Source: a virus. Taken from it: a stretch of 34,026 nt of DNA. Of this stretch, positions 1-34,026 are shown one piece after another. Location of the stretch: positions 1-34,026 of IMG/VR virus record IMGVR_UViG_3300020021_000031. One strand, written 5' to 3'. Made by a program: the position numbers and the translations under genes. The first letter of the stretch is position 1; every line of letters begins with the position of its first letter. Under the pieces are notes generated by a model. The model had not been told where the DNA came from, made no database searches, and saw only the letters and a list, made by a program, of their open reading frames with translations.

Positions 1-1
1 T

Positions 2-1996
2 GGTGATCAAATTGTCCGTGAGTCTACCCCAATTGATTATATTCATTGGGAAGATTTCCTCATCTTCCCAGCCCAAGCACGTACTTGGGCTGAGGTAGTA
101 GCTGTCGGTAAGCGTGTTTTTCTTACCTATGAGCAAATGCGTGATCGCTTTGGTAAGGAAATTGCCAAGGCAATTCCACTTGAAAAGGACGAGCGTCAAA
201 AAGATCGTTATGAGAATACAAATGCAGAGAATGAAGTTAAAGGTGAAATATTTGAAATCTGGAGTAAGCAAGACCGTACAGTTTATTGGGTAGCCACAGG
301 TTATGATTTTTTGCTTGATCGTAAGGACGATCCTCTCAACCTTGAAAACTTCTTTCCAACACCGCGCCCAATCATAGCTAACCAAACTACCGGCACACTG
401 CTTCCGGTGGCTGACTATATCCAATATCAGGATCAGGCTACGCAAATAGACGAGCTGAGCCAACGGATAGCTATGCTGACGAGGGCCTGTAAAGTTGTTG
501 GTACTTATAATGCCGCTGCAAAAGGCATCCAAAGGCTTTTGAATGAGTCCACTGAGAATGAACTGATCCCGGTTGATGACTGGGCGATGTTTGCTGGGGA
601 TAAGGGCGGCGTTGCCGGTCAAATGTCCTTTATGCCTCTGAAGGAGATCATTGGTGTTCTCAATGAGCTAATGTCCTTGAAGGAAAAGCAAATTGAGGAA
701 ATGGACCGGCTGACAGGTATCAATGATCTCATGCGAGGTACAACGGATGCAAGAGAGACGTTGGGAGGCCAGAGGCTGAAATCCAACAATACCGGAACGC
801 GGTTGACTGCTCGTCAAAATGAGGTCGCGCGTTTTGCCCGCGATACAGTCCGGATTATGGCAGACATCATGGCACAGCATTTTTCACCCCAGTCATTGGT
901 GGAAGCTTCTGGTGCCATGTATGAAGAAGGTCTTGGCCCAGATCAAGACATCATGCAGAAATTGCGTGCTGAGCAACCTCCACCAGCTCCGGCGTTGCCA
1001 GCACCGCCTCCAGCTATGGCCGGTGGCCCTTCTGGTTTGCCTCATCCACCTATGCCCGGAGCAGGTCCGTCAGCACCCCCTTCGCCAATGGGCGCAGGGC
1101 CTCCCGGCGTTCCTCCGCCCGGTTCGTCAGCACCCCCTATGCCGCAGCCCGGTCAGAACGTGGTTCCGTTCCCCAAACCGCCTATGTCGGCCCCTCCGGG
1201 TGGCCCTGCTGGAGCTCCCCCCGGCATGCCCGTCACAGCCCCGCCTGTAGCGCCCGGCTTGCCTATGCCTCCTCCGCCCGACCCAATGCAGGTTGAGCTT
1301 CAGAAGGCCTCACAACGCATTAGCGAGGCCATTAAGTTGATCCGGGACGAGCGTTTTCGTGGATTCCGGGTTGATATTGAGGTTGATTCGACGATTTATG
1401 GTGATGCGGCTCAAGAAAAGGGCGATCGCACTGAATTTATCTCAGAAGTTACTAAATATCTTCAGACTTCTATGGCAATGGCGGCCCAAGTACCTGAAAT
1501 CCTGCCTCTTCTCGGCAAATTGTTGCAATTTGGCGTGCGTGGCTTCCGTGTTGGGCGTGATCTTGAGTCTACTATTGAGGAATTTTGCGATTCGGCTGTT
1601 AAAATCGCTAAACAGAAGCAGGCACAGGCTGCTGCGCAGCCAAATCCGGAGCAAATCAAGGCGAATGCACAGGCTCAGCAAGCACAAGCTACCGCGCATG
1701 CAGCAGAACTACGCTCTCAAGCCGATATGGCTAAATCTAAGAACGATATTACGACCGCAAACATTGACGCACAATCGTCTCAGCAGCAGGCTCAAGCTGA
1801 GGTTATACGTCAGAAAGAAGAAAGTGCTGGCGAACAAGCAAATAACCAAGCCGATATGATTATGAAGCAAATGGATGTCCGTATGCGTGAGATGGAGATG
1901 AAAATGGAGGCGATGCGTATGCATGCTGAGGCTATGAAGCCCCCGCCAGCACCTCCGACTAATCCGGCGTCAATGACTGGTGGAGTAGGGAAATGA
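2..1996 (+). CDS. Portal protein, 5'-truncated by the window edge
   Basis: The frame is open from base 2, so the true start lies upstream; 664 residues are visible. The portal is the dodecameric ring at the capsid vertex through which DNA is packaged and ejected. The visible part resembles the P22-like portal class of short-tailed phages: a region with the motif TNPLDRLTG-like 'MDRLTGINDLMRG' (near 700-740), later 'FRVDIEVDSTIYGDAAQEK' (near 1363-1420), then a long Gln/Ala/Met-rich helical C-terminus (about 1600-1940) that fits the alpha-helical barrel of P22-type portals. Between them sits an unusually long Pro/Gly/Met-rich stretch (about 974-1288). Position directly upstream of scaffold and capsid genes supports the call. 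It overlaps the next gene by ATGA. The terminase would be expected upstream, outside the window. Confidence 0.88.
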   Translation, partial: GDQIVRESTPIDYIHWEDFLIFPAQARTWAEVVAVGKRVFLTYEQMRDRFGKEIAKAIPLEKDERQKDRYENTNAENEVKGEIFEIWSKQDRTVYWVATGYDFLLDRKDDPLNLENFFPTPRPIIANQTTGTLLPVADYIQYQDQATQIDELSQRIAMLTRACKVVGTYNAAAKGIQRLLNESTENELIPVDDWAMFAGDKGGVAGQMSFMPLKEIIGVLNELMSLKEKQIEEMDRLTGINDLMRGTTDARETLGGQRLKSNNTGTRLTARQNEVARFARDTVRIMADIMAQHFSPQSLVEASGAMYEEGLGPDQDIMQKLRAEQPPPAPALPAPPPAMAGGPSGLPHPPMPGAGPSAPPSPMGAGPPGVPPPGSSAPPMPQPGQNVVPFPKPPMSAPPGGPAGAPPGMPVTAPPVAPGLPMPPPPDPMQVELQKASQRISEAIKLIRDERFRGFRVDIEVDSTIYGDAAQEKGDRTEFISEVTKYLQTSMAMAAQVPEILPLLGKLLQFGVRGFRVGRDLESTIEEFCDSAVKIAKQKQAQAAAQPNPEQIKANAQAQQAQATAHAAELRSQADMAKSKNDITTANIDAQSSQQQAQAEVIRQKEESAGEQANNQADMIMKQMDVRMREMEMKMEAMRMHAEAMKPPPAPPTNPASMTGGVGK

Positions 1997-2295
1997 ACAG
2001 GTATGAAATCAGGGAGTATGTAGAATCAAAGATCGTTCCACCGTTTAAGATCGTCATGGGGAATGGGCTTGCTACCCCGGCTGGAATCTTTTACTGGGAT
2101 GATAACTTTGATGCTGTTGCTGTCCTCATTGGAAGGTATGACAACAGTAACGTGACGTGCCTATCGGTCTCCACTCTCGAGCAGTTACAAAATGATGATG
2201 ATGCGGCATTGAAGAAGTTGCTTGATCTTCGATTAAAACAAGCGCTGAAAACATGGGAACTTTATCTGGAGGAAGCAAATGATGTATCGGCGTAG
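1993..2295 (+). CDS. Hypothetical 100-aa phage protein
   Basis: A small acidic protein of 100 residues. The start overlaps the portal stop as ATGA, typical of translational coupling. The sequence is mixed alpha/beta in character, with a hydrophobic core segment around residues 30-50 (GIFYWDDNFDAVAVLIGRY) and a charged helical C-terminus (DAALKKLLDLRLKQALKTWE). I do not recognise a family. No signal peptide, membrane segment or metal motif is visible. Its place between portal and scaffold makes a virion or assembly accessory role possible, but that is inference from position only. Its 3' end overlaps the next gene by 17 bases. Confidence 0.75.
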   Translation: MNRYEIREYVESKIVPPFKIVMGNGLATPAGIFYWDDNFDAVAVLIGRYDNSNVTCLSVSTLEQLQNDDDAALKKLLDLRLKQALKTWELYLEEANDVSA

Positions 2296-2653
2296 CGTTC
2301 TTAAAGGGATGGCAGCTTTGTTTATTGCCCCGGCAATTATCAGGGCTGAGAGTTTAATGCCAATCAAGGAGTACATGCCTGCGGTGCCCGCGTGGTGTCC
2401 TGATGGTTGGATCCCACTTGATGGCCGGGAAATAAGCAAGAAGTTTTATCCGGACCTTTATGCTGCTTACAAGCGCATGAAGGAACCTTTGGTAGTTCCG
2501 AATGTATATTCATATTTGGGTGTTTCAGGATATGAATATCCTAAAGGCGTTCAAACTGTCATGTCCTATAAGAATATGGTTCGTCCTAATGGGAGATTGA
2601 TGATAGCAGGAGCTCATCACCCTATATATGTGCCTGAGGAGATTAAGACATGA
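2279..2653 (+). CDS. Small protein with Tat-type signal peptide and collar-like motif
   Basis: 124 residues with a good Shine-Dalgarno GGAGGA at 2268-2273. The N-terminus carries a textbook twin-arginine motif (YRRSVLKG, residues 3-10), a hydrophobic segment (MAALFIAPAII) and an Ala-containing cleavage-like end (IRA), so export by the host Tat system is plausible. The mature part holds a segment (PDGWIPLDGREISKKFYPDL, about residues 41-60) like the start of the phage tail-collar domain, in which a GW..cDGr.vsr..Y..L pattern is usual; compare the collar domain at 31330-32211. The two features together in one small protein are unusual for a phage gene placed between portal and scaffold. The role is unknown: a periplasmic protein, or a virion protein with a signal-like N-terminus. 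Overlaps its downstream neighbour by ATGA. Confidence 0.8.
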   Translation: MMYRRSVLKGMAALFIAPAIIRAESLMPIKEYMPAVPAWCPDGWIPLDGREISKKFYPDLYAAYKRMKEPLVVPNVYSYLGVSGYEYPKGVQTVMSYKNMVRPNGRLMIAGAHHPIYVPEEIKT

Positions 2654-2952
2654 CGACTTTTGTCTATCGCAAAGGCGAGCTCGTTGACAAGAATGTAGCA
2701 GGGCCAAAAAATGAGAAGCTTGGTAAAGCGGCTTTTGTCATCAGTGACGAGATGGAAGCTACCCGTCATATGGCAACGGGTGAATACCTTACAAGTAAAG
2801 CGAAGTTCAGACGAGCGACTCGAGATGCAGGCTGCGTCGAGGTTGGCAATGAAGTATCTACGCTCCTCAAACCCCGCCAAAAAGTAGAACTTGATCGTGG
2901 GGCTCGACGTGAGGCGATTCAGCGCGCAGTCTATGAGATACGTAATCGTTAA
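2650..2952 (+). CDS. Conserved-looking 100-aa phage protein, function unknown
   Basis: 100 residues, basic, starting in an ATGA overlap with the preceding gene. The sequence pattern (short beta-like N-terminus FVYRKGELVDK, then ISDEMEATRHMATGEYLTSK and a basic C-terminus with RRATRDAGCVEVGNE and RREAIQRAVYEI) looks like small proteins that sit near portal genes in phages of proteobacteria, but I know no function for them. No membrane segment, and no metal-binding Cys pair (a single Cys is present). The basic, helical C-terminus could bind nucleic acid or another virion protein; this is inference. Confidence 0.75.
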   Translation: MTTFVYRKGELVDKNVAGPKNEKLGKAAFVISDEMEATRHMATGEYLTSKAKFRRATRDAGCVEVGNEVSTLLKPRQKVELDRGARREAIQRAVYEIRNR

Positions 2953-2990
2953 TTTCACGGGTCGCACAAGCTGCCCAAAAGGAGAGTAAG

Positions 2991-4280
2991 ATGCTTAATT
3001 CTTTTACACGTCATTTCAATGAGACCGTATTTCGCGGCCCCGATAACGAAGGTGGTGGCGGCAATGATTTGGAAACTCCTCTTGACACTGGTGGTGACGC
3101 TGGGGGTGACGGCGGCGATGCTGGGGGTACAGGTGGCCCTGCTGGCGATGGTGAAGGTGGATCAGAAAAGCCGCTTTCGGTACGGGAACAACTTAAGGCG
3201 TCGATTGAGGAAGTAAGAGCTGACGAAGAGGGTAGAACCAAAACACCTAAGAAGGATGTAAAGACCGGCAAGTTTCAAGCTGCTCCAAAACCCGGTGAAG
3301 CTCCTCCAGAAGGTGGTGAAGCTCCCCCTCCGGCTAGTGTCACCCCGGCTCCAGCGGACTTACCCCCGGAGGCGAAGGCTGAATGGGATAAGACCCCACC
3401 TGCTATGCAGGCGGCTTTCATCAAGCGCGGTCAAGAAATGGCTGCCGGGGTCGATCAACTGAAGCAGCGTTACAATCTGATCGATCAGGCGATTGCCCCG
3501 CACAATGATGCTCTGCGGCAAATGAATGCTACCCCAGCGGATGCTGTCAACCGCATGTTCCTGTGGTTCAAGGCATTGGCAGGAAATCCTGCGCAATCCT
3601 TCCCCGCTCTTGCAAAAAGCATGGGTATTGATTGGACTAAGCTGGCTGGACCAGCGGCTCCGCCTGCTGCTGGCGCTGCTGCCCCTCCAGCGGGTGCCGA
3701 GGGGGCTGGTGGTGCACCGCCGGTCACTGAGATACCGGCACCTGTTAAGGAATATATTGGCAATCTTGAGAATCAACTCAGGCAATTGTCTGGTGTGGTG
3801 AACCAAATTGGTGGTCAATTTGGAAATATGCAGCAGTCGTTCCAGACCCAAAGTGAAGCCAAAACCAGAGAAAACCTCAGCATTTGGGCAAAAGACAAGG
3901 CTCATTTTGAGGATGTGCGTCAGGATATGGCAAAATTAATCGAAACTCAGGTAGTGCCATTGAAGGAGAATGGTGAAGTTGATCTGGACACTGCCTACGA
4001 ACGTGCTATCTATTTTAACCCTGAAGTGCGGAAGAAGGTTCTTGCTGAACAACAGCAAGCAGACCAAGTAGCCCGACAGCAGACGCAGGACGCGGCCACA
4101 ACCGCGCAGCAGACGCAAGTTGGGAGAGCCCGCAAGGCCGCCGTTTCGCTTCCTGCCTCTTCCACCCCCGGAGCCACACAAGGCAATAGGGCAGTGGTTA
4201 CCAAGAAGCCCGGTCAAAAAACGCCAGTACGAGAATCTCTAAGACAAGCTATTCAACAGATCAGAGATCAAGAAGCGTAA
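2991..4280 (+). CDS. Capsid scaffolding protein
   Basis: 429 residues with SD AAAGGAG just upstream (2979-2986). Placed directly before the major capsid gene, as scaffolds usually are. Composition fits a scaffold: a low-complexity Gly/Asp-rich acidic N-terminus (residues about 20-60), Pro/Ala linkers (about 95-125 and 220-250), a central helical part (PPEAKAEWDKTPPAMQAAFI; a similar 'W...P..mqaaf.kR..E...G.....r' segment is common in phage scaffolds of this type), a coiled-coil-like stretch (NLENQLRQLSGVVNQIGGQ) and a basic C-terminus, which in P22 scaffold is the coat-binding end. No protease motif is visible in it. The function is inferred from position plus composition; the exact family is not certain. 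Confidence 0.75.
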   Translation: MLNSFTRHFNETVFRGPDNEGGGGNDLETPLDTGGDAGGDGGDAGGTGGPAGDGEGGSEKPLSVREQLKASIEEVRADEEGRTKTPKKDVKTGKFQAAPKPGEAPPEGGEAPPPASVTPAPADLPPEAKAEWDKTPPAMQAAFIKRGQEMAAGVDQLKQRYNLIDQAIAPHNDALRQMNATPADAVNRMFLWFKALAGNPAQSFPALAKSMGIDWTKLAGPAAPPAAGAAAPPAGAEGAGGAPPVTEIPAPVKEYIGNLENQLRQLSGVVNQIGGQFGNMQQSFQTQSEAKTRENLSIWAKDKAHFEDVRQDMAKLIETQVVPLKENGEVDLDTAYERAIYFNPEVRKKVLAEQQQADQVARQQTQDAATTAQQTQVGRARKAAVSLPASSTPGATQGNRAVVTKKPGQKTPVRESLRQAIQQIRDQEA

Positions 4281-4313
4281 GAGTGGTCACGACGTGCTAA
4301 GAATATGAAAGCT

Positions 4314-4334
4314 GGGGCTCCCACAAGAAGCCCC
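4314..4334 (+). promoter_or_regulatory. RNA hairpin in the scaffold-capsid gap
   Basis: The 123-base gap between scaffold and capsid genes holds a 6-bp GC-rich inverted repeat, GGGGCT (4314-4319) and AGCCCC (4329-4334), with a 9-base loop. No T-run follows, so it is not a convincing rho-independent terminator. It may be an mRNA stability or processing element that raises capsid expression over scaffold, or chance. Nothing else is visible in the gap apart from the capsid SD (GGAG, 4391-4394). Confidence 0.3.
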
Positions 4335-4403
4335 GCCTCATCCTCCAGCGGTTACCATTAGGTTGGGCGTAGCGTTTTCAACCATTAACCCGGAGATAAA
4401 ACA

Positions 4404-5441
4404 ATGGCAGTAGGTTTTCCAAACCTGTCTGAAATTGTTACCACGACCCTACGTAACCGTACTGGCGAGCTTGCGGACAATATGTCCCGTAACAACGCTG
4501 CGCTGTTGCGCCTTAGCCGACGTGGTAACGTTAAAACCTTCAGCGGTGGCCGTACCATCGTCCAAGAACTCAATTACGCTGATAACCAAACCTATCAATG
4601 GTATTCTGGCTATCAGACTTTGAATATTGCACCCAGCCAAGTCTTCACGGCTGCGGAGTTCCCCATTCGGCAGTCAGCGGTTGCTGTTTCAATCAGCGGT
4701 CTGGAAGAGCTCCAGAACTCTGGTGAAGAGGCAATCATTGATCTTCTTGAGTCCCGCATCATGAATGCGGAAGATACTTTCATGAATGGTCTGTCACAAG
4801 GTATCTATGGTGACGGTACTGTTACCGGTTCGGTTGGTGGTTTGCAGCTTCTTGTTGCAGCTTCCCCGGCTACCGGCGTGGTGGGTGGTATTGATCGTTC
4901 GCAGTGGACCTTCTGGCAGAACCAGACTTGGTCAGCTGCTACCAACGGCAGCACCATTCTTTCATCCGCTTCCATCCTACAACAAATGGATGCACTTTGG
5001 GTGCAGCTGATCCGTGGCCGGGACTTCCCGGACCTGATCATCGCTGACAATACCACGTATCGTTATTACCTGAACGCACTGCAAGCAATTCAGCGCATTC
5101 AGATTGAAAATAGCGCACCGGATATGGCTGAGTCTGGTTTCCAGAGCCTCAAGTATCTGAATGCTGACGTGGTGCTGGACGGTGGTTTCCAAGGTTTTGC
5201 CTCGGATCCAATCCCGCCCCAGATCAGCTCTTCGTCCTCGGCACTTGGTGGTGCCCCCGCGACCACGATGTACTTCCTTAATACCAAGTACCTCATGTGG
5301 CGGCCCCATGCTCGGCGTAATATGGTTCCTCTTGATCCTGACCGTTTCTCGGTCAACCAAGACGCCATGGTTCGCTTGATTGGTTGGGCTGGTAATATGA
5401 CCTTGTCCAATGCGTTCTTGCAGGGTGTGTTGACTGCCTAA
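4404..5441 (+). CDS. Major capsid protein
   Basis: 345 residues, right after the scaffold gene, with a GGAG ribosome site. The sequence has the hallmarks of a phage major capsid protein: N-terminal helices (NLSEIVTTTLRNRTGELADN), a long region with 'NTYQWYSGYQ'-like beta structure (residues about 60-80), a spine-helix-like segment ('SGLEELQNSGEEAIIDLLES', about 100-120), a Gly-rich central part and a C-terminal segment (LNTKYLMWRPHARRNMVPLD) of the type seen in HK97-fold coats. The length fits a capsid subunit made without a cleaved delta domain. Codon use is less AT-rich than in many neighbours, as expected for a highly expressed gene. Followed by one small gene and a strong hairpin terminator. 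Confidence 0.88.
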   Translation: MAVGFPNLSEIVTTTLRNRTGELADNMSRNNAALLRLSRRGNVKTFSGGRTIVQELNYADNQTYQWYSGYQTLNIAPSQVFTAAEFPIRQSAVAVSISGLEELQNSGEEAIIDLLESRIMNAEDTFMNGLSQGIYGDGTVTGSVGGLQLLVAASPATGVVGGIDRSQWTFWQNQTWSAATNGSTILSSASILQQMDALWVQLIRGRDFPDLIIADNTTYRYYLNALQAIQRIQIENSAPDMAESGFQSLKYLNADVVLDGGFQGFASDPIPPQISSSSSALGGAPATTMYFLNTKYLMWRPHARRNMVPLDPDRFSVNQDAMVRLIGWAGNMTLSNAFLQGVLTA

Positions 5442-5463
5442 TCTTAACTCAAAGGAGGACCAA

Positions 5464-5673
5464 ATGGCTGCTAAAAAGACTGCTAATGATATTGTTGACA
5501 GTCATCTCGTTACTACGACAGTAACCAATACTGGGCTTGATCTAGGATCTTCGGATGGAATCCGTAGGGCTATTGAAGCTCTTGTAAAGGCTGTTCGTGG
5601 GCTTGCTGATCATATCGATGGTGTTGCTGATCCTGCGGCCCCCACACCCCCGTCGTCTAAGCCACTTGCTTAG
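5464..5673 (+). CDS. Small 69-aa protein downstream of capsid
   Basis: 69 residues with a strong SD (AAAGGAGGA, 5450-5458), implying high translation. N-terminus is Lys/Thr-rich, the middle is an amphipathic helix (GIRRAIEALVKAVRGLADHI) and the C-terminus is Pro-rich. It sits between the capsid gene and a terminator, so it is transcribed with the capsid gene. Candidates are a minor decoration or head-stabilising protein; no family is recognised. Confidence 0.75.
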   Translation: MAAKKTANDIVDSHLVTTTVTNTGLDLGSSDGIRRAIEALVKAVRGLADHIDGVADPAAPTPPSSKPLA

Positions 5674-5696
5674 GAACTTGACTGGATAAGTAAAAT

Positions 5697-5722
5697 GAGG
5701 GCACCTGTTCTATGGTGCCCTC
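5697..5722 (+). terminator. Hairpin terminator after the capsid unit
   Basis: A perfect 9-bp inverted repeat, GAGGGCACC (5697-5705) and GGTGCCCTC (5714-5722), with an 8-base loop, lies 24 bases after the stop of the 69-aa gene. It is followed by a T/G-rich stretch (GTTTGTATGG) rather than a pure T-run, so termination may be partial. Likely limits or punctuates the capsid transcript. Confidence 0.7.
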
Positions 5723-5780
5723 GTTTGTATGGTGTAAAAGATGGATAATAACGCGTACCTACATGCAATGTTGATGCTTT

Positions 5781-6266
5781 ATGCAGCTTATTTTGGATCA
5801 ACAACGTTCAATGACAGATTCGGACACTGGGAATCGCTTAACACTAGACCTGTCCTTGCAATCGCTCATCCTAGGCCAGTTAGAAAGGCAATTGGATGCC
5901 GGTGTAAGGCTACTAAATCAAGGGTATTCGTTGATACTCGCAGAGTCAGTAGAGGACAACATGCAAGAAGTGAAGGACCTAGCTGCTGGCATGCGGGGGT
6001 TAATGGCCAACTTGAGAAAGTTAAATGTCGACGCCAAGAACCGCTTAACCTCCGAAGTTTCACGCGCACAGGTCAACGCACAAAAGGCAATGTCGCTGGC
6101 TACTGAGTTGAGTGATGCGAATAAGGAGGTCGAGGATTTCCTTGGGGAGTCGGGCTCAAATTTCCCTCCCTCAGAGGACTTAGCTACCCCGCTAGTAGAT
6201 GGCCCGGTGTCAAAGCCCCTGCTTAATGGTGTTATGTTAAATCCAGATGCACCTAAGGAAAAATAA
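5781..6266 (+). CDS. Helical 161-aa protein, function unknown; start uncertain
   Basis: The protein is mostly alpha-helical with heptad-like patterns (LSLQSLILGQLERQLDAGVRLL; later NLRKLNVDAKNRLTSEVSRA), then a Pro-rich, unstructured C-terminus. No family recognised; a virion or assembly role is inferred from position. The start is unclear: ATG 5781 has no obvious SD, and an in-frame ATG at 5811 (MTDSDTGN) is as likely. An in-frame stop at 5772-5774 rules out an earlier start. An overlapping frame opening at 5741 runs for 121 codons but becomes Arg-rich and looks like a shadow. The gene ends directly before the next ATG. Confidence 0.7.
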   Translation: MQLILDQQRSMTDSDTGNRLTLDLSLQSLILGQLERQLDAGVRLLNQGYSLILAESVEDNMQEVKDLAAGMRGLMANLRKLNVDAKNRLTSEVSRAQVNAQKAMSLATELSDANKEVEDFLGESGSNFPPSEDLATPLVDGPVSKPLLNGVMLNPDAPKEK

Positions 6267-6569
6267 ATGGCCTTTCTTTATTTAACTGAATTTAATGCCA
6301 TTGGTGGTGGCGGTAACCATCCTATTTCTGGTGCGCAGTTTCCTCCTGTTGCAGAGCAATTGATTGCGATTGGTGTCGTTGTACAATCAGCAGCTTTTAA
6401 CAAAAATACTACATTTATTCGTATTAATGTGGATGCTGCATGTTCAATTGCTATTGGGACAAATCCAACAGCAACAGTGGCTTCGGCGCGTTTGGCGGCT
6501 AATCAAACTGAATATTTCTCTTGTCCACCGAACTCAAACTTTAAAGTGTCTGTGATCACAAATACATAA
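6267..6569 (+). CDS. 100-aa beta-rich virion-like protein
   Basis: 100 residues with SD AAGGA at 6256-6260 and the start touching the upstream stop. The sequence is beta-rich, with few charges: a Gly-rich loop (NAIGGGGNHPISGAQ), alternating hydrophobics (TTFIRINVDAACSIAIG) and a C-terminus (YFSCPPNSNFKVSVIT) of a kind common in small phage particle proteins that form beta-sandwiches. A decoration or spike-like role is plausible but unproved. Confidence 0.72.
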   Translation: MAFLYLTEFNAIGGGGNHPISGAQFPPVAEQLIAIGVVVQSAAFNKNTTFIRINVDAACSIAIGTNPTATVASARLAANQTEYFSCPPNSNFKVSVITNT

Positions 6570-6581
6570 GGATGCTTTGGT

Positions 6582-7226
6582 ATGATGGGATCTAGTGGCG
6601 ATGCGAGCTCAAGTGCACAGAGCGTTGCTGCGAGCCAAGTCTTGGCTTCGTTGCTTGACATTATATCGGACCCAGCTGCCGCCAAAGCTGCTTTGAGAGA
6701 GCTAACTGCTAAAAGTGAAGGGCTCAGAGCTCAACAAGCGCAAGTGGATAAGGATCGTCAAGCTGTTGAGAACACTCATAAGGCAGCAATTGCGAAGCAA
6801 CAAGATGCATTGCAGCTTCAAGGTGAGATTGAAAGCAAAGAGCTGCATTTGAATACACGGGAGCTTGAGCTATCTAAGAAGCATGATGATTTGTCAGAGC
6901 GTGAACAGGTTTTGGCTGCTGAAAGACAAGCACATGCCAAAGAGAAGCAAGAGCATGCACAGCGTGCAGCTTCACTAGCTGCGGCTGAGGCAGGAAGTTC
7001 TGACAAAGCTGCTAAGTTGCTGGCAGATGTTGAAAAAACTGCTGCTGAGCGCAAAGCCACTGTCGAAGCAGCCTGTCAAAACGTCATTGCCGAGGCAAAC
7101 AAGATAAACACAGAAGCAGCTAAGAAACATGAAGCTGCGGCAGCCATCTTGGCAGAAGCAGAGACCAAGAAGCAGCTGTATGAAAAACGCTTGGCCGCCC
7201 TTAAACAGCTTGCGCAAGAGGGTTAA
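6582..7226 (+). CDS. Long coiled-coil protein
   Basis: 214 residues, from about residue 35 to the end an almost uninterrupted Ala/Glu/Lys/Gln-rich helix with heptad character (TAKSEGLRAQQAQVDKDRQ, ELELSKKHDDLSEREQVLAA, EKTAAERKATVEAACQNVI). No membrane segment or signal peptide. This looks like a rod-shaped structural or assembly protein; helical rods also occur in spanin periplasmic domains, but the lack of a membrane anchor or lipobox argues against that. Begins with two consecutive ATG codons; SD AAGGA overlaps the preceding stop. Three small ORFs on both sides look like neighbours in one operon. Confidence 0.78.
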   Translation: MMGSSGDASSSAQSVAASQVLASLLDIISDPAAAKAALRELTAKSEGLRAQQAQVDKDRQAVENTHKAAIAKQQDALQLQGEIESKELHLNTRELELSKKHDDLSEREQVLAAERQAHAKEKQEHAQRAASLAAAEAGSSDKAAKLLADVEKTAAERKATVEAACQNVIAEANKINTEAAKKHEAAAAILAEAETKKQLYEKRLAALKQLAQEG

Positions 7227-7227
7227 G

Positions 7228-7590
7228 ATGGCGAAGCAAATGGGATACTTGCTGGTTGACCACCGCGCTTCTCCGGGACTTCCTGAAGATATTGCAAGAC
7301 AGGTTGGTTATGTCCCGGAGCTCTGCCGTGAAGGTAAGATGTTTGAAGCTGACACTTTGACTTGTGGGCATTGCAGGGGTGTGGTTGTCAAGAATCCATT
7401 TCGTACTAGAGAGCGTAGCTACTGTGCGAAATGTTCTGGGCATTATATTTGTGATAGTTGTGCTTATCTGGCATCATTGCCTGATTATGTTCATGTGTCT
7501 TTTGAAAAGGTCGTCGATGAAGTCAAGAAGCAGACGATTATCATGGGTAGCCCTGATACTTTGACTGACAACAAGGAGACACAATCATGA
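7228..7590 (+). CDS. Small zinc-ribbon protein (three CxxC pairs)
   Basis: 120 residues starting at ATG 7228, chosen because GAGGG lies just upstream and the start follows the previous stop; an earlier in-frame ATG at 7129 would add an Arg-rich stretch lying inside the coiled-coil gene. Three CxxC pairs are visible: C46-C49 (CGHC), C66-C69 (CAKC) and C75-C78 (CDSC), with H72 nearby, so it very likely binds one or two zinc ions. The N-terminus (MGYLLVDHRASPGLPEDIA) looks like a small conserved phage family found beside structural genes; its function is not known to me. It could bind nucleic acid or act as an assembly factor. Confidence 0.8.
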   Translation: MAKQMGYLLVDHRASPGLPEDIARQVGYVPELCREGKMFEADTLTCGHCRGVVVKNPFRTRERSYCAKCSGHYICDSCAYLASLPDYVHVSFEKVVDEVKKQTIIMGSPDTLTDNKETQS

Positions 7591-7850
7591 GAGTTGCTAG
7601 TATTCTTTCATTTGCTGGTATTGATACATCAGGTGCGACGGGTCCTACTACTCTTAGTAGGTCACCGACGGGATTGAATTCTCATGAACCAAATTTGTTT
7701 TTGGGATCTGTTTTTGACACCACTACAAGCAACGATCACACGTCTGATTTCTTTTTAGGTCAGGCTTTTCCTGTTGCGTTTACGATGTGGCAAAATCCAG
7801 GAATAAATAATTCCGGCAAGCAGTTTCTTGCTGTATTTTATCTTCCTTAA
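7587..7850 (+). CDS. 87-aa beta-rich protein, function unknown
   Basis: 87 residues, ATGA overlap with the zinc-ribbon gene and a good SD (AAGGAG at 7573-7578). Sequence is rich in Ser/Thr/Gly/Phe with little charge, suggesting a small beta-structured virion component. I recognise no family. It contains one of only four CCWGG pentamers found in the window (7797-7801). Confidence 0.65.
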   Translation: MRVASILSFAGIDTSGATGPTTLSRSPTGLNSHEPNLFLGSVFDTTTSNDHTSDFFLGQAFPVAFTMWQNPGINNSGKQFLAVFYLP

Positions 7851-7876
7851 GGGTACAAATCAAGGAGTCATAAACT

Positions 7877-8392
7877 ATGTCTAAGCGCCTCTTTCAAGTT
7901 TCTTCGTTTACCCCGCTACAGCAGGCAGATGGGGGCTTGGCAGTCGGTTCTTTTGCCGCGCTCAAGGCAGGCTCCGCAACTGACATTCTAAAGATTAGTA
8001 AAGTATTGCTTGAAGGTCAAGCTTCGACATCTGCTGTGACAGCAACAATGTTAGCACGGTCTTCTACTTTGGCAGCTACTCCGACTGCGTTAGCTTTGCC
8101 AAATTCAGATGCTAACATAAACATTGCGGCTACTGCTGCAACTACGCTTCCGGTTGCGATGGTGGCTGCTACTACCCCGCCAGTTCGCTCGCCAGCTGTT
8201 ACTGTGGCTAGGTTGAATCTGACCTTTAATGCTTTCGGTGGCATTATCCAATGGCAGACCAATCCGGGTTCGGAAGAGGAATGGGTATCAATAGGCGTTG
8301 CTACGACCAGCAACTCTGAAACAGTCTTGTCGTCAGCTAACGTTGGCACGGCAGGTTTGATTGGTGCCAATATCTTCTATGAAGTGCTGTAA
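7877..8392 (+). CDS. 171-aa Ala/Thr-rich virion-like protein
   Basis: 171 residues with SD AAGGAG (7862-7867). The middle is a long Ala/Thr/Val-rich segment (residues about 45-110); the ends are more structured, with a beta-rich C-terminus (LTFNAFGGIIQWQTNPGS, EEWVSIGVATTSNSET). Composition and position suggest a capsid-surface or fibre-associated protein. No catalytic motif. Function not recognised; the gene immediately before a tail-fibre gene might encode a fibre partner. Confidence 0.7.
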   Translation: MSKRLFQVSSFTPLQQADGGLAVGSFAALKAGSATDILKISKVLLEGQASTSAVTATMLARSSTLAATPTALALPNSDANINIAATAATTLPVAMVAATTPPVRSPAVTVARLNLTFNAFGGIIQWQTNPGSEEEWVSIGVATTSNSETVLSSANVGTAGLIGANIFYEVL

Positions 8393-8409
8393 CGTGGAGA
8401 GTCGGCTTA

Positions 8410-10338
8410 ATGGCTGCATGGGTCAACAGCTGCCGTTATTTGCCGACACTCGGTGGAACGACTGATTGGACTTTTGCGTCTGCTGTTCTTGGTTACAACA
8501 CCCCGACGTTGGCTGGTATTGTTAACGGCCAAACCTACAAGTACCGTGCGCAAAGTCTGGACCTAACCCAGTGGGAAGAAGGTGAAGGCACCTATAACAC
8601 TGGAACGGGTGTTCTGCTTCGTACCACGGTGCTTTATAATTCGTCTGGAACTGGTACCGGGGCTGGGCAAAGTGGTGCTGGAACCAAGATCAGCTTCACG
8701 ACGGTTCCTCAGGTAGGAATTGTTGCCCTCAAAGAAGACTTGCTTTCGCCCTCAGAGGCGAATGCCTTCACGCTGGCACAGAAACAGCAATTACTCAAAA
8801 ACCTTGGCAATGTTTCGTCGTTGGGTGATGCGTCAATACCAATTGGCTCAGGTGTTGATCTATCATCGATAGATTTCAACAACATTGTTACTGACGGATT
8901 TTATTTCACCGAAATTACTTGTACGAACGCACCAGCTGCGGGCATACAGTATTATCTGATAGTCCAGAAATATCCCGGTGGCCCCAACTATTGCCAACAG
9001 ACTGCGTGGGATCTTACTGCGTCTGGCGGTGCTTGGACACGTAATCTAGTTAACAGTGTGTGGTCTTCTTGGGTACCGTTGCTGAATGCTGGAGTTCAAA
9101 CTCTTACACTAGGTCAAAAAAATCAAGCTAAAACAAATATCGGGGCCTATAACAGCCTCAGTGTTGCATCCACGAACTTGAATTCGTTAATAGCTCCTGG
9201 ATTTTATGATGGAAATTTACTTACGAATGCTCCAGATGGTGGTACTGATTATTGGTATATTCTAGTCCAGTCGTTCGACTCTAACTCTGCCTTTACTTCG
9301 CAAACCGCTTGGGGGCTTAATACTGGCAATGCTGGCAGGATATTTATCCGTAACAATCTTAACGGAGCTTGGCAGCCTTGGTCACAAATTGTAGCTTCAG
9401 ATATTCCTTATTCTTGTAGGAATATTATAGGTCGCAATGGTGGATTTGAAGTATGGCAACGAGGTACTCCAGTTTCAGTACCTGCGAGTTCTACATTATA
9501 CACAGTTGATGGTTGGTATTGTTGGAATGCTGCTAATGAAGCATGTACTGTTACTCGTGTTGCTGGATTGACTTCTAATTCTCGTTTTGCGGCAAAATGG
9601 CAACGTAATTCCGGTCAGACGGGCACAGTGCAAATTGCAGCTTTGGCTTGTCCGTTGGATGCTGATGAAATCGTTAAATGCATAGGAAATAATCTTTGTA
9701 TTAGTTTCACAGTTAAAGCAGGAGCAAACTTTTCTCCAACATCATCCGTACTCGGCCTTTATGTATCTTGCGGTACTGGGGCTTTGCCCTCAAAACGAGG
9801 AAATAGTGGATATACTGGAGAAACTGCACCCATAGCGGCAGGGTTTGCAATTACCACTACAGCAACACGTTATTCGTTTATTTCAACTTTTCCTGTAGCT
9901 GCAAATGTTCTCCAAATGGAAGTAATGTTTTACACCCAACCTATAGGTACTGCGGGTGCTGACGATAGCTTTACCGTTGATGACGTTCAGCTTGAAGTAA
10001 TCGGGGTTGGAGGTATTGCTTCAACTTTCGAACGGTCTGATTATCAACTTGATCTTTTACGATGTCAGCGGCATTTCTATGCAGTTACTAGTCATTATCT
10101 TGGGTTGGCACTTAACGGCTCGGCCCTCTACAATGGTGCCTTAAAATTTCCTGTTACTATGCGGGTGGCACCAACTTTGTCAACAGGTGGGACTTATACA
10201 GCTGGTGCGGGTGGCCCCGGTACAGTGGCAGTTCGTGTCGGTCCAACGATAGATATGGTTGGGCTTCAAAATTCTGGAACTGCATGGACTGCTACAACTG
10301 ATGTTTCAGTGACTTGTAGTTTTACATCGGAGATATAA
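8410..10338 (+). CDS. Tail fibre with two knob-like repeats
   Basis: 642 residues. The N-terminal part (about 1-115) resembles a widespread phage tail-protein N-terminus ('W..GEGTY...GVLLRTTVL.NS.G....I.F...P.V') likely used for docking to the particle. Then come two related units of about 85 residues (about 140-225 and 229-312) with the pattern 'L.s..FNNI..GFYFT..TNAP....YYLIVQ......QTAW' ending in 'W..NS.WS.W', like the knob repeats of R-pyocin and phage tail fibres. From about 333 on there is a carbohydrate-binding-like beta domain (NGGFEVWQRGTPVSVP) ending in the typical fibre motif 'DDVQLEVIGV...FERSDYQLDLLRCQRHF'. Probable role: receptor binding, perhaps to host surface sugar. Oddly placed far upstream of the other fibre genes. 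Confidence 0.82.
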   Translation: MAAWVNSCRYLPTLGGTTDWTFASAVLGYNTPTLAGIVNGQTYKYRAQSLDLTQWEEGEGTYNTGTGVLLRTTVLYNSSGTGTGAGQSGAGTKISFTTVPQVGIVALKEDLLSPSEANAFTLAQKQQLLKNLGNVSSLGDASIPIGSGVDLSSIDFNNIVTDGFYFTEITCTNAPAAGIQYYLIVQKYPGGPNYCQQTAWDLTASGGAWTRNLVNSVWSSWVPLLNAGVQTLTLGQKNQAKTNIGAYNSLSVASTNLNSLIAPGFYDGNLLTNAPDGGTDYWYILVQSFDSNSAFTSQTAWGLNTGNAGRIFIRNNLNGAWQPWSQIVASDIPYSCRNIIGRNGGFEVWQRGTPVSVPASSTLYTVDGWYCWNAANEACTVTRVAGLTSNSRFAAKWQRNSGQTGTVQIAALACPLDADEIVKCIGNNLCISFTVKAGANFSPTSSVLGLYVSCGTGALPSKRGNSGYTGETAPIAAGFAITTTATRYSFISTFPVAANVLQMEVMFYTQPIGTAGADDSFTVDDVQLEVIGVGGIASTFERSDYQLDLLRCQRHFYAVTSHYLGLALNGSALYNGALKFPVTMRVAPTLSTGGTYTAGAGGPGTVAVRVGPTIDMVGLQNSGTAWTATTDVSVTCSFTSEI

Positions 10339-10535
10339 TGTCTTTGCTCGGTTTTGATGCTTTGGGCGTACTTACTTTGGGTGAGTTACCATCCGATGGC
10401 ACAATTCCTTTTACACAGTTTGATTGGTCTGTTAAATCGATTCAAAAGCCTAAGTCAGCGGTATCGTCAATTTCTTACAATGTGGCGCTTTATTCTGATG
10501 CGTCAATTCCTTTGATGGGACAGATATGCCTGTAG
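10338..10535 (+). CDS. 65-aa repeat-unit protein
   Basis: 65 residues, starting in a TAATG overlap with the fibre gene and with GGAG at 10329-10332. The second half (IPFTQFDWSVKS, then YNVALYSDAS) matches the repeat unit that is amplified in the proteins at 11211 and 12274, and the end (LMGQICL) resembles the end of the 11211 product (LMGQAWI). It thus looks like a minimal member of that repeat family, or the remnant of a longer one. Its 3' end overlaps the next gene by 10 bases. Function unknown; probably virion-associated. Confidence 0.65.
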   Translation: MSLLGFDALGVLTLGELPSDGTIPFTQFDWSVKSIQKPKSAVSSISYNVALYSDASIPLMGQICL

Positions 10536-11182
10536 CTGTAGATGCTGTGACTGCTGCATCGACGATGCATCTTGATAGCGGTCATCATATTTTCGACAAT
10601 GCCTTCACCATTGGTTCTGGGGCTAATCGTGCATTGTTGATGTTGATGGCTATGCCGAGCAATGATTTGCCGATCTTGACGTGTACGTGGGGCGGTGTAT
10701 CGCTTACGCAATTGGCTATTGCTTCGAATGGTTTTGATGCAGTTACATACATCTATGGCCTGTTGAATCCAGCATCAGGTGCAAATATCATTGATGCGAC
10801 GTGGACTAATAATGTTGCGTGTGGCGCGTGTGCCATCTCGTTTACGGGCGTCGAGCAGTCAAGTTTGGTAGCTGCGTTTACGGGCGCTCAGAACAATTCA
10901 GGCGCATCCGGTACATTGTCGACAACAGTGACGAGTGCGGTAGGCGATATGGTTGTGGCCACGTTTGGCTGTCCATTCGTGACGCTGACGCCCAATAATA
11001 CTGTGCTTGCTAATTATCTGGCATTAAGTGGTTTTAGTGGTGCACAAAATCGTGCAGCGGGTGCGGCCAGTGTTGTGATGTCAGCTACGCAATCGGGCGC
11101 GCAACCATGGTCAGAAAGTGCTATCAATGTTCATGCTGCTGCTACTCCTCCGGGCGCTTTGATGCCTCAAATTTGGATGTAA
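10526..11182 (+). CDS. Beta-rich head-domain protein, paralogue of 12274 N-terminus
   Basis: 218 residues, low charge, beta-rich. Paralogous to the first ~200 residues of the protein at 12274: shared landmarks are GSGANRALL/GSGTNRALL, SLTQLAI/ALTQLII, IYGLLNPASGAN in both, and SFTGVEQS/SFNGVDQT. No repeat array follows; it ends with a short tail (LMPQIWM) reminiscent of LMGQAWI in the next gene. This looks like a stand-alone version of a beta-sandwich module used in a family of particle proteins. Exact function unknown: a decoration, spike or fibre-head role is inference from composition and neighbours. Confidence 0.75.
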   Translation: MPVAVDAVTAASTMHLDSGHHIFDNAFTIGSGANRALLMLMAMPSNDLPILTCTWGGVSLTQLAIASNGFDAVTYIYGLLNPASGANIIDATWTNNVACGACAISFTGVEQSSLVAAFTGAQNNSGASGTLSTTVTSAVGDMVVATFGCPFVTLTPNNTVLANYLALSGFSGAQNRAAGAASVVMSATQSGAQPWSESAINVHAAATPPGALMPQIWM

Positions 11183-11210
11183 AAAGTGTGGATAGGAAGG
11201 TCACAAGCTG

Positions 11211-12272
11211 ATGTCTGCGACCTTTCATGCCAAGGGAAGTGGAGCTCAAACTACCACTGCTGCTAGTTTCAGCATTGTTTGCACAATTTCTGCTGGTGAT
11301 TCTGTAGTTGTTACTGGATCATGGAGTTCAGCATCAGCGATAACGCCAACTGTTAAGACCACGGGAGGCACTGGTAGTGATACCTTCACGGCGGTCTATG
11401 GCCCATTTGACTCTGGAAATGGTTTCAAATTTGGTGGTTGGCTTCTTCAGAGTGCAGGTAGTGGCCGGACAGGCGCTATTGTTTCGTGGGCTTCCGGCAA
11501 TCCAACATTTGCTGATGGTGCGTGTTGGTCCTTCAGTGGTTTAACCAGTCCAGTCCTTGATCAATTTAATGCTGGAATAGGCAATGGTGCTGGAGCGATA
11601 ACTTCAGGCAACACTCCTGTATTGACTACGGCTGATGAATTCGCTGTTGCGTTTGCTTGTTCGGCAGCTTCCATCACGGCAAATGGCGGTATATGGACTG
11701 ATGATGGTACTATTTCTGCTACCTCTTCTTGGTTTGAGCATTCTGTTCGCACGGTCACAACAGCAATCCAGAGTACATTTACGAATAGTACTGGAAGTTG
11801 GGTTACTTGGATTCTGACGTTTAGAGGCACTACCGCAGCAACGCTCCCATTTGGACCTTTTGACTATAGTAAAGGGCCATTTCGTATTCGAAGAACTCAA
11901 ATTGATCCGTCACGGTCTCTTAATCCTAATCTATTCAAGAATCCTGTCCCAAATAAGAATTTTCCTAACATTCCACGGGACGTTAGAAGGTTTTTACCGC
12001 CGGATGCTTCACGGCCGACAAATCCTAATCTATTCAAGAATCCTGTCCCAAATAAGAATTTTCCTAACATTCCGTGGAGTGTTGAGAGGCTTTTGCCGCC
12101 AGATATTCCTTATAATCAGGCACTGTATACTGTTACTGTAACAGCACAGACACTACGAACACCTTTTTTCACGCCTGCATTTTTCCCAAAAACATCGTTG
12201 CCTGCTTCTCAACCCTATAATCAGTCGCTCTATACTGTTACCATCACGTTGATGGGACAGGCATGGATCTAA
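11211..12272 (+). CDS. Beta-domain protein with short NPNLF/PYNQxLY repeat tail
   Basis: 353 residues with an AGGAAGG ribosome site. Residues 1 to about 205 form a Ser/Thr/Gly-rich beta domain, distantly like the head domains of its neighbours (for example 'CWSFSGLTSP', 'TILTFRG' positions). From about 210 it changes to Pro/Asn/aromatic repeat units: PFGPFDYSKGPF, two nearly identical LNPNLFKNPVPNKNF units, then YNQALYTVTV and YNQSLYTVTI, ending LMGQAWI. Two of the units share an exact 53-base DNA repeat. Likely a rod or adhesion tail on the particle surface. Sits between two paralogues; ends two bases before the next start. Confidence 0.75.
   Translation: MSATFHAKGSGAQTTTAASFSIVCTISAGDSVVVTGSWSSASAITPTVKTTGGTGSDTFTAVYGPFDSGNGFKFGGWLLQSAGSGRTGAIVSWASGNPTFADGACWSFSGLTSPVLDQFNAGIGNGAGAITSGNTPVLTTADEFAVAFACSAASITANGGIWTDDGTISATSSWFEHSVRTVTTAIQSTFTNSTGSWVTWILTFRGTTAATLPFGPFDYSKGPFRIRRTQIDPSRSLNPNLFKNPVPNKNFPNIPRDVRRFLPPDASRPTNPNLFKNPVPNKNFPNIPWSVERLLPPDIPYNQALYTVTVTAQTLRTPFFTPAFFPKTSLPASQPYNQSLYTVTITLMGQAWI
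11922..12073 (+). repeat. Exact 53-bp direct repeat, 99-bp period
   Basis: Bases 11922-11974 and 12021-12073 are identical (53 bp) and are spaced 99 bp, exactly 33 codons, so the reading frame is kept. The flanking 46 bases between copies are similar but diverged. This is the signature of a recent in-frame unit duplication or gene conversion inside the repeat tail of the 11211 protein. Confidence 0.92.
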
Positions 12273-12273
12273 T

Positions 12274-14607
12274 ATGACGGTAAGCTTTGATGCACAAAGC
12301 ACCGCGAGTACTACGGGTGCTGCGGCAACATCATTCAGTAATAGCACCAATCTGACAGTTGGCAGCGGAACTAATCGTGCATTATTGGTATGTATTGCAT
12401 GGTCGACGTCGACACCGCCGACAGGAATTAACTTAACATGGAATGGTGTTGCACTCACGCAGTTGATTATCCATTCAGCTTCGTCGGGCAGTACAGCTGC
12501 TATCTATGGTTTGCTTAATCCAGCTTCAGGAGCCAACACCCTTGCAGGTTCTTGGACGGGTGCGCGTGATTTTTATGTGGATGGCATTTCTTTTAATGGT
12601 GTTGATCAAACAAGCACCGCAGTCGCGTTTTTAACCAATTTTGCTACCGGGACGAGTATCAATGCAGGGCTGATTACCAATACGCCAATTGGTGATGGTC
12701 TTCTGCTTTTGGTCGGTGTGGCTGCGAATATCGCAAATATGACCAGCGGTACGACTCCCGGTACGCAGGTTTTTCTAGACAACACACAAGCATCTTTTAG
12801 TTCTGGTGCAGTGTGGGCTCCGGGCATTGGTGGCAATGAAGGGTTGTCTTCGCTTAACACGTCTGCGGCTTGGGTAGCCGTGAGAGCTAGAATTGTTGCT
12901 GCCCCGCCTGTTGCAGACCCAACAATAAAACCTCGTGAGACAGTTCTCTCGAAATTATTCCAATGGGCGCATGCGCCAGCATTTCAGCCTTATAATCAAG
13001 TTCTTTATTCTGTTGTGTCACAGCTTCAGGTTCGTGAAGATCTTATTATGCTTCCCTATTCTGTGCGTCCATTTCGACCTGACGCATCACGTCCGCTTAA
13101 TTTAAATCTATTTACCAACCCATTTCCGTTTGGCTCGTATAATTGGCCACCGGCTATTACGCTTGAAGGAAAGTCGGGAGATCTAATTCAGCCTTGGCAG
13201 AATTTTTATTCGGTTACGGTGCAAGCACCGTTTATCCCGGTAGATTGGTCGAAGCCTTTTGAATTTCCGCAACTGCCACCGCAAGCGACTGCGTACAATA
13301 TTAATCTGTTTACCAATCCAATTCCTTTTGGCCCCTTTGATTATAGTGAGGGTGCTTTCAGGGTGCCTCCAGTTCGTCCTGATACGACATCACCATTTAA
13401 TCCGAATATTTATACTAATCCAATTCCGTTTGCGCAGTATATGTGGACGGATCCTGTTGTAATTGGGCCACCACCCCCGCAGGCAACTCCTTACAACATT
13501 AATGTTTTTACCAATCTACTTCCGTTTGGCCCGTTTGATTGGAACAAAGCTGTTCAACTGCCCCCTGAACGACCTGCCCCGTCACGCGGGTTGAATATCA
13601 ACATCTTCACCAATCCTGTCCCATTCTTGAATGTTGATACTTCACGCCCCGTTCGTTTGACAAATTATCCAATAAGTTTTCCATACAATCCATCTATCTA
13701 TGCAGAAACAGTAACCGTAGAATTCCGTACACCGTACTTTGGTCGGCCTACTCCTGTGCGTCCAGTTCTTTCTGACGTAACGCCGTACAATCTTAATTTG
13801 TACAGTGTGGTCACGGTGCCGTTTAATCAAACGGATTGGGCACGGCCATTTGTTAGAGCTAAAGTATCTCAGGAGGTTACTCAGCCGTACAATGTCAATT
13901 TGTATGGTGTCGTTGTTGTGCAGTATCAGGATCGTGGGACGCTGGTCATGCGCCCCTACCCCCTGCGTCCAGCTCTTTCTGATGCAACACGGCCTACTAA
14001 TCCTAATTTGTTCACCAATCCTGTTCCTATTTTCAATTTCAACGCGACTGTCTCAAGCACGATAGAAGGTTTTTCAACTCCTGCTCAGCCGTACAATGTT
14101 AATTTGTATGGTGTCGTTACTGTACAGCCGTTCGCGCAATATGACTGGTCTGTTGCAAGGGTACCTCGCCCGCAGCAAGTAACTACTTCGTTTTACAATC
14201 AATCGCTCTATACGGTAACAGTAGTAGGGCCAAGTGGGCGTCCCCGTGCACCGTTTGTTATGCGGCCCCATCCTCTATCCCCAGCTCTTTCTGACGCAAC
14301 ACAGTCTAGCAATTTCAATTTATTTGTTACGATTCAGACGCCGTTTGCGCAGTATGATTGGTCGAAGCCTTTTGTATCTCGTCCGGTCTTGTCTGTCCCT
14401 GCGCAGGGGCAGGCACTCAACCCAAATCTGTTCACGAATCCATTTCCGTTCAATCAGAACCAGTACCCAAACTCGCGTCCTGTTAAAATAGGGCTGTTCC
14501 CGTTGCCGCCCTATAATCAAAATCTCTACACAGTCACACCAGCACCCGGTCAGACTGAGCACATTGTAAAATTCATCGGCAACATGGGTAACTTTATGAT
14601 CCGCTAA
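12274..14607 (+). CDS. Large repeat protein: beta head domain plus ~16 Pro/Asn/aromatic repeats
   Basis: 777 residues. Residues 1 to about 205 are paralogous to the 10526 product. From about residue 239 to the end the protein is a tandem array of roughly 16 units of 31-38 residues. Each starts with a core like PYNxNLY or PLNLNLFTNP, continues with a hydrophobic strand (FPFGSYNW, VPFAQYDW, VTVPFNQTDW), often followed by KPF and a Pro-rich connector (RPxLSDATR, PPQAT). Two unit classes alternate: NLFTNPxPF and NLYxVVTV. The regular Pro/aromatic spacing suggests an extended beta-rich rod, such as a fibre shaft or surface appendage. No enzyme motif, no signal peptide. I know no characterised homologue. 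Unit boundaries are drawn by eye. Confidence 0.82.
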   Translation: MTVSFDAQSTASTTGAAATSFSNSTNLTVGSGTNRALLVCIAWSTSTPPTGINLTWNGVALTQLIIHSASSGSTAAIYGLLNPASGANTLAGSWTGARDFYVDGISFNGVDQTSTAVAFLTNFATGTSINAGLITNTPIGDGLLLLVGVAANIANMTSGTTPGTQVFLDNTQASFSSGAVWAPGIGGNEGLSSLNTSAAWVAVRARIVAAPPVADPTIKPRETVLSKLFQWAHAPAFQPYNQVLYSVVSQLQVREDLIMLPYSVRPFRPDASRPLNLNLFTNPFPFGSYNWPPAITLEGKSGDLIQPWQNFYSVTVQAPFIPVDWSKPFEFPQLPPQATAYNINLFTNPIPFGPFDYSEGAFRVPPVRPDTTSPFNPNIYTNPIPFAQYMWTDPVVIGPPPPQATPYNINVFTNLLPFGPFDWNKAVQLPPERPAPSRGLNINIFTNPVPFLNVDTSRPVRLTNYPISFPYNPSIYAETVTVEFRTPYFGRPTPVRPVLSDVTPYNLNLYSVVTVPFNQTDWARPFVRAKVSQEVTQPYNVNLYGVVVVQYQDRGTLVMRPYPLRPALSDATRPTNPNLFTNPVPIFNFNATVSSTIEGFSTPAQPYNVNLYGVVTVQPFAQYDWSVARVPRPQQVTTSFYNQSLYTVTVVGPSGRPRAPFVMRPHPLSPALSDATQSSNFNLFVTIQTPFAQYDWSKPFVSRPVLSVPAQGQALNPNLFTNPFPFNQNQYPNSRPVKIGLFPLPPYNQNLYTVTPAPGQTEHIVKFIGNMGNFMIR
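12988..14604 (+). repeat. Coding tandem repeat array, ~16 units of ~100 bp
   Basis: The array runs from the first PYNQVLY unit to the end of the gene. DNA similarity between units is mostly low, meaning the array is old, but some pairs stay close: the segment around 13883-13920 and that around 14087-14125 both encode QPYNVNLYGVV with only a few base changes, and the PALSDAT connector recurs at about 13970 and 14280. The units are in frame throughout. Confidence 0.8.
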
Positions 14608-14620
14608 AGGAGTCAGTACA

Positions 14621-15241
14621 ATGACAGTCACACTTGACCCAGCCAATAAATCTATAAGCGTAACTTTGACCAACGGGAATTTAACCGCTACTTCTAGTTC
14701 TACTGCTTCAGCGGTTTTTTCAACAACATCGCAATCATCTGGTAAATGGTTTTTTGAAATAACTACAACGAATGATAGTTCGCAAAATAATGAATTTGGC
14801 ACAGGTTCCGTTACAGGTCACAACGTTAACCACTTTCTTGAATCTGATGGCGGAATTGCATTTGTTTATTCGGGTTCGGGTGTTTGGGATCAATTCGGGG
14901 GAAGTGGTGGTACTTCCAATACATATACCCCCGGTGCGTCTTTAACGGTCAGTATCTGTCTTGATATTGGTAATGGTAAAATTTATCTAATTGTTGATGG
15001 AACTCACAAGGTGTGGGGGGATGCCAGTGCTGGTACTGGGGGCGTTACAATCGTACCGGATGTCGCTGGGTTCTATGTCGGTGTTGTCCCCACTTTTCCT
15101 CCAACTACAGCCCAAACTGTAAATTTTGGAGCTACGCCTTTTGTTGCCGCTATACCTACTGGATACACATCTTGGGATGGTTCGCAAACTGGTGGCGGGG
15201 GTGGTTCCCCAGCAATATTGTTAGGGCAGCGTTTGCTATGA
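14621..15241 (+). CDS. SPRY-like domain protein
   Basis: 206 residues with SD AGGAG at 14607-14611. The order of motifs fits a SPRY/B30.2-like beta-sandwich as found in some phage tail and fibre proteins: GKWFFEITTT (about 41-50), a variable loop region, DIGNGKIYLIVDGTH (about 115-129, the 'D...g.i.f..nG' hairpin), then YVGVVPTFPPTTAQTVNFGA and IPTGYTSWDG near the C-terminus. Such domains bind protein or sugar ligands; a role in receptor recognition or in joining the repeat proteins upstream is plausible. It is the last gene before a probable promoter region. Confidence 0.72.
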   Translation: MTVTLDPANKSISVTLTNGNLTATSSSTASAVFSTTSQSSGKWFFEITTTNDSSQNNEFGTGSVTGHNVNHFLESDGGIAFVYSGSGVWDQFGGSGGTSNTYTPGASLTVSICLDIGNGKIYLIVDGTHKVWGDASAGTGGVTIVPDVAGFYVGVVPTFPPTTAQTVNFGATPFVAAIPTGYTSWDGSQTGGGGGSPAILLGQRLL

Positions 15242-15243
15242 TC

Positions 15244-15270
15244 TTGACGAAGTCTATTACTTCTTATAGA
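15244..15270 (+). promoter_or_regulatory. Possible sigma70-like promoter
   Basis: TTGACG (15244-15249) and TATAGA (15265-15270) match the -35 and -10 consensus well, but the spacer is only 15 bases, shorter than the optimal 17. It lies in the 134-base gap before the 193-aa gene at 15376, which is followed by a strong terminator, so a dedicated promoter here would make sense. Low confidence because the spacing is poor and short AT-rich matches arise by chance. Confidence 0.3.
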
Positions 15271-15306
15271 AGTGAGACTGGTGAAACCAATCACCCACTT
15301 CTTCGT
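15259..15306 (+). promoter_or_regulatory. Alternative RNA hairpins in the leader of the 15376 gene
   Basis: Two mutually exclusive hairpins share the same strand. ACTTCT (15259-15264) can pair with AGAAGT (15268-15273), loop TAT. Alternatively AGAAGTG (15268-15274) pairs with CACTTCT (15296-15302), extended inward by GACTGGT (15276-15282) with ACCAATC (15286-15292, one mismatch). ACGAAG (15247-15252) and CTTCGT (15301-15306) could also pair. No T-run follows. It may be a stability or attenuation element for the next gene. Confidence 0.45.
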
Positions 15307-15375
15307 GCGTGTCCTTGGAAACCAATTCATGGACGATAGGTTTTAGAATTCCAACTCACACATGAGGAGCCTTAA

Positions 15376-15957
15376 ATGGCAGCCCCTGCAATTTATAATA
15401 CTTCTAACTTGGAAGGCGTCGACATCAATCAGGTGTTTATCTTGAATGCTGTTGGTACCCCGGAAATTCCTCGTCCTCCATTTAACCCCGGTCAGTTGGC
15501 TTGGGGCACGGATGGTTCAGAATGGGTATTCTGTACCGCCAGCATTACCATCCCTGCTGGTTCAGTTGTTGTTGTGAGTCCCATCCCCAACTCTTGGTCT
15601 GTTGCCTTGATTGGTGGTGCGACCATTACGGGTACTTTTGTTCCGTTTGGTCAGTTTGTCGGCGTGGTTGGTGGTTCACAAGGAAGCATGGTTGTTCCGG
15701 CTCCGGCTTCCCCGCAAACTGCTACCTTCTTTTGGGTGCAAGTGGCGGGTAACTGCCCGAATATAAGGTCTGCTGCTGCGGTCACCCTAGGTGCTCCGTT
15801 GTTTGACGTTGCAGCAACTGGTGGCGCGGTGGGCCTAACCCCCGGTGCTGCGAGCGGTTATGCGATCACGGGCATGGTTCTTACTCAAGCTGCTGGTTCC
15901 GTGGCTGGCCCGAATACGGGCATTCTCAATAACCCAACCATTGGCGCTGCGACCTGA
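15376..15957 (+). CDS. 193-aa beta-rich virion protein in its own transcription unit
   Basis: 193 residues with SD GAGGAG at 15364-15369. The protein is nearly uncharged, Gly/Pro/Val/Thr-rich and beta-like throughout (SITIPAGSVVVVSPIPNSW, ALIGGATITGTFVPFGQF, FFWVQVAGNCPNI), with Ala/Gly-rich turns at the C-terminus. Composition fits a capsid decoration or other abundant surface protein. A possible promoter and leader hairpins lie before it and a strong terminator after it, so it may be made at high level on its own. Codon use is biased like the capsid gene, which supports strong expression. The family is not recognised. Confidence 0.78.
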   Translation: MAAPAIYNTSNLEGVDINQVFILNAVGTPEIPRPPFNPGQLAWGTDGSEWVFCTASITIPAGSVVVVSPIPNSWSVALIGGATITGTFVPFGQFVGVVGGSQGSMVVPAPASPQTATFFWVQVAGNCPNIRSAAAVTLGAPLFDVAATGGAVGLTPGAASGYAITGMVLTQAAGSVAGPNTGILNNPTIGAAT

Positions 15958-15980
15958 TATTGGTGTAAGGGTGGGCGTAA

Positions 15981-16009
15981 GACAGGGGCTTTTCGGCCCC
16001 TGTCTTTTT
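15981..16009 (+). terminator. Strong rho-independent terminator
   Basis: GACAGGGGC (15981-15989) and GCCCCTGTC (15996-16004) form a perfect 9-bp GC-rich stem with a 6-base loop, extended by AA/TT, and are followed directly by TTTTTA. This is a classic intrinsic terminator, 23 bases after the stop of the 193-aa gene. The next gene begins 20 bases later, so it must be expressed by read-through or from a promoter overlapping this site. Confidence 0.9.
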
Positions 16010-16029
16010 ATCAACGTGTGGAGCATGAC

Positions 16030-17499
16030 ATGCAGCGTAAAACGTATGGAGAACTTCAAGAACTCTTTGTAATGGCGTATCACAATCAAAAATGGTCCGA
16101 AGCCATTGTCTGGTCCACTGAACTTCTTGAAAGGTTTGAGAATAACCTTCAAGCTGATGGGCACCTTTCACGTATTTGGGATAATCGAGGTGTTTGCATT
16201 CAACAAATGCAGCATAATTTGGATGCCATTATAAGTTTTGACAAAGCTTTGGAATATGAAACTCATAAAGACATGCGGGCGCGAATTTATTGTAATCGAG
16301 GTGCTGCCTATTATGACATAGGGAATATAGTCAAAGCAAAGGGAAGCCTTTTTCAATCTATTGAAATTGAGGAAATACCACAGGCACTTTTGACTTTAGG
16401 AAATGCTTATAAATATGAAGGAAATATTGAAAAAGGTCTTTCTTACTACCGTAGAAGCATAGCTGTTGACCCTGAATACATTGACGGCCATTTTGTCTAT
16501 GGCATGGCTCTCCTTAGAGCGGAACATTTTGAGGAAGGTTGGAAAGAGTACGAATGGCGTTGGAAAAGCAATCAAATGCCTCCACGTAAAGTCAAATGCC
16601 CGCAGTGGAATGGTGAAGATTTAAGCAATAAAACCATTCTTGTATATGGCGAGCAGGGTTTGGGGGATATCATTCAATTCTCACGTTATGCCTCCGTACT
16701 TGCAAATCGTTATCCTCGAGTAAAAGTCATTGTTGAAGGTAGACCGCAGCTTAAACGTCTTCTTGAAACTATTCCTGATGTTTATGCAGTCATTAACATT
16801 GGTGAGAAGCTTCCAGAGCTTGACTATGCCGTGCCCATGATGACTTTGGCAGGAATATTGACTCCAAATATTGAGGCTATCCCAGTTAATGATAGGGAAT
16901 TTTATTTGAACTATCGTGATGTTGATGCATGGGCTGAAAGATTCAAACAGTTGCCCAAAGGACTCAAAGTTGGTGTTTGTTGGGCCGGTTTGAGTAGAAG
17001 GACAAATCCTGCTGCTGCTGCGGTTGATGCAATCCGTTCAACTGACTTGAAAGCTTTGGCTCCGTTGGCGAAGGTCCCCGGTATTGTGTGGGTATCGCTT
17101 CAACACGGTACCCCCGGTGAAGAAGTTAAAACTCCACCTGCTGGAATGTCCATTGCGGACTGGACCGAAGACATGTACGATTTTTATGAAACGTGCTGTG
17201 CCATTGAAAACTGCGATTTGGTCATTTCAGTTGATACGGCGGTAGTCCATGCGGCTGCGTCGTTAGGCAAGCCTACGTGGCTGCTAAGCCGCTGGGACGG
17301 GTGCTGGCGTTGGTTCGGGCCACGTGAGGATAGCCCTTGGTATCCAAGCTTGCGTCAATTTACGCAACCTGCTCCTCATGACTGGGATGGTATGTTGCAA
17401 AAAGTAGCTATAGAATTGGATAAATTCGTTAAAAGCCAAATTCAATTGAAAGCAGGACTTGACTCTGGCCAAGTAACACGATCTGCGCTATCTTCGTAA
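16030..17499 (+). CDS. TPR-glycosyltransferase (GT9/GT41-like)
   Basis: 489 residues from ATG 16030, preferred over GTG 16018 because GGAG (16020-16023) lies 6 bases upstream. Residues 1 to about 175 are TPR-like helices (WDNRGVCIQQMQHNLDAI, RIYCNRGAAYYDIGNIVKAK, LLTLGNAYKYEGNIEKGLSY, HFVYGMALLRAEHFEEGW). A glycosyltransferase-B-like part follows: ILVYGEQGLGDIIQFSRY (about 199-216), KVGVCWAGLSRRTNP, and the C-terminal nucleotide-sugar site VISVDTAVVHAAASLGKPTW with DSPWYP. This architecture is shared with bacterial TPR-GT9 proteins and with O-GlcNAc-transferase relatives, which use TPRs to bind acceptor proteins. In a virion gene cluster, an attractive inference is sugar transfer to particle proteins; host LPS modification is the alternative. 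No membrane segment. Confidence 0.85.
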   Translation: MQRKTYGELQELFVMAYHNQKWSEAIVWSTELLERFENNLQADGHLSRIWDNRGVCIQQMQHNLDAIISFDKALEYETHKDMRARIYCNRGAAYYDIGNIVKAKGSLFQSIEIEEIPQALLTLGNAYKYEGNIEKGLSYYRRSIAVDPEYIDGHFVYGMALLRAEHFEEGWKEYEWRWKSNQMPPRKVKCPQWNGEDLSNKTILVYGEQGLGDIIQFSRYASVLANRYPRVKVIVEGRPQLKRLLETIPDVYAVINIGEKLPELDYAVPMMTLAGILTPNIEAIPVNDREFYLNYRDVDAWAERFKQLPKGLKVGVCWAGLSRRTNPAAAAVDAIRSTDLKALAPLAKVPGIVWVSLQHGTPGEEVKTPPAGMSIADWTEDMYDFYETCCAIENCDLVISVDTAVVHAAASLGKPTWLLSRWDGCWRWFGPREDSPWYPSLRQFTQPAPHDWDGMLQKVAIELDKFVKSQIQLKAGLDSGQVTRSALSS

Positions 17500-17519
17500 T
17501 TTAAACAGGAGTCTGAGTT

Positions 17520-18284
17520 ATGGACGAACTTGCAAGTCATACTAGCATCCGTCGCATGGGTGAATGGGGTGGGGTGGTCAACTATGGAGGTGGTGATTCC
17601 TCGATGGTCGTCATGTTCTACATGAAAGCCGTATCCAACCCAGCCAAATCAGCTGAGGTCGGCCGACCTTATTTTGATGACAAGATTTATGTTCGTATCC
17701 ATCCCCCCGGTGAACGCCTCAACATCGTAGACAGAGAAGCAACTGATCTGGAAAAGCGCCGCTACCCGATGCAGTGGCAGCAATTTCAACAGAACGCTCC
17801 TCAAGTGTCAGATGGTACCCCCGTAGACATGCTGTTTGCTGCCTCACCGGCCACCGCTGGTGCCCTTAAGGCTTCTGGCGTGCATACAGTGGAGCAGTTG
17901 GCCAAACTCTCAGCACACGCCATTGAAACCATTGGGATGGGCTGTCAGCAATGGGTGAACGAAGCTGTTCGCTATCTTGAGGTAGCGAATAAAGGTGTCA
18001 AAGCTAGTCAGCTTAAACAGATCCTTGAGGAAAAGGATCGTGAAATTCATAGCCTCAAGAACAAGCTTGACTTGGTTCAATCTGAACTCAAGAATATTCG
18101 AGCTAATCAGGAAAATGCCGTTACCATGGCTGATGTCCAACAATTGCTGGCCAATCAGGGTGGTGGAATGAAGCGTGGTGTATTTTCTCCCGGTGGTAAT
18201 TTTGATGCTCAGACTGCGCAGATCAACGCAGTACGTCAAATGCCAAAGGCCGATCCTAAGCGTTCCCGCACACGCCTCAAATAA
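17520..18284 (+). CDS. HhH-like and coiled-coil phage protein
   Basis: 254 residues with SD AGGAG. The N-terminal ~85 residues are a compact beta-rich domain (MVVMFYMKAVSNPAKSAEVG, DKIYVRIHPPGE). A segment with helix-hairpin-helix character follows (ALKASGVHTVEQLAKLSAHA, about 121-140), then a coiled coil (LKQILEEKDREIHSLKNKLD) and a basic disordered tail (ADPKRSRTRLK). HhH motifs often bind DNA non-specifically, so an internal head or packaging role is possible. The family looks conserved among related phages, but I know no assigned function. Confidence 0.75.
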   Translation: MDELASHTSIRRMGEWGGVVNYGGGDSSMVVMFYMKAVSNPAKSAEVGRPYFDDKIYVRIHPPGERLNIVDREATDLEKRRYPMQWQQFQQNAPQVSDGTPVDMLFAASPATAGALKASGVHTVEQLAKLSAHAIETIGMGCQQWVNEAVRYLEVANKGVKASQLKQILEEKDREIHSLKNKLDLVQSELKNIRANQENAVTMADVQQLLANQGGGMKRGVFSPGGNFDAQTAQINAVRQMPKADPKRSRTRLK

Positions 18285-18296
18285 GGAGTCATTTAA

Positions 18297-18668
18297 ATGC
18301 CTGTAGCAACTGCTGACGCGCTAATGGGTCTTGGCCTTCCTGCGCAATTGGCTCAACTGTTGGGGGGTAACCCGAACCAGTTGACTACGACTGGTACCGC
18401 AGTAGGAACCGCTGCTTTAATTAAGAGCACGAATACTGAGCTATTGACCGCTGCTTCTCAAACTGGTGCTATTCTTCCTGCTTCACCAGATAACGCTAAC
18501 GTCATGGTTCCGTATATGGTTGCTAATCCGACAGCTACGACCGGCGTTCTTTATCCTCCCACTGGTCACACTATAAATGGTACGACCAGTGTGAACGTTG
18601 CACAAAATAAGCACGTTCTTGCGTGGCAGTACAAGCCTACGAAGTGGGCTGCTCTTGTATCCGCATAA
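18297..18668 (+). CDS. 123-aa virion-like protein, tandem paralogue 1
   Basis: 123 residues with SD AAGGAG. Low charge, Thr/Ala/Gly-rich. Paralogous to the next gene: both start with an ALMGLGLP motif and a short helix (AQLAQLLGG or GELAAIVGA), both have a PTGHTIN/PVGHTLN turn, and both end in QNKxxxxWQYKPxxWAxxxS. Two adjacent copies suggest a surface or tail protein made in two versions, possibly forming a hetero-oligomer. Function not recognised. Confidence 0.75.
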   Translation: MPVATADALMGLGLPAQLAQLLGGNPNQLTTTGTAVGTAALIKSTNTELLTAASQTGAILPASPDNANVMVPYMVANPTATTGVLYPPTGHTINGTTSVNVAQNKHVLAWQYKPTKWAALVSA

Positions 18669-18679
18669 AGGGGATTAAA

Positions 18680-19054
18680 ATGATTGGTGGAAATACGGTT
18701 GCCCTTATGGGTTTGGGCCTGCCCGGCGAATTGGCAGCCATTGTAGGTGCGGATTATCAACTTGTTGTCGGTATTGGCACTGCACAGGTTGGCGCTCGTT
18801 CCATTGTAGGTGACAATGCAGAGCTTAATGTTTCTGTTGGTCAGACAGCTGTTATACTTCCTTTTGTTCAAGCAGTTGCGGAACCAGTCTTTGCCTTCAA
18901 TAGCAGCTCCACTGCTACATCTGCTTTAGTATTCGTTCCTGTTGGTCATACACTTAATAATACTCTCAATGCGAGTCTTGCTGTTCCACAGAATAAGGCT
19001 GCAATTTTTTGGCAATATAAGCCAAAGTTTTGGGCTTCGATTCTATCGGTATAA
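18680..19054 (+). CDS. 124-aa virion-like protein, tandem paralogue 2
   Basis: 124 residues from ATG 18680, chosen because GGGG precedes it (18669-18672) and an earlier in-frame ATG at 18623 lies inside the upstream gene. Paralogue of the 18297 product; the most alike segment is the C-terminus (QNKAAIFWQYKPKFWASILS). The middle has diverged more, with Val/Ala-rich strands (GIGTAQVGARSIVGDNAEL). Ends three bases before the adaptor gene, indicating co-transcription. Confidence 0.75.
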   Translation: MIGGNTVALMGLGLPGELAAIVGADYQLVVGIGTAQVGARSIVGDNAELNVSVGQTAVILPFVQAVAEPVFAFNSSSTATSALVFVPVGHTLNNTLNASLAVPQNKAAIFWQYKPKFWASILSV

Positions 19055-19057
19055 GTT

Positions 19058-20029
19058 ATGGCATTAACACTGCTCCAGATGGTTCAGAGAGCCCAAGCTG
19101 AACTTGGGCTGCCGGTGGCTGTAAGTGTCGTGGGTAATACTGATGTTACCACGGCACAGATGTTTGCGTTGGCGAACCGTGTTCTGGACGAATTGAGGTC
19201 TATGAATGCTACTTCGGGCTGGACTGCATTACAATTCGAATATGACCTTGTAGTACCAGTGCCGCTTTTGACTACTGGAAATTTTCTGGCTCCTTTTACT
19301 AGTGTCATCAGCAATATTCCAAGTACGGCTGGGATATTGCCTAATGCCACTGCTATATCGGGGACCAATATTCCACAAGGTGCTCGCGTCGTTTCAGTGC
19401 CGGATGGGGCTACCGTCACTATGAATATGCAGTCTATTAATCCTGACGTTTCTCTTGGTGCAGATCTTATTTTTGCTCAAGATACGTTTCCTGAGCCATC
19501 CGGCTTTGATTCTTTTCAAAACCGGACTATGTGGGATAGAACTAATCATTGGGAACTGCTTGGGCCTACTTCGCCACAAGTAGACCAATGGCATAATTCA
19601 GGCATTGTCACTACTGGGCCTCGAAGGCATTTCCGGTCAGTAGGGCCGTATGTGAATAATTGGCGCATTTGGCCTCCGCCTTTTGAAATTACAGCTCCTA
19701 TTCAGTTGGTTTTTGAATACAGGTCTGTCAATGCAGTAGATGTGTCAGGTGCGGGTACATCTTTTGCTCAGTATTTTGCCAATGATCTTGATACTTGTCT
19801 TCTAAATGATCAGGCTATGGTGACTGGTATCAAGTGGATGTTTTGGGAAATTAAGGGGATGGGAAGTTATGTTACTTTGCAAAACCGTTGGGCCGATTAT
19901 GTTAATCAATTGATTGGTCAGGATGGGGCTGCGCCTACTTTGCAATTGGCTAAACGAAGGAGCCCCATCTTTATTTCACCAGCAAACGTGCAGGATGGTT
20001 TCTTCCCGGGACCATCCGGGAGTTCTTAA
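19058..20029 (+). CDS. Head-tail adaptor, P22 gp4-like
   Basis: 323 residues. The N-terminus (LTLLQMVQRAQAELGLP... VVGNTDVTTAQMFALANRVLDEL) matches the helical start of gp4-type adaptor proteins that bind the portal and complete the head of short-tailed phages. The middle is beta-rich; motifs such as WDRTNHWELLGP and NNWRIWPPP are typical of this family's later part, and the C-terminus includes LVFEYRS...FANDLDTCLLNDQAMVTGIKW. There is no SD; translation probably couples to the upstream stop three bases away. Its position before the gp10-like hub supports the call. Confidence 0.8.
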   Translation: MALTLLQMVQRAQAELGLPVAVSVVGNTDVTTAQMFALANRVLDELRSMNATSGWTALQFEYDLVVPVPLLTTGNFLAPFTSVISNIPSTAGILPNATAISGTNIPQGARVVSVPDGATVTMNMQSINPDVSLGADLIFAQDTFPEPSGFDSFQNRTMWDRTNHWELLGPTSPQVDQWHNSGIVTTGPRRHFRSVGPYVNNWRIWPPPFEITAPIQLVFEYRSVNAVDVSGAGTSFAQYFANDLDTCLLNDQAMVTGIKWMFWEIKGMGSYVTLQNRWADYVNQLIGQDGAAPTLQLAKRRSPIFISPANVQDGFFPGPSGSS

Positions 20030-20059
20030 TAGCGTGGCGTTTAACAGGAGCGTCATGCG

Positions 20060-20221
20060 ATGCCATCAGCACAATCACCATTTGCGTCGCATCTTCAGCA
20101 AGTCCTTGCCTATTTGAAAGCAGGGCATCCAGTAATTCCACCACAGCCGATGCAAGTGCCGACCCCTACTTTGCCGACTGCGCCGACACAGGCTCCCTAC
20201 TTACCAAAGACAGGGCCGTAA
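20060..20221 (+). CDS. 53-aa Pro-rich protein
   Basis: A short frame, ATG 20060 to TAA 20219-20221, with AGGAG at 20046-20050. It encodes 53 residues: a helical first half (FASHLQQVLAYLKAG) and a Pro/Thr/Gln-rich second half (PPQPMQVPTPTLPTAPTQAP). The stop is followed immediately by the ATG of the peptidase gene, so the two are probably translated together. The first half resembles the start of that peptidase (FEDIIAALKGG), hinting at a shared targeting or docking helix. Confidence 0.6.
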   Translation: MPSAQSPFASHLQQVLAYLKAGHPVIPPQPMQVPTPTLPTAPTQAPYLPKTGP

Positions 20222-21235
20222 ATGCCTGCTTTTGAGGACATCATTGCAGCATTAAAGGGAGGGCAGGCGCAGCCCGATGCCATGCCGTTCGGCGTGGGCG
20301 GCCCTGCTGAGCCCGTGCACGAGGCAACCAACATCATCAATCCTGTAGTTGGGCATGTTGCTCAAAGTGTTGCGAATGTACCGAAGCATTTAATTGATCA
20401 AGCAACACAATTTGATCCAACGGATATTCGTGGAAGCACTGAAAGGGTGGTGCCTGCGGCAACGGATACAGTTATGGCTTTAATGGGAAGAGGCATTGCT
20501 GCGCCCAAGGCTGGACTTGGTGCTTTTGGCGGTACGATGGCTAAAACAGCTGATCTTCGTCAACTTGATGCTGCCATGACACGGTCTGCTCGTGGTGCGA
20601 ATCCAGATCAAACACGTATGATGACGGGTTGGGAGCAGAACCCAATTGATCAGAAATGGCGCTTTGAAATTCCAGACAATAAAATGGCTATGAAGTTCAT
20701 GCCCCAGAAGTTGGGGGACAAAGCTACAGGGTCTATAGATTCATTGGTTAGTCATCCTGAGTTAATGAAAGCCTATCCTGATCTTAAAGGCCTTCGTCTT
20801 GATCTAACAAAAACTAAACCAGGAATAGAAGAAGGAGGATACTACCCACCACGAGGAAAGGTACCCCCACGATTTGAGGCAGATGCCCCAAATTATGCAG
20901 GCGGTAGAAGTGTTATGGGGCATGAATTGCAACATGGGATTCAAAATATTGAAGGTTTTTCGCCGGGTGGGATGCCTGAGCAGTTTATACCTCATTTTGA
21001 AAAGATCATGAGGCAGAGTGACGCTCCTTACGATCATGCACATCTTACCGATTTGGCGCATCAGTCGTATCACAACATAGCTGGTGAAGTTGAGGCTAGA
21101 AATGTTCAAAAAAGATTGGATTTTTCACCACTTCGGCGTTTGACCGAACCCCCTGTCATGACACAGGATGTCCCGTTTCATGAACAATATGATGTAAACA
21201 AGATGATAGAATTGCTTAAAAGTAGAAATAAATGA
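20222..21235 (+). CDS. HExxH metallopeptidase-like virion protein
   Basis: 337 residues. The C-terminal half has a zinc-peptidase signature: GHELQHGIQNIEGFSPGG with H234-E235-xx-H238, and a downstream acidic helix IAGEVEARNVQKR (E289/E291, a candidate third ligand). This arrangement occurs in metallopeptidase-like domains of large phage polyvalent and internal virion proteins. The N-terminal half (about 1-130) is Ala/Gly-rich and helical, similar in style to the ejection proteins downstream, suggesting that the peptidase is packed in the particle or processes its partners. Placed between the adaptor and hub genes. Overlaps the next gene by ATGA. Confidence 0.75.
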   Translation: MPAFEDIIAALKGGQAQPDAMPFGVGGPAEPVHEATNIINPVVGHVAQSVANVPKHLIDQATQFDPTDIRGSTERVVPAATDTVMALMGRGIAAPKAGLGAFGGTMAKTADLRQLDAAMTRSARGANPDQTRMMTGWEQNPIDQKWRFEIPDNKMAMKFMPQKLGDKATGSIDSLVSHPELMKAYPDLKGLRLDLTKTKPGIEEGGYYPPRGKVPPRFEADAPNYAGGRSVMGHELQHGIQNIEGFSPGGMPEQFIPHFEKIMRQSDAPYDHAHLTDLAHQSYHNIAGEVEARNVQKRLDFSPLRRLTEPPVMTQDVPFHEQYDVNKMIELLKSRNK

Positions 21236-22902
21236 GGAAGACTACAACAGTTGAGAAAATTGCCACGGCTGCACCTGACGTGCAGTCTAAGGTTATTCCT
21301 GTGCCTACTGATGGCTGGGATGCCATTTCACCCTTGGCATCTATGGATCCGAAACGTGCACCTATTCTCAATAACTGGATACCACGCCCCGGTTGGGTAG
21401 AATTGAGGCAGGGTTATTTTCCATGGGTGCTCTTGAATACCCCTACAACGCCAGTTGAGACAATAATGGTACGTCGGGCTCAAGGTGGGGAGCAGATGTT
21501 TGCTGCTGCTGGCAGTTCTATCTATGATGTCTCTATCAGTGGTGTGAGTTCGGTTGTTGTATCGGGTTTGAATTCGGCCAGATGGCAATATGTCAATTTT
21601 ACTCCGGGGGCTGGTACTACTGTTATCCAGCTTGTGAATGGGGTCGATACTCTTCGTCAATATAATGGAACAGTGTGGTCCATTCCAGCAATCACAGGGT
21701 TGCCGGGTGGTCTGTCTACGGCTGCTATAACGAATATTCATGCACAAAAACGCAGGCTTTGGTACGTCCTCGGCAATGGCACTGGCGGTGGTTCTACCGT
21801 TTGTGCCTTTATGCCAACGGATGCTATTACGGGGGCTATCGCAGGTACCCTCGATCTTGGTGCCAACTGGACCAAGGGTGGCTATCTTATTTCAATTGCT
21901 GATTGGACGATTGACGGCGGTAACGGCCCGCAAGACTATATGGTGTTTATTTCAAATCGTGGGCAAGTCAGCATCTTCAGCGGGACTGATCCTACCAATG
22001 CGGCTACTTTTACCCTTGTAGGCACTTTTGATATATCCCCGCCCATCAGCTTGCGTTGCGCTACCAAGATTGGTTCTGATGTTGCTCTTATTACGCAACA
22101 AGGCGTTGTCCCGCTTTCACAAGCGTTGCCTTATGACCCAAGTGCGGAGCGTAGTGTTGCAATTACTGCTCGTATTCAGAATGCCATGGCGCAAGCAGCC
22201 CAAGTTGGTGGGGATATGTTTGGCTGGCAATTAATAAGTTTTGCTCCACAGCAGCTTGCTATTTTAAACGTTCCCCAAACTGAGAATAACACACAAGTTC
22301 AGTTCGTCATGAATGTTCTGACAGGTGCGTGGTGCCAGTTTATTGGATGGAACGCCAATTGTTTTGAAGTCTTCCGTGATGTTTTGTATTTCGGTGGAAA
22401 TGTTGGGGATGTTAATAAGTGCTTTGTTGGAAGTACTGATTTTACCACGCCCATCCTCGCTGACATGCAATGTGCCTATAATTATTTTGATGCACCGGGT
22501 CGGTTAAAGAGAATGACAATGGCTCAGCCGTTTATTTCGGCGGGTCAAACTATCACGCCCTTTATTTCCGTAGATGCTGATTTCCATGTTCAGACACAAA
22601 ATGCTCCGCTCCAGATTTTCAATGGTGGTGCATTGTGGGATGTGGCTGTGTGGGATACTGATAAATGGTTTGGCACTGTCATCCAGACCACCTCTTGGAT
22701 AAGCACAGAGGCTATGGGGCATGCTTTAGCCATGCATCTCACTATCAATATTGCGACAGTAGCAGGGGGTAACGGCACCCTTGGTCAATTTGATTTCTCA
22801 TTTTTTGATGAAGGATTGTTTGACACAAGTTTGGATACAACTTCTATTTCTCTTCAAGTTAATGCCTTCAACTCTATCATAGAATTGGGTGGTTTCATAT
22901 GA
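21232..22902 (+). CDS. Tail hub / DNA stabilisation protein, P22 gp10-like
   Basis: 556 residues. The opening (DGWDAISPLASMDPKRAPILNNWIPRPGWVELRQG) is typical of gp10-type hub proteins of P22-like short-tailed phages ('W....sla.M....A..L.N..P....v.lR.G'). The rest is beta-rich with repeating blade-like segments (IHAQKRRLWYVLGNG, YMVFISNRGQVSIFSG, FVMNVLTGAWCQFIGWN, VFRDVLYFGGNVGDV), consistent with a beta-propeller. The role is to plug and extend the connector after packaging. Direct neighbour of the gp4-like adaptor, with only a peptidase gene and a short ORF between. Confidence 0.83.
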   Translation: MRKTTTVEKIATAAPDVQSKVIPVPTDGWDAISPLASMDPKRAPILNNWIPRPGWVELRQGYFPWVLLNTPTTPVETIMVRRAQGGEQMFAAAGSSIYDVSISGVSSVVVSGLNSARWQYVNFTPGAGTTVIQLVNGVDTLRQYNGTVWSIPAITGLPGGLSTAAITNIHAQKRRLWYVLGNGTGGGSTVCAFMPTDAITGAIAGTLDLGANWTKGGYLISIADWTIDGGNGPQDYMVFISNRGQVSIFSGTDPTNAATFTLVGTFDISPPISLRCATKIGSDVALITQQGVVPLSQALPYDPSAERSVAITARIQNAMAQAAQVGGDMFGWQLISFAPQQLAILNVPQTENNTQVQFVMNVLTGAWCQFIGWNANCFEVFRDVLYFGGNVGDVNKCFVGSTDFTTPILADMQCAYNYFDAPGRLKRMTMAQPFISAGQTITPFISVDADFHVQTQNAPLQIFNGGALWDVAVWDTDKWFGTVIQTTSWISTEAMGHALAMHLTINIATVAGGNGTLGQFDFSFFDEGLFDTSLDTTSISLQVNAFNSIIELGGFI

Positions 22903-23339
22903 AAGGCCTGCTTCTTGACTGTGATGCGCAAGTTGCTGCATGGGCATTTGAGACATATCATCGTGCCCCTATGCATGTGGATAGGGCTTTGGGAATACTA
23001 GATAATGGTTTGCTGGTTGGGGCTGTTTTGTTCACCAATTATAACACCCTTAATGCGGAATTATCCTACTATGGCAAGAGTACAGCTACTGTGGGAATAT
23101 TCCGTGCTATAGCTAGGATTGCCCTTTATGAGTTGCGCTTGGCGAGATTGACCGTTATTGTGCCGAAGCGTCCTTCTTATCTTTTGAAAAGAGTTTCAAA
23201 ACTTGGTTTCAAGTACGAAGGTGTTCAGCGTAGAAATTATGGACATACGGATTCTCCACGTAATACTGGATGTCGCTTTGTCATGTTCAGAGAAGATCTT
23301 GAGAAATTCGCAGCTGAGCATTTGAAGAAAGTTGCATAA
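22899..23339 (+). CDS. GNAT-type acetyltransferase
   Basis: 146 residues, overlapping the hub gene by ATGA. The fold signature is GNAT-like: LLVGAVLFTNYN (beta4 region), the helix GIFRAIARIALYELRLARLTVIVPKR (around the acetyl-CoA region and beta5), and LLKRVSKLGFKYEGVQRRNYG (the common 'kLGF..EG..R' motif). GNAT enzymes move acetyl groups from acetyl-CoA to amines, including protein N-termini and lysines. Phages of this class often carry a GNAT gene beside connector genes; the target is unknown. It may modify a virion protein or a host factor. Confidence 0.8.
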   Translation: MKGLLLDCDAQVAAWAFETYHRAPMHVDRALGILDNGLLVGAVLFTNYNTLNAELSYYGKSTATVGIFRAIARIALYELRLARLTVIVPKRPSYLLKRVSKLGFKYEGVQRRNYGHTDSPRNTGCRFVMFREDLEKFAAEHLKKVA

Positions 23340-24169
23340 TGTCATCTACACCTGACGCACCTGCTGTAGCAGACCCGAACACCGTAGCGGCTAATCAGCA
23401 AGCATTGAATACGACTGCCGGGCAACAATCTCAAGTTGGTTCGATGACTAGTCAGGTCACCCCTACGGGAAGTTTGACCTATAATCAGACTGGTACTTCG
23501 TCCGATGGCACGCCGCTATATACAGCGACTACTGCACTTAGCGCCCCGCAACAGCAACTGCTGGATACTTTGCAGGGGACACAAAAAATTGCTGGCCAGC
23601 AAGGTCAAAATCTTATCTCAGGTGCTAATTATGGCGGGCAACAGCCCAGTGATGTTATCGGCAATGCCACATCTGGTTTGGTCAAGGATGCAATGGCCAA
23701 ACAAGTTGCATATCTTGATCCTTATTTTTCACAACAAACCAGTCAGCTTGATACCCAATTAAGGAATCAAGGATTACTTCCCGGTCAACCGGGATACGAC
23801 AACGCCATGCGTGCCGTGCAAAACAATCAGGGGAATACGGTTACTGGTTTTGAGGCTCAGATGGAGCCTCAGATGTATCAACAGGCGTATCAGAACTACA
23901 TGACCCCGGCAGCATTGGGCGGCACTCTTGCCAATCTTGGAGCACCTAGTAATCCAACATTCCAAAATACACCACAGTTGAATATTCAACCGGCGAATTT
24001 GATAGGTGCTACAGCCAATGCGCAACAAGCAGCGGAAGCGTCGTATCAGGATCAGTTGAAACAAAGCCAGTCCATGATGTCTGGTCTTTTTGGCGTTCCA
24101 ACTGCGCTGTTGGGCGGTTGGGCGCAATCAGGTGGTTTGAGTTCCTTGTTAGGTGCGGCAGCTTTGTAA
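23339..24169 (+). CDS. Gln-rich virion protein, possible ejection component
   Basis: 276 residues starting in a TAATG overlap with the GNAT gene. Gln/Thr/Gly-rich. A segment (about 125-165) reads YLDPYFSQQTSQLDTQLRNQ then GLLPGQPGYDNAMRAVQNNQ, a pattern I associate with a recurrent phage protein located between hub and ejection genes. The C-terminus is hydrophobic and Gly-rich (GLFGVPTALLGGWAQS, LSSLLGAAAL) and could contact membrane. A role in DNA ejection or the tail tip is suggested by position; not proved. Confidence 0.72.
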   Translation: MSSTPDAPAVADPNTVAANQQALNTTAGQQSQVGSMTSQVTPTGSLTYNQTGTSSDGTPLYTATTALSAPQQQLLDTLQGTQKIAGQQGQNLISGANYGGQQPSDVIGNATSGLVKDAMAKQVAYLDPYFSQQTSQLDTQLRNQGLLPGQPGYDNAMRAVQNNQGNTVTGFEAQMEPQMYQQAYQNYMTPAALGGTLANLGAPSNPTFQNTPQLNIQPANLIGATANAQQAAEASYQDQLKQSQSMMSGLFGVPTALLGGWAQSGGLSSLLGAAAL

Positions 24170-24170
24170 G

Positions 24171-24647
24171 ATGGAAGATACTGGACAAAATGTACCTGAA
24201 AGCCCGGAGACTTTGCTTATTCAGCAAAGTCAGCTTAAGCGGGGTCTTAGAAATGTTCAAATGTTCCCAGTTGGGACTGTCGAATTGGATGTGCCGTTTG
24301 GTTTTTGCCGCTGTGATAATGACCGAGGGGTGTTTCATTATAATCCTAACAAAATTGATTCTTTCAAGATAATGGCTTTGAGTGGCCTTAGATGTGAAAA
24401 TCTATTTCTAAATCTTGGGCCTTATAATAAAACTGAGATTGAAAGACGGCATAAGACTGGAGAAGCTTTGAAGTTTATTACGGAATATACAGATTCTGGC
24501 ATAGAGGTAAGAAGTGCCCTAGGGGTTGCTAGTACTTTGGAAGATCAATATTGGTTCTTTGAGCATACTAAAGAACCAGAAAATATTGTTGTTATAGGAG
24601 ACCCACCAGTTCGGGTATCTTCGCATCTAGCTAAACTGAAAGGTTAA
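24171..24647 (+). CDS. 158-aa hypothetical protein
   Basis: 158 residues from ATG 24171, one base after the previous stop; an earlier in-frame ATG (24153) lies inside the upstream gene and is less likely. Mixed alpha/beta soluble protein with normal charge (FGFCRCDNDRGVFHYNPNKI, RRHKTGEALKFITEYT, PENIVVIGDPPVRV). The more acidic, charged composition sets it apart from its Ala/Gly-rich neighbours. No recognised motif. Possibly a chaperone or accessory factor for the flanking ejection proteins; this is guesswork from place alone. Confidence 0.72.
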   Translation: MEDTGQNVPESPETLLIQQSQLKRGLRNVQMFPVGTVELDVPFGFCRCDNDRGVFHYNPNKIDSFKIMALSGLRCENLFLNLGPYNKTEIERRHKTGEALKFITEYTDSGIEVRSALGVASTLEDQYWFFEHTKEPENIVVIGDPPVRVSSHLAKLKG

Positions 24648-24649
24648 AA

Positions 24650-25153
24650 ATGGACACGAATCCTTTTGCTATGAGCCCGAATTCTCCTCAGCAGCAATCA
24701 GCCACACCGAGCTATCTTCAGCCTCAAGGTGCTACTACTTCCATGCCCGGAAATATTAGCAATATGGTTAAGGCTATCATGGCTGGAAATGCTCAACATC
24801 AGATGCAGCAACAGAGGCAAGGTGCCGTAACGGGTGCAAATCCAATGACGACTACGGGTGGGCCATCTGTTGGTGCACCACAGTCCTTGGCACCTCCAGC
24901 GCCCGGTATGGCCCCCGGCATGCCTTCTCCGCCTGCTCCGCCTCCTCCTGTTGATCCGTCAGCAATGACGGGTGGTGCCGGTAGCATGCCTCCTCCTATG
25001 CCGCCTCCTATGGATCCGGGTGGAGCTTTGCCCGGCATGGGGACTGGCATGGCTGGGCCTATGCCCGGCATGGGCATGCCTCAAGATCCTGTAGCACAAG
25101 CTTTGATGTCTCCAATTCCGGGGGCTGGTATGGGGAGCCAATTTGGTGGCTAA
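24650..25153 (+). CDS. Pro/Met/Gly-rich low-complexity protein
   Basis: 167 residues. After a Gln-rich N-terminal third with one plausible helix (NISNMVKAIMAGNAQHQMQQ), the protein becomes Pro/Gly/Met/Ala low complexity (PPAPPPPVDPSAMTGG, MPPPMPPPMDPGG, GMGTGMAGPMPGMGMP). This composition resembles the insert in the portal and linkers in the next protein. Likely a disordered internal virion protein. It overlaps the next gene by 8 bases. Function unknown. Confidence 0.72.
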   Translation: MDTNPFAMSPNSPQQQSATPSYLQPQGATTSMPGNISNMVKAIMAGNAQHQMQQQRQGAVTGANPMTTTGGPSVGAPQSLAPPAPGMAPGMPSPPAPPPPVDPSAMTGGAGSMPPPMPPPMDPGGALPGMGTGMAGPMPGMGMPQDPVAQALMSPIPGAGMGSQFGG

Positions 25154-27566
25154 CGAAGCAAATCTACTTTCTACACCCGAAGGCTATGCGACACCGGGGC
25201 AACTTGCATCAACGCGAGAATATGCCAAGGCGCTGTTGCATGGAAATATGCAGCAACCTGTTAGCCATTGGTCGCAGGGTGTTAGCAACATGGTTAGTGC
25301 TCTTGTGGGTGGTAATCTAGATTTTAATGCCAACAAGAAGCAAAATGAATCTGATGCTGTCAGGGCAGGCAGGATGCTTCCTACCATCCCCGGTTCCCCT
25401 TCTACGCAACCTCCGGGCGGTATGGCACCAACTTCTTTTAGCGGTGACCCGTCGCCTGCGGGTGTAAAAGATACAGGTGGCGACGCTTCTAAGGCCATTT
25501 CAGGCATTGAGAGCGGTGGCAACTATGCCGAGCTTGGCCCAGTCATCCCTAAGTCTGGGGATAGAGCCTATGGCAAATATCAAGTCATGGGCAATAATAT
25601 CCCTGAATGGTCACAAGCAGCACTTGGCAAGCCAATGACCAAGGAGGAATTTTTAGCCAATCCTCAGGCACAGGAAGCTGTCTTCAAGCACAAGTTTGGT
25701 GAGTACACTCAGAAGTATGGCCCGGAAGGCGCTTCCCGCGCTTGGTTCGCCGGTGAAGGGGGTATGAACAATCCTAATGCCAAGGATATGCTTGGGACAA
25801 CAGTTGCTGGCTACAGCAAGAAATTTTCAAATGCTTATGGCGGTGGCGGTGGAGCGCCCCCGGCTGCTCCTGTTGGTGCTCCTGCTGGTCCTGATGGGGC
25901 GCCTCCAACTGTGCAACTTGCAGCAAGCGCTCTGCGTGGCGGTGCCAAACCTCCCGTTATTGGGGGTGGCGGCGGTAATGTTATGCCCGGTGACGCGCAA
26001 CAAGGTCAGCCTTTGATCAATCCAAACCTTATCCAGCGCAAGCCGCAATATACTGAAGGTCAGATGCGTGGCATTCTGGCTGATCCAACTATTTCAGAAC
26101 AAGCAAAGCTTGGGTTGATGCAGCAGTATCAACAGCAGGATCAACCTATCACGATGCCGTACCCCGGCGGTAACGTCATCATTGACCCGCGCGATCCGCG
26201 CAGACAGCAATTTATCCCTGATCTTCAAAAGGGCACCAAGAAACTTGGTGATATGGAAGTGCCTTCCTACAACATAGTTGGCCCCGGTGGAGCAGGTGGC
26301 CCCGGAATGCAGCTTAAACCTATTGAACAAGCTCCGGCAGCGGTTGGGCCTCGAAGTGAGGGGACGCCGCCAGCAGCCCCGACAGGCGGCCCGGCTGGAG
26401 CCCCGCCCATTGTGCCCGTGGTTGCTCAAAACGCACCAGCGGCCCCGACACCGGCCCCTGAGGCGGTTCCAAACACGGGTGGTGTTCAGGTTGCCTCTAA
26501 TGACCCGACTTCAGGTGTGGCAGCCGCAGCAGCGGGAGCTGGAGGGGGCGGTGCCCCGGCTAAAGCTCCAAGTCCGTTTGAGAGCGGTGCCCCCGCCCTT
26601 GCAGCCGCACCGGCAGCAACTGGGCCTTTGGCTGGATTTGCTCAAGCAAAACCTCCGGGTGTTACCGACGAGCAGCTGAAGTTGAATAATTTTGCACCGG
26701 GGGACGTGCAGGATTATACAAACAAGAAAGCTTTTGAGCAGCAAAAGACCTTGGAACTGGAGAAAGGGAAGGCTGATATTGGCGTTAACGCTGATGCTCA
26801 GAAGGAAGCCAATAAACATAGCGCTAAAAACTATGACGATCTTCAAATTTCTGCGAATGCTGCTGCTGAGCAACGAAATAACGTTGCCATGGCACGTAAG
26901 CAAATAGAAGATCCTAATTTTTATGCTGGTATGGGTAATGGTCTTGTTGAAAACTGGAAACGCTTCAAATCAGCTGCGGGTATTGACCCCGATGCAGCAA
27001 GGCCGATGGAGGTCTTCAGAAAGACCACAGCGCAATCAATCATGTCTAATTTGAAAACTGCTTTTGGTGGTTTGGGTCAAATTCGTGTGGCTGAAATCAG
27101 ACTGCAAGAACAAGCCAATGCCAGCACTAGCAATACGCCATCGGCTATTAAAGCCCTTCTTGAAATCACTGATAGGAATGCAGCTAAGGCGCAACAAATT
27201 GGTGAAATGGCTGCCACTTACAAGAATGGTGAAGCCATCATGGATCCAAAGGATCCATCCAAGGTATTGCTTAAAGCAAATGTTGGTCCAGATGGTGAAC
27301 CAATGGAACGCGTTGGTCTTGATTCGCATTGGGACAAGTTTTTGCATCAATATACAAAAGATCATCCTACCTTTAGCAAGGACGAGTTTGATACGTTTAC
27401 TGAAGATTTGAAAGGTCGTAAGGGTGAGAAGGATGTTATTGAGCCTAAGTCTGGTGAGGCCAAATCACTTGGGGCGACAGAGCCGGGAATGACTTACAAA
27501 GGCTATCAGTTCAAGGGCGGTGATCAACACGATGAAAATAATTGGGAAAAGGTTAAGAAAAAATAA
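25146..27566 (+). CDS. Internal virion protein with lytic transglycosylase domain
   Basis: About 806 residues. Start is GTG 25146 (8 bases after GGGGAG at 25132-25137); TTG 25143 is an alternative. After an Ala/Gln-rich N-terminus comes a transglycosylase-like domain (about 115-220): AISGIESGGNYAELG with candidate catalytic Glu (residue 123 counted from 25143), AYGKYQVM, and ASRAWFAGEGGMNN. This is the SLT-type peptidoglycan-opening domain of phage ejection proteins. Then a long Pro/Gly/Ala-rich linker (about 230-500) and a helical C-terminus (about 530-740, with AAEQRNNVAMARKQIEDPNF and FGGLGQIRVAEIRLQEQAN). Probably carried in the head and ejected to cut the cell wall during DNA entry. Confidence 0.83.
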   Translation: MANEANLLSTPEGYATPGQLASTREYAKALLHGNMQQPVSHWSQGVSNMVSALVGGNLDFNANKKQNESDAVRAGRMLPTIPGSPSTQPPGGMAPTSFSGDPSPAGVKDTGGDASKAISGIESGGNYAELGPVIPKSGDRAYGKYQVMGNNIPEWSQAALGKPMTKEEFLANPQAQEAVFKHKFGEYTQKYGPEGASRAWFAGEGGMNNPNAKDMLGTTVAGYSKKFSNAYGGGGGAPPAAPVGAPAGPDGAPPTVQLAASALRGGAKPPVIGGGGGNVMPGDAQQGQPLINPNLIQRKPQYTEGQMRGILADPTISEQAKLGLMQQYQQQDQPITMPYPGGNVIIDPRDPRRQQFIPDLQKGTKKLGDMEVPSYNIVGPGGAGGPGMQLKPIEQAPAAVGPRSEGTPPAAPTGGPAGAPPIVPVVAQNAPAAPTPAPEAVPNTGGVQVASNDPTSGVAAAAAGAGGGGAPAKAPSPFESGAPALAAAPAATGPLAGFAQAKPPGVTDEQLKLNNFAPGDVQDYTNKKAFEQQKTLELEKGKADIGVNADAQKEANKHSAKNYDDLQISANAAAEQRNNVAMARKQIEDPNFYAGMGNGLVENWKRFKSAAGIDPDAARPMEVFRKTTAQSIMSNLKTAFGGLGQIRVAEIRLQEQANASTSNTPSAIKALLEITDRNAAKAQQIGEMAATYKNGEAIMDPKDPSKVLLKANVGPDGEPMERVGLDSHWDKFLHQYTKDHPTFSKDEFDTFTEDLKGRKGEKDVIEPKSGEAKSLGATEPGMTYKGYQFKGGDQHDENNWEKVKKK

Positions 27567-29359
27567 TGGCTGAGACAGAACTGCCTCCATGGGAAGAGGC
27601 GGCCAAAGTTAAGAAAGGGACAGCACCGGACTTGCCGCCGTGGGCAGAAGCTGCGTCAAAATTGCAGCCCCCAGTTGGCTATGGAGAGGATATGGCCAAG
27701 GGGGCTGTCCCAGCTCTTGCCCAAGGTGGTATGGCAGTTGCCGGTATGGGTGGTGATCTTCAGCAATTAGCTAAGGCTGGTTCTGAAGCAGCGACTGCAA
27801 AAGGTATTAATCCTTTTTCTGCTTTGGGTGATGCGTTTGCCAATTCTAGGCTTGGTAAGTTCCTTCAAGAGGATACTGCAAAGCATCCAACTGCCATTCA
27901 GCAGGTGAGCAGCGGGGATATGCCCGGTAATGTTCCATTGCCGACTTCTGCTGGTATTCAGAAAAAGGCTGAAGAAGTTACTGGTCCATTTTACGAGTCA
28001 CAGACTGGCCCCGGCAAAGCTTTGCAAACTGGTTTGCGTGTACTTCCATCCATTGCACTAGGGGGTGGAGGGGTTACGGGTGCTTTGGCTAAATCTGCGG
28101 GTGCTGGCCTTGTTGGTGAAGGTGCTGCGGAAGGTGCTGATGCTTTAAAAGGATACCTACCTGATGCTGCTCAGCCTTGGGCAGAGCCAGTTGCTCGTGC
28201 AGCGGGTGTTATGGCTGGTACTGGTTTGCCAGCTCTTGCCCGTGGGGCGGTTACCCCGCTTCCACTGAACCCTCAACGCACGGCTACTGTGGATGCTTTA
28301 CGGGCAGTTAATCCAGAGCTTGTTCAAGCATCTAGTGCTGGTCAACTGGCTGAAGCCCCGCGTCTAATGGCGATGGAGGGTCGTGCACCAAGCATGGCCA
28401 ATTTGCCGACACGGCAAGGTGAAGCTTATACGCAAGGCGTGATGCGACAAGCTGGTGCCCCCGGTGCGATGTTTGACACGCCCGGACTTGCTCAAGCTAA
28501 AGGAACTGGTGCTCAGCTTGAAGCATTGCGTAATGCCCATAGCATGTCGCCTGCTGAATTTGCCGCGCTGAACCGTGGTGTAAGGCAGGATCAGCGTGAT
28601 TTGTTCCGGTCTGTTGGCAATAGTGAGCCCTATACCAATGTTCGGGATCAGATAGCGCAGGGGCCTACTGGGGGCAATCCTATGCCTCTGAATATGACAG
28701 GTGAAAGATATGGTGCGTTAAAACAGATAACACAAAATGCTGCTGAGGGTGCGCCTACGACACATGAGCGGATGGCTATTACAGGTGTACGCGATCGAAT
28801 GAATGAAGCTTTTCATAATTCAATGCCGCCTGCCGAGGCACAGCGTCTTCGTGATCTTGATCAGCAATATTCAAATTATAAGACCATAGAGAATATTCCG
28901 AGAGAAGCAGGCGGGCGTACCCTTACACCAGATCAAGTTCATCGAAAAGCAGGTGTAGGCAGCCCGCTTGAAACGCATTCGGACAATGCTGCAAGTGTCA
29001 TGCAGCCATTGCCAAGCTCACCTGCTGAGACAGCCAGTCCGCTTATGAAGTTGGCGGGCATGGCTGGTGGATATTTGACAGGAGCAGGAGTTCAAACAGC
29101 CGGTGGCATGGGGCTAGCTCATGCTTTGACTGAAGGCGGTCCTTTGGGTGCTATCGCAGGCCGTGAAGGTGTTGGCCCGGCTATAGATTTCTTGAAAGGA
29201 ACTGCGGCTCGTGCTGTGGCTAGCCCTACAGGTCAAGGGTATTTGAAGAATCAAAGGTGGATGCCTAGCCCAGCTACGGCTCCTACCGATCGCGCAACAC
29301 TTTTACGTCTTTTGATGGCACCACCGACGAACCCAACGATGGTTGGTCCTCAACAGTAG
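27566..29359 (+). CDS. Large Ala/Gly-rich internal (ejection) protein
   Basis: 597 residues, overlapping the transglycosylase gene by one base (TAATG). N-terminus has a duplicated LPPWEEAAK/LPPWAEAASK motif, common in phage ejection proteins. Two Gly/Ala-rich hydrophobic regions (about 150-225, e.g. IALGGGGVTGALAKSAGAGL; and about 490-530, LAGMAGGYLTGAGVQTAGGM) look able to insert in or cross a membrane. Between them is a charged helical part (HERMAITGVRDRMNEAFHN, EAQRLRDLDQQYSNYKTI). Together with the upstream protein it probably forms a DNA-translocation conduit in the cell envelope. Its last 77 bases overlap an opposite-strand gene. Confidence 0.75.
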   Translation: MAETELPPWEEAAKVKKGTAPDLPPWAEAASKLQPPVGYGEDMAKGAVPALAQGGMAVAGMGGDLQQLAKAGSEAATAKGINPFSALGDAFANSRLGKFLQEDTAKHPTAIQQVSSGDMPGNVPLPTSAGIQKKAEEVTGPFYESQTGPGKALQTGLRVLPSIALGGGGVTGALAKSAGAGLVGEGAAEGADALKGYLPDAAQPWAEPVARAAGVMAGTGLPALARGAVTPLPLNPQRTATVDALRAVNPELVQASSAGQLAEAPRLMAMEGRAPSMANLPTRQGEAYTQGVMRQAGAPGAMFDTPGLAQAKGTGAQLEALRNAHSMSPAEFAALNRGVRQDQRDLFRSVGNSEPYTNVRDQIAQGPTGGNPMPLNMTGERYGALKQITQNAAEGAPTTHERMAITGVRDRMNEAFHNSMPPAEAQRLRDLDQQYSNYKTIENIPREAGGRTLTPDQVHRKAGVGSPLETHSDNAASVMQPLPSSPAETASPLMKLAGMAGGYLTGAGVQTAGGMGLAHALTEGGPLGAIAGREGVGPAIDFLKGTAARAVASPTGQGYLKNQRWMPSPATAPTDRATLLRLLMAPPTNPTMVGPQQ

Positions 29360-29525
29360 CTCGTCTGCTATAATCATAAATGGCAGTAACGAGGGCAGTG
29401 GCGTACCAAGCTATGATGCCACCAAGGAAGAGACCATGTCCAAACTCACTAGGTGAGTTGCCGGGCAGCGTGCACCAAAAGTAAGCGATACCAATAGCTA
29501 TTCCGGCTTGTAAAACGTACCACAT
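29283..29525 (-). CDS. Small two-helix membrane protein on the opposite strand
   Basis: 80 residues on the minus strand, with a perfect SD (AAAGGAG, complement of 29531-29537) five bases before the ATG. Two membrane-spanning segments: residues about 4-20 (VLQAGIAIGIAYFWCTL) and about 31-50 (GLFLGGIIAWYATALVTAIY), followed by a charged soluble tail (YDYSRRATVEDQP). It is the only convincing minus-strand gene in the window and fills an otherwise empty 176-base gap, overlapping the 3' end of the ejection-protein gene by 77 bases. Size and topology allow a holin-like or superinfection-exclusion role, but nothing proves either. Opposite orientation suggests different timing from the late genes. 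Confidence 0.72.
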   Translation of the reverse strand: MWYVLQAGIAIGIAYFWCTLPGNSPSEFGHGLFLGGIIAWYATALVTAIYDYSRRATVEDQPSLGSSVVPSKDVKVLRDR

Positions 29526-29545
29526 ATTTGCTCCTTTGTTGGGTT

Positions 29546-29551
29546 GGGAGG
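29546..29551 (+). promoter_or_regulatory. Ribosome binding site pointing to an ATT start
   Basis: GGGAGG lies five bases before ATT 29557, and no ATG or GTG is available at that position. No comparable site precedes the in-frame TTG codons at 29536 and 29539. It is therefore the element that decides the start of the fibre gene at 29557. Confidence 0.55.
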
Positions 29552-29556
29552 CGACT

Positions 29557-30240
29557 ATTCCCCGTAACGGTACAGGAATTTACTTTCTACCCCAGCCACC
29601 GTTTGTGGCTGGTACCGTTATTTCTTCGGCAGCAATGAATAGTGATCTTAGTGATATTACCGCCGCCTTGACTGGTTCCTTTGCTCGTGACGGGCAAAGT
29701 CCTATGACGGGGCAATTCAAAGCTGTTGATGGTGCTTTGGCTGCTCCCGGATTATCTTTCAATAATGAAACTAACACTGGATTTATGAGGATCGGTGTTG
29801 GTCAGATAGGCGTTGTCATCCAAGGTGTGTTAGTCAACACATTCTCTACCGCTGTTATGACAGTATCAGATTGGTGGGACAATACTCAAAGTAAAACGAT
29901 GTTGACCGATGTGATGAATGCTACAGGAGCATTCGTTTCCTTGACTGATGCAGCAACCATTGCTTGGGATAATAGAACTGGAGTTAATTTTACAGTTACG
30001 ATTGGGGCCAGCCGCACTTTAGGCAACATGACTAATCCAGTGGTTGGTCGTTCTGGTATATTAGAGGTTATTGAAGGAGGTGCAGGTGGCTTCACTTTGA
30101 CCTTGAGTGCAAATTACAAGACAGATGTGGGTGGAGGATTCACCATTGACACTGTGGCTGGTCGTAAAAACGGCATCATGTATTTTGTGCGTAGTGCGAC
30201 AGAAGTTTGGCTCTCCTTGCCGTTTAAGGGAGTCCGCTGA
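29557..30240 (+). CDS. Tail fibre protein with shared docking N-terminus; ATT start likely
   Basis: 227 residues if started at ATT 29557, where a GGGAGG site sits five bases upstream. With that start the protein begins (M)PRNGTGIYFLPQ, which aligns with MPRNGSGTYGLPQ of the 31330 fibre. TTG 29536 would add seven residues and has no SD. The first ~85 residues are paralogous to 31330 (FVAGTxISSAAMNSDLSDI, ALTGS, FNNExNTGF, GVGxIGV), a likely docking domain. The remainder (DAATIAWDNRTGVNFTVTIG, SRTLGNMTNPVVGRSGILEV, ...VRSATEVWLSLP) is a beta domain common at the ends of short phage fibres. Overlaps the collagen-like gene as TGATG. Confidence 0.78.
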   Translation: MPRNGTGIYFLPQPPFVAGTVISSAAMNSDLSDITAALTGSFARDGQSPMTGQFKAVDGALAAPGLSFNNETNTGFMRIGVGQIGVVIQGVLVNTFSTAVMTVSDWWDNTQSKTMLTDVMNATGAFVSLTDAATIAWDNRTGVNFTVTIGASRTLGNMTNPVVGRSGILEVIEGGAGGFTLTLSANYKTDVGGGFTIDTVAGRKNGIMYFVRSATEVWLSLPFKGVR

Positions 30241-30719
30241 TGTTTCCCGGAGCAAATGCACAGATTTGTGGTTATCAAATTATTGCAGGATCATCGACTT
30301 TTAATACTGTAGGAACTTTTCCTGTCATTATACCTGATAGATACAAAGTCTATACTGCGACATTAACACCCAGTGGATCGGGTACTCCGGGCGCTACAGG
30401 TACTCCGGGTACTCCGGGAACGACAGCACCGGGCGCACCGGGATTGCCGGGAGCACCGGGCTCCCCCGGTGTGGCGGGATCACCGGGATCAGCGCCCAAT
30501 TTTAATGGTACAACAACGACAACGTCTTGGCCTCGTGGGGATCCCGGAGCACCGGTTCCCGGTGCTACTGTAACAGTACAAGTTTTTGCTGGAGGCGCTG
30601 GAGGCGCTGGAGGTGCGGGAGGCGCTGGAGGTTCTGGATCTCCCGCTGGTACCCCCGGACCTCCCGGTGCCCCCGGTCCAGCAGGTGCTACAGGTGCGGC
30701 AGTCTTAAGTTGGGTATGA
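30240..30719 (+). CDS. Collagen-like phage fibre protein
   Basis: 159 residues. After a ~45-residue N-terminal domain there is a Gly-X-Y run (residues about 48-85, one interruption after G60-T-T) in which 8 of 12 triplets have Pro at Y (GTP, GAP, GLP, GSP). A short non-collagen part (NFNGTTTTTSWPRG) follows, then a strand with a Gly-Gly-Ala block (VTVQVFAGGAGGAGG) and a second short Gly-X-Y run (about 137-154, GTPGPPGAPGPAGATG). Such runs form trimeric collagen helices in phage fibres. Pro-Gly codons here are always CCC or CCG, never CCT or CCA. The gene directly downstream encodes a prolyl-hydroxylase-like enzyme, making this protein its natural candidate substrate. Confidence 0.88.
   Translation: MFPGANAQICGYQIIAGSSTFNTVGTFPVIIPDRYKVYTATLTPSGSGTPGATGTPGTPGTTAPGAPGLPGAPGSPGVAGSPGSAPNFNGTTTTTSWPRGDPGAPVPGATVTVQVFAGGAGGAGGAGGAGGSGSPAGTPGPPGAPGPAGATGAAVLSWV
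30381..30701 (+). repeat. Gly-X-Y (collagen) and Gly-Gly-Ala coding repeats
   Basis: Bases 30381-30494 and 30648-30701 encode the two Gly-X-Y runs, and about 30591-30630 encodes the Gly-Gly-Ala block as a GGAGGCGCT-type 9-mer repeat. Such short DNA repeats are prone to slip, so the number of triplets may vary between related phages. Confidence 0.8.
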
Positions 30720-30732
30720 AAAGGAATAGCGT

Positions 30733-31317
30733 ATGTGGTTACTGCAACCTTTGCCTATGTTTCAATCATGGGGATTTTGGAAAAATGCTTTTGCTCCACA
30801 TGAGTTGCGTCTTTTGAATGGTTTAGGCGAACAATTGAAAATTGAACAAGCGACGGTGGGTGATAATCAATTAGATAAAGAAATTCGAGAGAGTGAAGTA
30901 GCTTGGGTACCAGAGACTGAAGAGTACCGTTGGCTGTATGAAAGATTGTCGGATATTTCTAATCGTCTAAACGAGATGTACTTTCACTTGGATCTAAAAG
31001 CCATTCAACCTTTACAATTTACTGAGTACGATGGAAGTAAACAAGGTTTCTACGGTCAACACATTGATGCAAGTTATGTTCCCGGAGTAGGTTTATTTCG
31101 AAAATTGAGTTTCACTGTTCAGTTATCCAAGCCTGAAGATTATGAAGATGGTGAATTGGTTTTGTATCCTGAATCTTTCGACAAACCGATTAAGGTTGAA
31201 AAAGAGCTGGGATTGATTACAGTCTTTCGTAGTCATATTATCCATGAGGTTAAGACAGTAACTAAAGGTATTCGGAAAAGTTTAGTTGGCTGGATTGAAG
31301 GGCCGTTATTGAAATGA
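30733..31317 (+). CDS. 2-oxoglutarate/Fe(II) dioxygenase, prolyl 4-hydroxylase-like
   Basis: 194 residues with AAGGA eight bases before the ATG. The double-stranded beta-helix fold of Fe(II)/2-oxoglutarate dioxygenases is indicated by the iron triad H110-x-D112 (in YGQHIDASY) and H171 (in SHIIHEVKTV), with R181 (TKGIRKSLVGW) at the place that binds 2-oxoglutarate. The upstream segment (RESEVAWVP... then LQFTEYDG) is typical of the prolyl-hydroxylase branch. The length is right for a single catalytic domain; all key residues are present, so it should be active. It follows the collagen-like gene by 13 bases. The inferred reaction is hydroxylation of Pro in Gly-X-Pro triplets; a free-living or host substrate is not excluded. 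Confidence 0.85.
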   Translation: MWLLQPLPMFQSWGFWKNAFAPHELRLLNGLGEQLKIEQATVGDNQLDKEIRESEVAWVPETEEYRWLYERLSDISNRLNEMYFHLDLKAIQPLQFTEYDGSKQGFYGQHIDASYVPGVGLFRKLSFTVQLSKPEDYEDGELVLYPESFDKPIKVEKELGLITVFRSHIIHEVKTVTKGIRKSLVGWIEGPLLK

Positions 31318-31329
31318 AGGAAGATACAG

Positions 31330-32211
31330 ATGCCTCGTAACGGTTCTGGAACCTATGGTTTGCCGCAGACAGCATTTGTAGCTGGTACTACTATTTCTTC
31401 TGCGGCAATGAACAGTGACCTTAGTGATATTGCTACGGCATTGACTGGTTCGCTCCCCCGCGATGGTCAAGCAGGTATGACCGGCCAGCTTAAGCTACCA
31501 GATGGTAGCGCCGTTGCCCCTGCATTCACATTTAACAACGAATCCAATACTGGATTTATAAGATCTGGTGTTGGTTCGATTGGTGTTATTATCAACGGTG
31601 TTCAGATTTTTGCAATTACCAGCACAGGCATTCCAGGAACTGTTCCTGTAGGAATTTTTGGTGATTGGGCAGGACCAACTTTACCCGCGCTCTGGTTGTT
31701 TTGTTTTGGACAGGCTGTCAGCAGAACAACCTATGCTGCTTTGTTTGCAGCAATTGGAGTTACTTATGGTTCTGGTGATGGGTCAACCACATTCAATGTT
31801 CCTGACGGGCGTGGTTATGCTTTTGTTGGCAAGGACGATATGGGTGGTGCTGCTTCAGGTCGTTTGACAACGGCATTTTATGGAAGCAGCCCAATTGTTC
31901 TTGGTAACCCCGGTGGTTTGCAAAGCCGATCCTTGATCACGGCGAATTTGCCTCCTATAACCCCAACAGGGACAATTGGAATAACTGATCCGGGCCATAC
32001 GCACACCTATAATACCTTGAATGCTGGCGTCCATCAGGACGGTACTCAAGCAGCTGATGTCTTCACTGTGCAAACTCTTCAGACAACAAACTCAGCCGTT
32101 ACGGGCATATCAGCTTCGTTTACTGGCACAGGGGGTGGAGGTTCCAGCACAGCTTTCTCATTTGTTCAACCTTCATTTATCGTCAACAAGATAATTTACG
32201 CAGGGGTATAA
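31330..32211 (+). CDS. Tail fibre with collar domain
   Basis: 293 residues with SD AAGGA. The N-terminal ~95 residues are the docking domain shared with the fibre at 29557. A tail-collar domain follows (about 105-170): VPVGIFGDWAGPTLPALWLF, GQAVSRTTYAALFAAIG, TFNVPDGRG and VGKDDMGG. Then a GHTHTY motif (HxH), like the metal-binding turn in short tail fibres of T4-type phages, and a common terminal motif (FVQPSFIVNKIIYAGV). It is therefore probably a receptor-binding fibre tip. It sits next to the collagen-like and hydroxylase genes. It contains one of the four CCWGG pentamers. Confidence 0.85.
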   Translation: MPRNGSGTYGLPQTAFVAGTTISSAAMNSDLSDIATALTGSLPRDGQAGMTGQLKLPDGSAVAPAFTFNNESNTGFIRSGVGSIGVIINGVQIFAITSTGIPGTVPVGIFGDWAGPTLPALWLFCFGQAVSRTTYAALFAAIGVTYGSGDGSTTFNVPDGRGYAFVGKDDMGGAASGRLTTAFYGSSPIVLGNPGGLQSRSLITANLPPITPTGTIGITDPGHTHTYNTLNAGVHQDGTQAADVFTVQTLQTTNSAVTGISASFTGTGGGGSSTAFSFVQPSFIVNKIIYAGV

Positions 32212-32214
32212 CAG

Positions 32215-32847
32215 ATGCCATTTTCTGGGACAGGTGTTTACACTCCTGCTGCTGGTGCGCTTACAGCAGCACCGGGGGGTATCATACAATCTTCAGTGTG
32301 GAATGCTATCTTCACTGATATGACAGCCGCATTTACGAACGTTGCGCAGTCAAGACGTTTGTTGAATACCTTGACAGCAGCTACTTCTGCTACGTTGGCA
32401 GATACAACAAGTTTAACTTCCACTTTCAAAGATTATGAAATTGTCTTTGAAAACATAGTTCCAGCAACCAACACCGTCACACTTGAATTTCAAGTTCATT
32501 CTGGAGGTACATTTCCAGCTACTGCCTATGTTAATAGCACTTTTGGAACTAATGGTAGTGCTACTGTTCTTGTGAATGCAGCTACAACATATATTCCTTT
32601 AACAGCTACTACTATAGTTAACACGACCAGTGTTGGTATGTCAGGATCAATAACGATATTTGGACCTGTAAATACTGCTTCTTCTATAAAGAATATTGCA
32701 GGAAATACATCATCTTTTAATACTGCCGTTGTGTCAACTGTGGTTGGTGGTTTTTGGAATAGCATTGCTGCGATAGATGGATTTCAAATCCTCTTTACAT
32801 CTGGAAATATCTTAAGTGGAACAGTCAAAGTTTATGGATTGTTGTAA
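32215..32847 (+). CDS. Short tail-fibre-like protein
   Basis: 210 residues. N-terminus (MPFSGTGVYTPAAG, then PGGIIQSSVWNAIFTDMTAA) resembles the docking domains of the fibres at 29557 and 31330 in layout, with a different sequence. The remainder is Thr/Ser/Asn/Val-rich beta structure; the end (IDGFQILFTSGNILSGTVKVYGLL) is a motif found at the ends of phage fibre or tail-knob proteins. Probably a further fibre or tip subunit of the same particle. Overlaps the lysozyme gene as TAATG. Confidence 0.75.
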   Translation: MPFSGTGVYTPAAGALTAAPGGIIQSSVWNAIFTDMTAAFTNVAQSRRLLNTLTAATSATLADTTSLTSTFKDYEIVFENIVPATNTVTLEFQVHSGGTFPATAYVNSTFGTNGSATVLVNAATTYIPLTATTIVNTTSVGMSGSITIFGPVNTASSIKNIAGNTSSFNTAVVSTVVGGFWNSIAAIDGFQILFTSGNILSGTVKVYGLL

Positions 32848-33401
32848 TGAAAGCAAATCGAATAATCACCCTCAATTCTATCCTTCAATGGGAAGGCAGT
32901 GACTTAAACACGTCACCAAACGAGCCCGGTGGTGCTAGCAAGTTTGGCATCTCAGTAGATTTTCTGGATGACTATCACAAGAAGCATGGCTGGCCTCGTG
33001 CAGATATTCCTCATGTGGCACTTCTTACCAAAGACGATGCCATGTTGATTTACAATGAGATGCTGCTTGATCCTCTGCATTTTGATGATTTGCCTACAGG
33101 GGTCGACTTCAGAATGGCTGATTTGACTACGAATTTAGGCATGACGGGCGGTCCAAACCTACTTCAGCTTTGTTTGGGCATGTTCCCCTTAACGGGAGCG
33201 GTGGACAAGCAGACTATAAACCTTGTACAAGCAATTGATCCAAAAGCTCTGGTCATAGCACTGAGCGCTGCTTGGATAGCCGTCAAGCATCAGAGCCCTA
33301 ACTGGGGGCCACACCCTCCAATCACTAAATCCGGTTTTGGCCATGGTTGGTCTAACAGGAACAATGCACAAAGGGACGCTGCACTAGCACTTATCAAATA
33401 G
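32847..33401 (+). CDS. Endolysin, GH108 muramidase
   Basis: 184 residues. The N-terminal signature ILQWEGSDLNTSPNEPGG with candidate catalytic Glu16 and the SKFGIS motif is that of glycoside hydrolase family 108 lysozymes, which cut the glycan strands of peptidoglycan. The C-terminal part (KALVIALSAAWIAVKHQSP, then GFGHGWSNRNNAQRD) matches the peptidoglycan-binding module that usually follows this domain. No signal peptide or membrane anchor, so release would need a holin. It starts in an overlap with the fibre gene and lies just before a second cell-wall enzyme. Confidence 0.88.
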   Translation: MKANRIITLNSILQWEGSDLNTSPNEPGGASKFGISVDFLDDYHKKHGWPRADIPHVALLTKDDAMLIYNEMLLDPLHFDDLPTGVDFRMADLTTNLGMTGGPNLLQLCLGMFPLTGAVDKQTINLVQAIDPKALVIALSAAWIAVKHQSPNWGPHPPITKSGFGHGWSNRNNAQRDAALALIK

Positions 33402-33411
33402 GAGCTACTCC

Positions 33412-33984
33412 ATGACCTTCAGCCTACTCTGGTTACCGGGTGTCCTCAGGGCTTGGGGTCTTACAGTCAACGAAGTGCCCGGCTGGCAAAATAGAGGCCA
33501 TGGTGATGAAGGACAAGTTCTCGGAGTTCTTTGCCACCATACCTGCGGCCCTCTTCACGGTGATCTTCTCGATCTTAATGTGCTCGTCAGCGGTAGGCCT
33601 GATCTTGGTGGCCCGCTCTGTAATTTGGGCTTGGGTCGTTCTGGTCATTATTGGATGATAGCTGCTGGTAAAGGCTGGCATGCTGGGGCCGGTGTTTGGC
33701 AGGGAGTCAGGGACGGCAATTCACATTTCATCGGCATTGAAGCTGAGAATACTGGGGAGACGAAAGGGCCTAGAGCTGATACTTGGCCCACAGTTCAGAT
33801 GGATGCTTACAAGCGAGGTTGTGCAGCCATCCTGACCCATATTGGTGCTTCGGCCATTATGTGTGCTGGACATAAAGAATACGCTCTGCCTCATGGGCGT
33901 AAGAATGATCCAAATTTTGATATGGTTAAATTCCGTGAAGATGTCAGGAAACTGATGCATCCCTCACCTCCGGCAGAAGTATGA
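33412..33984 (+). CDS. Zinc N-acetylmuramoyl-L-alanine amidase
   Basis: 190 residues with GGAG at 33402-33405. Amidase_2/PGRP-type motifs are visible: VLCHHTCGP (zinc ligand His42), GWHAGAG, GIEAENTG with Glu110, and AGHKEYALPHGRKNDPNFDM (His154 and Asp166 as further ligands). It cuts the bond between muramic acid and the stem peptide. A muramidase plus an amidase gives two cleavage types for lysis; one may instead serve entry. A hydrophobic ORF lies inside it in the +1 frame (33506-33658). The stop overlaps the start of the next, cut-off gene. Confidence 0.87.
   Translation: MTFSLLWLPGVLRAWGLTVNEVPGWQNRGHGDEGQVLGVLCHHTCGPLHGDLLDLNVLVSGRPDLGGPLCNLGLGRSGHYWMIAAGKGWHAGAGVWQGVRDGNSHFIGIEAENTGETKGPRADTWPTVQMDAYKRGCAAILTHIGASAIMCAGHKEYALPHGRKNDPNFDMVKFREDVRKLMHPSPPAEV
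33506..33658 (+). CDS. Embedded hydrophobic ORF, possible holin (speculative)
   Basis: In the +1 frame of the amidase gene, ATG 33506 lies eight bases after AGAGG (33493-33497). It encodes 50 residues: a charged start (MKDKFSEFF) then two hydrophobic segments (TIPAALFTVIFSILMC and VGLILVA... SVIWAWVVLVIIG). This is the layout of a small holin, and embedded lysis genes are known in other phages. It could also be an accident of a Gly/Leu/Val-rich frame. No other plus-strand holin is visible in the window. Confidence 0.28.
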   Translation: MKDKFSEFFATIPAALFTVIFSILMCSSAVGLILVARSVIWAWVVLVIIG

Positions 33985-34026
33985 TTGAAACCGTCACAGT
34001 ACCCCCTACGCCATATCCCACAGGCT
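33981..34026 (+). CDS. Start of a further gene, cut by the window end
   Basis: ATG 33981 overlaps the amidase stop as ATGA and opens a frame (MIETVTVPPTPYPTG) that continues to the last base. The overlap pattern matches that of the other late genes, so a real gene is likely. Its product cannot be named from 15 residues; a holin or spanin would be expected here. Confidence 0.55.
   Translation, partial: MIETVTVPPTPYPTG

Follow-up and report, generated by a model that had tools for sequence, protein, structure and literature searches.

A Gly/Pro-rich fibre-tip-like protein and a neighbouring oxygenase of prolyl-hydroxylase fold in an exchanged tail-fibre block of a phage

The genome of a tailed phage, a virus of bacteria recorded in IMG/VR as IMGVR_UViG_3300020021_000031 (positions 1 to 34,026; these 34,026 nt are called the window throughout), carries two adjacent genes which we read as substrate and enzyme within an exchangeable receptor-binding module, the X-Pro-Gly prolines of the fibre tip being hydroxylated. 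We give this reading a probability of about 0.58. The pair is real and recurrent and functions probably as a fibre and a fibre-modifying hydroxylase, and the proline in X-Pro-Gly as predicted target is the best-supported, still unproven, step.

In the proposed mechanism the 159-aa Gly/Pro-rich fibre-tip protein would probably be attached to the fibre encoded directly upstream, and the 194-aa enzyme would be a cytosolic peptidyl prolyl hydroxylase, dependent on Fe(II) and 2-oxoglutarate, that modifies the X-Pro-Gly prolines of this protein while the phage is being assembled. We infer the fibre protein as substrate and proline, at its position 4, as the modified residue. The hydroxyl groups could affect the stability of a PPII/collagen-like packing or change the binding surface; a stiffening or thermal stabilisation of the fibre, as put forward by the first-pass annotation, is something we purely infer.

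Gene layout and exchange of the fibre end

The pair is preceded by a tail fibre gene (29536..30240, + strand) whose start codon is uncertain, the window reading IPRNG where the relatives have MPRNG. Its stop codon is overlapped by the start ATG of the gene for the Gly/Pro-rich fibre-tip-like protein (30240..30719, +), the proposed substrate, with 12 GxPG motifs. Thirteen bases further, as had been noted before, and on the same strand follows the gene for a 2OG-Fe(II) oxygenase of prolyl-hydroxylase fold (30733..31317, +) with the Fe ligands H110, D112 and H171 and the 2OG-binding R181. Downstream are a tail collar fibre protein (PF07484; 31330..32211, +), which is kept in relatives without the pair, and another fibre-like protein (phrog_14820; 32215..32847, +), which forms a conserved flank. 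The fibre proteins encoded at 29536-30240 and 31330-32211 have about 105 N-terminal residues in common, so that in the window alternative fibre ends seem to be mounted on one and the same virion-anchor domain. No Rfam RNA was found around the gene pair. The window also contains three cell-wall-hydrolase-like genes at 32847-33401, 33412-33984 and 21232-22902, assigned to GH108, Amidase_2 and a large amidase (phrog_5107).

A near-identical phage record was not found. In the two closest relatives of the window, the records L593 and L594, the flanking proteins are 63-91% identical outside the fibre gene and the fibre itself is 45% identical. By blastn both relatives lose their DNA homology to the window within the fibre gene, at 29825-29828, and regain it at 31312-31314, where the enzyme gene ends with its stop codon. 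These breaks indicate that the fibre end, the Gly/Pro protein and the enzyme are exchanged as one block (29828..31312), which includes the C-terminal half of the upstream fibre protein. The corresponding slot in L593 and L594 holds three unrelated small ORFs; these records, which are possibly fragments, yielded no Gly/Pro protein and no enzyme. The pair is thus gained or lost jointly, its joint absence being seen in two close relatives only. A further locus (L595) encodes a Pro-poor Gly-rich protein and is without the enzyme.

The fibre-tip-like protein and the enzyme

The product of 30240-30719 had been described as collagen-like, with Pro at Y in about 8 of 12 triplets of a main Gly-X-Y run. 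The count is confirmed (Pro at Y in 8/12 triplets, Pro at X in 0/12). The triplets, however, form runs of 5 (residues 48-62) and 7 (residues 65-85), and the 'AP' breaking in between means that there is no single run of 12. In a third Gly-X-Y tract at residues 137-154 Pro is at Y three times and at X twice, and a GGA tract is also present. With the Pfam Collagen model (PF01391) at 14.2 bits (E=0.039) against a cut-off of 27.2, and without a long unbroken Gly-X-Y stretch, the protein is not a demonstrated collagen. Composition-preserving shuffles equal its longest run of 7 triplets in 34/20,000 cases and reach the 12 GxPG motifs in 0/20,000. A single-sequence structure model had a pLDDT of 47 and was unusable.

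Next to related enzymes are larger proteins in which long GNPG/GTPG arrays are interspersed with GGAGG tracts. They share a head TFNxxGTFxVPxGV and an ISW-like tail, and several of them exceed the Pfam Collagen cut-off. An HMM of the head of this Gly-rich fibre-tip family, built without the window ORF, matched that ORF with E=1.7e-4 among 19,658 ORFs, the match being partly low-complexity and found with the profile only, since single-sequence phmmer gave no significant head homology. Judged from sequence, we read the 159-aa protein as a short member of this family, and its Gly/Pro part could be packed in a polyglycine-II-like or triple-helical manner. Small Gly-rich proteins encoded behind a fibre gene are likewise known from gp38 of S16/PP01, with its polyglycine-II sandwich structure (PMC12892980), and from the Gly_rich_2 tips. 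The window ORF differs from these by its dense GxPG motifs, its partnered hydroxylase and the lack of a Pfam Gly_rich_2 (PF21722) match at E<=0.1. Other relatives of the enzyme are found near Gly_rich_2 proteins (phage Bellamy). The collagen-like phage fibres such as the E. coli prophage collagens (EPclA) also contain Gly-X-Y repeats in a fibre, but they favour Pro at X and are said to have no prolyl hydroxylases (PMC3368898), whereas in the window Pro is at Y and the enzyme is adjacent.

The enzyme belongs to the 2OG-Fe(II) oxygenase superfamily (PF13640, E=1.8e-13, 51.7 bits against a cut-off of 27) and matches phrog_61 (4e-27). The HxD motif (H110, D112), H171 and R181, which had been reported intact, are all present and invariant in 42-44 relatives, and with 194 aa the protein is indeed a single-domain enzyme. 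An AlphaFold model built from 42 aligned sequences reached a pLDDT of 93.8. The structures closest to it are those of peptidyl prolyl hydroxylases, with Z scores of 17.9-20.6 over 160-181 residues: the complex of P. putida PPHD with EF-Tu (4iw3) and a Trichoplax PHD (6f0w) at 20.6 each, PHD2 at 20.4, an algal P4H with (Ser-Pro)5 at 18.3 and vCPH of PBCV-1 at 17.9. The fold of the model is thus that of the P4H/PHD/PPHD group, which supports a protein-prolyl chemistry without proving it. PiuC, however, follows just behind the top with 18.1, so that the fold alone does not separate the enzyme from the PKHD hydroxylases. Since the top structural matches are protein hydroxylases, we favour neither a nucleic-acid nor an AlkB-like role, the absence of AlkB from this list being in itself no exclusion.

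On the sequence level the order of nearness is a different one, with the PKHD hydroxylases first, followed by PPHD, the B. anthracis P4H and the algal P4H; in a profile search the E values were 1e-16 for PKHD, 1e-7 for the B. anthracis P4H and 2e-7 for the algal P4H. The description of the enzyme as prolyl-hydroxylase-like agrees with the fold; by sequence the affinity is to PKHD hydroxylases, and the collagen-type P4Hs are farther away. With the PKHD hydroxylases (PiuC, YbiX, Sbal_3634) the enzyme shares the blocks Y-GGEL and H-VxPVxxGxR, but the alignment covers only the C-terminal ~100 residues, and the context of the window enzyme is one of fibre genes. PBCV-1 vCPH (PDB 5c5t), itself a viral enzyme, the algal and B. 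anthracis P4Hs, PPHD and PHD2 have the same DSBH fold, HxD...H triad and single catalytic domain. The window enzyme is only 16-22% identical to vCPH and the other peptidyl P4Hs, has Arg as 2OG-binding residue, where collagen P4Hs have Lys, and comes from a tailed phage in which it adjoins a fibre-tip gene and is exchanged with it. The animal collagen prolyl 4-hydroxylase, an alpha2beta2 enzyme, possesses in addition N-terminal dimerisation and peptide-substrate-binding domains and a PDI beta-subunit, while the window enzyme consists of the catalytic domain alone.

Association of the enzyme family with GxPG-rich proteins

A scan of IMG/VR with the window enzyme as single protein yielded no relatives; by one pattern there are at least 596 enzyme loci in it. 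From 80 enzyme loci sampled blind to collagen, clustering at 70% identity left 44 dereplicated loci with enough flank. A Gly-rich ORF lies within 6 kb in 28/44 of these compared to 3/39 tail-collar control loci (p=8e-8), and one with at least three GxPG in 21/44 compared to 1/39 (p=2e-6). The association expected from the gene pair thus recurs among phage genomes, and homologues lacking such a neighbour, which would have spoken against it, are a minority, as 16/44 loci have no Gly-rich ORF within 6 kb. A substrate-enzyme cassette is partly supported by this association with Gly/Pro fibre proteins and by the block exchange, but not with the partner as a demonstrated collagen. Tight same-strand adjacency is seen in several loci, with an overlap of 10 b in L368/L369 and 8 b in L370. 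Near the enzymes GxPG is counted 555 times and GPxG 113 times. This excess runs against the literature, in which prokaryotic and phage collagens are described without a preference for Pro at Y and without hydroxylases, the B. anthracis P4H being the exception (PMC3368898, PMC8968730).

The reverse sampling gave a similar picture. In a set of 43 Gly-rich ORFs chosen without regard to proline, the same locus contains the enzyme for 5/7 ORFs with at least five GxPG and for 3/36 others (p=0.001; the cut-off was set after the table had been seen, and a threshold-free test gives p=0.003); with at least 5 kb of flank the numbers are 5/6 and 3/31 (p=0.0007). For records anchored on collagens the presence of PF13640 is not informative, as it occurs at similar rates with Y-Pro (8/50), X-Pro (10/50) and Y-Lys (9/50) collagens, and a specific link of PF13640 to Y-Pro collagens was rejected. 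Only the subfamily split is informative here: 12/100 records selected for a Pro-rich collagen contain the subfamily of the window enzyme, against 0/50 selected for Lys at Y (p=0.009), and the Lys-Y, Pro-poor collagens carry another 2OG subfamily, often interleaved with the collagens. A related enzyme clade sits next to collagens with Pro at X, and Pro at Y as the exclusive target, as first suggested, is therefore not upheld. On a tree of 90 family members, scored by changes of the neighbour label, the labels are clustered (Y-Pro 17 versus 27 changes, X-Pro 8 versus 15; 0/500 shuffles), which we regard as supporting but not decisive because near copies inflate such clustering; the branch of the window enzyme is long and poorly placed, among members both linked and not linked to Gly-rich proteins. 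Some relatives are in replication contexts, between uvsY and uvsW in syn9 and beside a resolvase in CRP-810, and bacterial-genome relatives have a GxPG-rich neighbour in 5/80 and any collagen or Gly-rich neighbour in 13/80 cases. Such enzymes may work in trans, or several substrates may be used within the family. Cultured phages carrying the family include S-CAM9, S-PRM1, S-8S53 (Pro at X, Lys at Y), S-SSM5, Bellamy and Stenotrophomonas phage DLP6.

We consider it unlikely that the enzyme modifies the fibre at Lys, Asn, Thr, Asp or an X-position Pro, providing hydroxyls for later glycosylation or sulfation. Relatives do occur beside GPT collagens, in which Pro occupies X and Thr occupies Y, cyanophage relatives are in cassettes with a GT25 plus PLOD-type glycosyltransferase, and a sulfotransferase and 18 other 2OG oxygenases are among 75 neighbours scanned. 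Yet proline is the common feature of the collagens adjoining the subfamily of the window enzyme, a different 2OG subfamily accompanies the Lys-Y, Pro-poor collagens, and the fold is that of prolyl hydroxylases. Quite unlikely in our view is a host protein as target, such as EF-Tu or a ribosomal protein, which the enzyme would hydroxylate as P. putida PPHD does, its place in the fibre module being incidental. The PPHD-EF-Tu complex as best structural match, the relatives in replication or nucleotide-metabolism contexts and the loci without a nearby Gly-rich ORF agree with such a target; the strong proline-dependent association with Gly/Pro fibre proteins and the adjacency to and block exchange with the fibre end do not, since a host-directed enzyme has no cause to track the proline content of a fibre.

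Fibre regions often exchange genes, and the enzyme could also be an auxiliary metabolic gene, PKHD/PiuC-like or acting on small molecules, that lies near fibres because of such a hot spot. Although the PKHD hydroxylases are nearest by sequence, the NCBIfam PKHD models (PRK05467) stay far under the cut-off (best 69.8 versus 143 bits) and the association varies with GxPG content. Moreover, 0/69 tail-collar loci carry the enzyme, which is thus not a general passenger of fibre regions. We therefore regard this possibility as very unlikely, and hydroxylation of fibre-tip prolines is retained as the preferred reading.

Possible related modification systems and wider meaning

Other putative modification genes were seen alongside. 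A protein of 589-621 aa with GT25 and PLOD glycosyltransferase domains is encoded in the cultured cyanophages S-8S53, S-PRM1 and S-CAM9 and in Roseobacter phage CRP-6 (such proteins lie at L003:8564-10426, L004:8555-10396, L012:8001-9839, L010:7971-9737 and, on the - strand, L269:2801-4621). It lies downstream of a collagen fibre that has Lys in the Y position, has in some cases a weakly detected C-terminal 2OG domain, and looks like an enzyme for collagen lysine hydroxylation and glycosylation. In the phage loci L384-L388 several Lys-Y collagen ORFs alternate with separate 2OG oxygenases of the second subfamily. A phage ORF at L371:2-5674 (record of L036) has ~466 Gly-X-Y triplets, of which 304 carry Pro at Y and none carries it at X, and ~2 kb downstream of it is a 2OG enzyme of yet another subfamily, without relatives in the phage collection. 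Further 2OG oxygenases (PF13640, PF13759) make up 18/75 ORFs neighbouring the enzyme loci L394-L472, where a sulfotransferase and a tryptophan halogenase are also found, suggesting fibre-decoration islands. On Sphingobium and related chromosomes (L711, L727, L735) a relative of the enzyme is beside a collagen-like (GPS/GPT)n lipoprotein-like ORF with a large ORF upstream (a ShlB/FhaC-type transporter in L735); this arrangement offers a parallel in culturable bacteria.

Taken at the level of the group, tailed phages may possess a dedicated fibre prolyl hydroxylation with enzyme subclades matched to Y-Pro or X-Pro, next to a second 2OG subfamily for Lys-Y collagens and, in some cyanophages, a GT25/PLOD-type lysine glycosylation enzyme; we advance this only tentatively. 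Our search of the open-access literature turned up no paper that connects phage collagen or Gly-rich fibres with a neighbouring hydroxylase; subscription papers were mostly outside this search and priority is not established. The statement that bacterial and phage collagens lack hydroxyproline reflects the general view but needs qualification, as a bacterial P4H active on collagen-like peptides is already on record (PMC8968730), and would need revision for phages if our reading is true.

'P4HA' is among the commonest auxiliary genes of Baltic Sea viruses and its viral use has been called cryptic (PMC9301287); we propose X-Pro-Gly of fibre-tip proteins as a substrate class for it. If this is true, hydroxyproline would be present in phage receptor-binding proteins, fibre stability or host binding could hinge on oxygen, iron and 2-oxoglutarate, and the production of hydroxylated collagen in bacteria would gain small single-domain hydroxylases that come with matched substrates. 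The findings suggest, but do not prove, that phages alter their own tail fibres chemically in a way comparable to collagen modification in animals, and if such a fibre-hydroxylation system exists, an animal-like collagen maturation would be a common strategy of aquatic phages.
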